NCBI GenBank assembly: GCA_029879645.1
Contig: JAOUPX010000009.1
Coordinates: 1 to 49,710 of the forward strand
Source of the DNA: Nitrospinota bacterium
Lineage (GTDB): Bacteria > Nitrospinota > Nitrospinia > Nitrospinales > Nitrospinaceae
Direction: 5' to 3'
Length of the DNA: 49,710 nucleotides
The notes below the pieces were generated by a model. The model saw nothing but the letters and a program-made list of their open reading frames with translations. It made no database searches and was not told where the DNA came from. Below, in pieces: positions 1-49,710 of this stretch (the first letter of the stretch is position 1; the number at the start of each line of letters is the position of its first letter). The position numbers and the translations under genes are program-made.

Positions 1-277
1 CCCAGGAAACCACGACAGAGTTTTCGTAAAAAGCTTTGGAAATAATTGATTCCTTGGGAGAAATGTATTTTGTAATCCGGTGTTGATCTGGACTGTTTTG
101 CCCGGTGACGTAATGGCATATCAGCATTCCTTCGTATAAATCCTCCAGGTAAATACGGACGGAATCGCACCGGTAAATACTTTTCAGATCAGTGGCAAGC
201 AGATGCAGGATTTCAGAAAGATTTTCCTTTCCGAAAGAAGTAAGGAGAGAGCTAAGATTTATAAGAGAGGTTTTCAT
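1..277 (-). CDS. N-terminal fragment of a GAF-domain protein, probably a signalling regulator (runs off left edge)
   Basis: This gene is absent from the ORF track because it has no stop inside the window. Reading the minus strand from the ATG at 277, the frame stays open to base 1 (92 codons), beginning MKTSLINLSSLLTSFGKENL. A Shine-Dalgarno-like AAGGA lies 4 bases before the ATG. The residues form an alpha helix followed by strands typical of the start of a GAF domain (LATDLKSIYRCDSVRIYLED), which usually binds a small ligand at the front of a histidine kinase, diguanylate cyclase or sigma-54 activator. It is divergent from flgB, which has a sigma-54-like promoter, so a sigma-54 enhancer-binding protein is my favoured guess. 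The effector domain lies outside the window, so this cannot be confirmed. Confidence 0.7.
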   Translation of the reverse strand, partial: MKTSLINLSSLLTSFGKENLSEILHLLATDLKSIYRCDSVRIYLEDLYEGMLICHYVTGQNSPDQHRITKYISPKESIISKAFYENSVVVSW

Positions 278-429
278 CTGGTCCTTGTTGAGTAGAAAAT
301 CTACACAATTCTACCTTTTATATATATTTGTGGCAAGTGGTTATAATAATAAAAGGTGTGTCAAAAACGCCGGGACATCAAGGAATAATTTTCCTGATTG
401 TCAAAATATCGGCACCTGTAAAATTCTCT

Positions 430-454
430 GGATTTATTGGAATTCTATAAATCC
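430..454. repeat. Inverted repeat in the divergent flgB promoter region
   Basis: GGATTTAT (430-437) and ATAAATCC (447-454) are perfect 8-base inverted arms separated by 9 bases. The dyad lies about 90 bases upstream of the predicted flgB transcription start, a usual distance for an activator of a sigma-54 promoter. Its role as an operator is inference; AT-rich dyads of this size can also arise by chance. Confidence 0.35.
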
Positions 455-507
455 AATTATTACAATAACTTATGATTATCCAATTTTACTTTAGAATTCG
501 CTCCTGG

Positions 508-523
508 CGGCATAAGTCTTGCT
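508..523 (+). promoter_or_regulatory. Sigma-54 (-24/-12) type promoter upstream of flgB
   Basis: The sequence CGGCAT-AAGTC-TTGCT keeps the invariant GG (509-510) and GC (521-522) exactly 12 bases apart, as in the consensus TGGCAC-N5-TTGCW, with two mismatches. Transcription would start near 533-535, leaving a very short leader containing the TAGGAG ribosome site (535-540) in front of the ATG at 547. RpoN-dependent control of rod genes is well known in polar-flagellate bacteria, which fits. The short leader is the main reason for caution. Confidence 0.5.
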
Positions 524-546
524 GATAAAAGATATAGGAGCTAATT

Positions 547-972
547 ATGTTGATTGACCGGTTATTATTTGCAGATAAAACACCGTTAGTACTGAAAAAG
601 GCGTTGGATTTTCAATCCGAGCGTCATTTGCTGATTTCAAGTAATATCAGTAATATGGATACGCCGGGGTATCAGGCCAAGGATATTGATTTTAAAGGGG
701 CGTTGAGAACCGCTCTGGGAACTGGTGAAGGCCTTGCCATAAGAACCACCAACCGTCATCATATTGGGCCCAATAGCGAGGATATCAAAGGATTGCAGGC
801 TGAGCCATTTGGTGAGCCGGATGCCGCCAAATCCAATGGCAATAATGTTAATATTGATAAGGAAATGATGAAACTGGCTGAAAATCAGATCGCTTACAAT
901 GCTACAATTCAGATGATAAGTAAGCGCACTTCCACCATCAGGGCGGCCATTACCGAAAATGCACAGGGTTAA
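547..972 (+). CDS. flgB: Flagellar basal-body rod protein FlgB
   Basis: FlgB is a proximal rod subunit of the flagellar basal body, exported by the flagellar type III apparatus and assembled in the periplasm with FlgC, FlgF and FliE. The 141-residue length is normal. The signature of the rod/hook family, SNISNMDTPGYQAKDIDF, sits near residues 32-50, and the helical C-terminus (KEMMKLAENQIAYNATIQMI) is typical. An AGGAG site lies 6 bases upstream of the ATG. It is the first gene of a two-gene flagellar unit with fliE; the flgC gene that normally separates the two is not there. Confidence 0.95.
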   Translation: MLIDRLLFADKTPLVLKKALDFQSERHLLISSNISNMDTPGYQAKDIDFKGALRTALGTGEGLAIRTTNRHHIGPNSEDIKGLQAEPFGEPDAAKSNGNNVNIDKEMMKLAENQIAYNATIQMISKRTSTIRAAITENAQG

Positions 973-995
973 TTCAGTGGGGATCAAGGAATTGA

Positions 996-1030
996 CAATG
1001 TATCCTAATCGCAGTAACTTAGGTACATTG
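996..1030 (+). other. Hairpin between flgB and fliE
   Basis: CAATGTATCCTAA (996-1008) and TTAGGTACATTG (1019-1030) pair over 12 positions with a single bulged base and a 10-base loop. There is no T-run after it and it sits between two genes of one unit, so it is more likely an RNA-stability or processing element than a terminator. It occupies the place where flgC would be expected. Confidence 0.5.
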
Positions 1031-1044
1031 AATGAGCAGGTGTC

Positions 1045-1365
1045 ATGGAAGATATAACTATAAAAACACAATTGAAAACCGCCCTCAATCCGGGATTGTC
1101 CCCTGCCCAGAATCAGGCGGGTCTTGTTCCTGCTGGAAAAGCGGGTCCGTCTTTTGCTGAAACTTTGACCAAATCGATTGAAGAGGTCAATCATCTGCAA
1201 AAAGAAGCGGATCAAGCTATTGAAAAGCTGGCTTCCGGGGAATCTCAGAATATCCATGGAGCCATGCTGGCTGTAAACAAGGCAGACACTGCCTTCCGAA
1301 TGACCATGCAGGTACGTAATAAAATTGTGGAAGCTTACCAGGAAGTTATGCGTATGCAGGTGTAA
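1045..1365 (+). CDS. fliE: Flagellar hook-basal body complex protein FliE
   Basis: FliE joins the MS ring (FliF) to the proximal rod and is needed for export of the other rod proteins. The product has 106 residues, the usual size. The conserved part runs from SFAETLTKSIEEVN (about residue 36) through the C-terminal helix AFRMTMQVRNKIVEAYQEVMRMQV, which is diagnostic. Translation starts at the ATG after a GAGCAGG site. A strong terminator follows directly, so fliF and the export genes that often come after fliE are not in this operon. Confidence 0.95.
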   Translation: MEDITIKTQLKTALNPGLSPAQNQAGLVPAGKAGPSFAETLTKSIEEVNHLQKEADQAIEKLASGESQNIHGAMLAVNKADTAFRMTMQVRNKIVEAYQEVMRMQV

Positions 1366-1397
1366 TTCCCCCTGTTTCCAAACTAATCATAAAATTT

Positions 1398-1422
1398 CCC
1401 GGATTTTTCCGGGTTTTTTTTT
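1398..1422 (+). terminator. Rho-independent terminator after fliE
   Basis: A perfect 6-bp stem CCCGGA/TCCGGG with a TTTT loop (1398-1413) is followed by nine T residues (1414-1422). It ends the flgB-fliE unit. Confidence 0.9.
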
Positions 1423-1445
1423 GCCTTCCGCCTGGGCCAATCCAG

Positions 1446-1476
1446 TTGACATGATTAATCAATTGGAGGATATTAA
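1446..1476 (+). promoter_or_regulatory. Candidate sigma-70 promoter for the SmbP-like gene
   Basis: A perfect -35 box TTGACA (1446-1451) is followed by TATTAA (1471-1476) at a long 19-base spacing, or by GATATT at 17 bases. A start point near 1483 would give a leader of about 60 bases before the ATG at 1543. The -35 is convincing; the -10 assignment is uncertain. Confidence 0.45.
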
Positions 1477-1542
1477 TTCTCAGTAAGCAGGTCAATTACA
1501 ATACTTTTTGATCCGCAAAGTTGGGTCACGGAGGTTAAGAAT

Positions 1543-1947
1543 ATGAAACGCGTTACCATTGGAATTTTATTGTCAGGATTGCTGATATTGCTCGCCTCGA
1601 ATCCATTATGGGCTCAGGCGGGTGGGCATGCCAGTGTCGGCTTGGGGCATGGTGAAGAGGGCTATTTGCATCTTCAGGAAATGATCAAGCATTTTGAATT
1701 CAGTTTGAAAATGGACGATGCCTCACCCGAACTGAAAATGCATGGTGGAGAAGCACTGAAACATGCCCAGGAGGCGCTCAAGCACTATGATGCGGCGCTG
1801 ACCCACGCCTCAGAATCATTGGGCCGTCCGGCGGGAAATCCCATGATGGGCGGATCGGGTGGCGATCACAGCCATGAGGGTTCTGAACATGAACCTGAAG
1901 GTTCTCATGGTGGGCCGGAAATGGAAATGCCAGAGGGTTCCCACTGA
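1543..1947 (+). CDS. SmbP-like exported His-rich small metal-binding protein
   Basis: The 134-residue product begins with a clear signal peptide (MKRVTIGILLSGLLILLA, cleavage probably after NPLWA), so the mature protein is periplasmic. The middle part is an amphipathic helix with repeated units of the form HAQEALKHYDAALTHA, and the tail is flexible and rich in His, Glu and Gly (GGDHSHEGSEHEPEGSHGG). This resembles SmbP, a periplasmic copper- and metal-binding helical protein first described in Nitrosomonas europaea. A strong GGAGG site precedes the ATG. The likely role is buffering of copper or other divalent metal. It is a stand-alone gene with its own promoter, convergent with the rhodanese gene. 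Family membership is judged by pattern, not by alignment. Confidence 0.65.
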   Translation: MKRVTIGILLSGLLILLASNPLWAQAGGHASVGLGHGEEGYLHLQEMIKHFEFSLKMDDASPELKMHGGEALKHAQEALKHYDAALTHASESLGRPAGNPMMGGSGGDHSHEGSEHEPEGSHGGPEMEMPEGSH

Positions 1948-1959
1948 CCGTTTACTGTG

Positions 1960-2904
1960 TCAGGACTCTATTGGCAGTTTGGGGTTATGGCTCCAATCCC
2001 ACCATGAACCATCATAATTCCGGACTTTGAACCCGAGATAACGGAATACAAAAAAGGCCATTGCCGACCGCACCCCTCCGGTGCAGTACACCACGATTTC
2101 CTGGTTAGGGCGTATACCTTTAGAACTTAATATAGAATCCATCGATTTGATCGGCTTCAGGTTTCCGTTCGCTTCGAAAAACTCCCGCCAATCGATATGA
2201 ATGGCCCCCGGGATATGGCCGCCTCTGGAAGAACCATAGGGTGTCGCTCCGTCATATTCGTGTTGTTCTCGATTATCTATGACAACAATGTCATCCGATT
2301 TTAAACGGCGTAATATCCAGTTCTGATCTGCTAGAATATCTTCATTAAATTTGATGTCAGACGCTTTCAGAAGGGCAGGCTTGGGATCGTTTCCAAAACC
2401 TCGCTCAACTGACATTCCTGTTTTTTCCCATTCCTGAAGCCCGCCTTTTAATAAAGCGACCCGTTTGAAACCGTAAAACTCAAACATCCAGAAAAATCGC
2501 CCATCGGTCCGCCATTTATCCTCTGGATCACCATATATAACAATAGCTTTTTGGTAATCGGCACCTAGCACGCGAAGTTTGTGCGCAATGAAATCCTTGT
2601 CCCGATTGATCTGGCCGGGAATACCTCCGGCTCGTATGGTAAATTCTTCCCAGTCGTTCAAATTGATTGCTCCGGGAATATGTCCGGCAAGAAATTTCCA
2701 TGAAGACCGGGCATCAATCAAAACAACCTGACTCCCGGGGAGATTTTGCAGATTTTTGACGGTGATAAGGGGGGCGAAATCGGGGCTTGGAAAAGCCGGT
2801 TGAAGAGGTCCTATTAACCCAAAAAACAGGATAGAAACCCTTAGTAAATGGGCCTTTATTTTCCTTGACAAAATGCGGTTTAGACTTGTACTATCATGCT
2901 TCAT
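1960..2904 (-). CDS. Exported thiosulfate sulfurtransferase with two rhodanese domains
   Basis: The product carries two rhodanese domains. The first (VVLIDARSSWKFLAGHIPGAINL onward) has no cysteine in its active loop (IYGDPEDKWRT), as usual for the structural half. The second ends with the catalytic loop VVYCTGGVRSA, where the Cys would carry the persulfide during sulfur transfer from thiosulfate or a similar donor to a thiophilic acceptor. I chose the internal ATG at 2904 rather than the track start at 2985 because it gives a signal peptide (HLLRVSILFFGLIGPLQPAFPS), which points to the periplasm. No clear Shine-Dalgarno supports either start. The gene converges on the SmbP-like gene with 12 bases between them. 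Confidence 0.8.
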   Translation of the reverse strand: MKHDSTSLNRILSRKIKAHLLRVSILFFGLIGPLQPAFPSPDFAPLITVKNLQNLPGSQVVLIDARSSWKFLAGHIPGAINLNDWEEFTIRAGGIPGQINRDKDFIAHKLRVLGADYQKAIVIYGDPEDKWRTDGRFFWMFEFYGFKRVALLKGGLQEWEKTGMSVERGFGNDPKPALLKASDIKFNEDILADQNWILRRLKSDDIVVIDNREQHEYDGATPYGSSRGGHIPGAIHIDWREFFEANGNLKPIKSMDSILSSKGIRPNQEIVVYCTGGVRSAMAFFVFRYLGFKVRNYDGSWWDWSHNPKLPIES

Positions 2905-3086
2905 TTTTTGACCCCGGGCCTTGAAGTATGTTGTTTTTTTTCGGCAAATAATCCGAAATTTCCCGGTTCCCCACCCACCCAGCAAGAATTAGAGATTGAT
3001 TGGCAGGGAAAAGCCGGACGCAGTTTTTAAAGCCTTTGTTTATAAGAATATTTTTAAAGGGTCTGGATTCAAAAATCTTTACTTTC

Positions 3087-3119
3087 CCTGATAATACACG
3101 GGTCCTCCCCGGTATCAGG
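3087..3119. other. Imperfect hairpin upstream of the acidic membrane protein gene
   Basis: CCTGATA (3087-3093) and TATCAGG (3113-3119) pair, and inner CGGG/CCCG can extend the stem around a short loop. TATAAT at 3146-3151 lies just downstream, so on the + strand the element is upstream of that possible -10 box and could be an operator. No function can be assigned. Confidence 0.3.
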
Positions 3120-3177
3120 AAATGATTTGATTAATTTTTGGGCACTATAATTCGCCAAAAGCCCGCTTGGGGAAACT

Positions 3178-4026
3178 ATGACAAACGAACAGGATAAGGA
3201 TAATTCATCTCCGGCAGATCGGTTGGATCAGATTAAACAGGAATCTCAGGAAGATGCAAGCTCCTATTATGCTCAGGGTAAATCGGAAGATGACGCTATG
3301 ACTGAAGAAGATTTCAACAAACCGGTTCCGCCAGTGGACGAAGAAAAAGAAGAAATGAATCTCATGAAAGCTATGGCTTATCTGGGATTTGGTATGGGCG
3401 CCCTTGCAATTATCGTTATTCTGTTTTTCCTCCGCGACCTCAATCATAAGGTTGGAGATGTAGACGCCGCAGTGGGTACTTTGGAAGAAAAATTTGGTCC
3501 GCTTAAAAAAGAGGTGGATGAAAGTCTGGCCAAAGTTAATGCCGATGTTTCTCAGTTAAAAGACCGGTTTGGTAATTACGAACGCCAAGCAGCAGTGACC
3601 GAACTCAAACGCGCACTGGTGGCGATTCAGACAGTTACTGAAAATACAGGCCCAGATGTCAAAGCAAAATCCGGCCAGGTCGTTGCAAGCATTGAAAACC
3701 TATTGAGAGAATTGGGCGCTGAAATACCCGGAACCACATCGGCCTCAGGAGCCGTGGCTCCGATACCCGCGCCCGCCGCAGGTACTCCGGCAACGGAAGA
3801 AAAGCCCTTTGAAATCATCCTGGATCAACCCGCAACCGAGCCTGCCCCAACGGCAGATGCCCATCCTGCGGAAGAGCCGGTTGCTGAACAAGCTCCACCC
3901 GCCGAGGAGGCGCCAGCTGAAGAGGCACCTGCGGAAGAAGCGCCTTCTGCCGAAGAACCCGCGGACGAAGCCGCTGGTGCTGAAGGCGATGGGTCCGATG
4001 ATGAAGAGGATGAAGAGGACGAATAA
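3178..4026 (+). CDS. Hypothetical membrane-anchored coiled-coil protein with acidic Ala/Pro/Glu-rich tail
   Basis: I do not recognise a family. The 282 residues comprise a charged N-terminal stretch of about 60 residues, one transmembrane helix (AMAYLGFGMGALAIIVILFFL, about residues 65-85), a heptad-like helical region (about 88-135, VGTLEEKFGPLKKEVDESLAKV), a helical segment to about 185, and a low-complexity tail with repeats of PAEEAPAEEAPAEE that ends in DDEEDEEDE. With one membrane span and a long N-terminal acidic region, it probably sits in the inner membrane with the coiled coil and tail in the periplasm. A similar DEE-rich ending occurs on the octaheme cytochrome in this window. It is a single-gene unit closed by a strong terminator. 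Confidence 0.75.
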   Translation: MTNEQDKDNSSPADRLDQIKQESQEDASSYYAQGKSEDDAMTEEDFNKPVPPVDEEKEEMNLMKAMAYLGFGMGALAIIVILFFLRDLNHKVGDVDAAVGTLEEKFGPLKKEVDESLAKVNADVSQLKDRFGNYERQAAVTELKRALVAIQTVTENTGPDVKAKSGQVVASIENLLRELGAEIPGTTSASGAVAPIPAPAAGTPATEEKPFEIILDQPATEPAPTADAHPAEEPVAEQAPPAEEAPAEEAPAEEAPSAEEPADEAAGAEGDGSDDEEDEEDE

Positions 4027-4042
4027 TTTCTTTTGAATTCCG

Positions 4043-4081
4043 GGCCTGAGACCTTATAAGGGTCTCAGGCCTTATTTATTT
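4043..4081 (+). terminator. Terminator after the acidic membrane protein
   Basis: A perfect 11-bp stem GGCCTGAGACC/GGTCTCAGGCC (4043-4053 and 4061-4071) with a 7-base loop is followed by TTATTTATTT. The T-run is interrupted, but the stem is strong. Confidence 0.8.
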
Positions 4082-4102
4082 GAACCGCTTTGGAATTCCG
4101 CC

Positions 4103-4417
4103 ATGCCTGTAAAATTTATAGTCATTCTTATTCTAGCTACGTTCATTGCCATATTTGCTGTAAAAAATCTGGAGCCTGTTGAAGTCAGTTTTTACGATGT
4201 TTATTTCAACTCTCATAATGTCCAAATCCCTTTATTTATAGTAATTATGGTTTCTATGGGGTTTGGCTTTTTCCTTGGTTGGTTTGATGGCTGGATTGCA
4301 AAAGTTAAACTGAAAAATCATATCCGCAAGCAGGATAAAACCATCCATTCTCTCAATCAGCAAATAGACCAGTTAAGCAAACCGTCTCTTCCTGAATACA
4401 ATCCTTCTAAGAAGTAA
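4103..4417 (+). CDS. lapA: LapA-domain (DUF1049) inner-membrane protein
   Basis: The 104-residue protein has two transmembrane helices (VKFIVILILATFIAIFAV near residues 3-20 and IPLFIVIMVSMGFGFFLGWF near 42-61), the motif AVKNLEPVEVSF between them, and a cytosolic helical tail. This is the layout of LapA, which in enterobacteria acts with LapB to control LpxC turnover and lipopolysaccharide assembly. Here it stands alone, 22 bases before the dioxygenase gene, and no lapB is in view. Family assignment is good; a role in LPS control is transferred from E. coli. Confidence 0.75.
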   Translation: MPVKFIVILILATFIAIFAVKNLEPVEVSFYDVYFNSHNVQIPLFIVIMVSMGFGFFLGWFDGWIAKVKLKNHIRKQDKTIHSLNQQIDQLSKPSLPEYNPSKK

Positions 4418-4439
4418 ATTCTTTTTTTCGTCTTTTATT

Positions 4440-5204
4440 ATGTATCCCAAATTGCTTTCACAGCAACAATGCAAGGATTTTGACAGGGACGGGTTTCTTT
4501 TAATCCGAAAGCCTTTTGAGTCCGGTGAAATCAGCCAAATTGTGTCCTGGGTGGATGAGGTTCAGGATTATCCGGAAGTTCCCGGCAAGCACATGATGTA
4601 TTTCGAGAACAGTATTAAGAATCCGGATCGGAGAATTTTACAACGGATGGAAAATGTCTACGAATATCATGATGGGTTTCATAAGCTGTTTGACAGTGAA
4701 AATGTTAAGGGATTGGTATCAGATTTATTCGGTGAACCTTCGGTTTTGTTTAAAGACAAGATTAACTTCAAGCTCCCCGGAGGAAGTGGTTTCGACTGGC
4801 ACCAAGACCAGCAGGCGGGATGGTGGGTTTATGCAAAGATTTTTATTACGGCCCTTATTTGCATTGATCGGGTTACACCTGATAATGGGCCTCTTGAATT
4901 GGCCGCCGGGCATCATAAACAGGGACTCATTGGGAAAGAATGGGAACCGCTAAATGATGAAAACATGAAAGAAATGAGTTTTGAATCCATGATGCTTGAG
5001 CCAGGGGATATGGTGTTTTTCGACTCTTTCGTTCCCCACGGTTCGGGACCTAACCTGACCGACCAGTCCCGGCGCGTTCTCTATATCACCTATAACAAGC
5101 TTTCAGAAGGGGAGCACCGAAAGCAGTATTACGCCGACAAGCGAAAAAACTTCCCCCCCGATTGCGAACGTGATCCGGAAAAAGAATATAAGTTTCGGGT
5201 TTAG
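4440..5204 (+). CDS. Phytanoyl-CoA dioxygenase family Fe(II)/2-oxoglutarate enzyme
   Basis: The protein (254 residues) has the double-stranded beta-helix signature of PhyH-type oxygenases: the metal-binding HxD in GFDWHQDQQ (about residues 118-126), the distal His in FVPHGSGPN (about residue 200), and the 2-oxoglutarate-binding Arg in RRVLYITYN. It should hydroxylate a small substrate using O2 and 2-oxoglutarate in the cytosol. The C-terminus (YADKRKNFPPDCERDP) resembles homologues annotated as 2-aminoethylphosphonate dioxygenase (PhnY), but no PhnZ partner is nearby, so the substrate is unknown. It converges on aguA, and the two stop codons overlap. Confidence 0.8.
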   Translation: MYPKLLSQQQCKDFDRDGFLLIRKPFESGEISQIVSWVDEVQDYPEVPGKHMMYFENSIKNPDRRILQRMENVYEYHDGFHKLFDSENVKGLVSDLFGEPSVLFKDKINFKLPGGSGFDWHQDQQAGWWVYAKIFITALICIDRVTPDNGPLELAAGHHKQGLIGKEWEPLNDENMKEMSFESMMLEPGDMVFFDSFVPHGSGPNLTDQSRRVLYITYNKLSEGEHRKQYYADKRKNFPPDCERDPEKEYKFRV

Positions 5205-6262
5205 TTTCCGGCCCGGGGTTGTTGCTGGGTGACGCAGTGAATAGCTCCCAATCCCCAAATAAAAGTTTCGCAGGGAATTCCTACAATTTCCCGATCCGCA
5301 AAAAATCTTTTTAAGATGTATCTGGCAACATCATCATTGGAGTGATTGTAAGTGGGTAACAGAATTGCCCTATTGCCGATATAGAAATTGGCATAACTTG
5401 CCGGCAATCTTTCTTTATCTCCCTCGATGCGGCCTGGCATGGGAAGCCTGACAATGTTCAGGGGTTTACCGTTGGTATCTCTGTATGACTCAAGGATTTT
5501 CAGATTTTCTTTGAGGCAGGCATGGTTGGGGTCTGATGAATCATCCACCCATGAGCAAAGAACGGTATTGGGGTTAACAAAACGGACCAGATTATCGATA
5601 TGTCCGTCGGTATCGTCACCTTCAATATTTCCCTGGCACCAGATGACATCCTCGACACCCAGATAGTGTCTTAAATAGGATTCCATATCAGTTTTTCCCA
5701 AGGCATTGTTGCGATTGGGATTTAACAGGCATTGTTCGGTTGTAATGCATATGCCCTGGCCATTAACCTCTATAGCCCCGCCTTCCAGAATAATACCGGG
5801 TTCGAAAGCTTCTATTTCTAACAGGTTCGTTATGGTTCGGCTCACCCGGATATCCATATCCCAAGAGTATTTTTCTCCCCATGAATTGAATTTCCAAAGG
5901 TTGGCCGCCACCTCCCGATTTCCGGAAGTGGTTTCACGGACCAGAAAGTTGGGACCATAATCGCGCATCCATGCATCGTTTGTGGGTATGAAATGTATAG
6001 TTATATTTTGAAAGTTTACGGGATTATTCTTAATAAATTTATTTAATTTTAGCGCGGCTGATTCATGATTTACCAGCAGATGGACTTTTTCCCCTTTGGA
6101 AAGAGCATTAATCATCTGTATGTAGACAGCCTCGATTTTAGACATATCCTGCCCCGGCCAGGTTGCAGGATTATGCGGCCAGGACAACCAGGTGGCGGAG
6201 TGAGGTTCCCATTCGGCTGGCATGCGGAAACCGAGATCTGCGGGAGAAGGTTTAGATATCAT
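5201..6262 (-). CDS. aguA: Agmatine deiminase AguA
   Basis: AguA hydrolyses agmatine to N-carbamoylputrescine and ammonia, the first step of the agmatine route to putrescine. Family motifs are all present: FRMPAEWEPH near the start, WMRDYGPNF, EGGAIEVNGQG, GDDTDGHIDNLVRF, and the catalytic Cys near the C-terminus in GAIHCVTQQQP. I start at the ATG at 6262, which overlaps the end of aguB by 11 bases and leaves the normal N-terminus; the track start at 6301 adds 13 non-conserved residues and lies further inside aguB. Length is about 353 residues, as expected. It is translationally coupled to aguB. Confidence 0.93.
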   Translation of the reverse strand: MISKPSPADLGFRMPAEWEPHSATWLSWPHNPATWPGQDMSKIEAVYIQMINALSKGEKVHLLVNHESAALKLNKFIKNNPVNFQNITIHFIPTNDAWMRDYGPNFLVRETTSGNREVAANLWKFNSWGEKYSWDMDIRVSRTITNLLEIEAFEPGIILEGGAIEVNGQGICITTEQCLLNPNRNNALGKTDMESYLRHYLGVEDVIWCQGNIEGDDTDGHIDNLVRFVNPNTVLCSWVDDSSDPNHACLKENLKILESYRDTNGKPLNIVRLPMPGRIEGDKERLPASYANFYIGNRAILLPTYNHSNDDVARYILKRFFADREIVGIPCETFIWGLGAIHCVTQQQPRAGN

Positions 6263-7142
6263 TCTGGTCAATAAATAAACGGGTAAGATTTTGATAGGCA
6301 TCGACCCGGCGGTCGCGGAGAAAAGGCCAGGCCTGACGGGTTTTTTCGATCATACTCAGATCGCAGTCTACCACCAGTATTTCGGGTTCTTTAGATGAAG
6401 CTTCAGCAAGAATCTCTCCGAAGGGATCGCTCACAAAAGAGCCTCCCCAAAAATTGATTTGATCCTCTTGCCCCACACGGTTGACCGCTACGGTAAACAC
6501 CCCGTTTGCAATACTATGAGCTCTCTGTATGGTTTTCCAGGCCTGGGCCTGTTTTGGAGCGACCGATTCATCGAATGATTGGTAACCGATGGCAGTGGGA
6601 TAAAACAGAAACTGGGCGCCTGAAAGCGCCGTCAACCGGGCGGCCTCTGGAAACCACTGATCCCAGCAAATCAGAACCCCCACTTTTCCAAACCGTGTGG
6701 GGATCGTCTTGAATCCTGTGTCGCCTGGCGTAAAATAAAATTTCTCATAAAAACCCGGGTCATCTGGAATATGCATTTTACGGTAGCGACCGGCAATAGA
6801 GCCGTCGGCATCCACGACCACAGCTGTATTGTGATAAATACCCGATGAACGCTTCTCAAATAAGGGGAGGATGAGCACCACTCCCAATTCTGAAGCTAAT
6901 CGAGACATTGAATTCGTTGCCGGGCCGGGAATTTCTTCAGCCAGTTGGAAGTTTGCATGGTCTTCTGTCTTACAGAAATAAGGCGTCTGGAAAAGCTCCT
7001 GAAGGCATATGATTTGCGCTCCTTGGCCGGCCGCCTGACGGATTCCCTGTTCTGTCGATTTTCGGTTGATCTCCGCGTCAGGCCCACAGCCCATTTGGAT
7101 TAAACCTATTCGAACGATTTCCTTGTTGGTATTAGAGTCCAT
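6252..7142 (-). CDS. aguB: N-carbamoylputrescine amidase AguB
   Basis: AguB is a nitrilase-fold amidohydrolase that converts N-carbamoylputrescine to putrescine, CO2 and ammonia. The catalytic triad is visible: Glu in CLQELFQTPYF, Lys in YRKMHIPDD and Cys in VLICWDQWFPE. The 296-residue length and the motif GFYEKFYFTPGDTGF are typical of the AguB subfamily. It is the first gene of the aguB-aguA operon; together they form a complete agmatine-to-putrescine module, implying a supply of agmatine from arginine decarboxylase elsewhere. There is no Shine-Dalgarno before the ATG. Confidence 0.93.
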   Translation of the reverse strand: MDSNTNKEIVRIGLIQMGCGPDAEINRKSTEQGIRQAAGQGAQIICLQELFQTPYFCKTEDHANFQLAEEIPGPATNSMSRLASELGVVLILPLFEKRSSGIYHNTAVVVDADGSIAGRYRKMHIPDDPGFYEKFYFTPGDTGFKTIPTRFGKVGVLICWDQWFPEAARLTALSGAQFLFYPTAIGYQSFDESVAPKQAQAWKTIQRAHSIANGVFTVAVNRVGQEDQINFWGGSFVSDPFGEILAEASSKEPEILVVDCDLSMIEKTRQAWPFLRDRRVDAYQNLTRLFIDQNDI

Positions 7143-7375
7143 AATTTATTAGAATAAGCGATTCAGAAGCGGTTGAATTGGTTTGGGAGTATATGTGAAC
7201 TTTAGGTCTTCGGCAATCAATATTCCTCTGCTGGAAAGATAGACAGATAGAATTTATCTGATCTTACATTTTATGTTAATATTCAATGAGTTATGACTTC
7301 CCGACCATGGGCGGTTGCCCTGGTTTGGTTCAATATTTTAAAAAAAACTGAATTTTAAAAAGTTGGTACATTTTT

Positions 7376-7750
7376 ATGTGGGTTAAACAAGCTTTTCGGG
7401 ATTATTACAAGCCCAAACTTCGCCGGGAATTAAAGCGTGATCCAACCCAGGAGGAGTGCGATCAGCGGTTTGAGGAAATTTATAAAGAAATTCGCCTTAC
7501 TCTCTTGGCCGGAGTTTATGAAGGGGTTTCTCTGTATTTTTATGAGATTGCTCAGTTTACCCTGGATGAGTTCAATACTTTCAGAGACCGTCCAGAGGAT
7601 TACTTATTCGACCGCTTTGGCGGTGGAAATTTTAAATTGAATTTCTATGAAGGCGACTCCTTCGTGGTGACTGTAAATTTCAAACCGGAGGGAGAGCCTA
7701 AGTGGCATCATCTGCTCCCGGATAAAGCCAAACCTTTTGTGAAGTCTTGA
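7376..7750 (+). CDS. Hypothetical 124-residue cytosolic protein upstream of mfd
   Basis: I do not recognise the family. The protein has no signal peptide or membrane helix. The first half is charged and helical (MWVKQAFRDYYKPKLRRELK, then an aromatic-rich helix YEGVSLYFYEIAQF), and the second half looks like beta strands (GNFKLNFYEGDSFVVTVNFKP). Its stop codon overlaps the mfd start by one base (TGATG), so it is expected to be co-transcribed and coupled with mfd. The 233 bases before it hold AT-rich DNA and no recognisable gene. Confidence 0.75.
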   Translation: MWVKQAFRDYYKPKLRRELKRDPTQEECDQRFEEIYKEIRLTLLAGVYEGVSLYFYEIAQFTLDEFNTFRDRPEDYLFDRFGGGNFKLNFYEGDSFVVTVNFKPEGEPKWHHLLPDKAKPFVKS

Positions 7751-10700
7751 TGAATTCTCCCACCTCTTCGATTTTGGCCGAAAACGCCCTGGAAAGCAAA
7801 CTTTGGAATGAGTTGCTGGATTCCCTTAAATCCCTGAAGCACCCTCTGCGGGTGGCGGGATTGTCCGGAGCTTCCCGGTCGTTTCTACTCGCACAGGCCT
7901 GGAAGCAAACCAAGAGGCCGATGGTCATTATTACTTCGGAGACCATTGGCGGCGAATCATGGCTTTCCGACTTACGGTATTTTCTCCATCATGAAAAAGT
8001 CCGTATCTCTCCCGATTTCTTCCCGACATGGGAACTTCTGCCCTATGAACCCCTGTCTCCTTTCAGAGAAGTTTCAGGAGAACGATTGGCGGTTTTATGT
8101 AAAATGCAGGAAGGGCAATGTCCTATTCTGGTTGTTCCCCTGGAAGCGGCTCTTCAGTACCTGACACCCCGTGCCGCTCTTCGTAACCTGACTTACGATA
8201 TTCAAAAGGGCCAGACCCTCGACCGGGAAGTATTCGAAATGTGTCTGGTCGATAATGGATACACGCGTTCACATCTGGTGGAGGAGAGGGGACAATTCAG
8301 TTCCAGGGGAGATATTCTTGATGTCTTTCAGTCCCACCAGGCAAACCCTATCCGGATTCAATTTTTTGGTGATGAAGTGGAATCCATTCGGAAATTCGAA
8401 GTCAGTTCCCAGATTTCGATTGAAGAATGCGATCAAATTAAAATTCTACCGCTCCGAGAATTGTGTCTGACTGATAAAGCCCTTCAAAGCGGAATTGAAA
8501 ATATTATTGGATACGGCAAAGAGCATGACGTTGATCGTTCCCGTTTTAACGAGTTGGTGGAGAAAATCCGCAATTTGAAAAGTTTTTCCGGAATAGAAAT
8601 GCTGGCGCCTTTCTTTTTCGACAAAAGGGAAACCCTTTTTGATTACTTTTCAAATGATGCTCTGATCGTTCTGGATGACTTGAGTTTGATTGAAGAAAAG
8701 TGTGCTCAGTATGAAGAGTTGGTCCAGGAAGAATATCATCGTTGCGTGGAACGGGGGGATGTGGCCGCTGCCCCCGATACCCTGTATCTTTCCAAGTCCA
8801 CTTTTCTGCAGAAACTTGAAGGCCGGCCTCATGTTATTTTGGATTCTCTCAAACTCTCAGAAGGGGAAGGGGAGGGCGCTCGCAAATTCCAGATCAAGCC
8901 GATTCCCTCTTTTCAAGGTAAATTCGATCTATTTGCCCATCATGCAGTGGAATGGGTGGACAAAGGGTACCAGGTAACCGTCGCCGCACCCACCAAGGGA
9001 CATGTCAAACGCATGAATGAATTACTGGTAGATAAGGAATTAAATCTTCCGGTAGAGCAGGGATTTATCAGTCTTGGTTTTCAGTTTCCCGGATTGAATA
9101 AAGTTTTTGTCGCGGAACATGAAATCTTCGGCCGAACCCACAAGCATCGTCACCGCCGAAAATCCCGCTCTCAGCCATTTCAACGTGGTTTTAAAGATTT
9201 AAAAGAAGGCGATCTTTTAGTGCATGTGGATTACGGTATAGGTCAATACATCCGAACTAAAGAGTTAACCACAGGTTTGGGAGGCGGCGAGTTTCTTGAG
9301 ATTATGTATGCCGATGACCAGAAACTTTATATTCCCATGGACGGACTGGGTGTCATCCAAAAGTATGTGGGAGGTGGAGAAGAAAATCCACCTTTAAGCC
9401 GATTGGGAGGTACTCAATGGAAACGTCAGAAGAAAAAAATCAAAGAGGCCCTTAAAGAACTGGCAGGCGAGCTTTTAAAAGTGTATGCGGCGAGGGAATT
9501 GGCCAAGGGGCACGTGTATTCGCATAATTCCGTTTTAATGCAGGACTTTGCCGATTCCTTTGAGTATGTGGAGACTGAAGACCAGTTAAAAGCTATTGAA
9601 GACGTGATTGAAGATCTGGAGCGTGAAAAACCCATGGATCGGTTGATTTGCGGCGACGTGGGATACGGCAAAACTGAAGTGGCCATGCGGGCCGCCTTCA
9701 GTGCGGTTTTGGATAAAAAACAGGTTGCCGTTCTGGTTCCTACCACCATCCTTGCCCAGCAGCATTGGGTGACTTTCCAGGAGCGGTTTCACACATATCC
9801 TGTTCAGATAGAAATGGTCAGTCGTTTTCGCACTCCCCGCGAGCAAAAAGAAACCCTCAGACGTTTGAAAGAGGGCAAAGTCGATATTCTAGTAGGGACG
9901 CATCGAATATTGTCAAAGGATGTGCAATTCGCAGACCTGGGTCTGGTCATCATTGATGAGGAACAGCGGTTTGGGGTCAAACATAAAGAGCGCATGAAGG
10001 AGCTGAGAGCTTCGATAGACGTACTCACTTTAAGCGCCACTCCCATTCCTCGAACCCTCCATTTCTCCCTGATGGGGGTGCGAGATTTGAGTGTCATCGA
10101 AACTCCTCCCAGCGACCGTCTGTCCATTAAAACCTATGTCCGGAAGTTCGATGAAAGCGTCATTCGTGAGGCTATCCTGCGGGAAAAGGACCGGGGAGGA
10201 CAGGTCTACTTTGTTCATAATAAGGTTCAAAGCATCCATTCCACCGCCGCTCTAATTAAGGAGATTGTTCCGGAAATTTCCATCGGTATTGCGCACGGCC
10301 AGCTCCAGGAACGGATGTTGGAAAAAGTCATGCGGCAATTTATCGAAAAGGAAATCGATCTTTTATTGTGCACGTCCATTATCGAGTCTGGTTTGGATAT
10401 TCCATCGGCCAACACCATAATCATTAATCGCGCAGACCAGTTCGGATTGGCCCAGTTATATCAATTGCGGGGAAGAGTAGGGCGGTACAAGCATCAAGCC
10501 TATGCATATCTACTGATACCCGGGGCGATGGCAATCAGCGATGATGCCCGTAAACGATTGACTGCCATCGAAGAGATGAGCGATCTGGGTGCCGGTTTTG
10601 AACTGGCAGCTCGTGACATGGAGATTCGAGGTACGGGCAATATGCTGGGTCATAATCAATCCGGCCATATTTCCACCATCGGTTTCGATTTATATTGTAA

Positions 10701-11196
10701 AATGATGGAAGAGACCATTCGGGAAATGAAAGGACAAAAAGTAGAGTCCAAAGTCGAACCTGAAATTAATTTGGAAATTAAAGGTTTTATTCCCAAGGAT
10801 TATGTTTCCGATTTAAATCAAAGGCTGGAAATATATCGGCGGCTGCAATTATTGGATGATTTTGAAGGTCTGGATACACTTAAAACAGAATTGAATGATC
10901 GATACGGACCTTATCCGGAGGAAGTCGAAAAATTACTGGTCTTGTTGGAAATCAGGCTGTATTGCCAACAACTCCATATTACCAAAGCCCAGCTAAAACG
11001 TAACGAAGTAACCCTGACCCTGGGATCTTCCACCCGGCTCTCCACCCACAAACTGATGACGATGTTAAACCCTGGAATGCAATTGATTTCAGAATTTCAT
11101 ATTTTAATCAGATTAAAAAACAAAGGCTGGAAAGAAGACTCTGCTTTGATTTGTTCTCACCTGAAACGATTAATCAGTTGTATGGATGACAATTAG
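7750..11196 (+). CDS. mfd: Transcription-repair coupling factor Mfd
   Basis: Mfd recognises RNA polymerase stalled at lesions, dislodges it with an ATP-driven translocase and recruits UvrA. The 1148 residues show the full layout: UvrB-homology module (first ~350), CarD-like RNA-polymerase-interacting domain (DLKEGDLLVHVDYGIGQYI, about 490-510), translocase with Walker A GDVGYGKTE and Walker B-type DEEQRFG, the RecG-like TRG region (QLRGRVGRYKHQAYAYLL) and the C-terminal D7 domain (EINLEIKGFIPKDYVSDLNQRLEIYRRL). I place the start at the ATG at 7750 rather than the TTG at 7747. It overlaps the upstream gene by one base. Confidence 0.97.
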   Translation: MNSPTSSILAENALESKLWNELLDSLKSLKHPLRVAGLSGASRSFLLAQAWKQTKRPMVIITSETIGGESWLSDLRYFLHHEKVRISPDFFPTWELLPYEPLSPFREVSGERLAVLCKMQEGQCPILVVPLEAALQYLTPRAALRNLTYDIQKGQTLDREVFEMCLVDNGYTRSHLVEERGQFSSRGDILDVFQSHQANPIRIQFFGDEVESIRKFEVSSQISIEECDQIKILPLRELCLTDKALQSGIENIIGYGKEHDVDRSRFNELVEKIRNLKSFSGIEMLAPFFFDKRETLFDYFSNDALIVLDDLSLIEEKCAQYEELVQEEYHRCVERGDVAAAPDTLYLSKSTFLQKLEGRPHVILDSLKLSEGEGEGARKFQIKPIPSFQGKFDLFAHHAVEWVDKGYQVTVAAPTKGHVKRMNELLVDKELNLPVEQGFISLGFQFPGLNKVFVAEHEIFGRTHKHRHRRKSRSQPFQRGFKDLKEGDLLVHVDYGIGQYIRTKELTTGLGGGEFLEIMYADDQKLYIPMDGLGVIQKYVGGGEENPPLSRLGGTQWKRQKKKIKEALKELAGELLKVYAARELAKGHVYSHNSVLMQDFADSFEYVETEDQLKAIEDVIEDLEREKPMDRLICGDVGYGKTEVAMRAAFSAVLDKKQVAVLVPTTILAQQHWVTFQERFHTYPVQIEMVSRFRTPREQKETLRRLKEGKVDILVGTHRILSKDVQFADLGLVIIDEEQRFGVKHKERMKELRASIDVLTLSATPIPRTLHFSLMGVRDLSVIETPPSDRLSIKTYVRKFDESVIREAILREKDRGGQVYFVHNKVQSIHSTAALIKEIVPEISIGIAHGQLQERMLEKVMRQFIEKEIDLLLCTSIIESGLDIPSANTIIINRADQFGLAQLYQLRGRVGRYKHQAYAYLLIPGAMAISDDARKRLTAIEEMSDLGAGFELAARDMEIRGTGNMLGHNQSGHISTIGFDLYCKMMEETIREMKGQKVESKVEPEINLEIKGFIPKDYVSDLNQRLEIYRRLQLLDDFEGLDTLKTELNDRYGPYPEEVEKLLVLLEIRLYCQQLHITKAQLKRNEVTLTLGSSTRLSTHKLMTMLNPGMQLISEFHILIRLKNKGWKEDSALICSHLKRLISCMDDN

Positions 11197-11200
11197 AGCT

Positions 11201-12172
11201 ATGAATATTAGGATAACAAGATTACAGCTTGCGATTTTTACTATTACCTTCCTGTCTGGCCTGTGCATGGGATGTGAATCAGGAGGTTCCGACGAAAAAG
11301 GTGAGGCCACGGATGTAGTAGTTGTTGTCAATAAAGAAGAAATCACACGAGAAGACTTTCAAAATGAACTGAAATGGTCCAAAAGGAAATACCGGGTCAG
11401 GAAAAACGACGTTGTTGAACCCAACCAGGAAACCTGGTTGAAAATGAATACCCTCAACGAACTTATTCAGGAAAGCCTGCTTCGTCAAGAGGCCATCAGG
11501 CAGGGCATCAAGGTGACTTCCGCCGAATTTGAAAAATATCTGGATCAAAATAAAGAGGGTTATAAAGAAGACACCTTTGAGAGAGCTTTGGAGATTGAAG
11601 AAATTTCCAGGTATCAGTGGGACGAAAAATTAAAAGCCAACCTGCTGATTCGAAAACTAACCGAAGAGGTCATAAATCGTAAGATTGAAATTCCGGAAAA
11701 AGATATGCTGGACTACTTTAACAATAACAAAGAGGAATTTCAAAAAGGCGAACAAGTCCGAACACTCCACATAATGGTGGAAACGGAGGATGAGGCCCGA
11801 CGGATTTTAAAGATGGTGCAGAAGGGAAAATCGTTTTCAGATTTAGCCAAAGAGCACTCTCTTGGGCTTGAAGGAAAGTCCGGCGGCGATATGGGATACT
11901 TTGAGGCAGGGCAAATGCAAAAAGAGTTTGATGGGGTTTTTGAGTTGGATGTCGGTAGTGTCAGCGATATTATTCAAACCCCTTATGGATTTCATATTTT
12001 TAAAGTTGTCGACAAGAAACCTGAACGTAATATGAATTTTGAGGAATCCCAAAAACAAATTCACGCCAAATTATTGCATGAGGCCCAGGAGAAAGCTTTT
12101 CAGAAATGGGTTGATGAAATCAGGCAGAAGGCAGAAATCATTATTAAATATGAGATATTGGATTCCATTTAG
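11201..12172 (+). CDS. Exported parvulin-type peptidyl-prolyl isomerase (SurA/PrsA-like, possible lipoprotein)
   Basis: The gene encodes a periplasmic folding chaperone with an N-terminal SurA-like helical region and one parvulin domain (QVRTLHIMVETEDEARRILKMV through SGGDMGYFEAGQMQKEFDGVF to QTPYGFHIFKVVDK, roughly residues 180-275). The N-terminus is a signal sequence ending in LSGLCMGCES; Cys at the end of this stretch could be lipidated, but the lipobox is not canonical. I prefer the ATG at 11201, four bases after mfd, because GAG precedes it; the track start at 11186 lies inside mfd. It overlaps the next, paralogous chaperone gene by 23 bases. Confidence 0.85.
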   Translation: MNIRITRLQLAIFTITFLSGLCMGCESGGSDEKGEATDVVVVVNKEEITREDFQNELKWSKRKYRVRKNDVVEPNQETWLKMNTLNELIQESLLRQEAIRQGIKVTSAEFEKYLDQNKEGYKEDTFERALEIEEISRYQWDEKLKANLLIRKLTEEVINRKIEIPEKDMLDYFNNNKEEFQKGEQVRTLHIMVETEDEARRILKMVQKGKSFSDLAKEHSLGLEGKSGGDMGYFEAGQMQKEFDGVFELDVGSVSDIIQTPYGFHIFKVVDKKPERNMNFEESQKQIHAKLLHEAQEKAFQKWVDEIRQKAEIIIKYEILDSI

Positions 12173-13379
12173 ACATTTGTTCTTCACTGCATTCTTCCTG
12201 TGGAATTTGCTGTGGCTCCCCGTTTCAGGTTTGACGGCAACTGTTGACCGTATCGTAGCCAAAGTAAATAAAGAAATCATTACCCTAAGCGAGCTGGAAG
12301 AAAGGGTTTTTTTGAAGATCATGAACTTTCGGAAAATGAATGTTCAACCCATGCCTACCAAAGAGCAGGTGATGAGTGAAGAGCTTGATGCCATGATCAT
12401 GGAAAAATTGTTGGTGGATGCCGGTCAGAAGCGCGGTTACAAAGTAGATGATAAGCGGGTGAATAGCGCGATCCAGGATATTGAGCAGCTGAATCAATTG
12501 AAAGAAGGGGAATTGGAGCTGATGCTCAGGGCCGAAGGTAAATCCATGGAAGAATATCGCCAGAAAATCCGCGAACAGATTATGATGAGTGATATCAGAG
12601 GGTATGAAGTACGTAAGCGGATTTCCGTGAGCGAGGAGGAAATACAGGAATATTACGATAAAAATATACAGAGGTACTGGGTTCCTGCAAAGTTGAAATT
12701 AAGACATATCCTGTTTTTAATGGAAGATGAATTGCCGGAGGAACATAAACAGATCAAAAGGATCAAGGCTCAACAGGCGCTGATAAAAATCAGGTCGGGA
12801 GAGAATTTCGCATCGGTAGCCAGGGAGTTCTCGGAAGATGTTTCTGCATCTTCAGGAGGAGACCTGGGTGAATTGGAACGTGGAAAGATGGTGCCGGAAT
12901 TTGAAAAGGCTGCTTTTGATTTAAAAGAAGGTGAGGTGAGCGGTTTGGTTGAAACTCCCTATGGGTTGCATATCATCAAGGTAGATAAAATCACCCCCGG
13001 AGGTACCCTTGCCTTGGACGAAGTACGGGACGAAATTAACAATATTTTTATAAAAGACAAGAGTGAGCAAGAGTTCCGTGACTATATGAATGAACTCAAG
13101 GAAAATGCTTTTGTTCAGAACAAGTTATTTTCAACCCCAACGGTGAGGCCGGGGGCAGGAAATGACGTTTTAGCTGAAGCTCCAGAGAGTCCGCTGAGCA
13201 GTCAGGAAGTAGGGTTGAATTCGTCCGTAGAGCCCAACTCGTTGGCTCAGGCCAATGAATATTCCAAATTTAAGAGTTTTGAGGAAAAATTAAGGTACTA
13301 TAAAAACTTAAGGGATAACCAGAGAATTTCCGAGGAAGATTACCACAAAAAGAAACAAGAACTCTTGAATCATCTTTAA
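12150..13379 (+). CDS. surA: SurA-like periplasmic chaperone / peptidyl-prolyl isomerase
   Basis: SurA-type proteins escort unfolded outer-membrane proteins across the periplasm. After a signal peptide (RHLFFTAFFLWNLLWLPVSG) comes the typical SurA start VDRIVAKVNKEIITLSELEE, then the N-terminal helical domain and one parvulin domain (KLKLRHILFLMEDELPEE to SASSGGDLGELERGKMVPEF and ETPYGLHIIKVDKI). Bacterial SurA often has two parvulin domains, so this is the single-domain form. A C-terminal extension of about 80 residues ends in a helical SHOCT-like segment (FEEKLRYYKNLRDNQRISEEDY). The track start at 12039 is inside the upstream gene; the ATG at 12150 gives the signal peptide. Confidence 0.87.
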   Translation: MRYWIPFRHLFFTAFFLWNLLWLPVSGLTATVDRIVAKVNKEIITLSELEERVFLKIMNFRKMNVQPMPTKEQVMSEELDAMIMEKLLVDAGQKRGYKVDDKRVNSAIQDIEQLNQLKEGELELMLRAEGKSMEEYRQKIREQIMMSDIRGYEVRKRISVSEEEIQEYYDKNIQRYWVPAKLKLRHILFLMEDELPEEHKQIKRIKAQQALIKIRSGENFASVAREFSEDVSASSGGDLGELERGKMVPEFEKAAFDLKEGEVSGLVETPYGLHIIKVDKITPGGTLALDEVRDEINNIFIKDKSEQEFRDYMNELKENAFVQNKLFSTPTVRPGAGNDVLAEAPESPLSSQEVGLNSSVEPNSLAQANEYSKFKSFEEKLRYYKNLRDNQRISEEDYHKKKQELLNHL

Positions 13380-13443
13380 TTCCACAATCCATACGTCAGA
13401 TCCCATCTCTCCTTCTCAAAATAATTCAATGTTTTGAGTAACC

Positions 13444-14865
13444 ATGAATTCATTTATTGATAAGGTTAAAAAGACCCTCTTTGATCATTCTATGATTGAA
13501 TCGGGAGAACGTGTTCTTGTGGCCGTATCCGGAGGGCCGGATTCGGTGGCCTTGCTGCACAGCCTGGTAGAATTGAGGGAAATAATCGATTTTGATATTA
13601 AAGTGGTTCATCTGAATCATAGCGCACGTGGAGCGGAGTCTGATAGTGATGCCCGGTTTGTGCATGAATTGGGTAAAAGTCTGGATATCGAAACCTTGAT
13701 CGAAACAATAGATGTTCCTTCCGAATATTTTATTTCCAAGTACTCCTTTCAGGAAACAGCGCGGGAAATTCGCTTGCAGTTTTTTGAATCTGCTTTAAAC
13801 GTACTGGGTGGACATAAATTAGCTTTGGGACATACTCAGGGTGATCAGGTGGAAACCGTTTTAATGAATCTATTGCGGGGGAGTGGCCTTAAGGGACTGG
13901 GAGGGATGAGTCCCGTCCGATTTCCATATATTCGTCCGTTGTTCAACTGTTCCAGGGCGGATGTTATCGATTTTTTAACTAAAGGAAATATTTCCTATTG
14001 TCAGGATTCAACTAATGAGAAGTCGGATTATTTGCGCAATAGAATCCGGTTGGAGCTGATTCCCTATCTTCAAAAGAATTATAATCCCGGAATTGCCAGT
14101 AATCTGATTGAGACTGCTGAAATTGTTCGGGATGACAATGACTGGTTAGACAGGCTGGTGAAGCAGGAATTCAATCAGCTCTCCTCAGTGTCTGAGCATA
14201 AGGGAAGTTTGGATTTGGAGGTAAAGGCTTTTTTGATATTTCCCAAATCGCTCCAGAGACGGTTGATCCGGGAAGCATTGCATTTTCTTAAAGGTGACTT
14301 AAGGAAGATTACTTTTCAACATATACAGCAGGTGCTGCAATTAATTAAAATCGGACAAAATGGAAAAAGCATCGATCTGCCGGGCCAGATCAAGGTTGGA
14401 CGCATTGGTGACCGGTTAACCTTTAAAAGAATCCTGAAAAGCCCATCCGTCATCATAAAAGGTGAAAAAAATGATAACGAGGTTGTGCCTCTCAATATTC
14501 CCGGCGAAACGTCAGTTGAAGATAGTGGGGTAACTTTGAATACTTGTTTAATAGAGCGGGCCGACGCGGATATTGAGAACGGTTCATCAAAGAAAGTATT
14601 TCTCGACTTCGACAAAACAGGAGAGAAAATCCTGATCCGTTTTTTTCAACCCGGCGACCGGATTCAACCGTTGGGTATGAATGGGACAAAAAAATTGAAG
14701 TCTCTATTTATTGATGAGAAAGTTCCCCGGAATGCCCGATCTCGGATACCCATCTTGACAACCATCGAAAACGATATTATTTGGGTATATGGCATGAGGA
14801 TCGCTCACCGCTACCGAGTGACTGAGAATTCCAGAAACGTCTTATTAATTAGTGGTTTACCCTGA
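13444..14865 (+). CDS. tilS: tRNA(Ile)-lysidine synthetase TilS
   Basis: TilS attaches lysine to C34 of the CAU anticodon of a minor tRNA-Ile, so that it reads AUA instead of AUG. The PP-loop ATP-pyrophosphatase motif AVSGGPDSVALL is at residues 27-38, followed by VVHLNHSARGAESD and GHTQGDQVETVLMNLLRGSGLKGLGGM, and the TilS C-terminal domain (FQPGDRIQPLGMNGTKKLKS) is present. The 473-residue length is normal. In many genomes tilS directly precedes ftsH, as here. Confidence 0.95.
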   Translation: MNSFIDKVKKTLFDHSMIESGERVLVAVSGGPDSVALLHSLVELREIIDFDIKVVHLNHSARGAESDSDARFVHELGKSLDIETLIETIDVPSEYFISKYSFQETAREIRLQFFESALNVLGGHKLALGHTQGDQVETVLMNLLRGSGLKGLGGMSPVRFPYIRPLFNCSRADVIDFLTKGNISYCQDSTNEKSDYLRNRIRLELIPYLQKNYNPGIASNLIETAEIVRDDNDWLDRLVKQEFNQLSSVSEHKGSLDLEVKAFLIFPKSLQRRLIREALHFLKGDLRKITFQHIQQVLQLIKIGQNGKSIDLPGQIKVGRIGDRLTFKRILKSPSVIIKGEKNDNEVVPLNIPGETSVEDSGVTLNTCLIERADADIENGSSKKVFLDFDKTGEKILIRFFQPGDRIQPLGMNGTKKLKSLFIDEKVPRNARSRIPILTTIENDIIWVYGMRIAHRYRVTENSRNVLLISGLP

Positions 14866-14985
14866 TTTGCCGGCGGGATGGAGACTGTAAAGAAAGGCCC
14901 ATTTCCCCAATGAAATATGCTAATATTAATTCAAGACTAGAAGAACGGGGTTTTTCCATCCGTCGACATAATAAAGGAGAAGGTT

Positions 14986-16920
14986 TTGAACCAATTTTAT
15001 AAAAATTTAGCTTTGTGGATCATTATCGCATTCATCCTGTTGGCATTGGTCAATATGATCAACCAACCGGTGGAATCCCCGAAGGTTGTATACAGTGAAT
15101 TTCTTGATCTTGTAGAGAATGGAGAGGTTAAGGAAGTTAAAATTGATGGCCAGAAGGTTACGGGTGAATATACGAAAGGTGGACCTTTTCAAACCGATAT
15201 CCTGATCGAAGACCCTGAGCTCATGAAGCTTTTACGTAAAAAAGGTGTTCGTACAGTGGTGGTGCCTCCTGATACTAATAATTGGTATACCAATGTCCTT
15301 ATTTCATGGTTCCCCCTCATTCTGTTATTGGGAATCTGGATATTCTTCATGAGGCAAATGCAATCTGGGGGCGGGAAAGCCCTTTCCTTCGGAAAAAGCA
15401 AGGCCCGCCTGATGGGTGAGAAGAAGAATCAAACCACCTTCAAGGATGTGGCCGGCGCGGATGAAGCCAAAGAAGAATTGCATGAGATTATTGAATTCCT
15501 GAAAGAACCACAGAAATTCAGCAAACTGGGCGGTAAAATTCCCAAGGGTGTTCTGCTTGTAGGACCTCCCGGCACTGGCAAAACCCTGTTGGCCCGTGCT
15601 ATTGCCGGTGAAGCCAATGTGCCCTTTTTCAGTATCAGCGGATCGGATTTCGTGGAAATGTTCGTTGGCGTGGGTGCTTCCCGTGTTCGCGATTTATTTG
15701 ACCAGGGTAAAAAGAACAGCCCCTGTATCATTTTCATTGATGAAATTGATGCCGTAGGAAGACATCGTGGCGCCGGTTTGGGGGGTGGGCACGACGAGCG
15801 TGAACAAACTTTAAATCAATTGCTGGTCGAAATGGACGGCTTTGAAAACAATGAAGGTGTCATCCTCATAGCCGCTACCAACAGACCGGATGTATTGGAC
15901 CCTGCATTGCTCCGCCCAGGCCGGTTTGACCGCCAGGTGGTGGTCGCGCGGCCCGATATCAAAGGCCGCGAAGGTATTTTGAAAGTTCACACCTCACAAG
16001 TACCCTTGGACGACGATGTGACCTTAAAAACTATCGCTCGAGGAACACCGGGTTTTACCGGAGCCGATTTGGCCAACCTGGTTAATGAAGCGGCTTTATT
16101 GGCCGCACGTGCCGAGAAGAAAGTCGTCACTATGGTTGACTTTGAAAACGCCAAGGATAAGGTGTTAATGGGCGTTGAACGGCGAAGTATGGTGATAACG
16201 GAAAAAGAAAAGAAAAATACCGCCTATCACGAGGCCGGGCATGCCCTGGTAGCCTACTTGCTTCCGGGAGCTGATCCTTTGCATAAGGTAACCATTATTC
16301 CGCGTGGTCGGGCTTTGGGAGTTACCATGCAGTTACCGGAAGACGACAAACATACCTATCCCCGCAAATACTTGATTAATAATCTGGCCATAATGATGGG
16401 TGGCAGGGTTGCTGAGGAAATTTGCCTCGGGGAAATGACCACCGGCGCAGGCAATGATATTGAACGTGCCACAGAAACGGCGCGTAAAATGGTTTGCGAA
16501 TGGGGAATGAGCGAAAAAATGGGGCCCCTGACCTATGGAACCAAGGAGGAGCAGGTATTTCTCGGAAAAGATTTTTCTTCGCAGAAAAACTTCAGTGACG
16601 AAACAGCCAAGTTGATCGATCTGGAGGTTAAAGCTCTTGTTATGGGCGGTTATAATACCGCGATGGATTTGCTCACCAAGAATCGCAATTCTCTGGAAAA
16701 GCTCTCCCTTGCTTTATTGGAGCATGAAACTCTGGACCTTAAGGAAATTGCCGAAATCATCGATGGCAAACCACCAAAATCGGATAATGATGAGACCCCG
16801 AAAGAAGAGCTTCCCGATGATTCAGTTCTTGCTAAAGACAAAAAAGGTAAGAAAAAGAAGGGGCCATTGGATGATCCCGAGGGTCTTTTAGGCGGTATGC
16901 CCAACCCATCTCCCGCTTAA
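14986..16920 (+). CDS. ftsH: ATP-dependent zinc metalloprotease FtsH
   Basis: FtsH is the hexameric membrane AAA+ protease that degrades misfolded membrane proteins and short-lived regulators. Two transmembrane helices (residues 8-24 and about 103-121) flank the periplasmic domain. Walker A GPPGTGKT is at 193-200, Walker B is [12 protein letters not shown], the second region of homology includes [19 protein letters not shown], and the zinc site HEAGH is at 415-419. The start codon is TTG, supported by a strong AAGGAGAAGG site. The 644-residue protein ends in a Lys-rich tail. A terminator follows at once. Confidence 0.98.
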
Positions 16921-16954
16921 AGAATACTTACGATTTTTAAATGAAGAAATTCCC

Positions 16955-16992
16955 AACTCCACTCCCGATCCTTCTGGAGTGGAGTTTTTTTT
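16955..16992 (+). terminator. Rho-independent terminator after ftsH
   Basis: AACTCCACTCC (16955-16965) and GGAGTGGAGTT (16976-16986) form a perfect 11-bp stem with a 10-base loop and run into eight T residues (16985-16992). Its presence shows that the track start of folP at 16979 is wrong. Confidence 0.9.
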
Positions 16993-17038
16993 ACCTGTAA
17001 TCCAAAGCCGGCTTTCAGTGAACTCCCATATAAAATCA

Positions 17039-17854
17039 ATGAGTAGTTTTGAGCCTCCAAAAATCATGGGAATCATCAACCTTTCTCCAGATTCCTTTTT
17101 TCCGGATAGCCGGATTCCTACCGTAACGGCCGCTCTTTTGTCCGCCGAGAGAATGATCGAGGAAGGGGCGGATTATCTCGATATAGGGGCAGAGTCTTCA
17201 CGGCCGGGTTCTAAACCCATCTCGGAAGAAGAAGAATTATCAATAATCCTTCCGGTTATAATCAAAATGTGCAAAAGCTTTTCGGTTCCGGTATCGGTCG
17301 ATACTTATAAGCCGGGTGTCGCTCAGAGGGTTCTGGACGCTGGCGCCTCTATCATCAATGATATTACAGGCCTCCGGTACCCTCAAATGGCCCCCATTAT
17401 CGCCGAATATGATGCCGGTGTAATCATTATGCATATGTTGGGATTGCCAGATTCTATGCAGGAAAATATTCATTACCAAGATTGCGTAGGGGAGATAATA
17501 TCTTTTCTGGAGGAGGGCGTCCGGACTGCGGAGTCTGCAGGCATTGCGTCCGATCGCATCTGGGTAGACCCTGGAATCGGGTTTGGGAAAACGACCGAGC
17601 ATAATCTTGATATTCTGGCGCATCTCGATAAATTCGCATCGTTAAATAAGTCGCTTTTACTGGGTGCGTCCCGTAAATCATTTATAGGTAAAATTTTGGA
17701 TTTGCCGGTAGCTGAACGCCTGGAGGGCTCCCTTGCGATCGCCGTGGTAGGAGTGATGAAGGGAGCGCGTATTCTTCGCGTGCACGATGTCCTGGAAACG
17801 AATCGTGTGCTCAAGGTGGTCAGTGAAATTTTGAAGGTTCAAGATGGAAAATAG
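17039..17854 (+). CDS. folP: Dihydropteroate synthase FolP
   Basis: FolP condenses 6-hydroxymethyl-dihydropterin pyrophosphate with p-aminobenzoate in folate synthesis and is the target of sulfonamides. Conserved segments are IMGIINLSPDSFFPDS, GADYLDIGAESSRPGS, VSVDTYKPGVA, SIINDITGL, WVDPGIGFGKTTEHN and LLLGASRKSFIG. I start at the ATG at 17039; the longer track ORF begins inside the ftsH terminator. A GTG at 17018 is the other candidate. The 271-residue length fits the family. The end overlaps pdxJ by 11 bases. Confidence 0.95.
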   Translation: MSSFEPPKIMGIINLSPDSFFPDSRIPTVTAALLSAERMIEEGADYLDIGAESSRPGSKPISEEEELSIILPVIIKMCKSFSVPVSVDTYKPGVAQRVLDAGASIINDITGLRYPQMAPIIAEYDAGVIIMHMLGLPDSMQENIHYQDCVGEIISFLEEGVRTAESAGIASDRIWVDPGIGFGKTTEHNLDILAHLDKFASLNKSLLLGASRKSFIGKILDLPVAERLEGSLAIAVVGVMKGARILRVHDVLETNRVLKVVSEILKVQDGK

Positions 17855-18593
17855 GATTCGTCTGTTTGTCAACGTCGACCACGTTGCCACTATAAGAGAA
17901 GCCCGTAAAACAATAGAACCGGATCCACTGACCGCCGCTCTGTTGGCCGAAAAATCCGGGGCTGACGGCATTACCGTTCATTTGCGTGAGGATCGCCGAC
18001 ATATTCAGGATGATGATGTATTCCGCATCCGCAATAAAATCAGTACCGTTCTCAATCTGGAAATGGCCGCAGTGGAGGAGATGGTGGAGATCGCTCTTAA
18101 AACTAACCCCTATCAAGTATCGCTGGTTCCGGAAAAGCGGCAGGAAATAACCACCGAGGGAGGTCTGAATGTCATTTCCCAACAGGAACATCTAATAAAA
18201 ATTCGTGAAAAGATTCAATCAAAGGGAATTTTGTACAGCCTGTTTGTTGATCCAGACCTTAAACAAATAGATGCATCACATAAAGTGGGAGCCCAGAGTA
18301 TCGAGATCAATACCGGGAGGTATTCGGAATGTGAAGACAGTATGGCGGTCCAACACGAATTGGATAAGATTAGAATAGCTGCCCGACATGCTTCAGAACT
18401 GGGTTTACGGGTTTTTGCCGGTCACGGTCTCACCGAGGAAAATGTCGGTGCCATCGCAGAAATAAGGGAGATTGAGGAACTGAACATTGGGCATAGTCTG
18501 GTTTCCCGCTCTGTGTATCACGGTTTGGAAAAGGCCACCCGGGACATGATTCAGGCTATTCAAGAGGGTTGTTCCCGACGTACCGGTTATTAA
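17844..18593 (+). CDS. pdxJ: Pyridoxine 5'-phosphate synthase PdxJ
   Basis: PdxJ makes pyridoxine 5'-phosphate from 3-amino-2-oxopropyl phosphate and 1-deoxy-D-xylulose 5-phosphate, the last ring-forming step of DXP-dependent vitamin B6 synthesis. The TIM-barrel signatures FVNVDHVATIREARKT, GADGITVHLREDRRHI, VSLVPEKRQEITTEGGL, SIEINTGRYSE and VFAGHGLTEENV are all present. Length 249 is typical. It overlaps folP by 11 bases, so the two cofactor genes are probably co-translated. Confidence 0.96.
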   Translation: MENRIRLFVNVDHVATIREARKTIEPDPLTAALLAEKSGADGITVHLREDRRHIQDDDVFRIRNKISTVLNLEMAAVEEMVEIALKTNPYQVSLVPEKRQEITTEGGLNVISQQEHLIKIREKIQSKGILYSLFVDPDLKQIDASHKVGAQSIEINTGRYSECEDSMAVQHELDKIRIAARHASELGLRVFAGHGLTEENVGAIAEIREIEELNIGHSLVSRSVYHGLEKATRDMIQAIQEGCSRRTGY

Positions 18594-18613
18594 TTTTTTA
18601 AATCCGGGAACAG

Positions 18614-18642
18614 TTGACTTGACGGGACAATTTCTTCATAAT
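18614..18642 (+). promoter_or_regulatory. Sigma-70 promoter upstream of gap
   Basis: TTGACT (18614-18619) and CATAAT (18637-18642) are separated by exactly 17 bases, close to the housekeeping consensus. Transcription should start near 18649 and leave a leader of about 130 bases before gap. A good AAGGAGG site precedes the gap ATG. Confidence 0.65.
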
Positions 18643-18781
18643 TCGGCTCCTTCCAGTTTTTCAGGAATATCCCGGTGAGCTTGTATCAAATATTCCGTTG
18701 AAACAGTTATTAAATATAGAGAAAATGGAGCTTTTTGGGTTCCAATCTGTTGTCGTGTAATTGATAGGGTAAGGAGGCTAA

Positions 18782-19798
18782 ATGACCACTAAAGTGGCAA
18801 TTAATGGGTTCGGGCGGATTGGCAGAAACGTCCTTAAGTGTATTTTAAAGGATAAAGAATGTGCAGATATCGAAGTCGTTGCCATTAACGACTTAACGGA
18901 TGCCGCCACTTTGGCTCATTTGTTTAAATATGATTCCGTACAGGGCATCACTCCCAATAACATTGAGTCCAGAGACAGCCAACTGTTGGTGGATGGGAAA
19001 CCTATTCGAATCCTGTCTATAAGAAACCCAGAGGAGTTGCCTTGGAAGGAACTGGGAATCGATGTGGTGATTGAATCCACCGGTTTCTTTACCAAGCGGG
19101 ACGATTCCTCCAAGCACCTGAGAGCCGGTGCCAAAAAAGTGATTATCTCAGCTCCTGCCACCGATCCGGACGTGACTGTTGTCCTTGGTGTCAATGAGGG
19201 TGAGTACGATCCTCAAAAGCATCAGCTTATATCCAATGCCTCCTGCACGACCAATTGCCTGGCACCCGTGGCTAAAGTGTTGAACGATAAATTCGGGATT
19301 CGTAAGGGGTTGATGACCACGATCCATTCCTATACCAACGATCAAAAGATCTTGGATTTACCTCACAAGGATTTACGCCGGGCCCGTGCAGCATCGGTAT
19401 CGATGATTCCCACAACCACCGGAGCGGCCAAGGCCGTTGCCCTGGTATTGCCTGAGCTCAAGGGCAAACTGGATGGAATGGCCATTCGAGTGCCAACTCC
19501 GAATGTTTCACTGATTGATTTAGTGGCCGAAGTGGAACGTGAAACTTCTTCTGAAGAAGTAAACGCTGTTTTTAAGGAAGTTTCCCAAAACGCGCTAAAG
19601 GGAATTCTTCGTTATGAAGAAAAGCCACTGGTTTCGGTAGATTATAATGGTGCCGATGACTCCAGCATCGTAGATGCCCTGTCGACCACGGTCATCGGTA
19701 AAAATATGGTAAAGATTCTGGCCTGGTACGATAATGAATGGGGCTATTCCTCCCGGACCAAGGATATCTTGAAGTATTTGATTAAAAAGGGTATTTAG
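18782..19798 (+). CDS. gap: Glyceraldehyde-3-phosphate dehydrogenase
   Basis: GAPDH interconverts glyceraldehyde 3-phosphate and 1,3-bisphosphoglycerate with NAD(P). The Rossmann start is AINGFGRIGRN, the NAD-type Asp is in VAINDLTD, the catalytic Cys is residue 155 in SNASCTTNCLAP, and the C-terminal WYDNEWGYSSR is standard. The length of 338 is normal. It is followed 22 bases later by tpiA, but pgk, which usually lies between them, is instead about 12 kb away on the other strand. Confidence 0.97.
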   Translation: MTTKVAINGFGRIGRNVLKCILKDKECADIEVVAINDLTDAATLAHLFKYDSVQGITPNNIESRDSQLLVDGKPIRILSIRNPEELPWKELGIDVVIESTGFFTKRDDSSKHLRAGAKKVIISAPATDPDVTVVLGVNEGEYDPQKHQLISNASCTTNCLAPVAKVLNDKFGIRKGLMTTIHSYTNDQKILDLPHKDLRRARAASVSMIPTTTGAAKAVALVLPELKGKLDGMAIRVPTPNVSLIDLVAEVERETSSEEVNAVFKEVSQNALKGILRYEEKPLVSVDYNGADDSSIVDALSTTVIGKNMVKILAWYDNEWGYSSRTKDILKYLIKKGI

Positions 19799-19820
19799 AT
19801 TTAATAACTTAAAGTAAAAT

Positions 19821-20576
19821 ATGCGAAAACAGCTGATTGCCGGGAATTGGAAGATGAATACAACCATCCCGGAATCCCTGGAATTGATTCATCAATTGAA
19901 AGAACGGGTGTCGTCTTCCTGTCCTGCGGAAGTGGCGTTGATTCCCCCTTTCACATCACTCTCAGTGGCGGCTGCTGCCCTTAGGGGAACTGGTATCCAA
20001 CTTGGGGCTCAGAATCTTTCTCATTTGGCTGGAGGGGCTGTTACGGGTGAAATCTCCGGGGCAATGTTAGTTTCGGTCGGTTGCCGTTATGTCCTGATAG
20101 GACACTCTGAGCGGCGAAAACTGTTTCAGGAAAATGATGCGTTGATTCATTTGAAATTAAAGATGGCTTTATCCGAAGGTCTGTGGCCTATTTTATGTGT
20201 TGGAGAGTCCTGGGAAGAACGCGAGGCGGGACAGGCCAGGGATGTTATCAAGAATCAACTGGAAAAGAGCTGGAATCATTTTACCCCCATGGAAATGAGA
20301 AAAACGACTATTGCCTATGAACCAGTCTGGGCTATTGGGACAGGAAAAAACGCGCAACCGGAACAGGCTCAGGATATCCATGAACATATCCGTGCGCTTG
20401 TAGATTCCCAGTTTGGAGCGGAGTTGGCACAAGAGGTCAGAATAATTTATGGTGGGAGCGTAACCCCGGAAAATAGCTCTTCTCTTTTGATTCAACCGGA
20501 CATTGACGGAGCCCTGGTGGGCGGCGCCAGTTTGGAAGCTAATTCGTTTTATGCTATTATCGAAGCTGTTCATTAA
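19821..20576 (+). CDS. tpiA: Triosephosphate isomerase
   Basis: TpiA interconverts glyceraldehyde 3-phosphate and dihydroxyacetone phosphate. AGNWKMN at the start holds the substrate Asn and Lys; the catalytic His is in LIGHSERR, the catalytic Glu is in AYEPVWAIGTG, and the phosphate loop is YGGSVTPEN with GALVGGASL. The 251 residues are the normal size. It lies between gap and secG, as in many bacteria. Confidence 0.97.
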   Translation: MRKQLIAGNWKMNTTIPESLELIHQLKERVSSSCPAEVALIPPFTSLSVAAAALRGTGIQLGAQNLSHLAGGAVTGEISGAMLVSVGCRYVLIGHSERRKLFQENDALIHLKLKMALSEGLWPILCVGESWEEREAGQARDVIKNQLEKSWNHFTPMEMRKTTIAYEPVWAIGTGKNAQPEQAQDIHEHIRALVDSQFGAELAQEVRIIYGGSVTPENSSSLLIQPDIDGALVGGASLEANSFYAIIEAVH

Positions 20577-20596
20577 TCGTATTTTGGAGGAAACCC

Positions 20597-20920
20597 GTGC
20601 ATACCTTTATTAGTATCCTGCATGTTGTTGTTGGATTGTTCCTTATTTTGGTCGTGTTATTGCAGGCAGGAAAAGGCGCCGCTATGGGAGCTTCTCTGGG
20701 TTCCGCCGGAAGTCAGGCCATGTTCGGGAGTAGCGGATCGGGAAATATCCTCACCAAGCTCACCACGGGAGCGGCAATCATTTTCATGGTCACCTCATTA
20801 AGCCTTGCGGTGATTTCCACCCAAAAGGACAAGAGTTCGATTATCCAGGGAGTGGAAGAAACTACTGTTCCATCACCCGCAACGACCGCTGACAAAAAAG
20901 AAGAACAACCCAAAGAATAA
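20597..20920 (+). CDS. secG: Protein-export membrane protein SecG
   Basis: SecG is the small non-essential subunit of the SecYEG translocon. Two transmembrane helices (about residues 4-22 and 53-74) flank the conserved cytosolic loop GKGAAMGASLGSAGSQAMFGSSGSGNILTKLTT, quoted in part here as a family hallmark. The start is a GTG with a strong GGAGG site. The tail is hydrophilic (KKEEQPKE). The tpiA-secG-tRNA-Leu order is widely conserved. Confidence 0.93.
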   Translation: MHTFISILHVVVGLFLILVVLLQAGKGAAMGASLGSAGSQAMFGSSGSGNILTKLTTGAAIIFMVTSLSLAVISTQKDKSSIIQGVEETTVPSPATTADKKEEQPKE

Positions 20921-20932
20921 TTATTATCTAAT

Positions 20933-21017
20933 GCCGATGTGGTGGAATTGGTAGACACGTGCGCTTGAGGGGCGTATGGGGCAACCCGTGGGAGTTCGAC
21001 TCTCCCCATCGGCACCA
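20933..21017 (+). tRNA. tRNA-Leu (anticodon GAG)
   Basis: The 7-bp acceptor stem GCCGATG/CATCGGC closes the molecule, and the CCA end is encoded (21015-21017). The anticodon stem TGCGC/GCGTA holds the loop TTGAGGG with anticodon GAG (20967-20969), which reads CUC and CUU. The long variable arm (TGGGGCAACCCGTG) is typical of class II leucine tRNA, and the T-loop is TTCGACT. Confidence 0.97.
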
Positions 21018-21038
21018 ATTTTCAGGGTTCCTTCGCAA

Positions 21039-21395
21039 ATGCAGGCGACCAGTTTAGGCGATATATTTTCCCATCCCAGCTTCCTTTCCATTTTACTTGC
21101 TATCCTGATCGTCATCGCTAATATCATGATTGGGGTCAGCATGCTTCCCCAAGATATCCGAATGAAGCGGTATAAACTTCATCGTTACGTATATTGGGCG
21201 GTTCTTGTCTCTTTGGGAGTTTTTTTGGTCGTCACTCACCGATTATTAGGAAACTCCCTATTCAATTATCTTGTCCTGATTTATTTTGTAACGATTATTC
21301 CTCTCAGCAGGAAATGGAATGTAACTGCACATGCGATTATTTCCTCTATCGGCTTGGTCCTTTTGGTGGGTATAGCCGCTTTCAGTATTTTATAG
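21039..21395 (+). CDS. Hypothetical four-helix integral membrane protein
   Basis: The track ORF starts inside the tRNA; the first usable ATG outside it is at 21039, giving 118 residues. Four hydrophobic helices can be seen: [50 protein letters not shown] and [18 protein letters not shown]. Loops carry histidines ([24 protein letters not shown]). Spaced His in helices could mean heme, as in small cytochrome b-like proteins, but the family is not recognised and this is only a suggestion. It may be co-transcribed with the flavoprotein gene 82 bases downstream. Confidence 0.7.
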
Positions 21396-21477
21396 AAAAA
21401 ATCCTCCCGTTGCCCAACCCCCAGCTAATATGCTGTAATGGTCTATTATCATTCACAACGTATTGGAAATAGGTTTT

Positions 21478-22812
21478 ATGAATGACTTTGACGTCATTAT
21501 TTTAGGCGGTGGAACAGCTGGTTGTTCTGCGGCGGAATCAGCTGCAAAACAGGGAGCCACTGTGGGGCTGGTGGAATGCGGTCGCATTGGTGGACATTCG
21601 CTGCTCCGCGGACAGCTTCCTCTCCAAATTGCATATGATTGGCAAAAACGTTCTGGAGAAAAGATTTCTTTTGCTCATCTTTTGGAAGAAGTGGAACTCC
21701 AATCCGTAATTATTGCCAAGAAAACAGAGGATCGCCTCAAAGATTCCGGTGTGGAGTTGATTCGCGGGACCGGCTTTTTAAAGGATCCCGGGAAAGTGTC
21801 TATCCGCCTGCCTGAAAAAGATATTGACCTTGAGTGCGGGAAAATTATTATTGCCACGGGATCCCAGCCCCATTCTAATTCGGCACTTCCGTTTGATGAG
21901 CATCGACTGCTCCCAATTGACCTTTTCATGAAAATGAAGAAACTGCCAGTTTCCATTTTAATTATCGGCGGAGACAAGGCTGCGCTGGAAGGAGCCCAAT
22001 TGTTTAATATGTTGGGTTGCAAAGTCTTTTTGGTAGATGAAAATACACGCTTGGTTCATGACCTGGATTCCTCTTTGATCGAAGCCCTTGAAAAAGAATT
22101 CAAAAAACTAAAAATCAAGGTTCTGCTGGGCAAAAAAATTATTTCCATTTTTAAATCTCCAGGCATGATAGACGTTACCCTTGATGGCGACGTTAAGTTT
22201 TCTACCGAAAAGATTCTGGTGTCGGCCGAACGTCATGGAAATACTTCCGGGTTGGGTTTGGATTCTCTGAAAATTGATTGCGGGAACCGTCGGGAAATAT
22301 GGATTAATGAGCAAATGGAAACATCCCGTAAGGGTATTTTTGCAGCGGGAAGTGTGACCGGGCGATCACGTTCTATTCAGATTTCAGAGGAAGAGGGCCG
22401 TGTGGCCGGGATCAATGCCGCGGGAGAACGACAATCCATTCAAAGAAGTCAGATTCCTTTTTACCTGCAAACAACGACTCCAATAGCAAGTATTGGCTGT
22501 CTTTTCGGGAAGGCGCATTTTGAGGGTTATCGTGCTGTGGAAGGCCGATATGATGTCGATCCGGGGGATACCACCGACTCATCTTTTCCTGAATTCTGTA
22601 AAATTGTAGTGGACCGTGATACGTCTAGAATCATTGGTGCGCAGGTATCGGGTCGTAATGCCTACGAAGTTATCAGTATAATTCAAACGAAAATGCGAGA
22701 AGGTGGTTTGCTCAAAGATCTTGCTCATTTTAATGGAAGTCGTGCGGCTCATTTAAAGCCTATTATTCAAGCGGCAAAAGCCTGTGCGCAGGCATTGTCT
22801 GTCCGGCGTTAA
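21478..22812 (+). CDS. FAD-dependent oxidoreductase of the lipoamide dehydrogenase/mercuric reductase fold lacking the redox disulfide
   Basis: The protein has the FAD-binding start DVIILGGGTAGCSAAESAAKQG, the second dinucleotide-binding region (VSILIIGGDKAALEGAQLF), the FAD-closing stretch EQMETSRKGIFAAGSVTG and a C-terminal dimerisation domain. The active-site segment, normally GGTCxNxGCxPSK, reads GGHSLLRGQLPLQ, so both redox cysteines are gone, and the C-terminal His-Glu dyad region reads LAHFNGSRAAHLKPI and is also altered. Disulfide or mercuric reductase activity is therefore not expected; a one-flavin dehydrogenase or a regulatory role is possible. I chose the ATG at 21478 over the TTG at 21463. 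The function is unknown. Confidence 0.8.
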   Translation: MNDFDVIILGGGTAGCSAAESAAKQGATVGLVECGRIGGHSLLRGQLPLQIAYDWQKRSGEKISFAHLLEEVELQSVIIAKKTEDRLKDSGVELIRGTGFLKDPGKVSIRLPEKDIDLECGKIIIATGSQPHSNSALPFDEHRLLPIDLFMKMKKLPVSILIIGGDKAALEGAQLFNMLGCKVFLVDENTRLVHDLDSSLIEALEKEFKKLKIKVLLGKKIISIFKSPGMIDVTLDGDVKFSTEKILVSAERHGNTSGLGLDSLKIDCGNRREIWINEQMETSRKGIFAAGSVTGRSRSIQISEEEGRVAGINAAGERQSIQRSQIPFYLQTTTPIASIGCLFGKAHFEGYRAVEGRYDVDPGDTTDSSFPEFCKIVVDRDTSRIIGAQVSGRNAYEVISIIQTKMREGGLLKDLAHFNGSRAAHLKPIIQAAKACAQALSVRR

Positions 22813-22866
22813 TTCAAGGTTTTAGGGGGAATATCAAGCCTTGACTCAATATTCTAATTATGTTAA

Positions 22867-22931
22867 AAACTCTCCTCTGCTAACGGGAAACCCCGGAGTG
22901 ACCCGCAACGCATTCTTCCATAACAGAGTTT
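22867..22931 (+). other. Possible structured RNA leader of the cytochrome bc operon
   Basis: AAACTCT (22867-22873) pairs perfectly with AGAGTTT (22925-22931), enclosing CGGGAAACCCCG, which forms a 4-bp tetraloop hairpin, and the conserved-looking string GTGACCCGCAACGCA. CTCTG/CAGAG offers an alternative closing helix. A second fold pairs CGGG with the later CCCG. The CCCGCAAC string is reminiscent of part of cobalamin riboswitches, but the B12 box and most of that fold are missing. I mark it as a candidate cis-regulatory RNA of unknown type. Confidence 0.3.
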
Positions 22932-22958
22932 CCATAAGTAATTGAAACGCAATCTTTT

Positions 22959-23519
22959 ATGAGTGAACAGAAAGAGATAAAAAAACCGGCCCCGGCCGCC
23001 AACCCTGCAAAGGATAAAAAGGACGAGGCACAGGATACTCTTTGGTCGCGGCGAGACTTTTTTTCTTTAGCCGGATGGGCCAGCTTCACCGCCTCATTGG
23101 GGCTGTCTTCCCTGTATTTTTTGAGGCTTCTGTTTCCCAGGGTGTTATTTGAGCCATCACCTAAGTTTAAGGCTGGTAACCCGGGCGATTATACTGTGGG
23201 AGAAGTGAGCACCAAATGGGTGTCTGACCAGCGGGTTTGGGTAGTTCGAGATGAGGAAAAGCTCTATGCAATTCTGGCCCGCTGTACCCACTTGGGGTGT
23301 ACACCTCTTTGGTTGAAAAGTGAGAGCAAGTACAAATGTCCATGTCATGGGAGTGGTTTTACTATGGATGGAATGAACTTCGAAGGTCCTGCACCGCGTC
23401 CCTTGGAGCGTTTGAAAGTAGAAGTGGGACCCGACGGGCAAATTGTCATTGATAAGAGCAAGAAGTTTCTGTTTGAAAAGGGAGAGTGGGGCAAACCCGG
23501 GGCGTTTCTCCGGGTATAG
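22959..23519 (+). CDS. petC: Rieske iron-sulfur subunit of a cytochrome bc complex
   Basis: The Rieske protein takes one electron from quinol at the Qo site and passes it to the c-type cytochrome. A Tat-type motif SRRDFFSLAG precedes a membrane anchor (about residues 38-60). The 2Fe-2S ligands are in CTHLGC (C109, H111; C114 in the disulfide) and CPCHGSGF (C127 with C129, H130). Size (186) is usual for a b6f/QcrA-type Rieske protein. It is the first gene of the six-gene bc unit; the ATG has no Shine-Dalgarno. The pet symbol follows the split cytochrome b downstream and does not imply photosynthesis. Confidence 0.93.
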   Translation: MSEQKEIKKPAPAANPAKDKKDEAQDTLWSRRDFFSLAGWASFTASLGLSSLYFLRLLFPRVLFEPSPKFKAGNPGDYTVGEVSTKWVSDQRVWVVRDEEKLYAILARCTHLGCTPLWLKSESKYKCPCHGSGFTMDGMNFEGPAPRPLERLKVEVGPDGQIVIDKSKKFLFEKGEWGKPGAFLRV

Positions 23520-23566
23520 GTTTTCACTCCAAAATTATCTAAGCTGATTTTACGGAGGTTTTAGTT

Positions 23567-24397
23567 TTGGCCAACAAGCCCAAAATTCCGAATATAGCCG
23601 AAATCATGGCGGACTTGAAGAGCGGTAAACTGTGGAATGATCTTGCCAAGAAGTTTACCGAGTCGCAGGTGTGGACTTCTTCCTTCCGGCATGGTTATGC
23701 GGACACGCCCCGAAACAGGGTGTTGCAGATAGCGAGCAATGTCTGGCTGCATTTGCATCCGGTTAAAATCCATCGACATGCATTACGGATCAAGTTTACC
23801 TGGTGTATGGGTGGTATTACGTTTCTTTTGTTTCTTTCCACCGTTGTTACGGGTGTCATTTTAATGTTTTATTACCGGCCGGTAGGGGAATACGCTTACT
23901 TTGATATGAAGTATCTGCAGTATGATGTTCCTTTCGGCATGTTGATGAGAAACATGCATCGATGGGCGGCGCATGCAATGGTGATCACCGTCTGGTTACA
24001 CATGTTCCGTGTTTTCCTGACAGGCTCTTACAAGCCGCCGCGAGAGTTCAACTGGGTTATCGGTGTGTTTTTGGTAACCTTTACCCTGCTTTTAAGTTTT
24101 ACGGGTTACCTTCTTCCCTGGGATCAGCTGGCCATGTGGGCGGTTACCGTAGGAACCAATATGGCCCGCGGAACCCCATTTTTAGGCCATGAGGGTCCGT
24201 TTCAGGAGTTCGTCCCTCTTATCAGTCCCAGGTATGATGCCCGATCCGTTTTGTTGGGAGGAAGCCTTGTAGGCCCCCCGGCTTTGTTGCGCTTTTACGT
24301 TTTGCATTGCATTTTTATTCCACTGGTGGCCGGTGCTCTTATGATTGTCCACTTCTGGAGAATCAGAAAAGATGGTGGTATTTCCGGCCCTCTTTAA
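23567..24397 (+). CDS. petB: Cytochrome b6-type subunit (N-terminal half of cytochrome b)
   Basis: This four-helix subunit binds the two b hemes and forms part of the Qo and Qi quinone sites. After a hydrophilic N-terminal extension of about 65 residues, the core shows helix A ([21 protein letters not shown]), helix B with heme ligands ([18 protein letters not shown]), helix C ([20 protein letters not shown]) and helix D with ligand His in [22 protein letters not shown]. The 276 residues exceed the usual ~215 of b6 because of the extension. The start is TTG with a strong ACGGAGG site. Confidence 0.93.
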
Positions 24398-24448
24398 GAG
24401 TTGTTTTGTTCCGTGGTATCCAGTTAATTTTAAGGAATCGATCTGATT

Positions 24449-25204
24449 ATGGCCACTGCCGTTAAAAAGAAGACTGCTGAGGATTTACCGGAAAAAGTCC
24501 ATGTTTGGCCTTATCTGGTTCGCCTTGAGTTTTTATGCTCGCTTATCGTTATTATCGGTTTGGCGGTGTGGTCGATTGTAATCGATGCCCCCCTGGAAGA
24601 AGCGGCAAATCCAACTAAGACACCTAATCCGTCCAAGGCGCCATGGTATTTTTTAGGCCTGCAAGATATTCTCGTATATTTTGATCCCTGGTTTGCGGGT
24701 GTTATCGCGCCAGTGTTGATCATTGTTGGTTTGATGTTGATACCTTACCTGGATGTCAATCCCAAGGGTAACGGTTACTATACTTATACAGAACGAAAAT
24801 TCGCTATTTGGGTATATTCATTCGGTTTCCTGGTTTTATGGATTGCCCTTATCATCATGGGTGTTTTCCTGCGCGGTCCTGGTTGGAATTTATTCATGCC
24901 TTGGCAGTATTGGGATCCTCATAAAGTGGTGGCTCTGGTAAACGTTGATCTTCCATATGCGTTTGGATTTCGGGATTACTGGTATTCGGCTGCATTTGGA
25001 TTCTCAGTGGTGCTTGGTTATTTTATTCTGGGAACTGCCGGTTATATGTTTTTGGAGCGCAAAGCCATCAAGAACGTCGGTATTCTTCGAATGTTGCTGA
25101 AGATCAATCTGTTGCTGATCATGATTGGAATTGTAATTAAAATTGTTTTAAGACTGGCGTTCAACATTAAATATATTATGGTCACTCCCTGGATTAACAT
25201 CTGA
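24449..25204 (+). CDS. petD: Cytochrome b subunit IV-type protein (C-terminal half of cytochrome b)
   Basis: The protein supplies the C-terminal helices of the split cytochrome b. The Qo-site motif normally written PEWY is APWYFLGLQDIL here, a variant seen in several menaquinol-type complexes. It has more membrane helices than plant subunit IV: about five, including the segment PVLIIVGLMLIPYLDVNPKG and a C-terminal pair (FGFSVVLGYFILGTAGYMF and INLLLIMIGIVIKIVL). The 251-residue length versus about 160 for plant subunit IV reflects these extra helices. It is 13 bases from the octaheme cytochrome gene. Confidence 0.9.
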   Translation: MATAVKKKTAEDLPEKVHVWPYLVRLEFLCSLIVIIGLAVWSIVIDAPLEEAANPTKTPNPSKAPWYFLGLQDILVYFDPWFAGVIAPVLIIVGLMLIPYLDVNPKGNGYYTYTERKFAIWVYSFGFLVLWIALIIMGVFLRGPGWNLFMPWQYWDPHKVVALVNVDLPYAFGFRDYWYSAAFGFSVVLGYFILGTAGYMFLERKAIKNVGILRMLLKINLLLIMIGIVIKIVLRLAFNIKYIMVTPWINI

Positions 25205-25217
25205 GATTCAAAATCAC

Positions 25218-27911
25218 ATGACAGAAGATTCGAATAGAAAAGAAGGAGAATTTGACGAGACCACCTCGTACAGTTTTCTGTATTTCCTGGTGGCTGGCGC
25301 CGCCTTATTTGTCACCCTGTGGGCTTTTTGGGATGATGAGTACACCCGGCGTGGTTATAAGGAATTTCAGGATGTTTTCTACAAGGAGCAATTTGCCCTT
25401 GCTGAAGCTGAATTTAAAGAGGTCAATGGGAAAATTCAGGCTAAAGAGCAAGAAATTGTAGCTGCCATAAACTCTGAAGAGCAGAAAATGGCGGATAGCC
25501 ATGAATATGAAGAACTTGCCGAAGCCGCTCTTGAAGCTCAAATTCATTTAGATGAGGTTACCGAAGAGCAGAAGTTTGCTAAAAGCCGGTTGGATGAGTA
25601 TTACTACTATTATAAAAAAGCCATGCACGAAGGTAAAAACTTCGAAGTCCAACTGGCCAAAGTTGAAGATACTAAAAAGGAAATTAAGCATTACGATCCC
25701 ATCATTGAAGATGCTGTTCGCGAAAGAGATGATGCCGAGGAGAAACTTCTAAAATTTAAGGCAAAAAAGGAAACTCTGCAAAAGGATCTTGCCAAGCTGG
25801 TCAATGATAAGGTTATTCTTGAGGGCCGGATGGATTATTACAAACCCTATCCTTTTTTCTGGAAACCGGCTGAAATTCTTCAAACCGTCATACCTTCTTA
25901 CGGTAAAAATAATTTCCAGGAAGTTACCTATAAAGTTGATCGCTGTCATACCTGTCACATTTCCTATGATGATGAACGTTATGAGAATTTTGAGAACCCC
26001 CTGAAATCCCATCCTAATCGGGAAATATACATAAAGAAGCACGATCCGCTGGTAACTGGTTGTACTTGGTGCCACAAAGGCCAGGGAACAGCAACTGCGC
26101 CAACGGAAGACGCTCATGGTTCTCATCACGAGATGGATCAATCTGTAGGCATTAACGAACCCATTCTTGCGGGTAGCTTGATGCAGGCAAACTGCCGGAA
26201 TTGTCATGCTGCCCAATTGGAATTGGAAGGCGCTCCGGTACTTACAAAAGGCAAAAAATTATTCATCAAACTTGGTTGCCATGGTTGCCATTTGGTTGAT
26301 GGTTATCAAAAAGAACGTAAAGTAGGTCCAAGCCTCCTGCGCATTGCGTCTAAAGTGGATTCCAGTTGGCTGGTTCGATGGGTCAAGAAGCCGAGAAATT
26401 ATCTGCCTAAAACCCGTATGCCCAATTTTAGCCTGAGTGACGAGGATACTTTAGCTATTTCAGCCTATATATGGAATGTCTCTGAAAAAGGTTATCAGCC
26501 GGCTGAAAAATATCAAGGGGGAGACCCGGCAAAGGGTAAAAAGCTTTTTGAAACAGTCGGATGCCAGGCCTGCCACAAAGTTAATGGAAACGGAGAATTG
26601 TTTGGTCCTGATTTAACGAATATCGGGCAAAAAGTGAATCCCGATTGGCTGGTCAGCTGGATTAAAAATCCGGACGAATATAATCCCAAGAGTATTATGC
26701 CTAATCTCCGGTTAACTCTGGAGCAGGCAACAGATATAGCCGCATATCTACTTCAGTTCGACCAAAAGCGTCCGCAAGAGGGCGTGGAGGACCAACTCAA
26801 TGATCCTGAGTTGATTAAACTGGGTGAAACCCTGGTGAGACGTAGAGGCTGTTTCGCTTGTCATGATATCAAAGGTATGGAAAAAGAGGGACGAATTGCT
26901 CCTGAATTGTCGGCTTTTGGTAACAAGCAAGTCCGGGAACTGGAGTTTGGCGATTCGCACATTCCTCATACGTGGGAATCATGGGCCCGTACTAAATTGA
27001 AAAATCCACGGGCTTATCGAACCGAGCGTATTCTGGATAAAATGCCCAACTTTGAATTAAAACCGGATGAAGTAGAAGCTTTGTTAGTTTTACTCAAAGG
27101 GTTTAATGGAGTAAAAATTCCAGAGCAGTACCAAAAAAATTATACCGAAAAAGAGAAGACGATAGAAAGAGGGCGACGTTTAATCGCTGAGTATAATTGC
27201 CGGGGTTGCCATGTGGTGGGCCGCACAGGTGGCCATATTCAGGAATACCTTTCATCTAAAACACAATATCCCCCTCCTTTGGAAATGGGTGATTATCATG
27301 TAGGAGAGCGATTAAAGGGGTCCTGGCTGTTCTCATTCCTTAAAAAGCCGACTCCTGTAAGAACATGGATGAATGTTCGTATGCCGACTTTTTCCTTTAC
27401 CGATAAGGAAGTCCGTGACATGACCGCTTATTTTGAAGCCATGTCTCCGAGCGAAATTAAGTATGAGACAGGAGTTCATGTCAAAAAGAGTAAAGCCAGT
27501 ATTCAAGAGGGCGTAAAAATTGCAAATTATATGGATTGCGGTAAATGTCACGATGAAGGAGCTAAAGGAATTGACTTCTCAGTTGCCGCCCAACGGTTAA
27601 AGGAGGGTTGGATCCCCAAGTGGTTGAAGGATACCCGGGGAATGATTCCTTGGACTTTAATGCCCAATCATTGGAACAAGGTTGATGATAAGTATACTGT
27701 TCCCACAAAATTCAGTGAACTCCGGACCTTTGAAGGTGGGAATACCGATTCTCATATCAAGCATATCAGTGATTTGATCCTTTCTTATAACACCGCTGAA
27801 GATATTGATTTTGAGGCCTCTTTGGGTGGCGGGGGTGAAGATGAGGAAGATACCGGAGATGGCGGTGCTGAAGAAGCGGCCGATGGTGAAGATGAAGAAG
27901 AGGATGAATAA
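25218..27911 (+). CDS. Octaheme c-type cytochrome with membrane anchor and long coiled coil, bc-complex partner
   Basis: This 897-residue protein has one N-terminal membrane helix (about 18-38), a long charged coiled coil (about 45-210), then eight CxxCH heme sites starting at residues 243, 282, 326, 354, 449, 545, 661 and 774. The first three sites sit close together in a small multiheme region. The last five each begin a cytochrome c-like domain with a likely Met ligand downstream in motifs such as TRMPNF, SIMPNL, DKMPNF, VRMPTF and TLMPNH. The C-terminus is an acidic low-complexity tail. Its position after Rieske and cytochrome b subunits implies that it takes the place of cytochrome c1 or f and passes electrons onward in the periplasm. 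I know of no standard subunit with this whole layout. Confidence 0.88.
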   Translation: MTEDSNRKEGEFDETTSYSFLYFLVAGAALFVTLWAFWDDEYTRRGYKEFQDVFYKEQFALAEAEFKEVNGKIQAKEQEIVAAINSEEQKMADSHEYEELAEAALEAQIHLDEVTEEQKFAKSRLDEYYYYYKKAMHEGKNFEVQLAKVEDTKKEIKHYDPIIEDAVRERDDAEEKLLKFKAKKETLQKDLAKLVNDKVILEGRMDYYKPYPFFWKPAEILQTVIPSYGKNNFQEVTYKVDRCHTCHISYDDERYENFENPLKSHPNREIYIKKHDPLVTGCTWCHKGQGTATAPTEDAHGSHHEMDQSVGINEPILAGSLMQANCRNCHAAQLELEGAPVLTKGKKLFIKLGCHGCHLVDGYQKERKVGPSLLRIASKVDSSWLVRWVKKPRNYLPKTRMPNFSLSDEDTLAISAYIWNVSEKGYQPAEKYQGGDPAKGKKLFETVGCQACHKVNGNGELFGPDLTNIGQKVNPDWLVSWIKNPDEYNPKSIMPNLRLTLEQATDIAAYLLQFDQKRPQEGVEDQLNDPELIKLGETLVRRRGCFACHDIKGMEKEGRIAPELSAFGNKQVRELEFGDSHIPHTWESWARTKLKNPRAYRTERILDKMPNFELKPDEVEALLVLLKGFNGVKIPEQYQKNYTEKEKTIERGRRLIAEYNCRGCHVVGRTGGHIQEYLSSKTQYPPPLEMGDYHVGERLKGSWLFSFLKKPTPVRTWMNVRMPTFSFTDKEVRDMTAYFEAMSPSEIKYETGVHVKKSKASIQEGVKIANYMDCGKCHDEGAKGIDFSVAAQRLKEGWIPKWLKDTRGMIPWTLMPNHWNKVDDKYTVPTKFSELRTFEGGNTDSHIKHISDLILSYNTAEDIDFEASLGGGGEDEEDTGDGGAEEAADGEDEEEDE

Positions 27912-27977
27912 AATTTTATTTCGGAACAAAGTCTGAATTGATGTAAAATATCTTATGTTTTTTAAAGGATTGCTCTA

Positions 27978-28160
27978 ATGGAAAATTCAGGTCTCGAAAA
28001 CTTTCTGATTATTGCCTTAAAACCTGACAATATGCCCATTGGCGCCATGTTGGGGATTGTAGCTTTCTGGTTTTGGGTGGCAATTGTTCAAATGGTCAAA
28101 CACGACCGCCTTATCAAAGAAAACAAAAAAGACAAAATTTACGATGAAATGATCAAGTAA
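27978..28160 (+). CDS. Small single-span membrane protein of the bc operon
   Basis: The 60-residue product has one transmembrane helix (AMLGIVAFWFWVAIVQMV, about residues 23-40) and a Lys-rich tail (KHDRLIKENKKDKIYDEM) that by the positive-inside rule lies in the cytosol. Small single-span subunits are common in bc and b6f complexes, so it may be a structural subunit. It is 66 bases after the octaheme gene, and its stop codon is immediately followed by the GTG of the next gene. No family is recognised. Confidence 0.7.
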   Translation: MENSGLENFLIIALKPDNMPIGAMLGIVAFWFWVAIVQMVKHDRLIKENKKDKIYDEMIK

Positions 28161-28655
28161 GTGTCCCTCTTTATAATCACATTTGTGGCATTCGCAATTG
28201 GGATCGTTTTGATCCTCCTTCTCAAAAACGTTTCACCTCCACCCCCGCAAGAACAAATTCATTTTGAAAATCCAGAGGATAAGCCTTACTATTTAATTGA
28301 CCGCGAGGCTTTTAAAGAAAAGTGTTTGGAGTTTCTTGGTAAATTTAACCTTGAATACAAACATTCTATTTGGGCGAATGAACAGGAACTTGAAGTTGAT
28401 ATGTTCGATGAAACTCCCATTGTTGGCGGTAAATATCTCGCTCTCTGTATTTTCAATCCTCCCCACAGTTTGGTCGATTTATTCAAAGTGAAAGGGTTTT
28501 TAGAAAGTGTCAAAGGGGAGGGGGCGGCACGCGGAATTGTTATCACAACCGGCTATTTTTCAGATGACGCCAAAAAAGCGCTGGATGAAGATCCCGTAGA
28601 ACTCGTTAATGTAGTTACCTTCCTTAAATATTTAAAGAAATTTGATATATATTAA
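28161..28655 (+). CDS. Membrane-anchored protein with an Mrr/restriction-endonuclease-like domain
   Basis: One N-terminal membrane helix (LFIITFVAFAIGIVLILLL) is followed by about 135 soluble residues. The pattern GAARGIVITTGYFSDDAKKALDEDPVELVNVVTFLKYL resembles the end of Mrr_cat-type nuclease folds (VTTxxFxxxAxxxA...VELV). The preceding catalytic strand would be VGGKYLALCIFNPP, where the usual D...(E/Q)xK is not evident, so nuclease activity is doubtful and the fold may act in binding or assembly. It starts with GTG directly after the TAA of the small membrane gene, so it depends on coupled translation. It ends the bc operon. Confidence 0.65.
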   Translation: MSLFIITFVAFAIGIVLILLLKNVSPPPPQEQIHFENPEDKPYYLIDREAFKEKCLEFLGKFNLEYKHSIWANEQELEVDMFDETPIVGGKYLALCIFNPPHSLVDLFKVKGFLESVKGEGAARGIVITTGYFSDDAKKALDEDPVELVNVVTFLKYLKKFDIY

Positions 28656-28718
28656 TTTTCCTGCCCCTGCTTTAAGTCTTTGACTGAACACCCTTCTTTT
28701 TTCCTCAGACCTTTATGA

Positions 28719-28724
28719 TATAAT
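28719..28724 (+). promoter_or_regulatory. -10 box next to the metF start codon (possible leaderless mRNA)
   Basis: TATAAT at 28719-28724, inside TATGATATAATG, would place the transcription start at about 28731, three bases before the metF ATG at 28734. There is no Shine-Dalgarno. A TTGACT at 28680-28685 is too far away (33 bases) to be its -35 box. Confidence 0.4.
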
Positions 28725-28733
28725 GATAAACAT

Positions 28734-29606
28734 ATGAAAATTAAGGATATATTAGACAAGGTAAATCCTTCTTTCTCCTTCGAGTTTTTCCCGCCAAAGG
28801 ATTCTGAAGGTTTTGAACAATTGTACACGACCATCACTCAACTCAAAACCTGTAATCCCACCTATGTTTCTGTTACCTACGGGGCTGGAGGCAGTACCCG
28901 GTCCAAGACCATTGATCTTGTTGGCCGCATAAAAAATGAAATCGGTTTGGAATCTATGGCTCACTTAACCTGCGTGGGAAGCAGTCAGGAGGAGATTCGA
29001 TCCGTCCTGGACACCCTTCAGGAAATAGGTATCCAAAATATTTTGGCATTAAGAGGGGATCCTCCTCAGGGGCAGGAAAAATTTATCAGACCGGAAAACG
29101 GATTTGCTTACGCCAATGAGCTGGTCGGGTTCATCCGTGAAAATTACGATTTCTGTATAGGTGTGGCAGGTTATCCGGAAGGGCATGTTGAGTGTTCTGA
29201 TAAGAATGTAGATTTGGACAATCTGAAACGAAAAGTAGATGCCGGTGCCGATTTTATTGTTACGCAGTTGTTTTTTGACAATCGGTTTTATTTCGATTTT
29301 ATTGAAAGGGCTCAGGCGATTGGTATTAAAATACCCATTATCCCGGGGATCATGCCCATTTTAAATGTCAGACAGACCCAGCGGTTTACCAAAATGTGCG
29401 GATCCACTATCCCTGAAACCCTCATGAAAGAACTGGAATTGGCTCAGGATACGCCGGAAAAGGTTCGGCAAATTGGCATTGAATATGCCACACGCCAATG
29501 TGAAATATTACTACAGGAGGGGGCGCCGGGTATCCATTTCTATACATTGAATCGTTCCAACGCGACATTAAATATTCTGGAAACTTTGAGAAATCCATCT
29601 GGTTAA
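28734..29606 (+). CDS. metF: Methylenetetrahydrofolate reductase MetF
   Basis: MetF reduces 5,10-methylene-THF to 5-methyl-THF, the methyl donor for methionine synthesis, using FAD. The TIM-barrel signatures SFEFFPPKDSEG (catalytic Glu), YVSVTYGAGGSTR, LALRGDPP, IGVAGYPEGH, GADFIVTQLFFDN and IIPGIMPI are present. The length of 290 residues is that of the bacterial enzyme. It may also act in the reductive acetyl-CoA direction, but no neighbouring gene suggests that. The start is the ATG at 28734. Confidence 0.96.
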   Translation: MKIKDILDKVNPSFSFEFFPPKDSEGFEQLYTTITQLKTCNPTYVSVTYGAGGSTRSKTIDLVGRIKNEIGLESMAHLTCVGSSQEEIRSVLDTLQEIGIQNILALRGDPPQGQEKFIRPENGFAYANELVGFIRENYDFCIGVAGYPEGHVECSDKNVDLDNLKRKVDAGADFIVTQLFFDNRFYFDFIERAQAIGIKIPIIPGIMPILNVRQTQRFTKMCGSTIPETLMKELELAQDTPEKVRQIGIEYATRQCEILLQEGAPGIHFYTLNRSNATLNILETLRNPSG

Positions 29607-29638
29607 ATTGGTTCTGAGAATAAGAACTTTATCCGATT

Positions 29639-30397
29639 ATGCAAATACTCCTAACGGCTTTGCTGATCTCATTAACCGGAGCAGTGGCCGACCCCCCGTC
29701 ACATATCAACCGTTCTCCTGCAGGCGAATCCATAGGTGGGAATATGGTCTTGATTCCGGCTGGAAAGTTTCAACAGGGTTGCGATTCCCTGGGGCCAGAG
29801 CATGGCGCTCCCGCTCACCCGGTGTATCTGGATGCGTTCATGATCGATATCTATGAGGTGACCAATATACGCCTGGAACAGGTAATGCCTGACCACAAAC
29901 TGCGTCGAAGTTTATCTTCCCATTGCGATAACTGCCCGGTGACAAAAATCACCTGGTACGAAGCGGCTGATTACTGTCACCTGATTGGAAAAGCCCTTCC
30001 CAGTGAAGCCCAATGGGAAAAAGCTGCAGGCGCTGCTAATGGATGCGAGTTTCCCTGGGGGCCTGATTTTGATCCTCAAAAAAAACAGGCGCACGGAGGC
30101 CTGGAATTGAAGGTCAAAGCCAGTCCAGTCGGACGATATCCGCCCAATAAGTTTGGAATCTTTGATATGGGAGGCAATGTTTGGGAATGGGTTGCGGACT
30201 GGTACTCACCCAGGTATTATTTCCTGGAACCACTGTATAATCCCAGAGGGCCATCCAAAGGGGTGATGAAGGTCCGGCGTGGTGGTGCTTGGTCAGACAG
30301 TGTCAAAGCCATGAAGGCTGGATACCGTGACTGGAGTTATCCTTTTTCAAGAAGCTACAGCGATATTGGTTTTCGCTGTGTCATCAATTTAAAATAA
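29639..30397 (+). CDS. Exported SUMF1/formylglycine-generating-enzyme-fold protein
   Basis: After a signal peptide (MQILLTALLISLTGAVA) the protein shows the FGE-sulfatase fold: MVLIPAGKFQQGCD, VYLDAFMIDIYEVTN, ITWYEAADYC, LPSEAQWEKAAG, FDMGGNVWEWVADWY, VRRGGAWSD and DIGFRCV. The two copper-binding cysteines of true FGE, normally just after the GGS motif, are absent (GGAWSDSVKAMKAGYRDW), so it should not make formylglycine; such proteins usually bind ligands or act as periplasmic accessory proteins. An extra CDNC pair precedes the second conserved block. It lies 32 bases after metF and 2 bases before the LRR gene. The role is unknown. Confidence 0.8.
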   Translation: MQILLTALLISLTGAVADPPSHINRSPAGESIGGNMVLIPAGKFQQGCDSLGPEHGAPAHPVYLDAFMIDIYEVTNIRLEQVMPDHKLRRSLSSHCDNCPVTKITWYEAADYCHLIGKALPSEAQWEKAAGAANGCEFPWGPDFDPQKKQAHGGLELKVKASPVGRYPPNKFGIFDMGGNVWEWVADWYSPRYYFLEPLYNPRGPSKGVMKVRRGGAWSDSVKAMKAGYRDWSYPFSRSYSDIGFRCVINLK

Positions 30398-30399
30398 AT

Positions 30400-31131
30400 A
30401 TGATTACTCCCACTAAAATGGAATACATCAACCGCCTGGTTGCCGAATGCCTTTCTGAGGAGGGTGACTCTCTGGAAATGCAGGGACGATTCATCGGTGA
30501 TGAGGGGTTGGAGGCGCTCATGCAGGCGGACAATCTGGAAGAAATAGAAAATCTGGACCTGTCCAAAAACAATATCACGCATCGAGGGATTCCCCACCTG
30601 GCTAATTCGAATCGCTTGTCCAAGCTTAAGCGGCTTTACATGGGAGAAAATAGTTTAGGGGATAAAGGAGCAGTCCCGCTATCCGTGGCGCCATTTATTC
30701 CCAACCTCGTGCATCTGGATATTCGGTTTAACAGTATTGGGCCGGATGGCGGAATGGCCCTGGCTCAGGGACCATTCAAAAAAATTCAGGTGTTTATCCT
30801 CCAGGATAATCCGCTCGGAGATGAAGTCCTGAAGGCCATGGCGATAAATCCGGGATTCATGCATGTCCGCAAACTCAATATTTATCGCTCTAAAATCACC
30901 GATCAGGGTATCAAGACGCTGGCCAAATCCAAGGTCTTTAAAAAGTTAAAACACCTTAATCTGGCACGCAACGTATTGCGTGTTGAGGCGGCGGTAGCTT
31001 TGGCGAATACCAAAACTCTGCTCAATATCGAAACTCTTTTGATGTTCGATACCTTCATTGGCGACCAGGGGGTGGATGCGCTCCTCAAGTCTGAAAGCCT
31101 TTCCAAACTCAAAACGCTTCGATTGACCTGA
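30400..31131 (+). CDS. Leucine-rich repeat protein (ribonuclease-inhibitor type)
   Basis: The 243 residues are built of about seven LRR units of the RI-like type, with patterns such as ENLDLSKNNITHRGIPHLAN, LKRLYMGENSLGDKGAVPLS, LVHLDIRFNSIGPDGGMALA, VRKLNIYRSKITDQGIKTLA and LKHLNLARNVL. There is no signal peptide or membrane helix, so it should be cytosolic and act in protein binding. It starts two bases after the SUMF1-like gene and may be co-transcribed with it. An in-frame ATG at 30418 is an alternative start. No partner is evident. Confidence 0.82.
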   Translation: MITPTKMEYINRLVAECLSEEGDSLEMQGRFIGDEGLEALMQADNLEEIENLDLSKNNITHRGIPHLANSNRLSKLKRLYMGENSLGDKGAVPLSVAPFIPNLVHLDIRFNSIGPDGGMALAQGPFKKIQVFILQDNPLGDEVLKAMAINPGFMHVRKLNIYRSKITDQGIKTLAKSKVFKKLKHLNLARNVLRVEAAVALANTKTLLNIETLLMFDTFIGDQGVDALLKSESLSKLKTLRLT

Positions 31132-31151
31132 GGGGGGATTAGGGGTAAGGA

Positions 31152-31850
31152 TTATCTTGAATACCGTTCTTCGAGCCAGGGATCGGCGGTGTTGGAGTAG
31201 CCTCGTTGTTCCCAGAAGCCCAGTTCATCTTCCTCGCGAAAAACGATTTCGCCGATCCATTTGGCTCCCTTCCACGCATATAACTGAGGAGTGATCATGC
31301 GTACCGGGCCGCCGTGCTCTTTTTCCAGAGGTTTACCTTCCCACTGGTGGACCAACAGAACGTCATACTTCATAGCCTCTTCCAGGGGCAGGTTGGTGGA
31401 GTAGCCGTCATAGGCCTTGATATAAACATATTTTGCTTCGGGTTTAATTTGGCAGTAATTGGCAATGTCAGAGAAGCGAACGCCTACCCAATGATTGTCC
31501 AGCCGGCTCCATGTGGTGACGCAGTGAAAATCGGAGATATCCTCAACCTGGGGGAAATCCATGAAGGCCTTCCAGTTGAACATTTCCGGATTTTCAACCA
31601 GCCCCGAGACTGTAAGGCTCCATGCCTCGAGAGGAATTTCAGGCTGAACCCCCAGGTCCAGTACCGGCCATTTCTCCGTAACATTCTGACCGGGAGGAAT
31701 TTTAGGCATTCCATCGCGGTTCGGGGGCCCCTGGCCGAGAGGCATTCCGCCTTCCCACGGTTTCTGTTCCGCTATGGATTTTTTGTACTGGATCATCGCC
31801 TCGCGGGATTTGATTCTTTTAGAGTCTGCGTTGGGCTCAGGTATATTCAT
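31152..31850 (-). CDS. Sulfite-oxidase-like molybdopterin oxidoreductase (cytosolic, single domain)
   Basis: This 232-residue protein consists only of the molybdopterin-binding domain of the sulfite oxidase/MsrP family: LTVSGLVENPEMFNW, the Mo-binding Cys in DFHCVTTWSR, VGVRFSDIANY, YDGYSTNLPLEEAM, LLVHQWEGKPLEKEHGGPVRMI and YAWKGAKWIGEI. There is no Tat signal and no dimerisation domain. Short cytosolic members of this family occur in many bacteria, and their substrate is not established. Its ATG overlaps the pgk stop by four bases (ATGA), so the two are one transcript. Confidence 0.88.
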   Translation of the reverse strand: MNIPEPNADSKRIKSREAMIQYKKSIAEQKPWEGGMPLGQGPPNRDGMPKIPPGQNVTEKWPVLDLGVQPEIPLEAWSLTVSGLVENPEMFNWKAFMDFPQVEDISDFHCVTTWSRLDNHWVGVRFSDIANYCQIKPEAKYVYIKAYDGYSTNLPLEEAMKYDVLLVHQWEGKPLEKEHGGPVRMITPQLYAWKGAKWIGEIVFREEDELGFWEQRGYSNTADPWLEERYSR

Positions 31851-33415
31851 TTCGAGGAAACCAGTTCCAGTAAGATTGCAGTGCCCGGAAGATAGGACTC
31901 GATGGGGGATTGGGAACGATCGTTTAAAAATGCCTCCAGAAATTCGAGAGACGCTCCTCCGCCAGTGGAAACGAAAAAATTAGATGAGAAATAATTAAAT
32001 AGGGTGTAAGTGTCTTTTTCTTTAAAATTAATTGAAAGCAGGGAGGAGTTGACTGTTTTATTTAATTGGTGGATGATGTTTTTCCGAATCAGATTTTCAA
32101 GATCATTGATATTGATTTTGTCTAGAATAGCGGCGGAATCGCCTCCACCGATGACCACTGAAAGACTTTCATCAACAATCGCCGCGGCAAACAAGACCTG
32201 AGCCAGTTTGACTGAACCTTCCGCATAATAATCACAATTGGGGTGATCATAGGCTCCCAGAGGTCCATTCCAGAAAATTTGTTTAATTTGACCTTTTTGA
32301 AGGATATTTTTGGAATAGTTAACAATGGTTTTGGGCCCAAGGTCCAACTGAAAATCCTGGGAAAAGTCGGGTTCGGATTGAATGGTATAATCCGTTTCAA
32401 AGTAATCCTTTGTGATTTTATAATCATCAGGGAAAATAATATTGACACCGTTGATGACCGCCAAACTTAAAATATTATGCGCCAGCCTGATTTCATTCAA
32501 CAGGTCCTGGCATTCCTCCTCGCTTTTATTCTCATACATTTTAGGCGGGATAAGTTTAAGATCCAGCGAGTCAATATCCTTTTCCAGCCTGCGGGCCAGT
32601 AGAAAAGCATTTACCATTCGGCCGCCGATAAAGATTAACTTGATTTTTGACTCCACAAACTGTTTTAATATACCGATTTTGTCCGCAATTTTGGCTCCTC
32701 CGGCGATCACGGCAGTTTGTTCCGGGTGTTCAAGTACACGCTTCCCGAATTGACCTAAATGTACAATTTCCTCATGAAGGAGGGTTCCTGCAACCGCTAA
32801 TTTGCCTGCCTTACGCATTATTTGAGGAAGTATCTTGATACTCTTGGTGACGCGGTGACTGCATCCAAACGCGCAATTAATGAAAACATCAGAAACTTTG
32901 CCCAATTCTTCGATAAACTCCTGCCGGTAGGTATCCGGGCTGCGAGGGTCGAGAAGGTATCTGAGATTAGGAAGAAACTTAATTCCGCCCTGGGGAAGCT
33001 GGTGAGAAAAACAAATTTCAAGGGAATTCTTTAAATGAGAATCGGTAATTTCAGGTGGAAATATAGTATAGGTATCCCCGTATAACTTTCGGATCAATGT
33101 GTCAAAATGAGAGCAGACAAACTGAATGTTGAAAATGCCGTCCCAACCATGGCGGTCCAGCTTCTTGTGAGGGCGGCCTAAATGAGAACCGATAATAATT
33201 CTACAATTTCCATCCGTAAGCTCGTGAATTCTTTTAAACGTCATGTCCAAAAAACGGCGAATGCGGGTATCGTCCCCAACCCGATAACCTTTCGGCGTGG
33301 AAACCAGAGGAACGTTGAAATCCACGCGAATAAAAATTGTTTTGTTGATCAAGTCCTCTGGGCGCAAATCATCCAGAAGAGGCATTTTCAATTCGTTTTC
33401 AGAGATGGCGTCCAT
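31847..33415 (-). CDS. pgk: Divergent, extended phosphoglycerate kinase
   Basis: PGK transfers phosphate between 1,3-bisphosphoglycerate and ADP. Family motifs are all visible: FIRVDFNVP (28-36), GSHLGRP (76-82), FLPNLRY, INCAFGCSHR, VIAGGAKIADKI, FIGGRMVNAFL, IFWNGPLGAYDHPN, VIGGGDSAAIL and STGGGASLEFLE. At 522 residues it is about 120 longer than usual, with added stretches spread through both lobes, for example before the nucleotide-binding region (DYFETDYTIQSEPDFSQDF). The DAFG-type loop is changed to CAFG. The active-site glycines of the C-lobe are kept, so activity is plausible. It is unlinked from gap-tpiA; it could be the only PGK or a second one. Confidence 0.85.
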   Translation of the reverse strand: MDAISENELKMPLLDDLRPEDLINKTIFIRVDFNVPLVSTPKGYRVGDDTRIRRFLDMTFKRIHELTDGNCRIIIGSHLGRPHKKLDRHGWDGIFNIQFVCSHFDTLIRKLYGDTYTIFPPEITDSHLKNSLEICFSHQLPQGGIKFLPNLRYLLDPRSPDTYRQEFIEELGKVSDVFINCAFGCSHRVTKSIKILPQIMRKAGKLAVAGTLLHEEIVHLGQFGKRVLEHPEQTAVIAGGAKIADKIGILKQFVESKIKLIFIGGRMVNAFLLARRLEKDIDSLDLKLIPPKMYENKSEEECQDLLNEIRLAHNILSLAVINGVNIIFPDDYKITKDYFETDYTIQSEPDFSQDFQLDLGPKTIVNYSKNILQKGQIKQIFWNGPLGAYDHPNCDYYAEGSVKLAQVLFAAAIVDESLSVVIGGGDSAAILDKININDLENLIRKNIIHQLNKTVNSSLLSINFKEKDTYTLFNYFSSNFFVSTGGGASLEFLEAFLNDRSQSPIESYLPGTAILLELVSSK

Positions 33416-33480
33416 TGGCAGGGGGAAAAATAATAAAATCAGGATATTGGGTAATTATTGCTAATGCAAAATATTAATCT

Positions 33481-33530
33481 AAATAACACAAGCTCATTTC
33501 CCAAATAACACACGTTATTAAAATAACATG
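33481..33530. repeat. AAATAACA repeats with a palindrome between pgk and rne
   Basis: AAATAACACA occurs at 33481-33490 and 33503-33512, and AAATAACATG at 33521-33530. AATAAC (33504-33509) and GTTATT (33514-33519) form an inverted pair around ACAC. The element lies in the 220-base divergent region between pgk (minus) and the RNase E/G gene (plus), so it could be an operator for either. Apart from this and AT-rich DNA, I see nothing else in that gap. Confidence 0.4.
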
Positions 33531-33635
33531 ACTCTCCGGTTTTTGAAATATTTAAAGTTTTGAGCCATCAGGGCGACCGGATTGAAGTGAGCTAAAATTG
33601 CCGAGGATCGGCAATTATGAAAGGCTAAATAAAAA

Positions 33636-35603
33636 ATGTCTAAAATAACAAAAAAAATGTTGATCAACGTGGATCAGCCGGAAGAATGCCGTGCCGTTGT
33701 GATCGAAAACGGCAAATTGGCCGAAATCATTGTGGAGCACTCCTCCCAGGAGCTGGTCAAAGGTAATATTTATCTAGGAGTCGTAAGCCGGGTAGAGCCT
33801 GCCTTTGAAGCCGCGTTCGTGGATTTTGGTGGAAAAAAGTACGGCTTTCTACCTTTCAAGGATGTCTTACCCGAATCTTACCTGCAGACCGGGGAGAAAA
33901 AAGCCCGGACCCGCATCCAGGATGTCCTTGTCCGAGGACAGAAACTGCTGGTTCAGGTAGTTAAGGAGAGCCGTGATGCCAAAGGGCCCTCCTTGACCAA
34001 TGCAGTTACCATTCCCGGGCGTTTCCTGGTTTTAATGGTTTCTAGCGACTCCAGTGGGATTTCGCGAAAGATCGAAGATGAAGCTGAACGTAAAAAAATG
34101 AAACAAATCATGTCCGATTTGGGGGTTCCCGCCAGTATGGGGGTTATTATCCGGACGGCTGGCCTGGGACGAACAAAAACCGAATTGCAAAGGGATATAC
34201 AGGCACTTCTTAAGATTTGGGAAAACATAGAACAAAAGGCGAATGATCCTGAAACCAAAGCTCCGTGCCTTTTGTATGAGGGGCCGGATATGGTTGTGCG
34301 TACGGTCCGCGACCATTTCTCTAACGATACCACGGAAGTCCTGGTAGATAACCAGGAGTCCTACCGCGCGCTTAAACAGTTTATGAAAATGGTCATGCCT
34401 CGCCTGGGCAATCGGGTTAAATTATACAAAGACACTAAACCTCTGTTTTCCCTTTATAACGTCGAACAGCAGATTGAAAGTATTTATAACCGTCGGGTGG
34501 AACTACCCTCCGGCGGCTCTATTGTCATTGATGTCGGTGAGGCAATGGTATCCATTGATGTCAACTCCGGAAGAACCACCGGCGCCAGCGCTTTGGAAGA
34601 AACCGCTTTCAAGACCAACATGGAGGCCGCAGAAGAAATTGCCCGGCAACTCCGGTTGCGGGACCTGGGTGGATTGATCGTTATTGACTTTATCGATATG
34701 TTTCAGAAGAAAAATAAAGCCCAGCTTGAAAAACATATGAAACAGAGTTGCAAACTCGATAAAGCACGGGTCAATTTTTCGCGATTATCCCGCTTTGGTC
34801 TCCTGGAAATGTCTCGCCAACGGCTTTCTCCACCCGTTAAAGCCGGCTTTTTTATGGATTGCACACATTGTCGTGGAACCGGCCATGTCAAGACAGACAG
34901 TTCTGCCGCCTTAAGCGTGATACGGAAAATTCAAGAAAATCTATCAACCGGTAACGTAAAAATTCTGGAAGTACGCATTTCCACGCAAATTACCAATTAT
35001 CTTTTAAATCATAAAACTAAAAGCCTGATGGAGTTGGAAATAAAAAATGGTGTGGATATCAAATTTGAAACCGTAGAAAACCTGCCCTACGAGAACTTTT
35101 CCTACACGGTTCTCGAACGCAAAAAGGAAGAAGATAAAGTTATTGAGCAGAAATCCAGAATTCAAAAAGAACCACGGCCGGAAGTTGAAGAGGTATCCGA
35201 CGAAAAGGAAGCTAGCAAGGAAGTTAGTAAGGAAGTTAGTACGGACGAAAATAAGGAAAGAAGACCGGTTACCGGTCGTGGGCGTGGCCGAAGGCCTTCC
35301 GGACCACGCAGGCCGGGAAGCAAACGGCCCGCTCGCTCGTCCAGGAAGAGGCCTTGGAAATCTACCAAACCAAGAGACAATACCTCTTCCGAAGAGGGAA
35401 AGTCTCCCAATCAGGGGGTATCCTCGACTGACTCAGCTTTTCCAAGACCGGAGTCTACTTCTTCTGAACCATCTTCGAGATCTCAAGCAAGCTCCCAAAA
35501 TGATTCTAATGAAGAAAGGCAACCGATAGAAAACGTTTCCCGCTTGCATGAAGTGGTTATTCCGAATCCAAGACCTTACAGACCGGAACCTTCAGAAGAT
35601 TGA
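33636..35603 (+). CDS. rne: Ribonuclease E/G family endoribonuclease
   Basis: The enzyme cleaves single-stranded AU-rich RNA at 5'-monophosphorylated ends and takes part in mRNA decay and rRNA/tRNA processing. An S1 domain lies near residues 38-130 (GNIYLGVVSRVEPAFEAAFVDFG). The metal-binding aspartates are D308 in SIDVNSGR and D351 in IVIDFIDM, and the zinc-link cysteines are C409 and C412 in CTHCRGTG. The core ends near 500, and about 150 residues of basic, Arg-, Ser- and Pro-rich tail follow (GRGRGRRPSGPRRPGSKRP), probably disordered and RNA-binding. The tail makes it RNase E-like rather than the shorter RNase G. Confidence 0.93.
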   Translation: MSKITKKMLINVDQPEECRAVVIENGKLAEIIVEHSSQELVKGNIYLGVVSRVEPAFEAAFVDFGGKKYGFLPFKDVLPESYLQTGEKKARTRIQDVLVRGQKLLVQVVKESRDAKGPSLTNAVTIPGRFLVLMVSSDSSGISRKIEDEAERKKMKQIMSDLGVPASMGVIIRTAGLGRTKTELQRDIQALLKIWENIEQKANDPETKAPCLLYEGPDMVVRTVRDHFSNDTTEVLVDNQESYRALKQFMKMVMPRLGNRVKLYKDTKPLFSLYNVEQQIESIYNRRVELPSGGSIVIDVGEAMVSIDVNSGRTTGASALEETAFKTNMEAAEEIARQLRLRDLGGLIVIDFIDMFQKKNKAQLEKHMKQSCKLDKARVNFSRLSRFGLLEMSRQRLSPPVKAGFFMDCTHCRGTGHVKTDSSAALSVIRKIQENLSTGNVKILEVRISTQITNYLLNHKTKSLMELEIKNGVDIKFETVENLPYENFSYTVLERKKEEDKVIEQKSRIQKEPRPEVEEVSDEKEASKEVSKEVSTDENKERRPVTGRGRGRRPSGPRRPGSKRPARSSRKRPWKSTKPRDNTSSEEGKSPNQGVSSTDSAFPRPESTSSEPSSRSQASSQNDSNEERQPIENVSRLHEVVIPNPRPYRPEPSED

Positions 35604-35655
35604 GCTAAGGATGGTCGGGTTGATGAAAACTGGGGCAGGAATTGCCAGTGCAGGG

Positions 35656-36390
35656 CTATGAAACAGACCGGGCACAGCGGAAACCGGTATCCCATGATCT
35701 CATTTCAGGTGGGGCAAAATTCCGGTAGGCCAAGAGAGCGAATTCCTTAATAAATCCGTGCTCCCGCTTATTAATGGCTCCCCCCCGGATAACCTTGTAT
35801 TTTTCGCCATAATTAGGATCCTTGAAATTGGAGCCCTGATAGGGTTGATACCAGCTTGCAGTCCACTCTGAGACATTTCCATTCAGGTCATAGATGCCGT
35901 TTTCATTGATATCCTGAGGAAATTTTCCACCTGGCTGAACGGTTTTCTCAAAATTTGCATTTTTTCGAGCAAATTCATTGCCCCAGACATACAGGTGTCC
36001 ATCCAGCCCCCGTCCAGCTCGTTCCCATTCTAATTCGGTCGGTAAACGTTTTCCTCGCCACAGGCAATAGGCATCCGCTTCAAACCACGATATGCCTTGC
36101 ACCGGATGATTCAGTCGTCCCTCCGCATATTGTGCCTGAGGTTTGAACTGCAGAAAATCTCCGTAGGTCACCTCATGGATATCCAGGTAAAAAGCTTCCA
36201 ATTGTATGTCCTGCTGAGGCTGAGCATTTTTACTGGAAGTTCGATCCGAAATGAATGAAGGGGTATCTTCAGAAATTCCCAGGCCAAGGGTAAACGCTCC
36301 TGCCGGAATGAGAGCCATATCCTGCTTTGGAGGTCGATCACAGCTCGTAACGGATAAAGCCAGGAGAGTCAGTGTAATCAGCCGGATCAA
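35656..36390 (-). CDS. SUMF1/FGE-fold lipoprotein
   Basis: The protein starts with a lipoprotein signal (MIRLITLTLLALSVTSC; Cys17 likely lipidated) and then carries the FGE-sulfatase fold: MALIPAGAFTLG, FYLDIHEVTYGDF, GISWFEADAYCLWRGKRLPTELEWERAGRG, YDLNGNVSEWTASWY, VIRGGAINKREHGF and DTGFRCARS. As in the other SUMF1-like protein of this window, the catalytic cysteine pair of FGE is missing, so a structural or ligand-binding periplasmic role is likely. The start codon is TTG and overlaps the stop of the HmuY-like gene by four bases (TTGA), implying coupled translation. The next in-frame ATG would remove the signal. Confidence 0.85.
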   Translation of the reverse strand: MIRLITLTLLALSVTSCDRPPKQDMALIPAGAFTLGLGISEDTPSFISDRTSSKNAQPQQDIQLEAFYLDIHEVTYGDFLQFKPQAQYAEGRLNHPVQGISWFEADAYCLWRGKRLPTELEWERAGRGLDGHLYVWGNEFARKNANFEKTVQPGGKFPQDINENGIYDLNGNVSEWTASWYQPYQGSNFKDPNYGEKYKVIRGGAINKREHGFIKEFALLAYRNFAPPEMRSWDTGFRCARSVS

Positions 36391-37094
36391 GGTTCAGCCT
36401 TTGCAGTTTTTTGAGGGGAGGGCAGTGGCACAGGAAACTCTTTGGCTTCCAGGGGAATATGGAAATATTCCAATGTGAGACAGGCGGCTTCATCACGCGA
36501 ACACATTGAAGTCTGGCAATCACTTTCCGGGCGTTGACAATAATAATTTAAAATTTTCAGCTTGAGATGACCGTCTCCGGTTTTTATCAGGTACACATTT
36601 CGCTTTGATTCAATATTATGGGTCCGGGTTCGATACAGATACCAATCTACAATCGAGGGATTATTGATATTTCCCCAGGATCGAGTGTCTGAAACATATT
36701 CCGCTTGGGGAATATGAAGGACTGAATTGAAATCCACCGGCCCCAGATTGGCGATGGCAACTTTCCCTTGGGGATTGGTGATTCCGCCGTTAGATATAAC
36801 TTTGGTCCTCTGAAAACCCAGATCCCAATCCTTTTGAGCCATCTGATCCCGGTCTTTTTCGGGATCAGTGATCTGGAAGGTCTTTTGGGTAGAAAAATCC
36901 ACGAGAGTCCACTTCTCTTTGGACTGGGCATTAACCTTCAGAACGGGATTTACGGTTGTAATTGTTTTGGGGCGTATGGGGGGAAGAGGGCGGTTTTCGA
37001 AGTCCTCTATATTGTCCCCCATGAAGTTCATAGCGAAATTCAGGGCCAGGGTAGATCCTAAAAGCATGGTAAATATTTTGAGAGTACTGTTCAT
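36387..37094 (-). CDS. HmuY-like secreted protein
   Basis: The N-terminal hydrophobic stretch (IFTMLLGSTLALNFAMNFM) is a signal peptide or anchor. The mature part resembles the HmuY domain: WTLVDFSTQKTF, DWDLGFQRTKVISNGGITNPQGK and VYLIKTGDGHLKLKILNYY follow the pattern W-x-DF, WDxxFxRxxIxxNGG and YxIxxxDGxxxKLxxxxY. HmuY of Porphyromonas is a heme-binding lipoprotein. Here there is no lipobox, and several Cys are added (CQRPESDCQTSMCSRDEAAC). It is the first gene of a pair with the SUMF1 lipoprotein. Heme binding is a guess from the fold. Confidence 0.7.
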   Translation of the reverse strand: MNSTLKIFTMLLGSTLALNFAMNFMGDNIEDFENRPLPPIRPKTITTVNPVLKVNAQSKEKWTLVDFSTQKTFQITDPEKDRDQMAQKDWDLGFQRTKVISNGGITNPQGKVAIANLGPVDFNSVLHIPQAEYVSDTRSWGNINNPSIVDWYLYRTRTHNIESKRNVYLIKTGDGHLKLKILNYYCQRPESDCQTSMCSRDEAACLTLEYFHIPLEAKEFPVPLPSPQKTAKAEP

Positions 37095-37269
37095 GGGTCC
37101 ATTTTATCAGAGGCCAAGCCCGATATCGAAACTTATATCCTTATAACATTCCATAAATCAGGGGTCTGGGTTGCTTTTAAAAGATGCAAGTTTAACCTTT
37201 TTTCCTTCGTTTGGGTTGGATATAATGATGAAGGAAAGTATTGTTTATTAAAGGTATTTTGGAATTTAA

Positions 37270-37896
37270 ATGAATCAGGACCGACATTTTGCATTCAAAA
37301 AGGCCCAAGTCGAGGGGTTTGTAAAAAAAGAATTTCAGCGATACTTTGGACGCGGCGGGCGAATCTCCATTAGAAAAAGGCATCGGTTTATGGAGCGGAT
37401 CACCCGAAAAGTGAGCAAGAAATTCGGAAAAGACGTGATGTGTTTGGTAGATTTTACCAAACAAGGCTTTGTGTCTCTGGTATCGCCCTCTCACTCGGAG
37501 TCTACCAACAAGGGTAAGTTATTCAATTCATTTACCCATCCGCAGGTGGCCTACACTTCCCACTGTGTGGACCGGTTTAGTGAGCGGACGCAAACGATGG
37601 AAAACTGTATCATCACTCTGGACTCCTATCTTGATGAGGCTCTGTTGACTTATGGCCTGCACGAAGGATATCTGGTATGTTCCCAAGGTTTATTCGCCTA
37701 TACCATTGAGAACGATCAACTAATCATTAAAACATATATCAATTTCGAATTATTGTCGGACGATCAAATCCAGGAATATTATACACGTGACATGGCTTCT
37801 TTTCTGACGCCGGATCTGGTTTCAGATGAAACTATGGACAGCGATATTGTGTTAATGGAGGAATTGTCATTAGAATCTCCCGATGACCGGAAATGA
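37270..37896 (+). CDS. Hypothetical 208-residue protein, divergent from the HmuY-like gene
   Basis: I do not recognise the family. There is no signal peptide or membrane helix. The first 75 residues are basic (RGGRISIRKRHRFMERITRKVSKKFG), suggesting nucleic-acid or phosphate binding; the middle holds YTSHCVDRFSERTQTMENC, with a His and paired Arg, then strands (GYLVCSQGLFAYTIENDQLIIKTYI) and an acidic tail (SDETMDSDIVLMEELSLESPDD). A TATAAT box lies at 37221-37226, giving a leader of about 35 bases. It is followed 65 bases later by ftsE, so it may be first in that transcript, but it has its own spacing and no overlap. Confidence 0.75.
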   Translation: MNQDRHFAFKKAQVEGFVKKEFQRYFGRGGRISIRKRHRFMERITRKVSKKFGKDVMCLVDFTKQGFVSLVSPSHSESTNKGKLFNSFTHPQVAYTSHCVDRFSERTQTMENCIITLDSYLDEALLTYGLHEGYLVCSQGLFAYTIENDQLIIKTYINFELLSDDQIQEYYTRDMASFLTPDLVSDETMDSDIVLMEELSLESPDDRK

Positions 37897-37961
37897 ATCG
37901 GGCCGTTTTTGCGAATATTTGAAGTAATCCATTCACTGATATTTTTTCTTCCTGGATTGCA

Positions 37962-38627
37962 ATGATCCAGCTATACAACGTTTATAAATCCTACAACAAC
38001 ACCCCTGCATTGGTGGACGTTTCTTTCATTATTAAGAAAGGAGCCTTCGTCTTCGTCACGGGTCCCAGTGGCGCCGGAAAATCGACCCTGCTGAAACTAC
38101 TTTATCGCTGGGAAAGTTTTGATAAAGGCCAGGTTTTGGTTAACGGCATCAATGTGGGCAAACTCAAGTTCAATAAACTCTGGCAATTACGACGCCATAT
38201 TGGAGTGGTGTTTCAGGATTACAAGCTTCTTCAAGCTAAAACTATTCTGGAGAACGTCGCCTTCGCTCTGGAAATTGTCGGTGCGGACAAAAAGACCATC
38301 CGTTATAAGGCTTGGGAAGCTCTCAAGAACGTGGGGCTGTCCCATCGCAAGGATGCTTACCCCATGGAACTCTCCGGCGGTGAACAACAGAGAGTGGCTA
38401 TTGCCAGAGCAATGGTCAACAATCCCAAAATTTTACTGGCCGACGAACCTACCGGTAATCTGGACCCAGAAATGGCCAGTGAAGTTCTTCAGTTGTTTGA
38501 AAAAGCCAATATTGAAGGGACCACCATAGTGTTTGCCACCCACAGCGAAAATATTCTGCATGAAGGCAACCACGCGGTTATCACCTTGAAGCGTGGGAAA
38601 ATAGCCGATACCAGACTGGTTGTCTGA
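37962..38627 (+). CDS. ftsE: Cell division ATP-binding protein FtsE
   Basis: FtsE is the cytosolic ABC ATPase that works with FtsX to switch on periplasmic murein hydrolases at the septum. Walker A is GPSGAGKST (about 35-43), the Q-loop is VFQDYKLL, the signature is LSGGEQQRVAIARA, and Walker B is ILLADEPTGNLD. Its 221 residues are normal. It lies 8 bases before ftsX. No Shine-Dalgarno is evident before the ATG. Confidence 0.96.
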   Translation: MIQLYNVYKSYNNTPALVDVSFIIKKGAFVFVTGPSGAGKSTLLKLLYRWESFDKGQVLVNGINVGKLKFNKLWQLRRHIGVVFQDYKLLQAKTILENVAFALEIVGADKKTIRYKAWEALKNVGLSHRKDAYPMELSGGEQQRVAIARAMVNNPKILLADEPTGNLDPEMASEVLQLFEKANIEGTTIVFATHSENILHEGNHAVITLKRGKIADTRLVV

Positions 38628-38635
38628 TTAATAAT

Positions 38636-39529
38636 ATGAGAATTCTGAAAACGACTTTTACAAACATCAAAACCAACAAGCAGTTATTTTTCGCTTCCGT
38701 TGGCACGATAACCATTGCTCTCTCCATTTTAGGACTATTCCTATTCGTCTATATCAACCTGAACTCAGTGCTTTCCTTCTGGAATAACCAGGTCCAACTT
38801 ATCGTTTACCTGGAGGATGGGATTTCTGAAGGACCGAAAAAACAATTAGAAAATATTTTTTCAACACATACCGAAATTGCTTCATTTGACTTCGTGTCCA
38901 GAGAAAGGGCATGGGATAATTTTCAATCCATGTTTTCTGAAAAATCCACCTTCATTAAGGGAATGGGATTCAACCCGTTACCTGCTTCCTATAATCTGGC
39001 AATCAAGGAATCTTCGGATAGACTCGCGTTTATTCAAAATTTAGCGAAGAAGTTATCTGATCATGAGGGTGTGGAATCGGTTGAATACGGAGAGGACTGG
39101 ATCAATCGTTTCGAGACTTTCATGATTTTAATGAGGGTTTTCCTGTTTGCTCTGGGTGCTCTGCTATGCCTTGGCGCAGTGTTTATAATCGCTAATACCG
39201 TTAAGCTTTCAGTTCTATCCCGGAAGGACGAAATCGACTTGATGCTCCTGATTGGTGGCACTCCCGGTTTTATTAAAATCCCCTTTTTCCTCGAGGGTAT
39301 TTTCCATGGATTACTTGGAGCTTTTGTATCACTAGGATTGATGAAAGGTATTCATCTGTACCTTGTGAATCAATTTCAAGGTTCTCTGGAGTCTTTTGGC
39401 CGCGGCATGGAGTTTCAATTCATTTCTCCACCCTTCATCGGACTTATCGTTTTGGTCAGTATTTTTGTTGGATGGCTGGGCAGTTTTTTGTCCCTCCAGC
39501 AATTTTTGGGGGTTTATAAAAAAACATGA
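38636..39529 (+). CDS. ftsX: Cell division protein FtsX
   Basis: FtsX is the membrane partner of FtsE. The topology is typical: helix 1 (VGTITIALSILGLFLFVYI, about 22-40), a periplasmic domain of about 120 residues that recruits the EnvC-type activator, then three C-terminal helices (ALGALLCLGAVFIIANTV, a second near IPFFLEGIFHGLLGAFVSLGL, and FIGLIVLVSIFVGWLGSF). The length is 297. Its stop overlaps the envC start by four bases (ATGA). Confidence 0.94.
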   Translation: MRILKTTFTNIKTNKQLFFASVGTITIALSILGLFLFVYINLNSVLSFWNNQVQLIVYLEDGISEGPKKQLENIFSTHTEIASFDFVSRERAWDNFQSMFSEKSTFIKGMGFNPLPASYNLAIKESSDRLAFIQNLAKKLSDHEGVESVEYGEDWINRFETFMILMRVFLFALGALLCLGAVFIIANTVKLSVLSRKDEIDLMLLIGGTPGFIKIPFFLEGIFHGLLGAFVSLGLMKGIHLYLVNQFQGSLESFGRGMEFQFISPPFIGLIVLVSIFVGWLGSFLSLQQFLGVYKKT

Positions 39530-40713
39530 GGCTGGTGATTGCTTTATTTCTTGGCTGGGTTGTTGTATTCGGATCCACAGGGGTCGTTTACTCAGAAGAC
39601 CCCACTGAAAAGGAAATCGAAAAGCTGATTGAAGAAGAAAAACGCCAATTGGAGGATTTGAAGAAAAAAATTGACCGGCAGGCCCGTGAAATCTCCACTA
39701 TGGGCAAAAAGGAATCCAAAATATTAAAAAATCTGGATACCCTGGAAAGTAAAAAGAAAGTCCGTGAAAGAGAATTGCAGATTTATCGTTGGAATATAAA
39801 AATTAACAACAAACAGATGGACTTACTTTCCCGTAAAATCAAAATCACCGAAAAGCAACTGGCACGTCAAAAACTAATTGTCGGCAGGCGCCTCAGGTCT
39901 CTTTACAAGGAGGGGAAAGAGGCTCCCATTAAAATTTTATTTTCGTCTAATAACTACAGTCAACTCATCCAGAAGTTAAAATATATGGATCTTTTTCTGG
40001 CTTACGATTCGCGAGTTTTCAAAAACTATGAAAATCGATGGGAACAATACAAGGATGAGGAGAATAAATTAAAGCTTGCCAGAAAAAGAATGGAACAATT
40101 CCAAAATGCAGCCCTCCATAAGACGGATGAAATCAAAAAGGAGACGGAGAACAAAACCCGTTTTTTGAAAGAAATTAAAAATAAGAGAGTTTACTTTATT
40201 CAAACTCGTAAGGAACTCCTCAAAGCCTCTGAAAATCTCAACGATCTTATTTCCAAGCTTGAAGATAAAAAGATGTCTGGTGAACAGTTGAGTTTCGCTG
40301 ACAAAAAGGGGCGTTTGTTTTATCCGGTAAATGGAAAAATATTAAACCGGTTTGGACGAATCCGTGATCCCCGATTCGATTCCTACATTATTAATAACGG
40401 ATTAAATCTTGAGGTGGATAAAGGCACAAAAGTTTATCCTATTTTTCAGGGTCCGGTTTTATTTGCAGGTTCGCTGGAAGGTTATGGGAATCTGGTCATT
40501 CTGGGGCATGGCGATCATTATCACTCGCTATACGGACACTTGGAAAAAGTCTTTGTCACTACAGGAGATATGGCTTACGAGAACCAACCCATAGGGTTAT
40601 CTGGAGATACCGGTTCTCTGGTAGGGGAGACCCTATATTTGGAACTACGCAAAGACGGTAAGCCCATCGATCCCGTTCCATGGCTGCAGACCGCTCAAAG
40701 TGGACGCAACTAA
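39526..40713 (+). CDS. envC: EnvC-like murein hydrolase activator (degenerate LytM/M23 domain)
   Basis: After a signal peptide (MRLVIALFLGWVVVFGSTGVVYS) comes a long coiled coil (about residues 28-245), which in EnvC docks onto FtsX, and a C-terminal LytM domain (about 265-390). Zinc-ligand positions of active M23 peptidases are altered: the HxGxDx motif reads NNGLNLEV, and the final HxH-type His in LHFEIR is Tyr in LYLELRKDG, although YHSLYGHL is kept. The domain should thus be catalytically inactive and work as an activator of amidases, as EnvC does. No amidase gene is in the window. Confidence 0.9.
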   Translation: MRLVIALFLGWVVVFGSTGVVYSEDPTEKEIEKLIEEEKRQLEDLKKKIDRQAREISTMGKKESKILKNLDTLESKKKVRERELQIYRWNIKINNKQMDLLSRKIKITEKQLARQKLIVGRRLRSLYKEGKEAPIKILFSSNNYSQLIQKLKYMDLFLAYDSRVFKNYENRWEQYKDEENKLKLARKRMEQFQNAALHKTDEIKKETENKTRFLKEIKNKRVYFIQTRKELLKASENLNDLISKLEDKKMSGEQLSFADKKGRLFYPVNGKILNRFGRIRDPRFDSYIINNGLNLEVDKGTKVYPIFQGPVLFAGSLEGYGNLVILGHGDHYHSLYGHLEKVFVTTGDMAYENQPIGLSGDTGSLVGETLYLELRKDGKPIDPVPWLQTAQSGRN

Positions 40714-40789
40714 TTCCTGAAACTCCGGTTTTTTGGGTTATACTTATACTCATAATTGTAAATGTTTAATTTCTGATTGGAGACATATC

Positions 40790-42244
40790 TTGAGTTTCTT
40801 TAGCTTTTATACCTGCAGAAATCAGATGATTTTTTCAAAATCCCTCACCTCCGTGCTATTGGCATGTTGTTTGGTACTGGGTGTCGGATTAAATTCCGTT
40901 TCGGCACAGCCCTCGGATGATCCTGCGAAAGAGGAAACTGTCGATTCTTATGAAAAACTCAAGGTATTTTCGGAAATCCTTTCACTTCTTGAAGCCAATT
41001 ACGTTGAAAATCTGGATACCAATGATCTTATCGATGGTGCCATTCGCGGCATGCTGAAAACCCTGGATCCCCACACTTCTTACCTTCCTCCTGAGTCCTT
41101 CAAGCAGATGAAGGTAGAAACTTCCGGGCGATTTGGAGGTTTGGGAATTGAAATTACCCTGCGTAAAGGCATTTTAACCGTCGTGACCCCGATTGAGGAT
41201 ACACCTGCATTCAAGGCAGGTGTCAAATCCGGTGATCGAATAATTAAAATTGAGGACGAATCCACGCTGGACATGACATTGTCCGATGCCGTCGAAAAAT
41301 TGAGAGGTGAAATCGGCACGGAAGTCACAATTACTGTATTTCGGGAAGGGATGGAGGAGCCCATTATATTCACTCTCGCCCGAGGAAATATTCAGGTCAA
41401 AAGTGTGAAAAGCAAAATCTACGAAGGGGGTATTGGTTATGTAAAGATCAGGAGCTTTACCAAAACCACCAGTAGCGACCTGGACAAAGCCCTTGCCGAG
41501 TTCAAAGCCAAACAGGTTAAGAAACTGGTTTTAGATTTGCGCAACAATCCCGGAGGATTACTCAACCAGGCTGTTGAAGTTTCTGATCGATTCCTGAATC
41601 CAGAAAATCTGATTGTTTACACTCAAGGGAGAACCGACGAGCAGAATATGCGTTTCACTACTCACGACAATGTTCAGAGAGTCTCCTATCCGATGATTAT
41701 CCTGGTCAATGGTGGAAGCGCCAGCGCCTCCGAAATCGTTGCAGGCGCGCTTCAGGATTCCAGCCGTGCCATTATCCTGGGAACCCAAACCTTTGGTAAG
41801 GGGTCTGTTCAAACCATCATTCCCCTCAGTGACGGCTCGGCGCTTAGATTGACGACCGCCCGGTATTACACTCCCAGTGGCCGAGTAATTCAGGAGAATG
41901 GAATCATTCCCGATATTATTGTTGAGGTCCCCCTGGTTCAGGCAAGTGCCAGTGACGATGAAGAAAAGGATAAAGAGGAAGACGATAAAGAAAAAGTTAA
42001 AATGCGAAAGTTCCTTCGCGAAAAGGACCTGAAGAAACACCTCAAGGGTAAAAAAAGTTTTGGTGAAGAAAACTTGAAGCTCAATGAGGAAACAAAGTCT
42101 GAGGAAGAAATAAAGAATCAAGAGATTTTGGCCTCTCTGAGAGAAGATTTGGAGAAAGATGTCCAGTTAAAGGAAGCCATTGATCTTCTCAAGGGATGGT
42201 CTGTGATGAGCAAAGTGTTCAATCCCAATAAGGCGAATAATTAA
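40790..42244 (+). CDS. ctpA: Carboxy-terminal processing protease (S41) CtpA
   Basis: This is an exported serine protease with a Ser-Lys dyad that trims or degrades periplasmic proteins, often cell-wall enzymes. The N-terminal helical region (YEKLKVFSEILSLLEANYVE) and LDPHTSYLPPESFKQM are followed by a PDZ domain (FGGLGIEITLRKGILTVVTPIEDTPAFKAG) and the protease core with catalytic Ser in GGSASASEIVAGAL and Lys in FGKGSVQT. A Lys/Glu-rich tail of about 100 residues ends the protein. I prefer the TTG at 40790, which has GGAG 7 bases upstream; the ATG at 40826 also keeps the signal peptide. It is the last gene of the ftsEX-envC unit. Confidence 0.93.
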   Translation: MSFFSFYTCRNQMIFSKSLTSVLLACCLVLGVGLNSVSAQPSDDPAKEETVDSYEKLKVFSEILSLLEANYVENLDTNDLIDGAIRGMLKTLDPHTSYLPPESFKQMKVETSGRFGGLGIEITLRKGILTVVTPIEDTPAFKAGVKSGDRIIKIEDESTLDMTLSDAVEKLRGEIGTEVTITVFREGMEEPIIFTLARGNIQVKSVKSKIYEGGIGYVKIRSFTKTTSSDLDKALAEFKAKQVKKLVLDLRNNPGGLLNQAVEVSDRFLNPENLIVYTQGRTDEQNMRFTTHDNVQRVSYPMIILVNGGSASASEIVAGALQDSSRAIILGTQTFGKGSVQTIIPLSDGSALRLTTARYYTPSGRVIQENGIIPDIIVEVPLVQASASDDEEKDKEEDDKEKVKMRKFLREKDLKKHLKGKKSFGEENLKLNEETKSEEEIKNQEILASLREDLEKDVQLKEAIDLLKGWSVMSKVFNPNKANN

Positions 42245-42271
42245 GATTTCTGGTTCATTGAGTTTATTAGT

Positions 42272-42301
42272 GCGGTACGGTCCCATAATCGACCGTACCG
42301 C
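42272..42301 (+). terminator. Strong hairpin without T-run between ctpA and tsaD
   Basis: GCGGTACGGTC (42272-42282) and GACCGTACCGC (42291-42301) pair perfectly over 11 bp with an 8-base loop. The sequence after it is TTGTCCC, so it lacks the usual T-run. It probably ends or processes the ctpA transcript; termination is inferred. Confidence 0.55.
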
Positions 42302-42342
42302 TTGTCCCATTCCTTCCTAATTTTAATATTTAACTTAATATC

Positions 42343-43353
42343 ATGCTGGTTTTAGGAATTGAAACGTCCTGCGATGAAACTGCGGCGGCGGTCCTGGAAG
42401 ACGGGACTGTCCTCCATTCCAATGTGATTGCGTCCCAGGATGAAATTCATTCTAAATTCGGCGGTATCGTTCCGGAATTGGCGGGCCGCTGCCATGTCGA
42501 ACGCATTCATTTCATCATTGAACGCGCCCTGCAGGAAGCCAAAGTCTCACTAAAGGATATTCAACTCATTGCTGCGACTGAAGGTCCGGGGCTGGTGGTA
42601 TCATTACTGGTGGGTTTAAACACGGCCAAGGCCATTGCCTATTCCCTGAGGATTCCAGTCATCGGCGTGAACCATCTGGAAGGGCATGTACTCGCCATTT
42701 TCCTTCAACAAAAAGTGGAGTTTCCTTACCTGGCGTTGATTGTTTCCGGTGGGCACACCGACCTGTGCCGGGTCGATGGATTCGGACAGTACCGTATTCT
42801 TGGCCGTACCCGGGATGACGCCGCCGGTGAATCGTTTGACAAAGTGGCCAAGATGCTCGGCCTGGGTTATCCCGGCGGTCCGATTATCGAAAAAAAAGCC
42901 CGCGAGGGAAACCCTCAGGCCCATACTTTTCCGCGCGCATTTCTGGAAAAGTCTTCTTTAGATTTCAGTTTTAGTGGATTAAAGACCTCAGTCCGCAATG
43001 TTCTGCTCAAGCGCGAGAGTGGGAATGGTTCTACCACTACGGATGAAGATATCGCGGCCGGATTTCAGGAGGCTGTGGTAGACGTCCTGATCCAAAAAAC
43101 CCTGGTGGCCTGCAAACAGGAATCCTTGCAGAGGGTGGTAGTTACCGGGGGTGTTGCCGCAAATGGGTACCTTCGAGAACGAATGACCTCTTCCTGCAAA
43201 AAAGAGGGAATCGATGTATTTGCTCCCAAACCGGTATTATGTACCGACAACGCAGCGATGATCGCCTGCGCCGGGTATTACCGATCTCAGTACTGTTCAC
43301 CCACTGAGAATGATCCATTTTCACTGGATGCCCACCCCAACCTGCCTTTTTAG
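42343..43353 (+). CDS. tsaD: tRNA threonylcarbamoyladenosine synthase subunit TsaD
   Basis: TsaD transfers the threonylcarbamoyl group to A37 of ANN-decoding tRNAs, with TsaB and TsaE. The ASKHA-fold start VLGIETSCDETAAAV, the metal-binding His pair in NHLEGHV, LIVSGGHTDLC, FDKVAKMLGLGYPGGP, DFSFSGLKTSVRN, TGGVAANGYLRE and CTDNAAMIACAGY are present. The length is 336 residues. It begins 99 bases after ctpA with no Shine-Dalgarno and is 14 bases before the SDR gene. Confidence 0.96.
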   Translation: MLVLGIETSCDETAAAVLEDGTVLHSNVIASQDEIHSKFGGIVPELAGRCHVERIHFIIERALQEAKVSLKDIQLIAATEGPGLVVSLLVGLNTAKAIAYSLRIPVIGVNHLEGHVLAIFLQQKVEFPYLALIVSGGHTDLCRVDGFGQYRILGRTRDDAAGESFDKVAKMLGLGYPGGPIIEKKAREGNPQAHTFPRAFLEKSSLDFSFSGLKTSVRNVLLKRESGNGSTTTDEDIAAGFQEAVVDVLIQKTLVACKQESLQRVVVTGGVAANGYLRERMTSSCKKEGIDVFAPKPVLCTDNAAMIACAGYYRSQYCSPTENDPFSLDAHPNLPF

Positions 43354-43367
43354 CGAAAAGCCGGCTT

Positions 43368-44366
43368 ATGAATGTTCTGATCACGGGTGGAGGCGGTTTT
43401 TTAGGAAGCCATCTCGCCCACCGACTGCATGAAATGGGCCTCTATGTTTCCGTATTAGGACGCCGCAGGTATTCCAGCCTTTCTAGTGCAATCCAGCAGA
43501 TTCAAGCCGATCTCCGCGATTCTGATGCCATTTTAGAAGCCTGCCGGGATCAGGACTCGGTGTTTCATGCGGGAGCGCTTCCGGGAATATGGGGGCACAA
43601 AAAGGATTTTTACCAGATTAATGTAGAGGGCACCCGAAATGTAATTGCGGGATGCCTCAAGCAGGGAGTTCGGAGACTGGTATTCACCAGTTCCCCCAGC
43701 GTGGTTCATGGCCACACGGATATGGACAACGTGGATGAAACCATACCCTATGCCTCCCAATACATGGCGGATTACCCTAAAACCAAAGCCCTGGCGGAAC
43801 AAGAAGTGATGGCCGCCAACGGGCGTCAGGGACTCCTTACCGTCTCACTGCGGCCCCATTTGATATGGGGACCGGGAGACCCCCATCTGGTCCCAAGAAT
43901 CATTGCCAGGGCCAAAAAAAAACAATTGATACAGGTTGGTAAGGGTACTAACCGTGTGGATCTGATTTATATCGATAATGCCGTAGAGGGGCATATCCTG
44001 GCCTGGCAGGCCTTAAAACCGGGTTCACCCGTGGCCGGGCAGTGCTATTTCTTGAGCGATGGCCAACCGGTGCTTCTTTGGGATTGGATCAAACGGCTTT
44101 TAACCTCGCTTAATATACCCCCAGTTACGAAGAGTATCTCCTATGGCATGGCAGACGGTCTGGGATGGATTTTGGAAATCGCTTATCGGCTGTTGGGCCT
44201 GTCCGGAGAACCCCGGATGACGCGATTTCTGGCAAGCCAGTTGGCCACATCCCACTATTTTGACATTAGCCGGGCCAGGAGGGACTTTAATTACCAGCCC
44301 GTGGTTTCTCCCGAGGAAGGAATGAAACGCCTGCTTAAATCCCTTCAGGCTCTCCCAGAAGGTTAA
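43368..44366 (+). CDS. Extended SDR, 3-beta-hydroxysteroid dehydrogenase/epimerase-like
   Basis: An NAD(P)-dependent extended short-chain dehydrogenase of 332 residues. The Rossmann motif is VLITGGGGFLGSHLA, the catalytic Tyr-Lys pair is in YPKTKALAE, and LIWGPGDPHLVPRI and RVDLIYIDNAVEGHILA are typical of the 3-beta-HSD/NSDHL branch. This branch includes sterol-type dehydrogenases and OleD of long-chain olefin synthesis; no oleABC gene is near, so the substrate is unknown. Its 3' end overlaps the convergent larB gene by 32 bases. Confidence 0.85.
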   Translation: MNVLITGGGGFLGSHLAHRLHEMGLYVSVLGRRRYSSLSSAIQQIQADLRDSDAILEACRDQDSVFHAGALPGIWGHKKDFYQINVEGTRNVIAGCLKQGVRRLVFTSSPSVVHGHTDMDNVDETIPYASQYMADYPKTKALAEQEVMAANGRQGLLTVSLRPHLIWGPGDPHLVPRIIARAKKKQLIQVGKGTNRVDLIYIDNAVEGHILAWQALKPGSPVAGQCYFLSDGQPVLLWDWIKRLLTSLNIPPVTKSISYGMADGLGWILEIAYRLLGLSGEPRMTRFLASQLATSHYFDISRARRDFNYQPVVSPEEGMKRLLKSLQALPEG

Positions 44367-45096
44367 TCCGGTGGGCCAGGCAACCGGCTCCGAACCCATT
44401 ATCGATATTGACCACCGACACCCCCGGCGAGCAGGAGTTCAGCATGGTCAGCAGGGCGGCCAGTCCCTCAAACGCCGCTCCATATCCGACGCGAGTGGGG
44501 ACCGCAATGACCGGACATTCCACCAGACCACCCACTACGCTGGGTAGAGCGCCGTCCATCCCTGCCACTACAATAATCACCCGGGCGGCCTGCAGCCGAT
44601 CCATTTTATCCAGAAGGCGGTGTATCCCTGCCACCCCGACATCGTAAGCTGTCTCCACCCGGCTTCCCAGCAGGGTGGCTGTGGCAACGGCCTCTTCGGC
44701 AACTGGAATATCGGAGGTTCCGGCAGTGAGAACCAAAATGTGACCGAATTTTTCCCGTTCGGGTTTTCTGGCAAGGGCCAGAGTACGACTTTCGGGATTA
44801 TATTTTACTTCGGAAGGAAGTTTGGCCTGAATTTGATCATACGCTTCCTGAGATAAGCGGGTTGCCAGAATATCGCTATGATCCATTTTTTCTATGATAG
44901 CCAAAATTTGGTCCGGTGTTTTGCCCTCGCAGTAAATGACTTCCGGCAAACCGTTGCGAAGGGATCGATGGTGGTCAACCCGGGCAAAACCTAAATCCTC
45001 ATAGGGAAGGTTTTTTAAGCGTTGATAGGCTTCCTCTGGCTTGATTTTTTTCTGATATAGATCCTGAATCAGTTGATGCAAGGATTCTCGATTCAT
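44335..45096 (-). CDS. larB: Nickel-pincer cofactor biosynthesis protein LarB
   Basis: LarB carboxylates and hydrolyses nicotinic acid adenine dinucleotide to give the precursor of the nickel-pincer nucleotide used by lactate racemase and related enzymes. The N-terminal motif GFARVDHHRSLRNGLPEVIYCEGKT, quoted in part, and the PurE-like C-terminal domain (ILVLTAGTSDIPVAEEAVATA, VVAGMDGALPSVVGGL, VPTRVGYGAAFEGLAALL, NIDNGFGAGCLAHRIN) identify it. The 253-residue length is normal. LarC and LarE, needed for the complete cofactor, are not in this window. Its ATG overlaps the gpsA stop by four bases. Confidence 0.92.
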   Translation of the reverse strand: MNRESLHQLIQDLYQKKIKPEEAYQRLKNLPYEDLGFARVDHHRSLRNGLPEVIYCEGKTPDQILAIIEKMDHSDILATRLSQEAYDQIQAKLPSEVKYNPESRTLALARKPEREKFGHILVLTAGTSDIPVAEEAVATATLLGSRVETAYDVGVAGIHRLLDKMDRLQAARVIIVVAGMDGALPSVVGGLVECPVIAVPTRVGYGAAFEGLAALLTMLNSCSPGVSVVNIDNGFGAGCLAHRINLLGEPEGI

Positions 45097-46121
45097 TCTA
45101 ATCCTTTAATCCCTGTAAACTCGGATTTGGTTTCAACGTTCATTAAATCCTCCAGGGCCTGTTGAGGAGATTTACCTTCATGGAGAACACGATAGGTTTC
45201 TTCAATAATGGAAGCCTGAATATCAAATTTATTTTTTAACTGATAAGCGGAGGTAACCGTTCGAATTCCTTCAGCTACCATATTCATGCTTGCCGTAATT
45301 TCCGTAAGTTTCATGCCCTGACCCAGCTTCAGCCCAACCATCCGGTTACGGCTGAGGTCTCCGGTACAGGTTAAAACCAGGTCGCCCATACCCGAAAGGC
45401 CTGAGAAGGTTTCCGGTCGGGCTCCCATCGCGGTGCCTATCCGGGTAATCTCTACCAGGCCGCGATTAATGAGGGCCGCCCTGGGATTAAATCCCAATTT
45501 CAGGCCATCGGCTATTCCGGTGGCAATTGCGATAACATTTTTGAGGGCTCCGCCAATTTCCACCCCCATTAAATCATTGCTCGTAAAAACTTTTAGCGTA
45601 TCGGTATCAAAAATATTCTGTACCTGCTCGGCAATTTCCTGTTCGTTCGCCGCCGCAACAATCGCCGAGGGGATTCCCTGAGCCACTTCCCGGGCAAACG
45701 TGGGACCGGAAAGAGTAGCCAGCGAATTTGCCTGTGGAATGATCTCTTGAATAATTTTATGAATCGGCAAAAGCGTGTCATTCTCAATTCCCTTGCTGGC
45801 ATTTATGATCAGGCAATCGGCAGCGATGAAGGGTTTTAGAGTTTTCAGTGTGGAACGGAGAACATGGGTGGGAACCACCAAAAGAACCACTTTCTTATTC
45901 GCTACGACCTCCTGTAATGAGTTTGAAGGCCGAATATTTTCAGGCAGTGAAAACCCAGGTAAATATTCGCGGTTTTCCCGTTTTTGGACCATGAAGTTGC
46001 AAAGATCCTTCTCATAAGTCCAGAGATCAATTTGACAGCCCTTACCAGACAGCAAGAGGGACAGGGCGGTTCCCCAACTACCTGCTCCAACCACACCAAT
46101 ATTTAAAAAATGATTTATCAT
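45093..46121 (-). CDS. gpsA: Glycerol-3-phosphate dehydrogenase [NAD(P)+] GpsA
   Basis: GpsA reduces dihydroxyacetone phosphate to sn-glycerol 3-phosphate for phospholipid synthesis. The NAD site is GVVGAGSWGTAL, followed by VPTHVLRSTL, ASKGIE, LSGPTFAREVAQG, the catalytic Lys in GGALKNVIAIATGIADGL and FSGLSGMGDLVLTCTG. I start at the ATG at 46121, giving 342 residues; the track start adds a non-conserved leader. It overlaps larB by four bases. The 173 bases upstream, shared with the divergent TPR gene, hold the dyad described separately. Confidence 0.94.
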   Translation of the reverse strand: MINHFLNIGVVGAGSWGTALSLLLSGKGCQIDLWTYEKDLCNFMVQKRENREYLPGFSLPENIRPSNSLQEVVANKKVVLLVVPTHVLRSTLKTLKPFIAADCLIINASKGIENDTLLPIHKIIQEIIPQANSLATLSGPTFAREVAQGIPSAIVAAANEQEIAEQVQNIFDTDTLKVFTSNDLMGVEIGGALKNVIAIATGIADGLKLGFNPRAALINRGLVEITRIGTAMGARPETFSGLSGMGDLVLTCTGDLSRNRMVGLKLGQGMKLTEITASMNMVAEGIRTVTSAYQLKNKFDIQASIIEETYRVLHEGKSPQQALEDLMNVETKSEFTGIKGLE

Positions 46122-46246
46122 AGGATTTGCGCGAAAATCAGGGGTTTGGAATAATGCATGATTCCCATGCTTCCGTATCATTTTACATGAAATCAGACAG
46201 GGAAGGGGCTTGTGTACTGCAAATCTTTGTGTTTAAATCAGTTCAA

Positions 46247-46265
46247 GAGGAAAAGCCTTTTCCTC
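46247..46265. promoter_or_regulatory. 19-base dyad upstream of the TPR/M48 unit
   Basis: GAGGAAAAG-C-CTTTTCCTC is a 19-base perfect dyad with a single central base, 29 bases before the ATG at 46295. It overlaps the region where a -35 box would fall for the TATAAT at 46281-46286, a typical place for a repressor site. The binding protein is unknown. Confidence 0.4.
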
Positions 46266-46280
46266 ATTTAACTTTCAAAT

Positions 46281-46286
46281 TATAAT
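46281..46286 (+). promoter_or_regulatory. -10 box adjacent to the TPR gene start (possible leaderless mRNA)
   Basis: TATAAT at 46281-46286 would place the transcription start at about 46293, two bases before the ATG at 46295. No Shine-Dalgarno is present. The arrangement is like that at metF. Confidence 0.4.
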
Positions 46287-46294
46287 CCACAATT

Positions 46295-46981
46295 ATGGCT
46301 CAGGAAAACAAATTAAAAAGAAAAGACCTTAAGGAACCGGATCAATTTCTGGTTGCAAGTAATGAGTTTCTTGATTTTTTAGCCCGGAACAAAACCTCCC
46401 TTCTGGTTGTTCTTGTGGTCATTCTGGCTGTTGCCGGGGGATTCCTGTTCGTATCGGACCAGCGCCAGTCGCAGAACATGAAAATGGAAACCCTTTATCA
46501 CCAAATGTCTCGATTGGTGGGAGAAGCCAAGGACTCTCCTGATGAAGATCTATTGTCTAAGTTAAAATCACTTTACGATAAGTTTGATAAAGGGGATCAA
46601 AAATTAAGAGCCGGGTTAATTCTAGCCGACTTCCAATATCAAAATAAAAATTACGAGGGTGCGCTTTCCGCCTTTCAGGAGGTGGCAGAGGGCGCCCCTG
46701 CGGGAACATTGAATTTCAATTTGGCCCAGGCCGGAATCGCTCATTCTTATGAAAGTAAAAAAGATTTCAATAAAGCTGTCAGTCACTATAAAAAAATAAT
46801 AGATATGCCGGGTGAATATCCCCTGTTTCATACTTACCTGGGATTGGCTCGTTGTTACGAATTATCTGGTGACACTAAAAATGCCCTGTTAATTTTGCGT
46901 GAAATGCAAAATAAATTCCCCAAGCATCCCGGCTTGGAAAAAGTCGATCTCACCCTCAAAAGGTTGGAAGGGTCGGCTTAA
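46295..46981 (+). CDS. Membrane-anchored TPR protein (YfgM-like)
   Basis: The 228-residue product has a Lys-rich cytosolic N-terminus, one membrane helix (SLLVVLVVILAVAGGFLFV, about 35-53) and a periplasmic TPR-like region with units such as AGLILADFQYQNKNYEGALSAFQEV, LAQAGIAHSYESKKDFNKAVSHYKKI and YLGLARCYELSGDTKNALLIL. This is the layout of YfgM (TPR_21), which in E. coli links the SecYEG translocon to periplasmic chaperones. It precedes an M48 protease by 17 bases, fitting a role in envelope quality control. Confidence 0.8.
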   Translation: MAQENKLKRKDLKEPDQFLVASNEFLDFLARNKTSLLVVLVVILAVAGGFLFVSDQRQSQNMKMETLYHQMSRLVGEAKDSPDEDLLSKLKSLYDKFDKGDQKLRAGLILADFQYQNKNYEGALSAFQEVAEGAPAGTLNFNLAQAGIAHSYESKKDFNKAVSHYKKIIDMPGEYPLFHTYLGLARCYELSGDTKNALLILREMQNKFPKHPGLEKVDLTLKRLEGSA

Positions 46982-46998
46982 TTCCTAGAGCTCTTTTT

Positions 46999-48081
46999 AT
47001 GAGCCCCTTTAAATTTCAAATCCTGCTTACCCGTTTTATCCTGCTTTTTGCAGGTTGTCTTTACTTTTGCAATCCTTCTCCCTCCCTGGCGGTTCCTTTT
47101 ATTGGAAAAGACACCGAATTGGCTATGGGACAGGAAGCCGACAAAGAGGTAATCGCCCAATTCGGACTTTACACGGATAAAAACCTGCAGTTGTACGTCA
47201 ATGCTATAGGCCAAAAACTTGTAGACCAATTGTCCGATAAAGAATTCAACAAGTATTTTTTCAAAGTCGTAGACAGTTCGGAAATCAATGCCTTCGCTCT
47301 TCCGGGAGGCTATATCTATGTCACCCGGGGAATATTGGCCACCGTCAATAGCGAGGCGGAACTTGCTGGAATTCTGGGCCACGAAATAGGCCATGTCACT
47401 CAGCATCATGGGGCCAAGCAAATTGTACGGTCCATTGGAGCCCAGATACTCGCGATAGGGGGTGCCATAGCCAACCCCAAAAACGCCGGTGAATGGCTGA
47501 TGGTCAGCACCCAGATGTTCAACCAGATCAACTTGGGATACGGGCGAGAAGCGGAGTTGGAATCCGACGCCCATGGGCTCCTCACAGCAAGCAAGGCAGG
47601 ATATGATCCCCGAAGTATGGTCGATTTTTTAACCAATCTGCGGCAACATGAAATGATGTCTGGGCAAGCCTACCATAGTTTTCAGGCAACCCACCCGGAC
47701 ACCAAGGAGCGCATCATCAAGGCCGGAAGTTTATCCGAGTCCATGATCAACCGCCAAAAAATTCCAGCAAAAAAAAATCGCAGAGAATACTTGAGCCATA
47801 TTCAAGGCCTGGACTTTGGGGGTAAGAAACATAGCCGGGACCGAAAAAACTACAAGAAAAAGCATGTCGATATTTATGTGGTTCAGCCAGGGGATACCTT
47901 TAAAAGTATCGCCATGCAGGAATTGGGAGATGAAAGGGAGGATTTGACCATCGCCGTCCTGAATGGTAAACGCCTGGAAGATTCGGTAGAGCCTGGCGAG
48001 CTTCTTAAAATAGTTCGCCCGGGTCCTTTCGAAAAGGATAAAATTCTCACCATTCAACCCGGCCAGGATGCAACTCCATGA
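46999..48081 (+). CDS. Periplasmic M48 metalloprotease with C-terminal LysM-like domain (BepA-like)
   Basis: After a signal peptide (ILLTRFILLFAGCLYFC region) the M48 domain shows FGLYTDKNLQLYVNAIGQKL, INAFALPGGYIYVTRGIL, the zinc site HEIGHVTQHH and the third ligand Glu in GREAELESDAHGL, with ATHPDTKERI near its end. The C-terminal part (about 295-350) reads as a LysM-like module (VDIYVVQPGDTFKSIAMQELG), which would bind peptidoglycan, in place of the TPR domain of E. coli BepA. BepA-type proteases degrade misassembled outer-membrane proteins. A basic linker (KKHSRDRKNYKKKH) joins the two parts. Confidence 0.88.
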   Translation: MSPFKFQILLTRFILLFAGCLYFCNPSPSLAVPFIGKDTELAMGQEADKEVIAQFGLYTDKNLQLYVNAIGQKLVDQLSDKEFNKYFFKVVDSSEINAFALPGGYIYVTRGILATVNSEAELAGILGHEIGHVTQHHGAKQIVRSIGAQILAIGGAIANPKNAGEWLMVSTQMFNQINLGYGREAELESDAHGLLTASKAGYDPRSMVDFLTNLRQHEMMSGQAYHSFQATHPDTKERIIKAGSLSESMINRQKIPAKKNRREYLSHIQGLDFGGKKHSRDRKNYKKKHVDIYVVQPGDTFKSIAMQELGDEREDLTIAVLNGKRLEDSVEPGELLKIVRPGPFEKDKILTIQPGQDATP

Positions 48082-48093
48082 TTTTTAACGATA

Positions 48094-48288
48094 ATGGATG
48101 AATACTTGGAACTGGATCAAGTCACCAAAGTTCACTTAAAAGCACAAGGCGAAGTATGCAACCGGTTGCCCCGGGGAACCCGTGTGGTCCCGGTTCAGAG
48201 GAAAGGGGATTGGATTAAAATCACATGGAGAAATGGCAAAAAAAAAGGCTGGATTTTTTACCCGAATCCCTGTATTAAAATCTCCTGA
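48094..48288 (+). CDS. Small SH3-like domain protein
   Basis: The 64-residue product has no signal peptide. The pattern LPRGTRVVPVQRKGDWIKITWRNGKKKGWIFYPN is that of a bacterial SH3 domain (G-x-x-V-x-V-x-x-x-G-x-W-x-x-V...G-W), which usually binds peptides or cell-wall material. It begins 12 bases after the M48 gene, so it is likely part of the same transcript. Two Cys are present. Because it lacks a signal, its location is unclear. Confidence 0.65.
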   Translation: MDEYLELDQVTKVHLKAQGEVCNRLPRGTRVVPVQRKGDWIKITWRNGKKKGWIFYPNPCIKIS

Positions 48289-48329
48289 ATTTCATGTATT
48301 ACTATTGTTTTATTTTTTTCAGGTGTTTT

Positions 48330-48518
48330 ATGGCCGGTTCAAGTGTTGAAAATCTGGATGATGAAGAATTGCTGGTTTACTACGAATCTACTAAAAAACT
48401 TTTGGAAAGCAAATTGAAGGAGGGTACTTCCCCCAACGGAAAAATCGGGATTCTTCAGGAAAAACTATTGTGTGTTGAAGAAGAGTTAAAAGCCCGGGAC
48501 CTTTGGGAAGCCGAATAG
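48330..48518 (+). CDS. Hypothetical 62-residue helical protein
   Basis: The track ORF starts at 48294 with an unlikely sequence (MYYYCFIFFRCF); I prefer the ATG at 48330, which has CAGG upstream. The product (MAGSSVENLDDEELLVYYES...) is charged and helical, with two helices joined by a Gly/Pro loop (KEGTSPNGKIG). The family is not recognised. It is the last gene before the bidirectional terminator. Confidence 0.6.
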   Translation: MAGSSVENLDDEELLVYYESTKKLLESKLKEGTSPNGKIGILQEKLLCVEEELKARDLWEAE

Positions 48519-48545
48519 TTTTCCGATCACCTCCCACCAAAATAA

Positions 48546-48580
48546 AACGGGCAGACCATCCGGTCTGCCCGTTAATTATT
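48546..48580. terminator. Bidirectional terminator between the TPR/M48 unit and aconitase
   Basis: AACGGGCAGACC (48546-48557) and GGTCTGCCCGTT (48562-48573) form a perfect 12-bp stem with a 4-base loop. T-rich sequence follows on the plus strand (TAATTATTT), and the minus strand reads into TTATT, so it can serve both convergent units. Confidence 0.85.
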
Positions 48581-48597
48581 TAACCGCTATTTAAGCC

Positions 48598-49710
48598 TTA
48601 TTTTTGCCCCCCCACATAATTCAAGGCTGACCCCGCATAGAACCATTTAATTTCATCTGCATTCAAAGTATGGTTCACCTGGAGTTTTTCGTTTGAACCG
48701 TCCTCATGCTTTACGTTCATGGTTACGGGCTGTCCGGGCTTGATTGCATCCAATCCCTCGAAAGTGATGGCGTCTTTCTGCTGAATCTTCCCGTAATCGT
48801 TTTTATCCGAGAAAGTGAACGGCAAAACACCCTGTTTTTTGAGATTGGCTTCAAAAATACGGGCATAAGATTTCGCTACTATTGCCCGGCAACCCATATG
48901 GCGCGGTTCCATGGCGGCATGTTCACGGCTGGAACCCTCACCAATGTTCTCATCGGCGAAAGCCACCCATCCTTCCCCGTTGTCTTTATAATGACGTGCA
49001 ATCTTGTTCAACTCGTCTGTTTGACCGGTCATCAGATTATTGCCTTTACCCGTTTCATTGTAGAAAGCGTTGTTAGCTCCCAGGAACAGGTTGTTACTGA
49101 TATTGTCCAGATGTCCGCGGAATTTTAACCAGGGACCCGCCTGAGATATATGGTCGGTTGTGCACTTCCCGTCGGCCTTGAACAGTACCTTTAAATTCTG
49201 GTAATCCTTCACCGGATCCTGTTTGGGGAAGGGATCCAGAATAGATAACCGATCGCTTTTGGGGTCAATGACCACTTCGCCCGACATGGTGGGCGCCATG
49301 TATCCGCTATCCTTGGTCGCATAACCCTGTTCCGGATAAATCTCACCGGTAGGCGGTTCAAATTTAAAATCTCCGATCTTGTCCGTCATGGGGTTGAATT
49401 TCATGCTTCCACCGAATGCCATGGCGACAACCACCTCAGGACTGCTGATGAAACTCAGCGTTTCCGCGCTTCCATCATTTCTCTTGGCAAAGTTTCGATT
49501 ATAAGAACTGATGATACTGTTGGGCTCACCTTTTTTAACATCCTCCCGCTTCCATTGCCCGATACAGGGTCCGCAGGCATTAGCCAGGACAGTTCCACCA
49601 ACATCTTCAAAATCTTTGAGAATTCCGTCTCGGCTGATCGTCTCAAAAATTCGTTCCGAACCAGGAGTTACCAGGAAACTTGCCTTCGATTTGAGGCCGG
49701 CTTTTTTGGC
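48598..49710 (-). CDS. Aconitate hydratase, C-terminal part (runs off right edge)
   Basis: Aconitase isomerises citrate and isocitrate in the TCA cycle. The track splits this region into internal-start ORFs, but the minus-strand frame is open from the stop at 48598 to base 49710 (370 codons). It contains ANACGPCIGQWKRED with two of the three 4Fe-4S cysteines, SYNRNFAKRNDG, ADGKCTTDHISQAGPWLKFRGH and the substrate-binding loop GEGSSREHAAMEPRHMG. The pattern is closest to the mitochondrial-type enzyme rather than AcnB. About the first half of the protein lies beyond the window. A terminator lies just after the stop. Confidence 0.95.
   Translation of the reverse strand, partial: AKKAGLKSKASFLVTPGSERIFETISRDGILKDFEDVGGTVLANACGPCIGQWKREDVKKGEPNSIISSYNRNFAKRNDGSAETLSFISSPEVVVAMAFGGSMKFNPMTDKIGDFKFEPPTGEIYPEQGYATKDSGYMAPTMSGEVVIDPKSDRLSILDPFPKQDPVKDYQNLKVLFKADGKCTTDHISQAGPWLKFRGHLDNISNNLFLGANNAFYNETGKGNNLMTGQTDELNKIARHYKDNGEGWVAFADENIGEGSSREHAAMEPRHMGCRAIVAKSYARIFEANLKKQGVLPFTFSDKNDYGKIQQKDAITFEGLDAIKPGQPVTMNVKHEDGSNEKLQVNHTLNADEIKWFYAGSALNYVGGQK

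Follow-up and report, generated by a model that had tools for sequence, protein, structure and literature searches.

A conserved two-protein module with a predicted membrane-anchored pseudo-nuclease is linked to the b6f-like bc operon of Nitrospinota

The window analyzed here is a stretch of 49,710 nucleotides from a Nitrospinota bacterium (contig JAOUPX010000009.1). It contains an operon encoding a Rieske protein, a split cytochrome b and an octaheme cytochrome c, which ends with two small genes for a protein of 60 residues (hereafter p60) and a protein of 164 residues. The features of the locus are:

21463-22812, same strand as the Rieske gene and upstream of it: dihydrolipoamide-dehydrogenase-like flavoprotein
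22959..23519, + strand: Rieske iron-sulphur protein (PF00355)
23567..24397, + strand: b6-like N-terminal cytochrome b (PF00033)
24449..25204, + strand: C-terminal part of cytochrome b, or subunit IV (PF00032), without a p60 extension and compared below with fused forms
25218..27911, + strand: octaheme cytochrome c (eight CXXCH motifs) with one N-terminal membrane span
27978..28160, + strand: p60, single-span protein of 60 aa, ATG start
28158..28163, + strand: TAA/GTG junction at which the p60 and 164-aa genes abut
28161..28655, + strand: putative pseudo-nuclease of 164 aa, membrane-anchored, GTG start

Both terminal genes are present exactly as the initial annotation had described them, with a 60-residue single-span reading frame and a GTG-initiated frame at the very next base closing the bc unit. 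A metF-like gene begins 78 bases downstream of the 164-aa gene. The p60 protein carries a KPDN-x-P motif ahead of its helix (hydrophobic span at residues 19-37), followed by a charged tail with the C-terminus DEMIK. A p60 profile retrieved no match among PDB chains, and neither p60 nor the 164-aa protein has an NCBIfam model. The Rieske protein, b6-like cytochrome b, subunit IV and octaheme cytochrome c form a common core of the b6f-like bc complexes of Nitrospina, Kuenenia and Methylomirabilis. Lucker et al. (2013, PMC3578206) report on the core operon of N. gracilis and point out that Kuenenia and Methylomirabilis share its structure. Neither p60 nor the pseudo-nuclease was found mentioned in the accessible portions of that paper or of PMC12954380, which covers anammox bc complexes. 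The flavoprotein gene ahead of the Rieske gene is retained at this position in most Nitrospinales loci, with 30-56% identity, and its product is a possible electron-transfer partner.

The 164-aa protein has a hydrophobic span at residues 3-21 and, starting near residue 45, an Mrr/PD-(D/E)XK-like domain. In agreement with the Mrr-type fold proposed at the outset, the protein scores 31.1 bits (E 2.7e-7) against Mrr_cat (PF04471), for which the curated cut-off is 21 bits; the match covers profile positions 64-113, the C-terminal half. AlphaFold models of the window protein (mean pLDDT 84.7) and of a distant homologue with 31% identity (83.4) both consist of a membrane helix followed by the order alpha-beta-beta-beta-alpha-beta. 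Foldseek comparisons place both models closest to MspJI, AspBHI, Rpb5 and AF1548, all PD-(D/E)XK or Mrr-type structures, and MspJI is the best match with E 7.4e-6 for the window protein and 1.7e-6 for the distant homologue. Normalized by query length, the TM-scores reach a moderate 0.4-0.5, a level probably due in part to the membrane helix and linker, for which the matched structures offer no counterpart. Sequence-only searches of the PDB returned no convincing matches, with top candidates (4-oxalomesaconate hydratase and an HP0242 chimera) that look like chance, and AspBHI turned up weakly in one of these searches. The NACHT-associated inactive REase family (PF22722) also matches the protein, under its cut-off.

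The motif III lysine is found in none of 88 distinct full-length family members, whereas every one of them keeps an acidic residue (D or E) at motif II. The window protein retains the motif II acid as E78 and has I97 at the position of the motif III lysine. In a profile alignment with a canonical Mrr protein encoded in the same genome, I-E-C-K of that protein faces A-L-C-I of the window protein. Since the lysine is absent from every member, the family is, by sequence, one of pseudo-nucleases, and the suspected lack of a catalytic triad thus extends to a lost catalytic set across all homologues checked. The related nucleases MspJI, AspBHI and AF1548 (Mrr_cat PF04471 or PD-(D/E)XK) share the order of secondary structure elements and the motif II acid, and the Mrr-like C-terminal half (KGI-ITTGYF ... 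ELI) is common to the pseudo-nuclease and Mrr_cat nucleases. The pseudo-nuclease differs from these enzymes by the loss of motif III (E/Q)xK, the gain of an N-terminal membrane helix, the lack of a DNA-recognition domain and its tie to p60 and the bc complex. A functional parallel might be the N-terminal domain of Rpb5 and PF22722, in which a nuclease-type fold likewise lacks the catalytic set and presumably serves for structure or binding. What sets the pseudo-nuclease apart from both is its membrane anchor and its link to a respiratory complex, and the sequence of Rpb5 is not closely related. The match to Mrr_cat and the universal motif II acid would also fit an active membrane-bound nuclease, for example in defence, that lies beside the bc operon by chance. 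This explanation is highly improbable given the missing lysine, the syntenic distribution across the whole order, the failure to match any known defence model in PADLOC (best E 0.056) and the fact that no relatives were found in viral contigs.

The stop codon of p60 and the GTG start of the pseudo-nuclease either abut (TAAGTG) or overlap by one base (TAGTG) in 47/47 Nitrospinales comparisons. Such a junction suggests termination-reinitiation, by which the two proteins would probably be made in a coupled way in Nitrospinales. A readthrough product joining p60 to the Mrr-like frame was rejected, since the TAGTG overlap seen in many relatives sets the genes in different frames. The idea that the DEMIK terminus is conserved solely as a nucleotide-level cue for reinitiation was also rejected, because DEMI[KR] is kept even where the genes lie more than 100 bases apart (L087). 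The gene pair is not a product of chance, because it recurs across the order and because, between the window and same-genus relatives, synonymous change in the 164-aa gene is saturated while nonsynonymous change amounts to about 0.09-0.12 per site.

Homologues with 83-85% identity occur in Nitrospina and Nitrospinaceae, and identities to the 164-aa window protein range from 57 to 85% across four Nitrospinales families (f1-f4). Wherever a Nitrospinales locus covers both, the pair directly follows the octaheme cytochrome c gene. Examined absences in the order come from contigs that end inside the cytochrome c gene (G028 and G039) or from assemblies without the subunit IV gene (G011, G013 and G017). 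A widened profile of the 164-aa protein and the p60 profile were both run over 387 genomes. The widened profile gave a clean split between full-length proteins with the membrane helix (E < 1e-49) and ordinary Mrr proteins matching over the nuclease domain only (E > 1e-20). Full-length pseudo-nucleases are encoded in 49 Nitrospinales genomes, in a genome of a sister family (G001) and in eight genomes outside Nitrospinota, and free p60 is present in all of these. Sampling of the respective phyla recovered the pseudo-nuclease in 16/18 genomes (phylum of G213), 2/4 (phylum of G262), 2/2 (phylum of G363 and G225) and 26/95 (phylum of G300). Together with G302 and G193, this amounts to 98 sampled genomes in at least six phyla with a full-length pseudo-nuclease. 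The p60 gene adjoins the pseudo-nuclease gene in nearly every locus read; it is missing at contig ends in L155 and L160, and L109 is ambiguous.

Gene order varies outside Nitrospinales. The pair lies on the opposite strand and convergent with the bc operon both in the sister family (G001) and in the phylum of G213. In G302, G300, G193, G262, G363 and G225, the pair is found away from bc genes. The expectation that relatives carry the pair beside bc genes holds across Nitrospinales, the sister family and a second phylum and fails in several other phyla. Both a match to the PD-(D/E)XK fold and the pair beside bc genes in relatives were recovered, the two outcomes on which the initial annotation had staked its proposal. 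Neighboring genes at the unlinked positions are varied and include an MCP-type chemoreceptor gene, a molybdopterin oxidoreductase and ccm genes, with the pair of G193 located near the cytochrome c maturation genes ccmF and ccmH. In G001, a GltD-like NAD(P) oxidoreductase (580 aa, L039 9604-11346) adjoins the pair, and relatives of this oxidoreductase are found beside more distant bc operons of G070, G071 and G073 (L131, L132 and L133). Throughout the phylum of G213, the pair has a divergently oriented neighbor, a gene for a 159-aa polyferredoxin (L134 6825-7304 and relatives), and polyferredoxin relatives flank both bc operons of G262 (L127 4736-5146; L128 10641-11042).

Free p60 is also present in phyla other than Nitrospinota, and in 11 genomes of nine families outside Nitrospinota the N-terminal region of subunit IV is made up of the first ~40 residues of p60, with the KPDN-P motif and the helix. 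The operons with fused p60 are likewise of the Rieske, cytochrome b, subunit IV and multiheme type. The final dozen residues of p60 (KDKIYDEMIK) have no counterpart in the fused forms. By gene-fusion logic, the occurrence of p60 as part of subunit IV elsewhere argues for p60 as a component of the b6f-like bc complex. The widened profile detected a pseudo-nuclease in none of the 11 genomes with only fused p60. Genome G262 encodes the free pair as well as a separate operon with p60 fused to subunit IV, and the pseudo-nuclease copy of G065 is cut by a contig end. The one clear exception is G173, where free p60 including its tail is encoded between two cytochrome b genes and the profile search detected no pseudo-nuclease. 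With Nitrospinales counted as one family, the partner occurs in 9/10 families with free p60 and in 0/9 families with fused p60 (Fisher p 1.2e-4, a value that ignores deeper relatedness). A cognate subunit IV is encoded in all nine divergent carriers tested.

The scattered positions in six genomes and the varied neighbors, including the chemoreceptor gene, could point to a separate membrane sensor or regulatory module only loosely tied to the bc complex, in which the Mrr fold senses a ligand or protein. We consider such a module quite unlikely given that p60 and subunit IV are fused in nine families, that linkage to bc genes occurs in differing gene orders of separate lineages and that every divergent carrier tested has a cognate bc complex. 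The occurrence of full-length copies only in genomes with free p60, with G173 as the counter-case, supports the pseudo-nuclease as a partner of p60 and of the bc complex. We think it probable that p60 is an accessory subunit and that the pseudo-nuclease is a non-nuclease partner on the cytoplasmic (n) face, either as an accessory subunit or as an assembly or stability factor. The fusion data favor an accessory bc partner, which is more specific than the assembly or regulatory factor suggested initially, and do not separate a subunit from an assembly factor.

The charge distribution after the span, the only basis for its topology, predicts that the pseudo-nuclease is oriented N-out/C-in with the domain on the cytoplasmic side. 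The p60 protein would supply a detachable helix that lies alongside subunit IV. Held in the membrane by a helix of its own, the pseudo-nuclease might then pack on the tail of p60 and on the n-face, where the dead Mrr/PD-(D/E)XK domain would serve as a protein-protein interaction module. As the dedicated partner of p60, the pseudo-nuclease could stay as a permanent subunit or act in assembly or stability. The b6f complex contains the small single-helix subunits PetG, PetL, PetM and PetN. We propose, by analogy, that p60 similarly contributes a short helix adjacent to cytochrome b and subunit IV. The p60 protein differs from these subunits in its longer charged cytoplasmic tail, its paired second protein and its fusion to subunit IV elsewhere.

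A narrower version of the accessory-partner reading takes the Mrr-like protein as a transient factor for assembly, heme insertion or quality control, with p60 as the handle to which it binds. Where p60 is fused to subunit IV, the Mrr-like protein seems not to be needed, as would be expected of a helper adding a separate helix, and the proximity of the pair to ccmF and ccmH in G193 fits a role in assembly or heme insertion. However, the ccm neighborhood occurs in one genome only, and the stop/GTG coupling to p60 within a structural operon suggests that the Mrr-like protein is produced alongside a subunit. We hold the transient factor as a tentative possibility, less likely than not to account for the pair.

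The conserved two-protein module, including the synteny of the pair, its wide spread and the p60 fusion, is reported here as new. The pair is undescribed in solved structures, in NCBIfam and in the literature searched for an Mrr-like respiratory protein, a search that left most subscription papers outside its scope, so that an earlier mention is possible. If correct, the accessory-partner reading adds a subunit class to the b6f-like multiheme complex III of marine nitrite oxidizers. A restriction-enzyme fold would then have turned into an apparent structural part of a textbook enzyme, the bc complex. It would also provide a handle on how marine nitrite oxidizers may run electrons backwards for reducing power. 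With p60 fused to subunit IV in other lineages, a structure would put the idea to a direct test.

The pseudo-nuclease might also act as an n-side docking platform through which the bc complex connects with a Fe-S or NAD(P) electron-transfer module of the cytoplasm that serves reverse electron transport. This suggestion is based on the GltD-like neighbor in G001 and the polyferredoxin neighbors in the phylum of G213, with relatives of both beside bc operons elsewhere. According to PMC12954380, anammox (Kuenenia) bc complexes of this class have NAD(P) reductases on the negative (n) side, and differ from the complexes considered here, which would have p60 and the pseudo-nuclease instead. The anammox reductases make n-side accessory modules plausible for this class of bc complex, and a docking platform would parallel these NAD(P) reductase subunits. 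We consider a docking role unlikely. As a separate observation on operon variation, one bc operon of G262 (L127 8061-9623) has the two parts of cytochrome b joined as one protein of 520 aa, without p60, and the second (L128 7744-8796) is the one with p60 fused to subunit IV.
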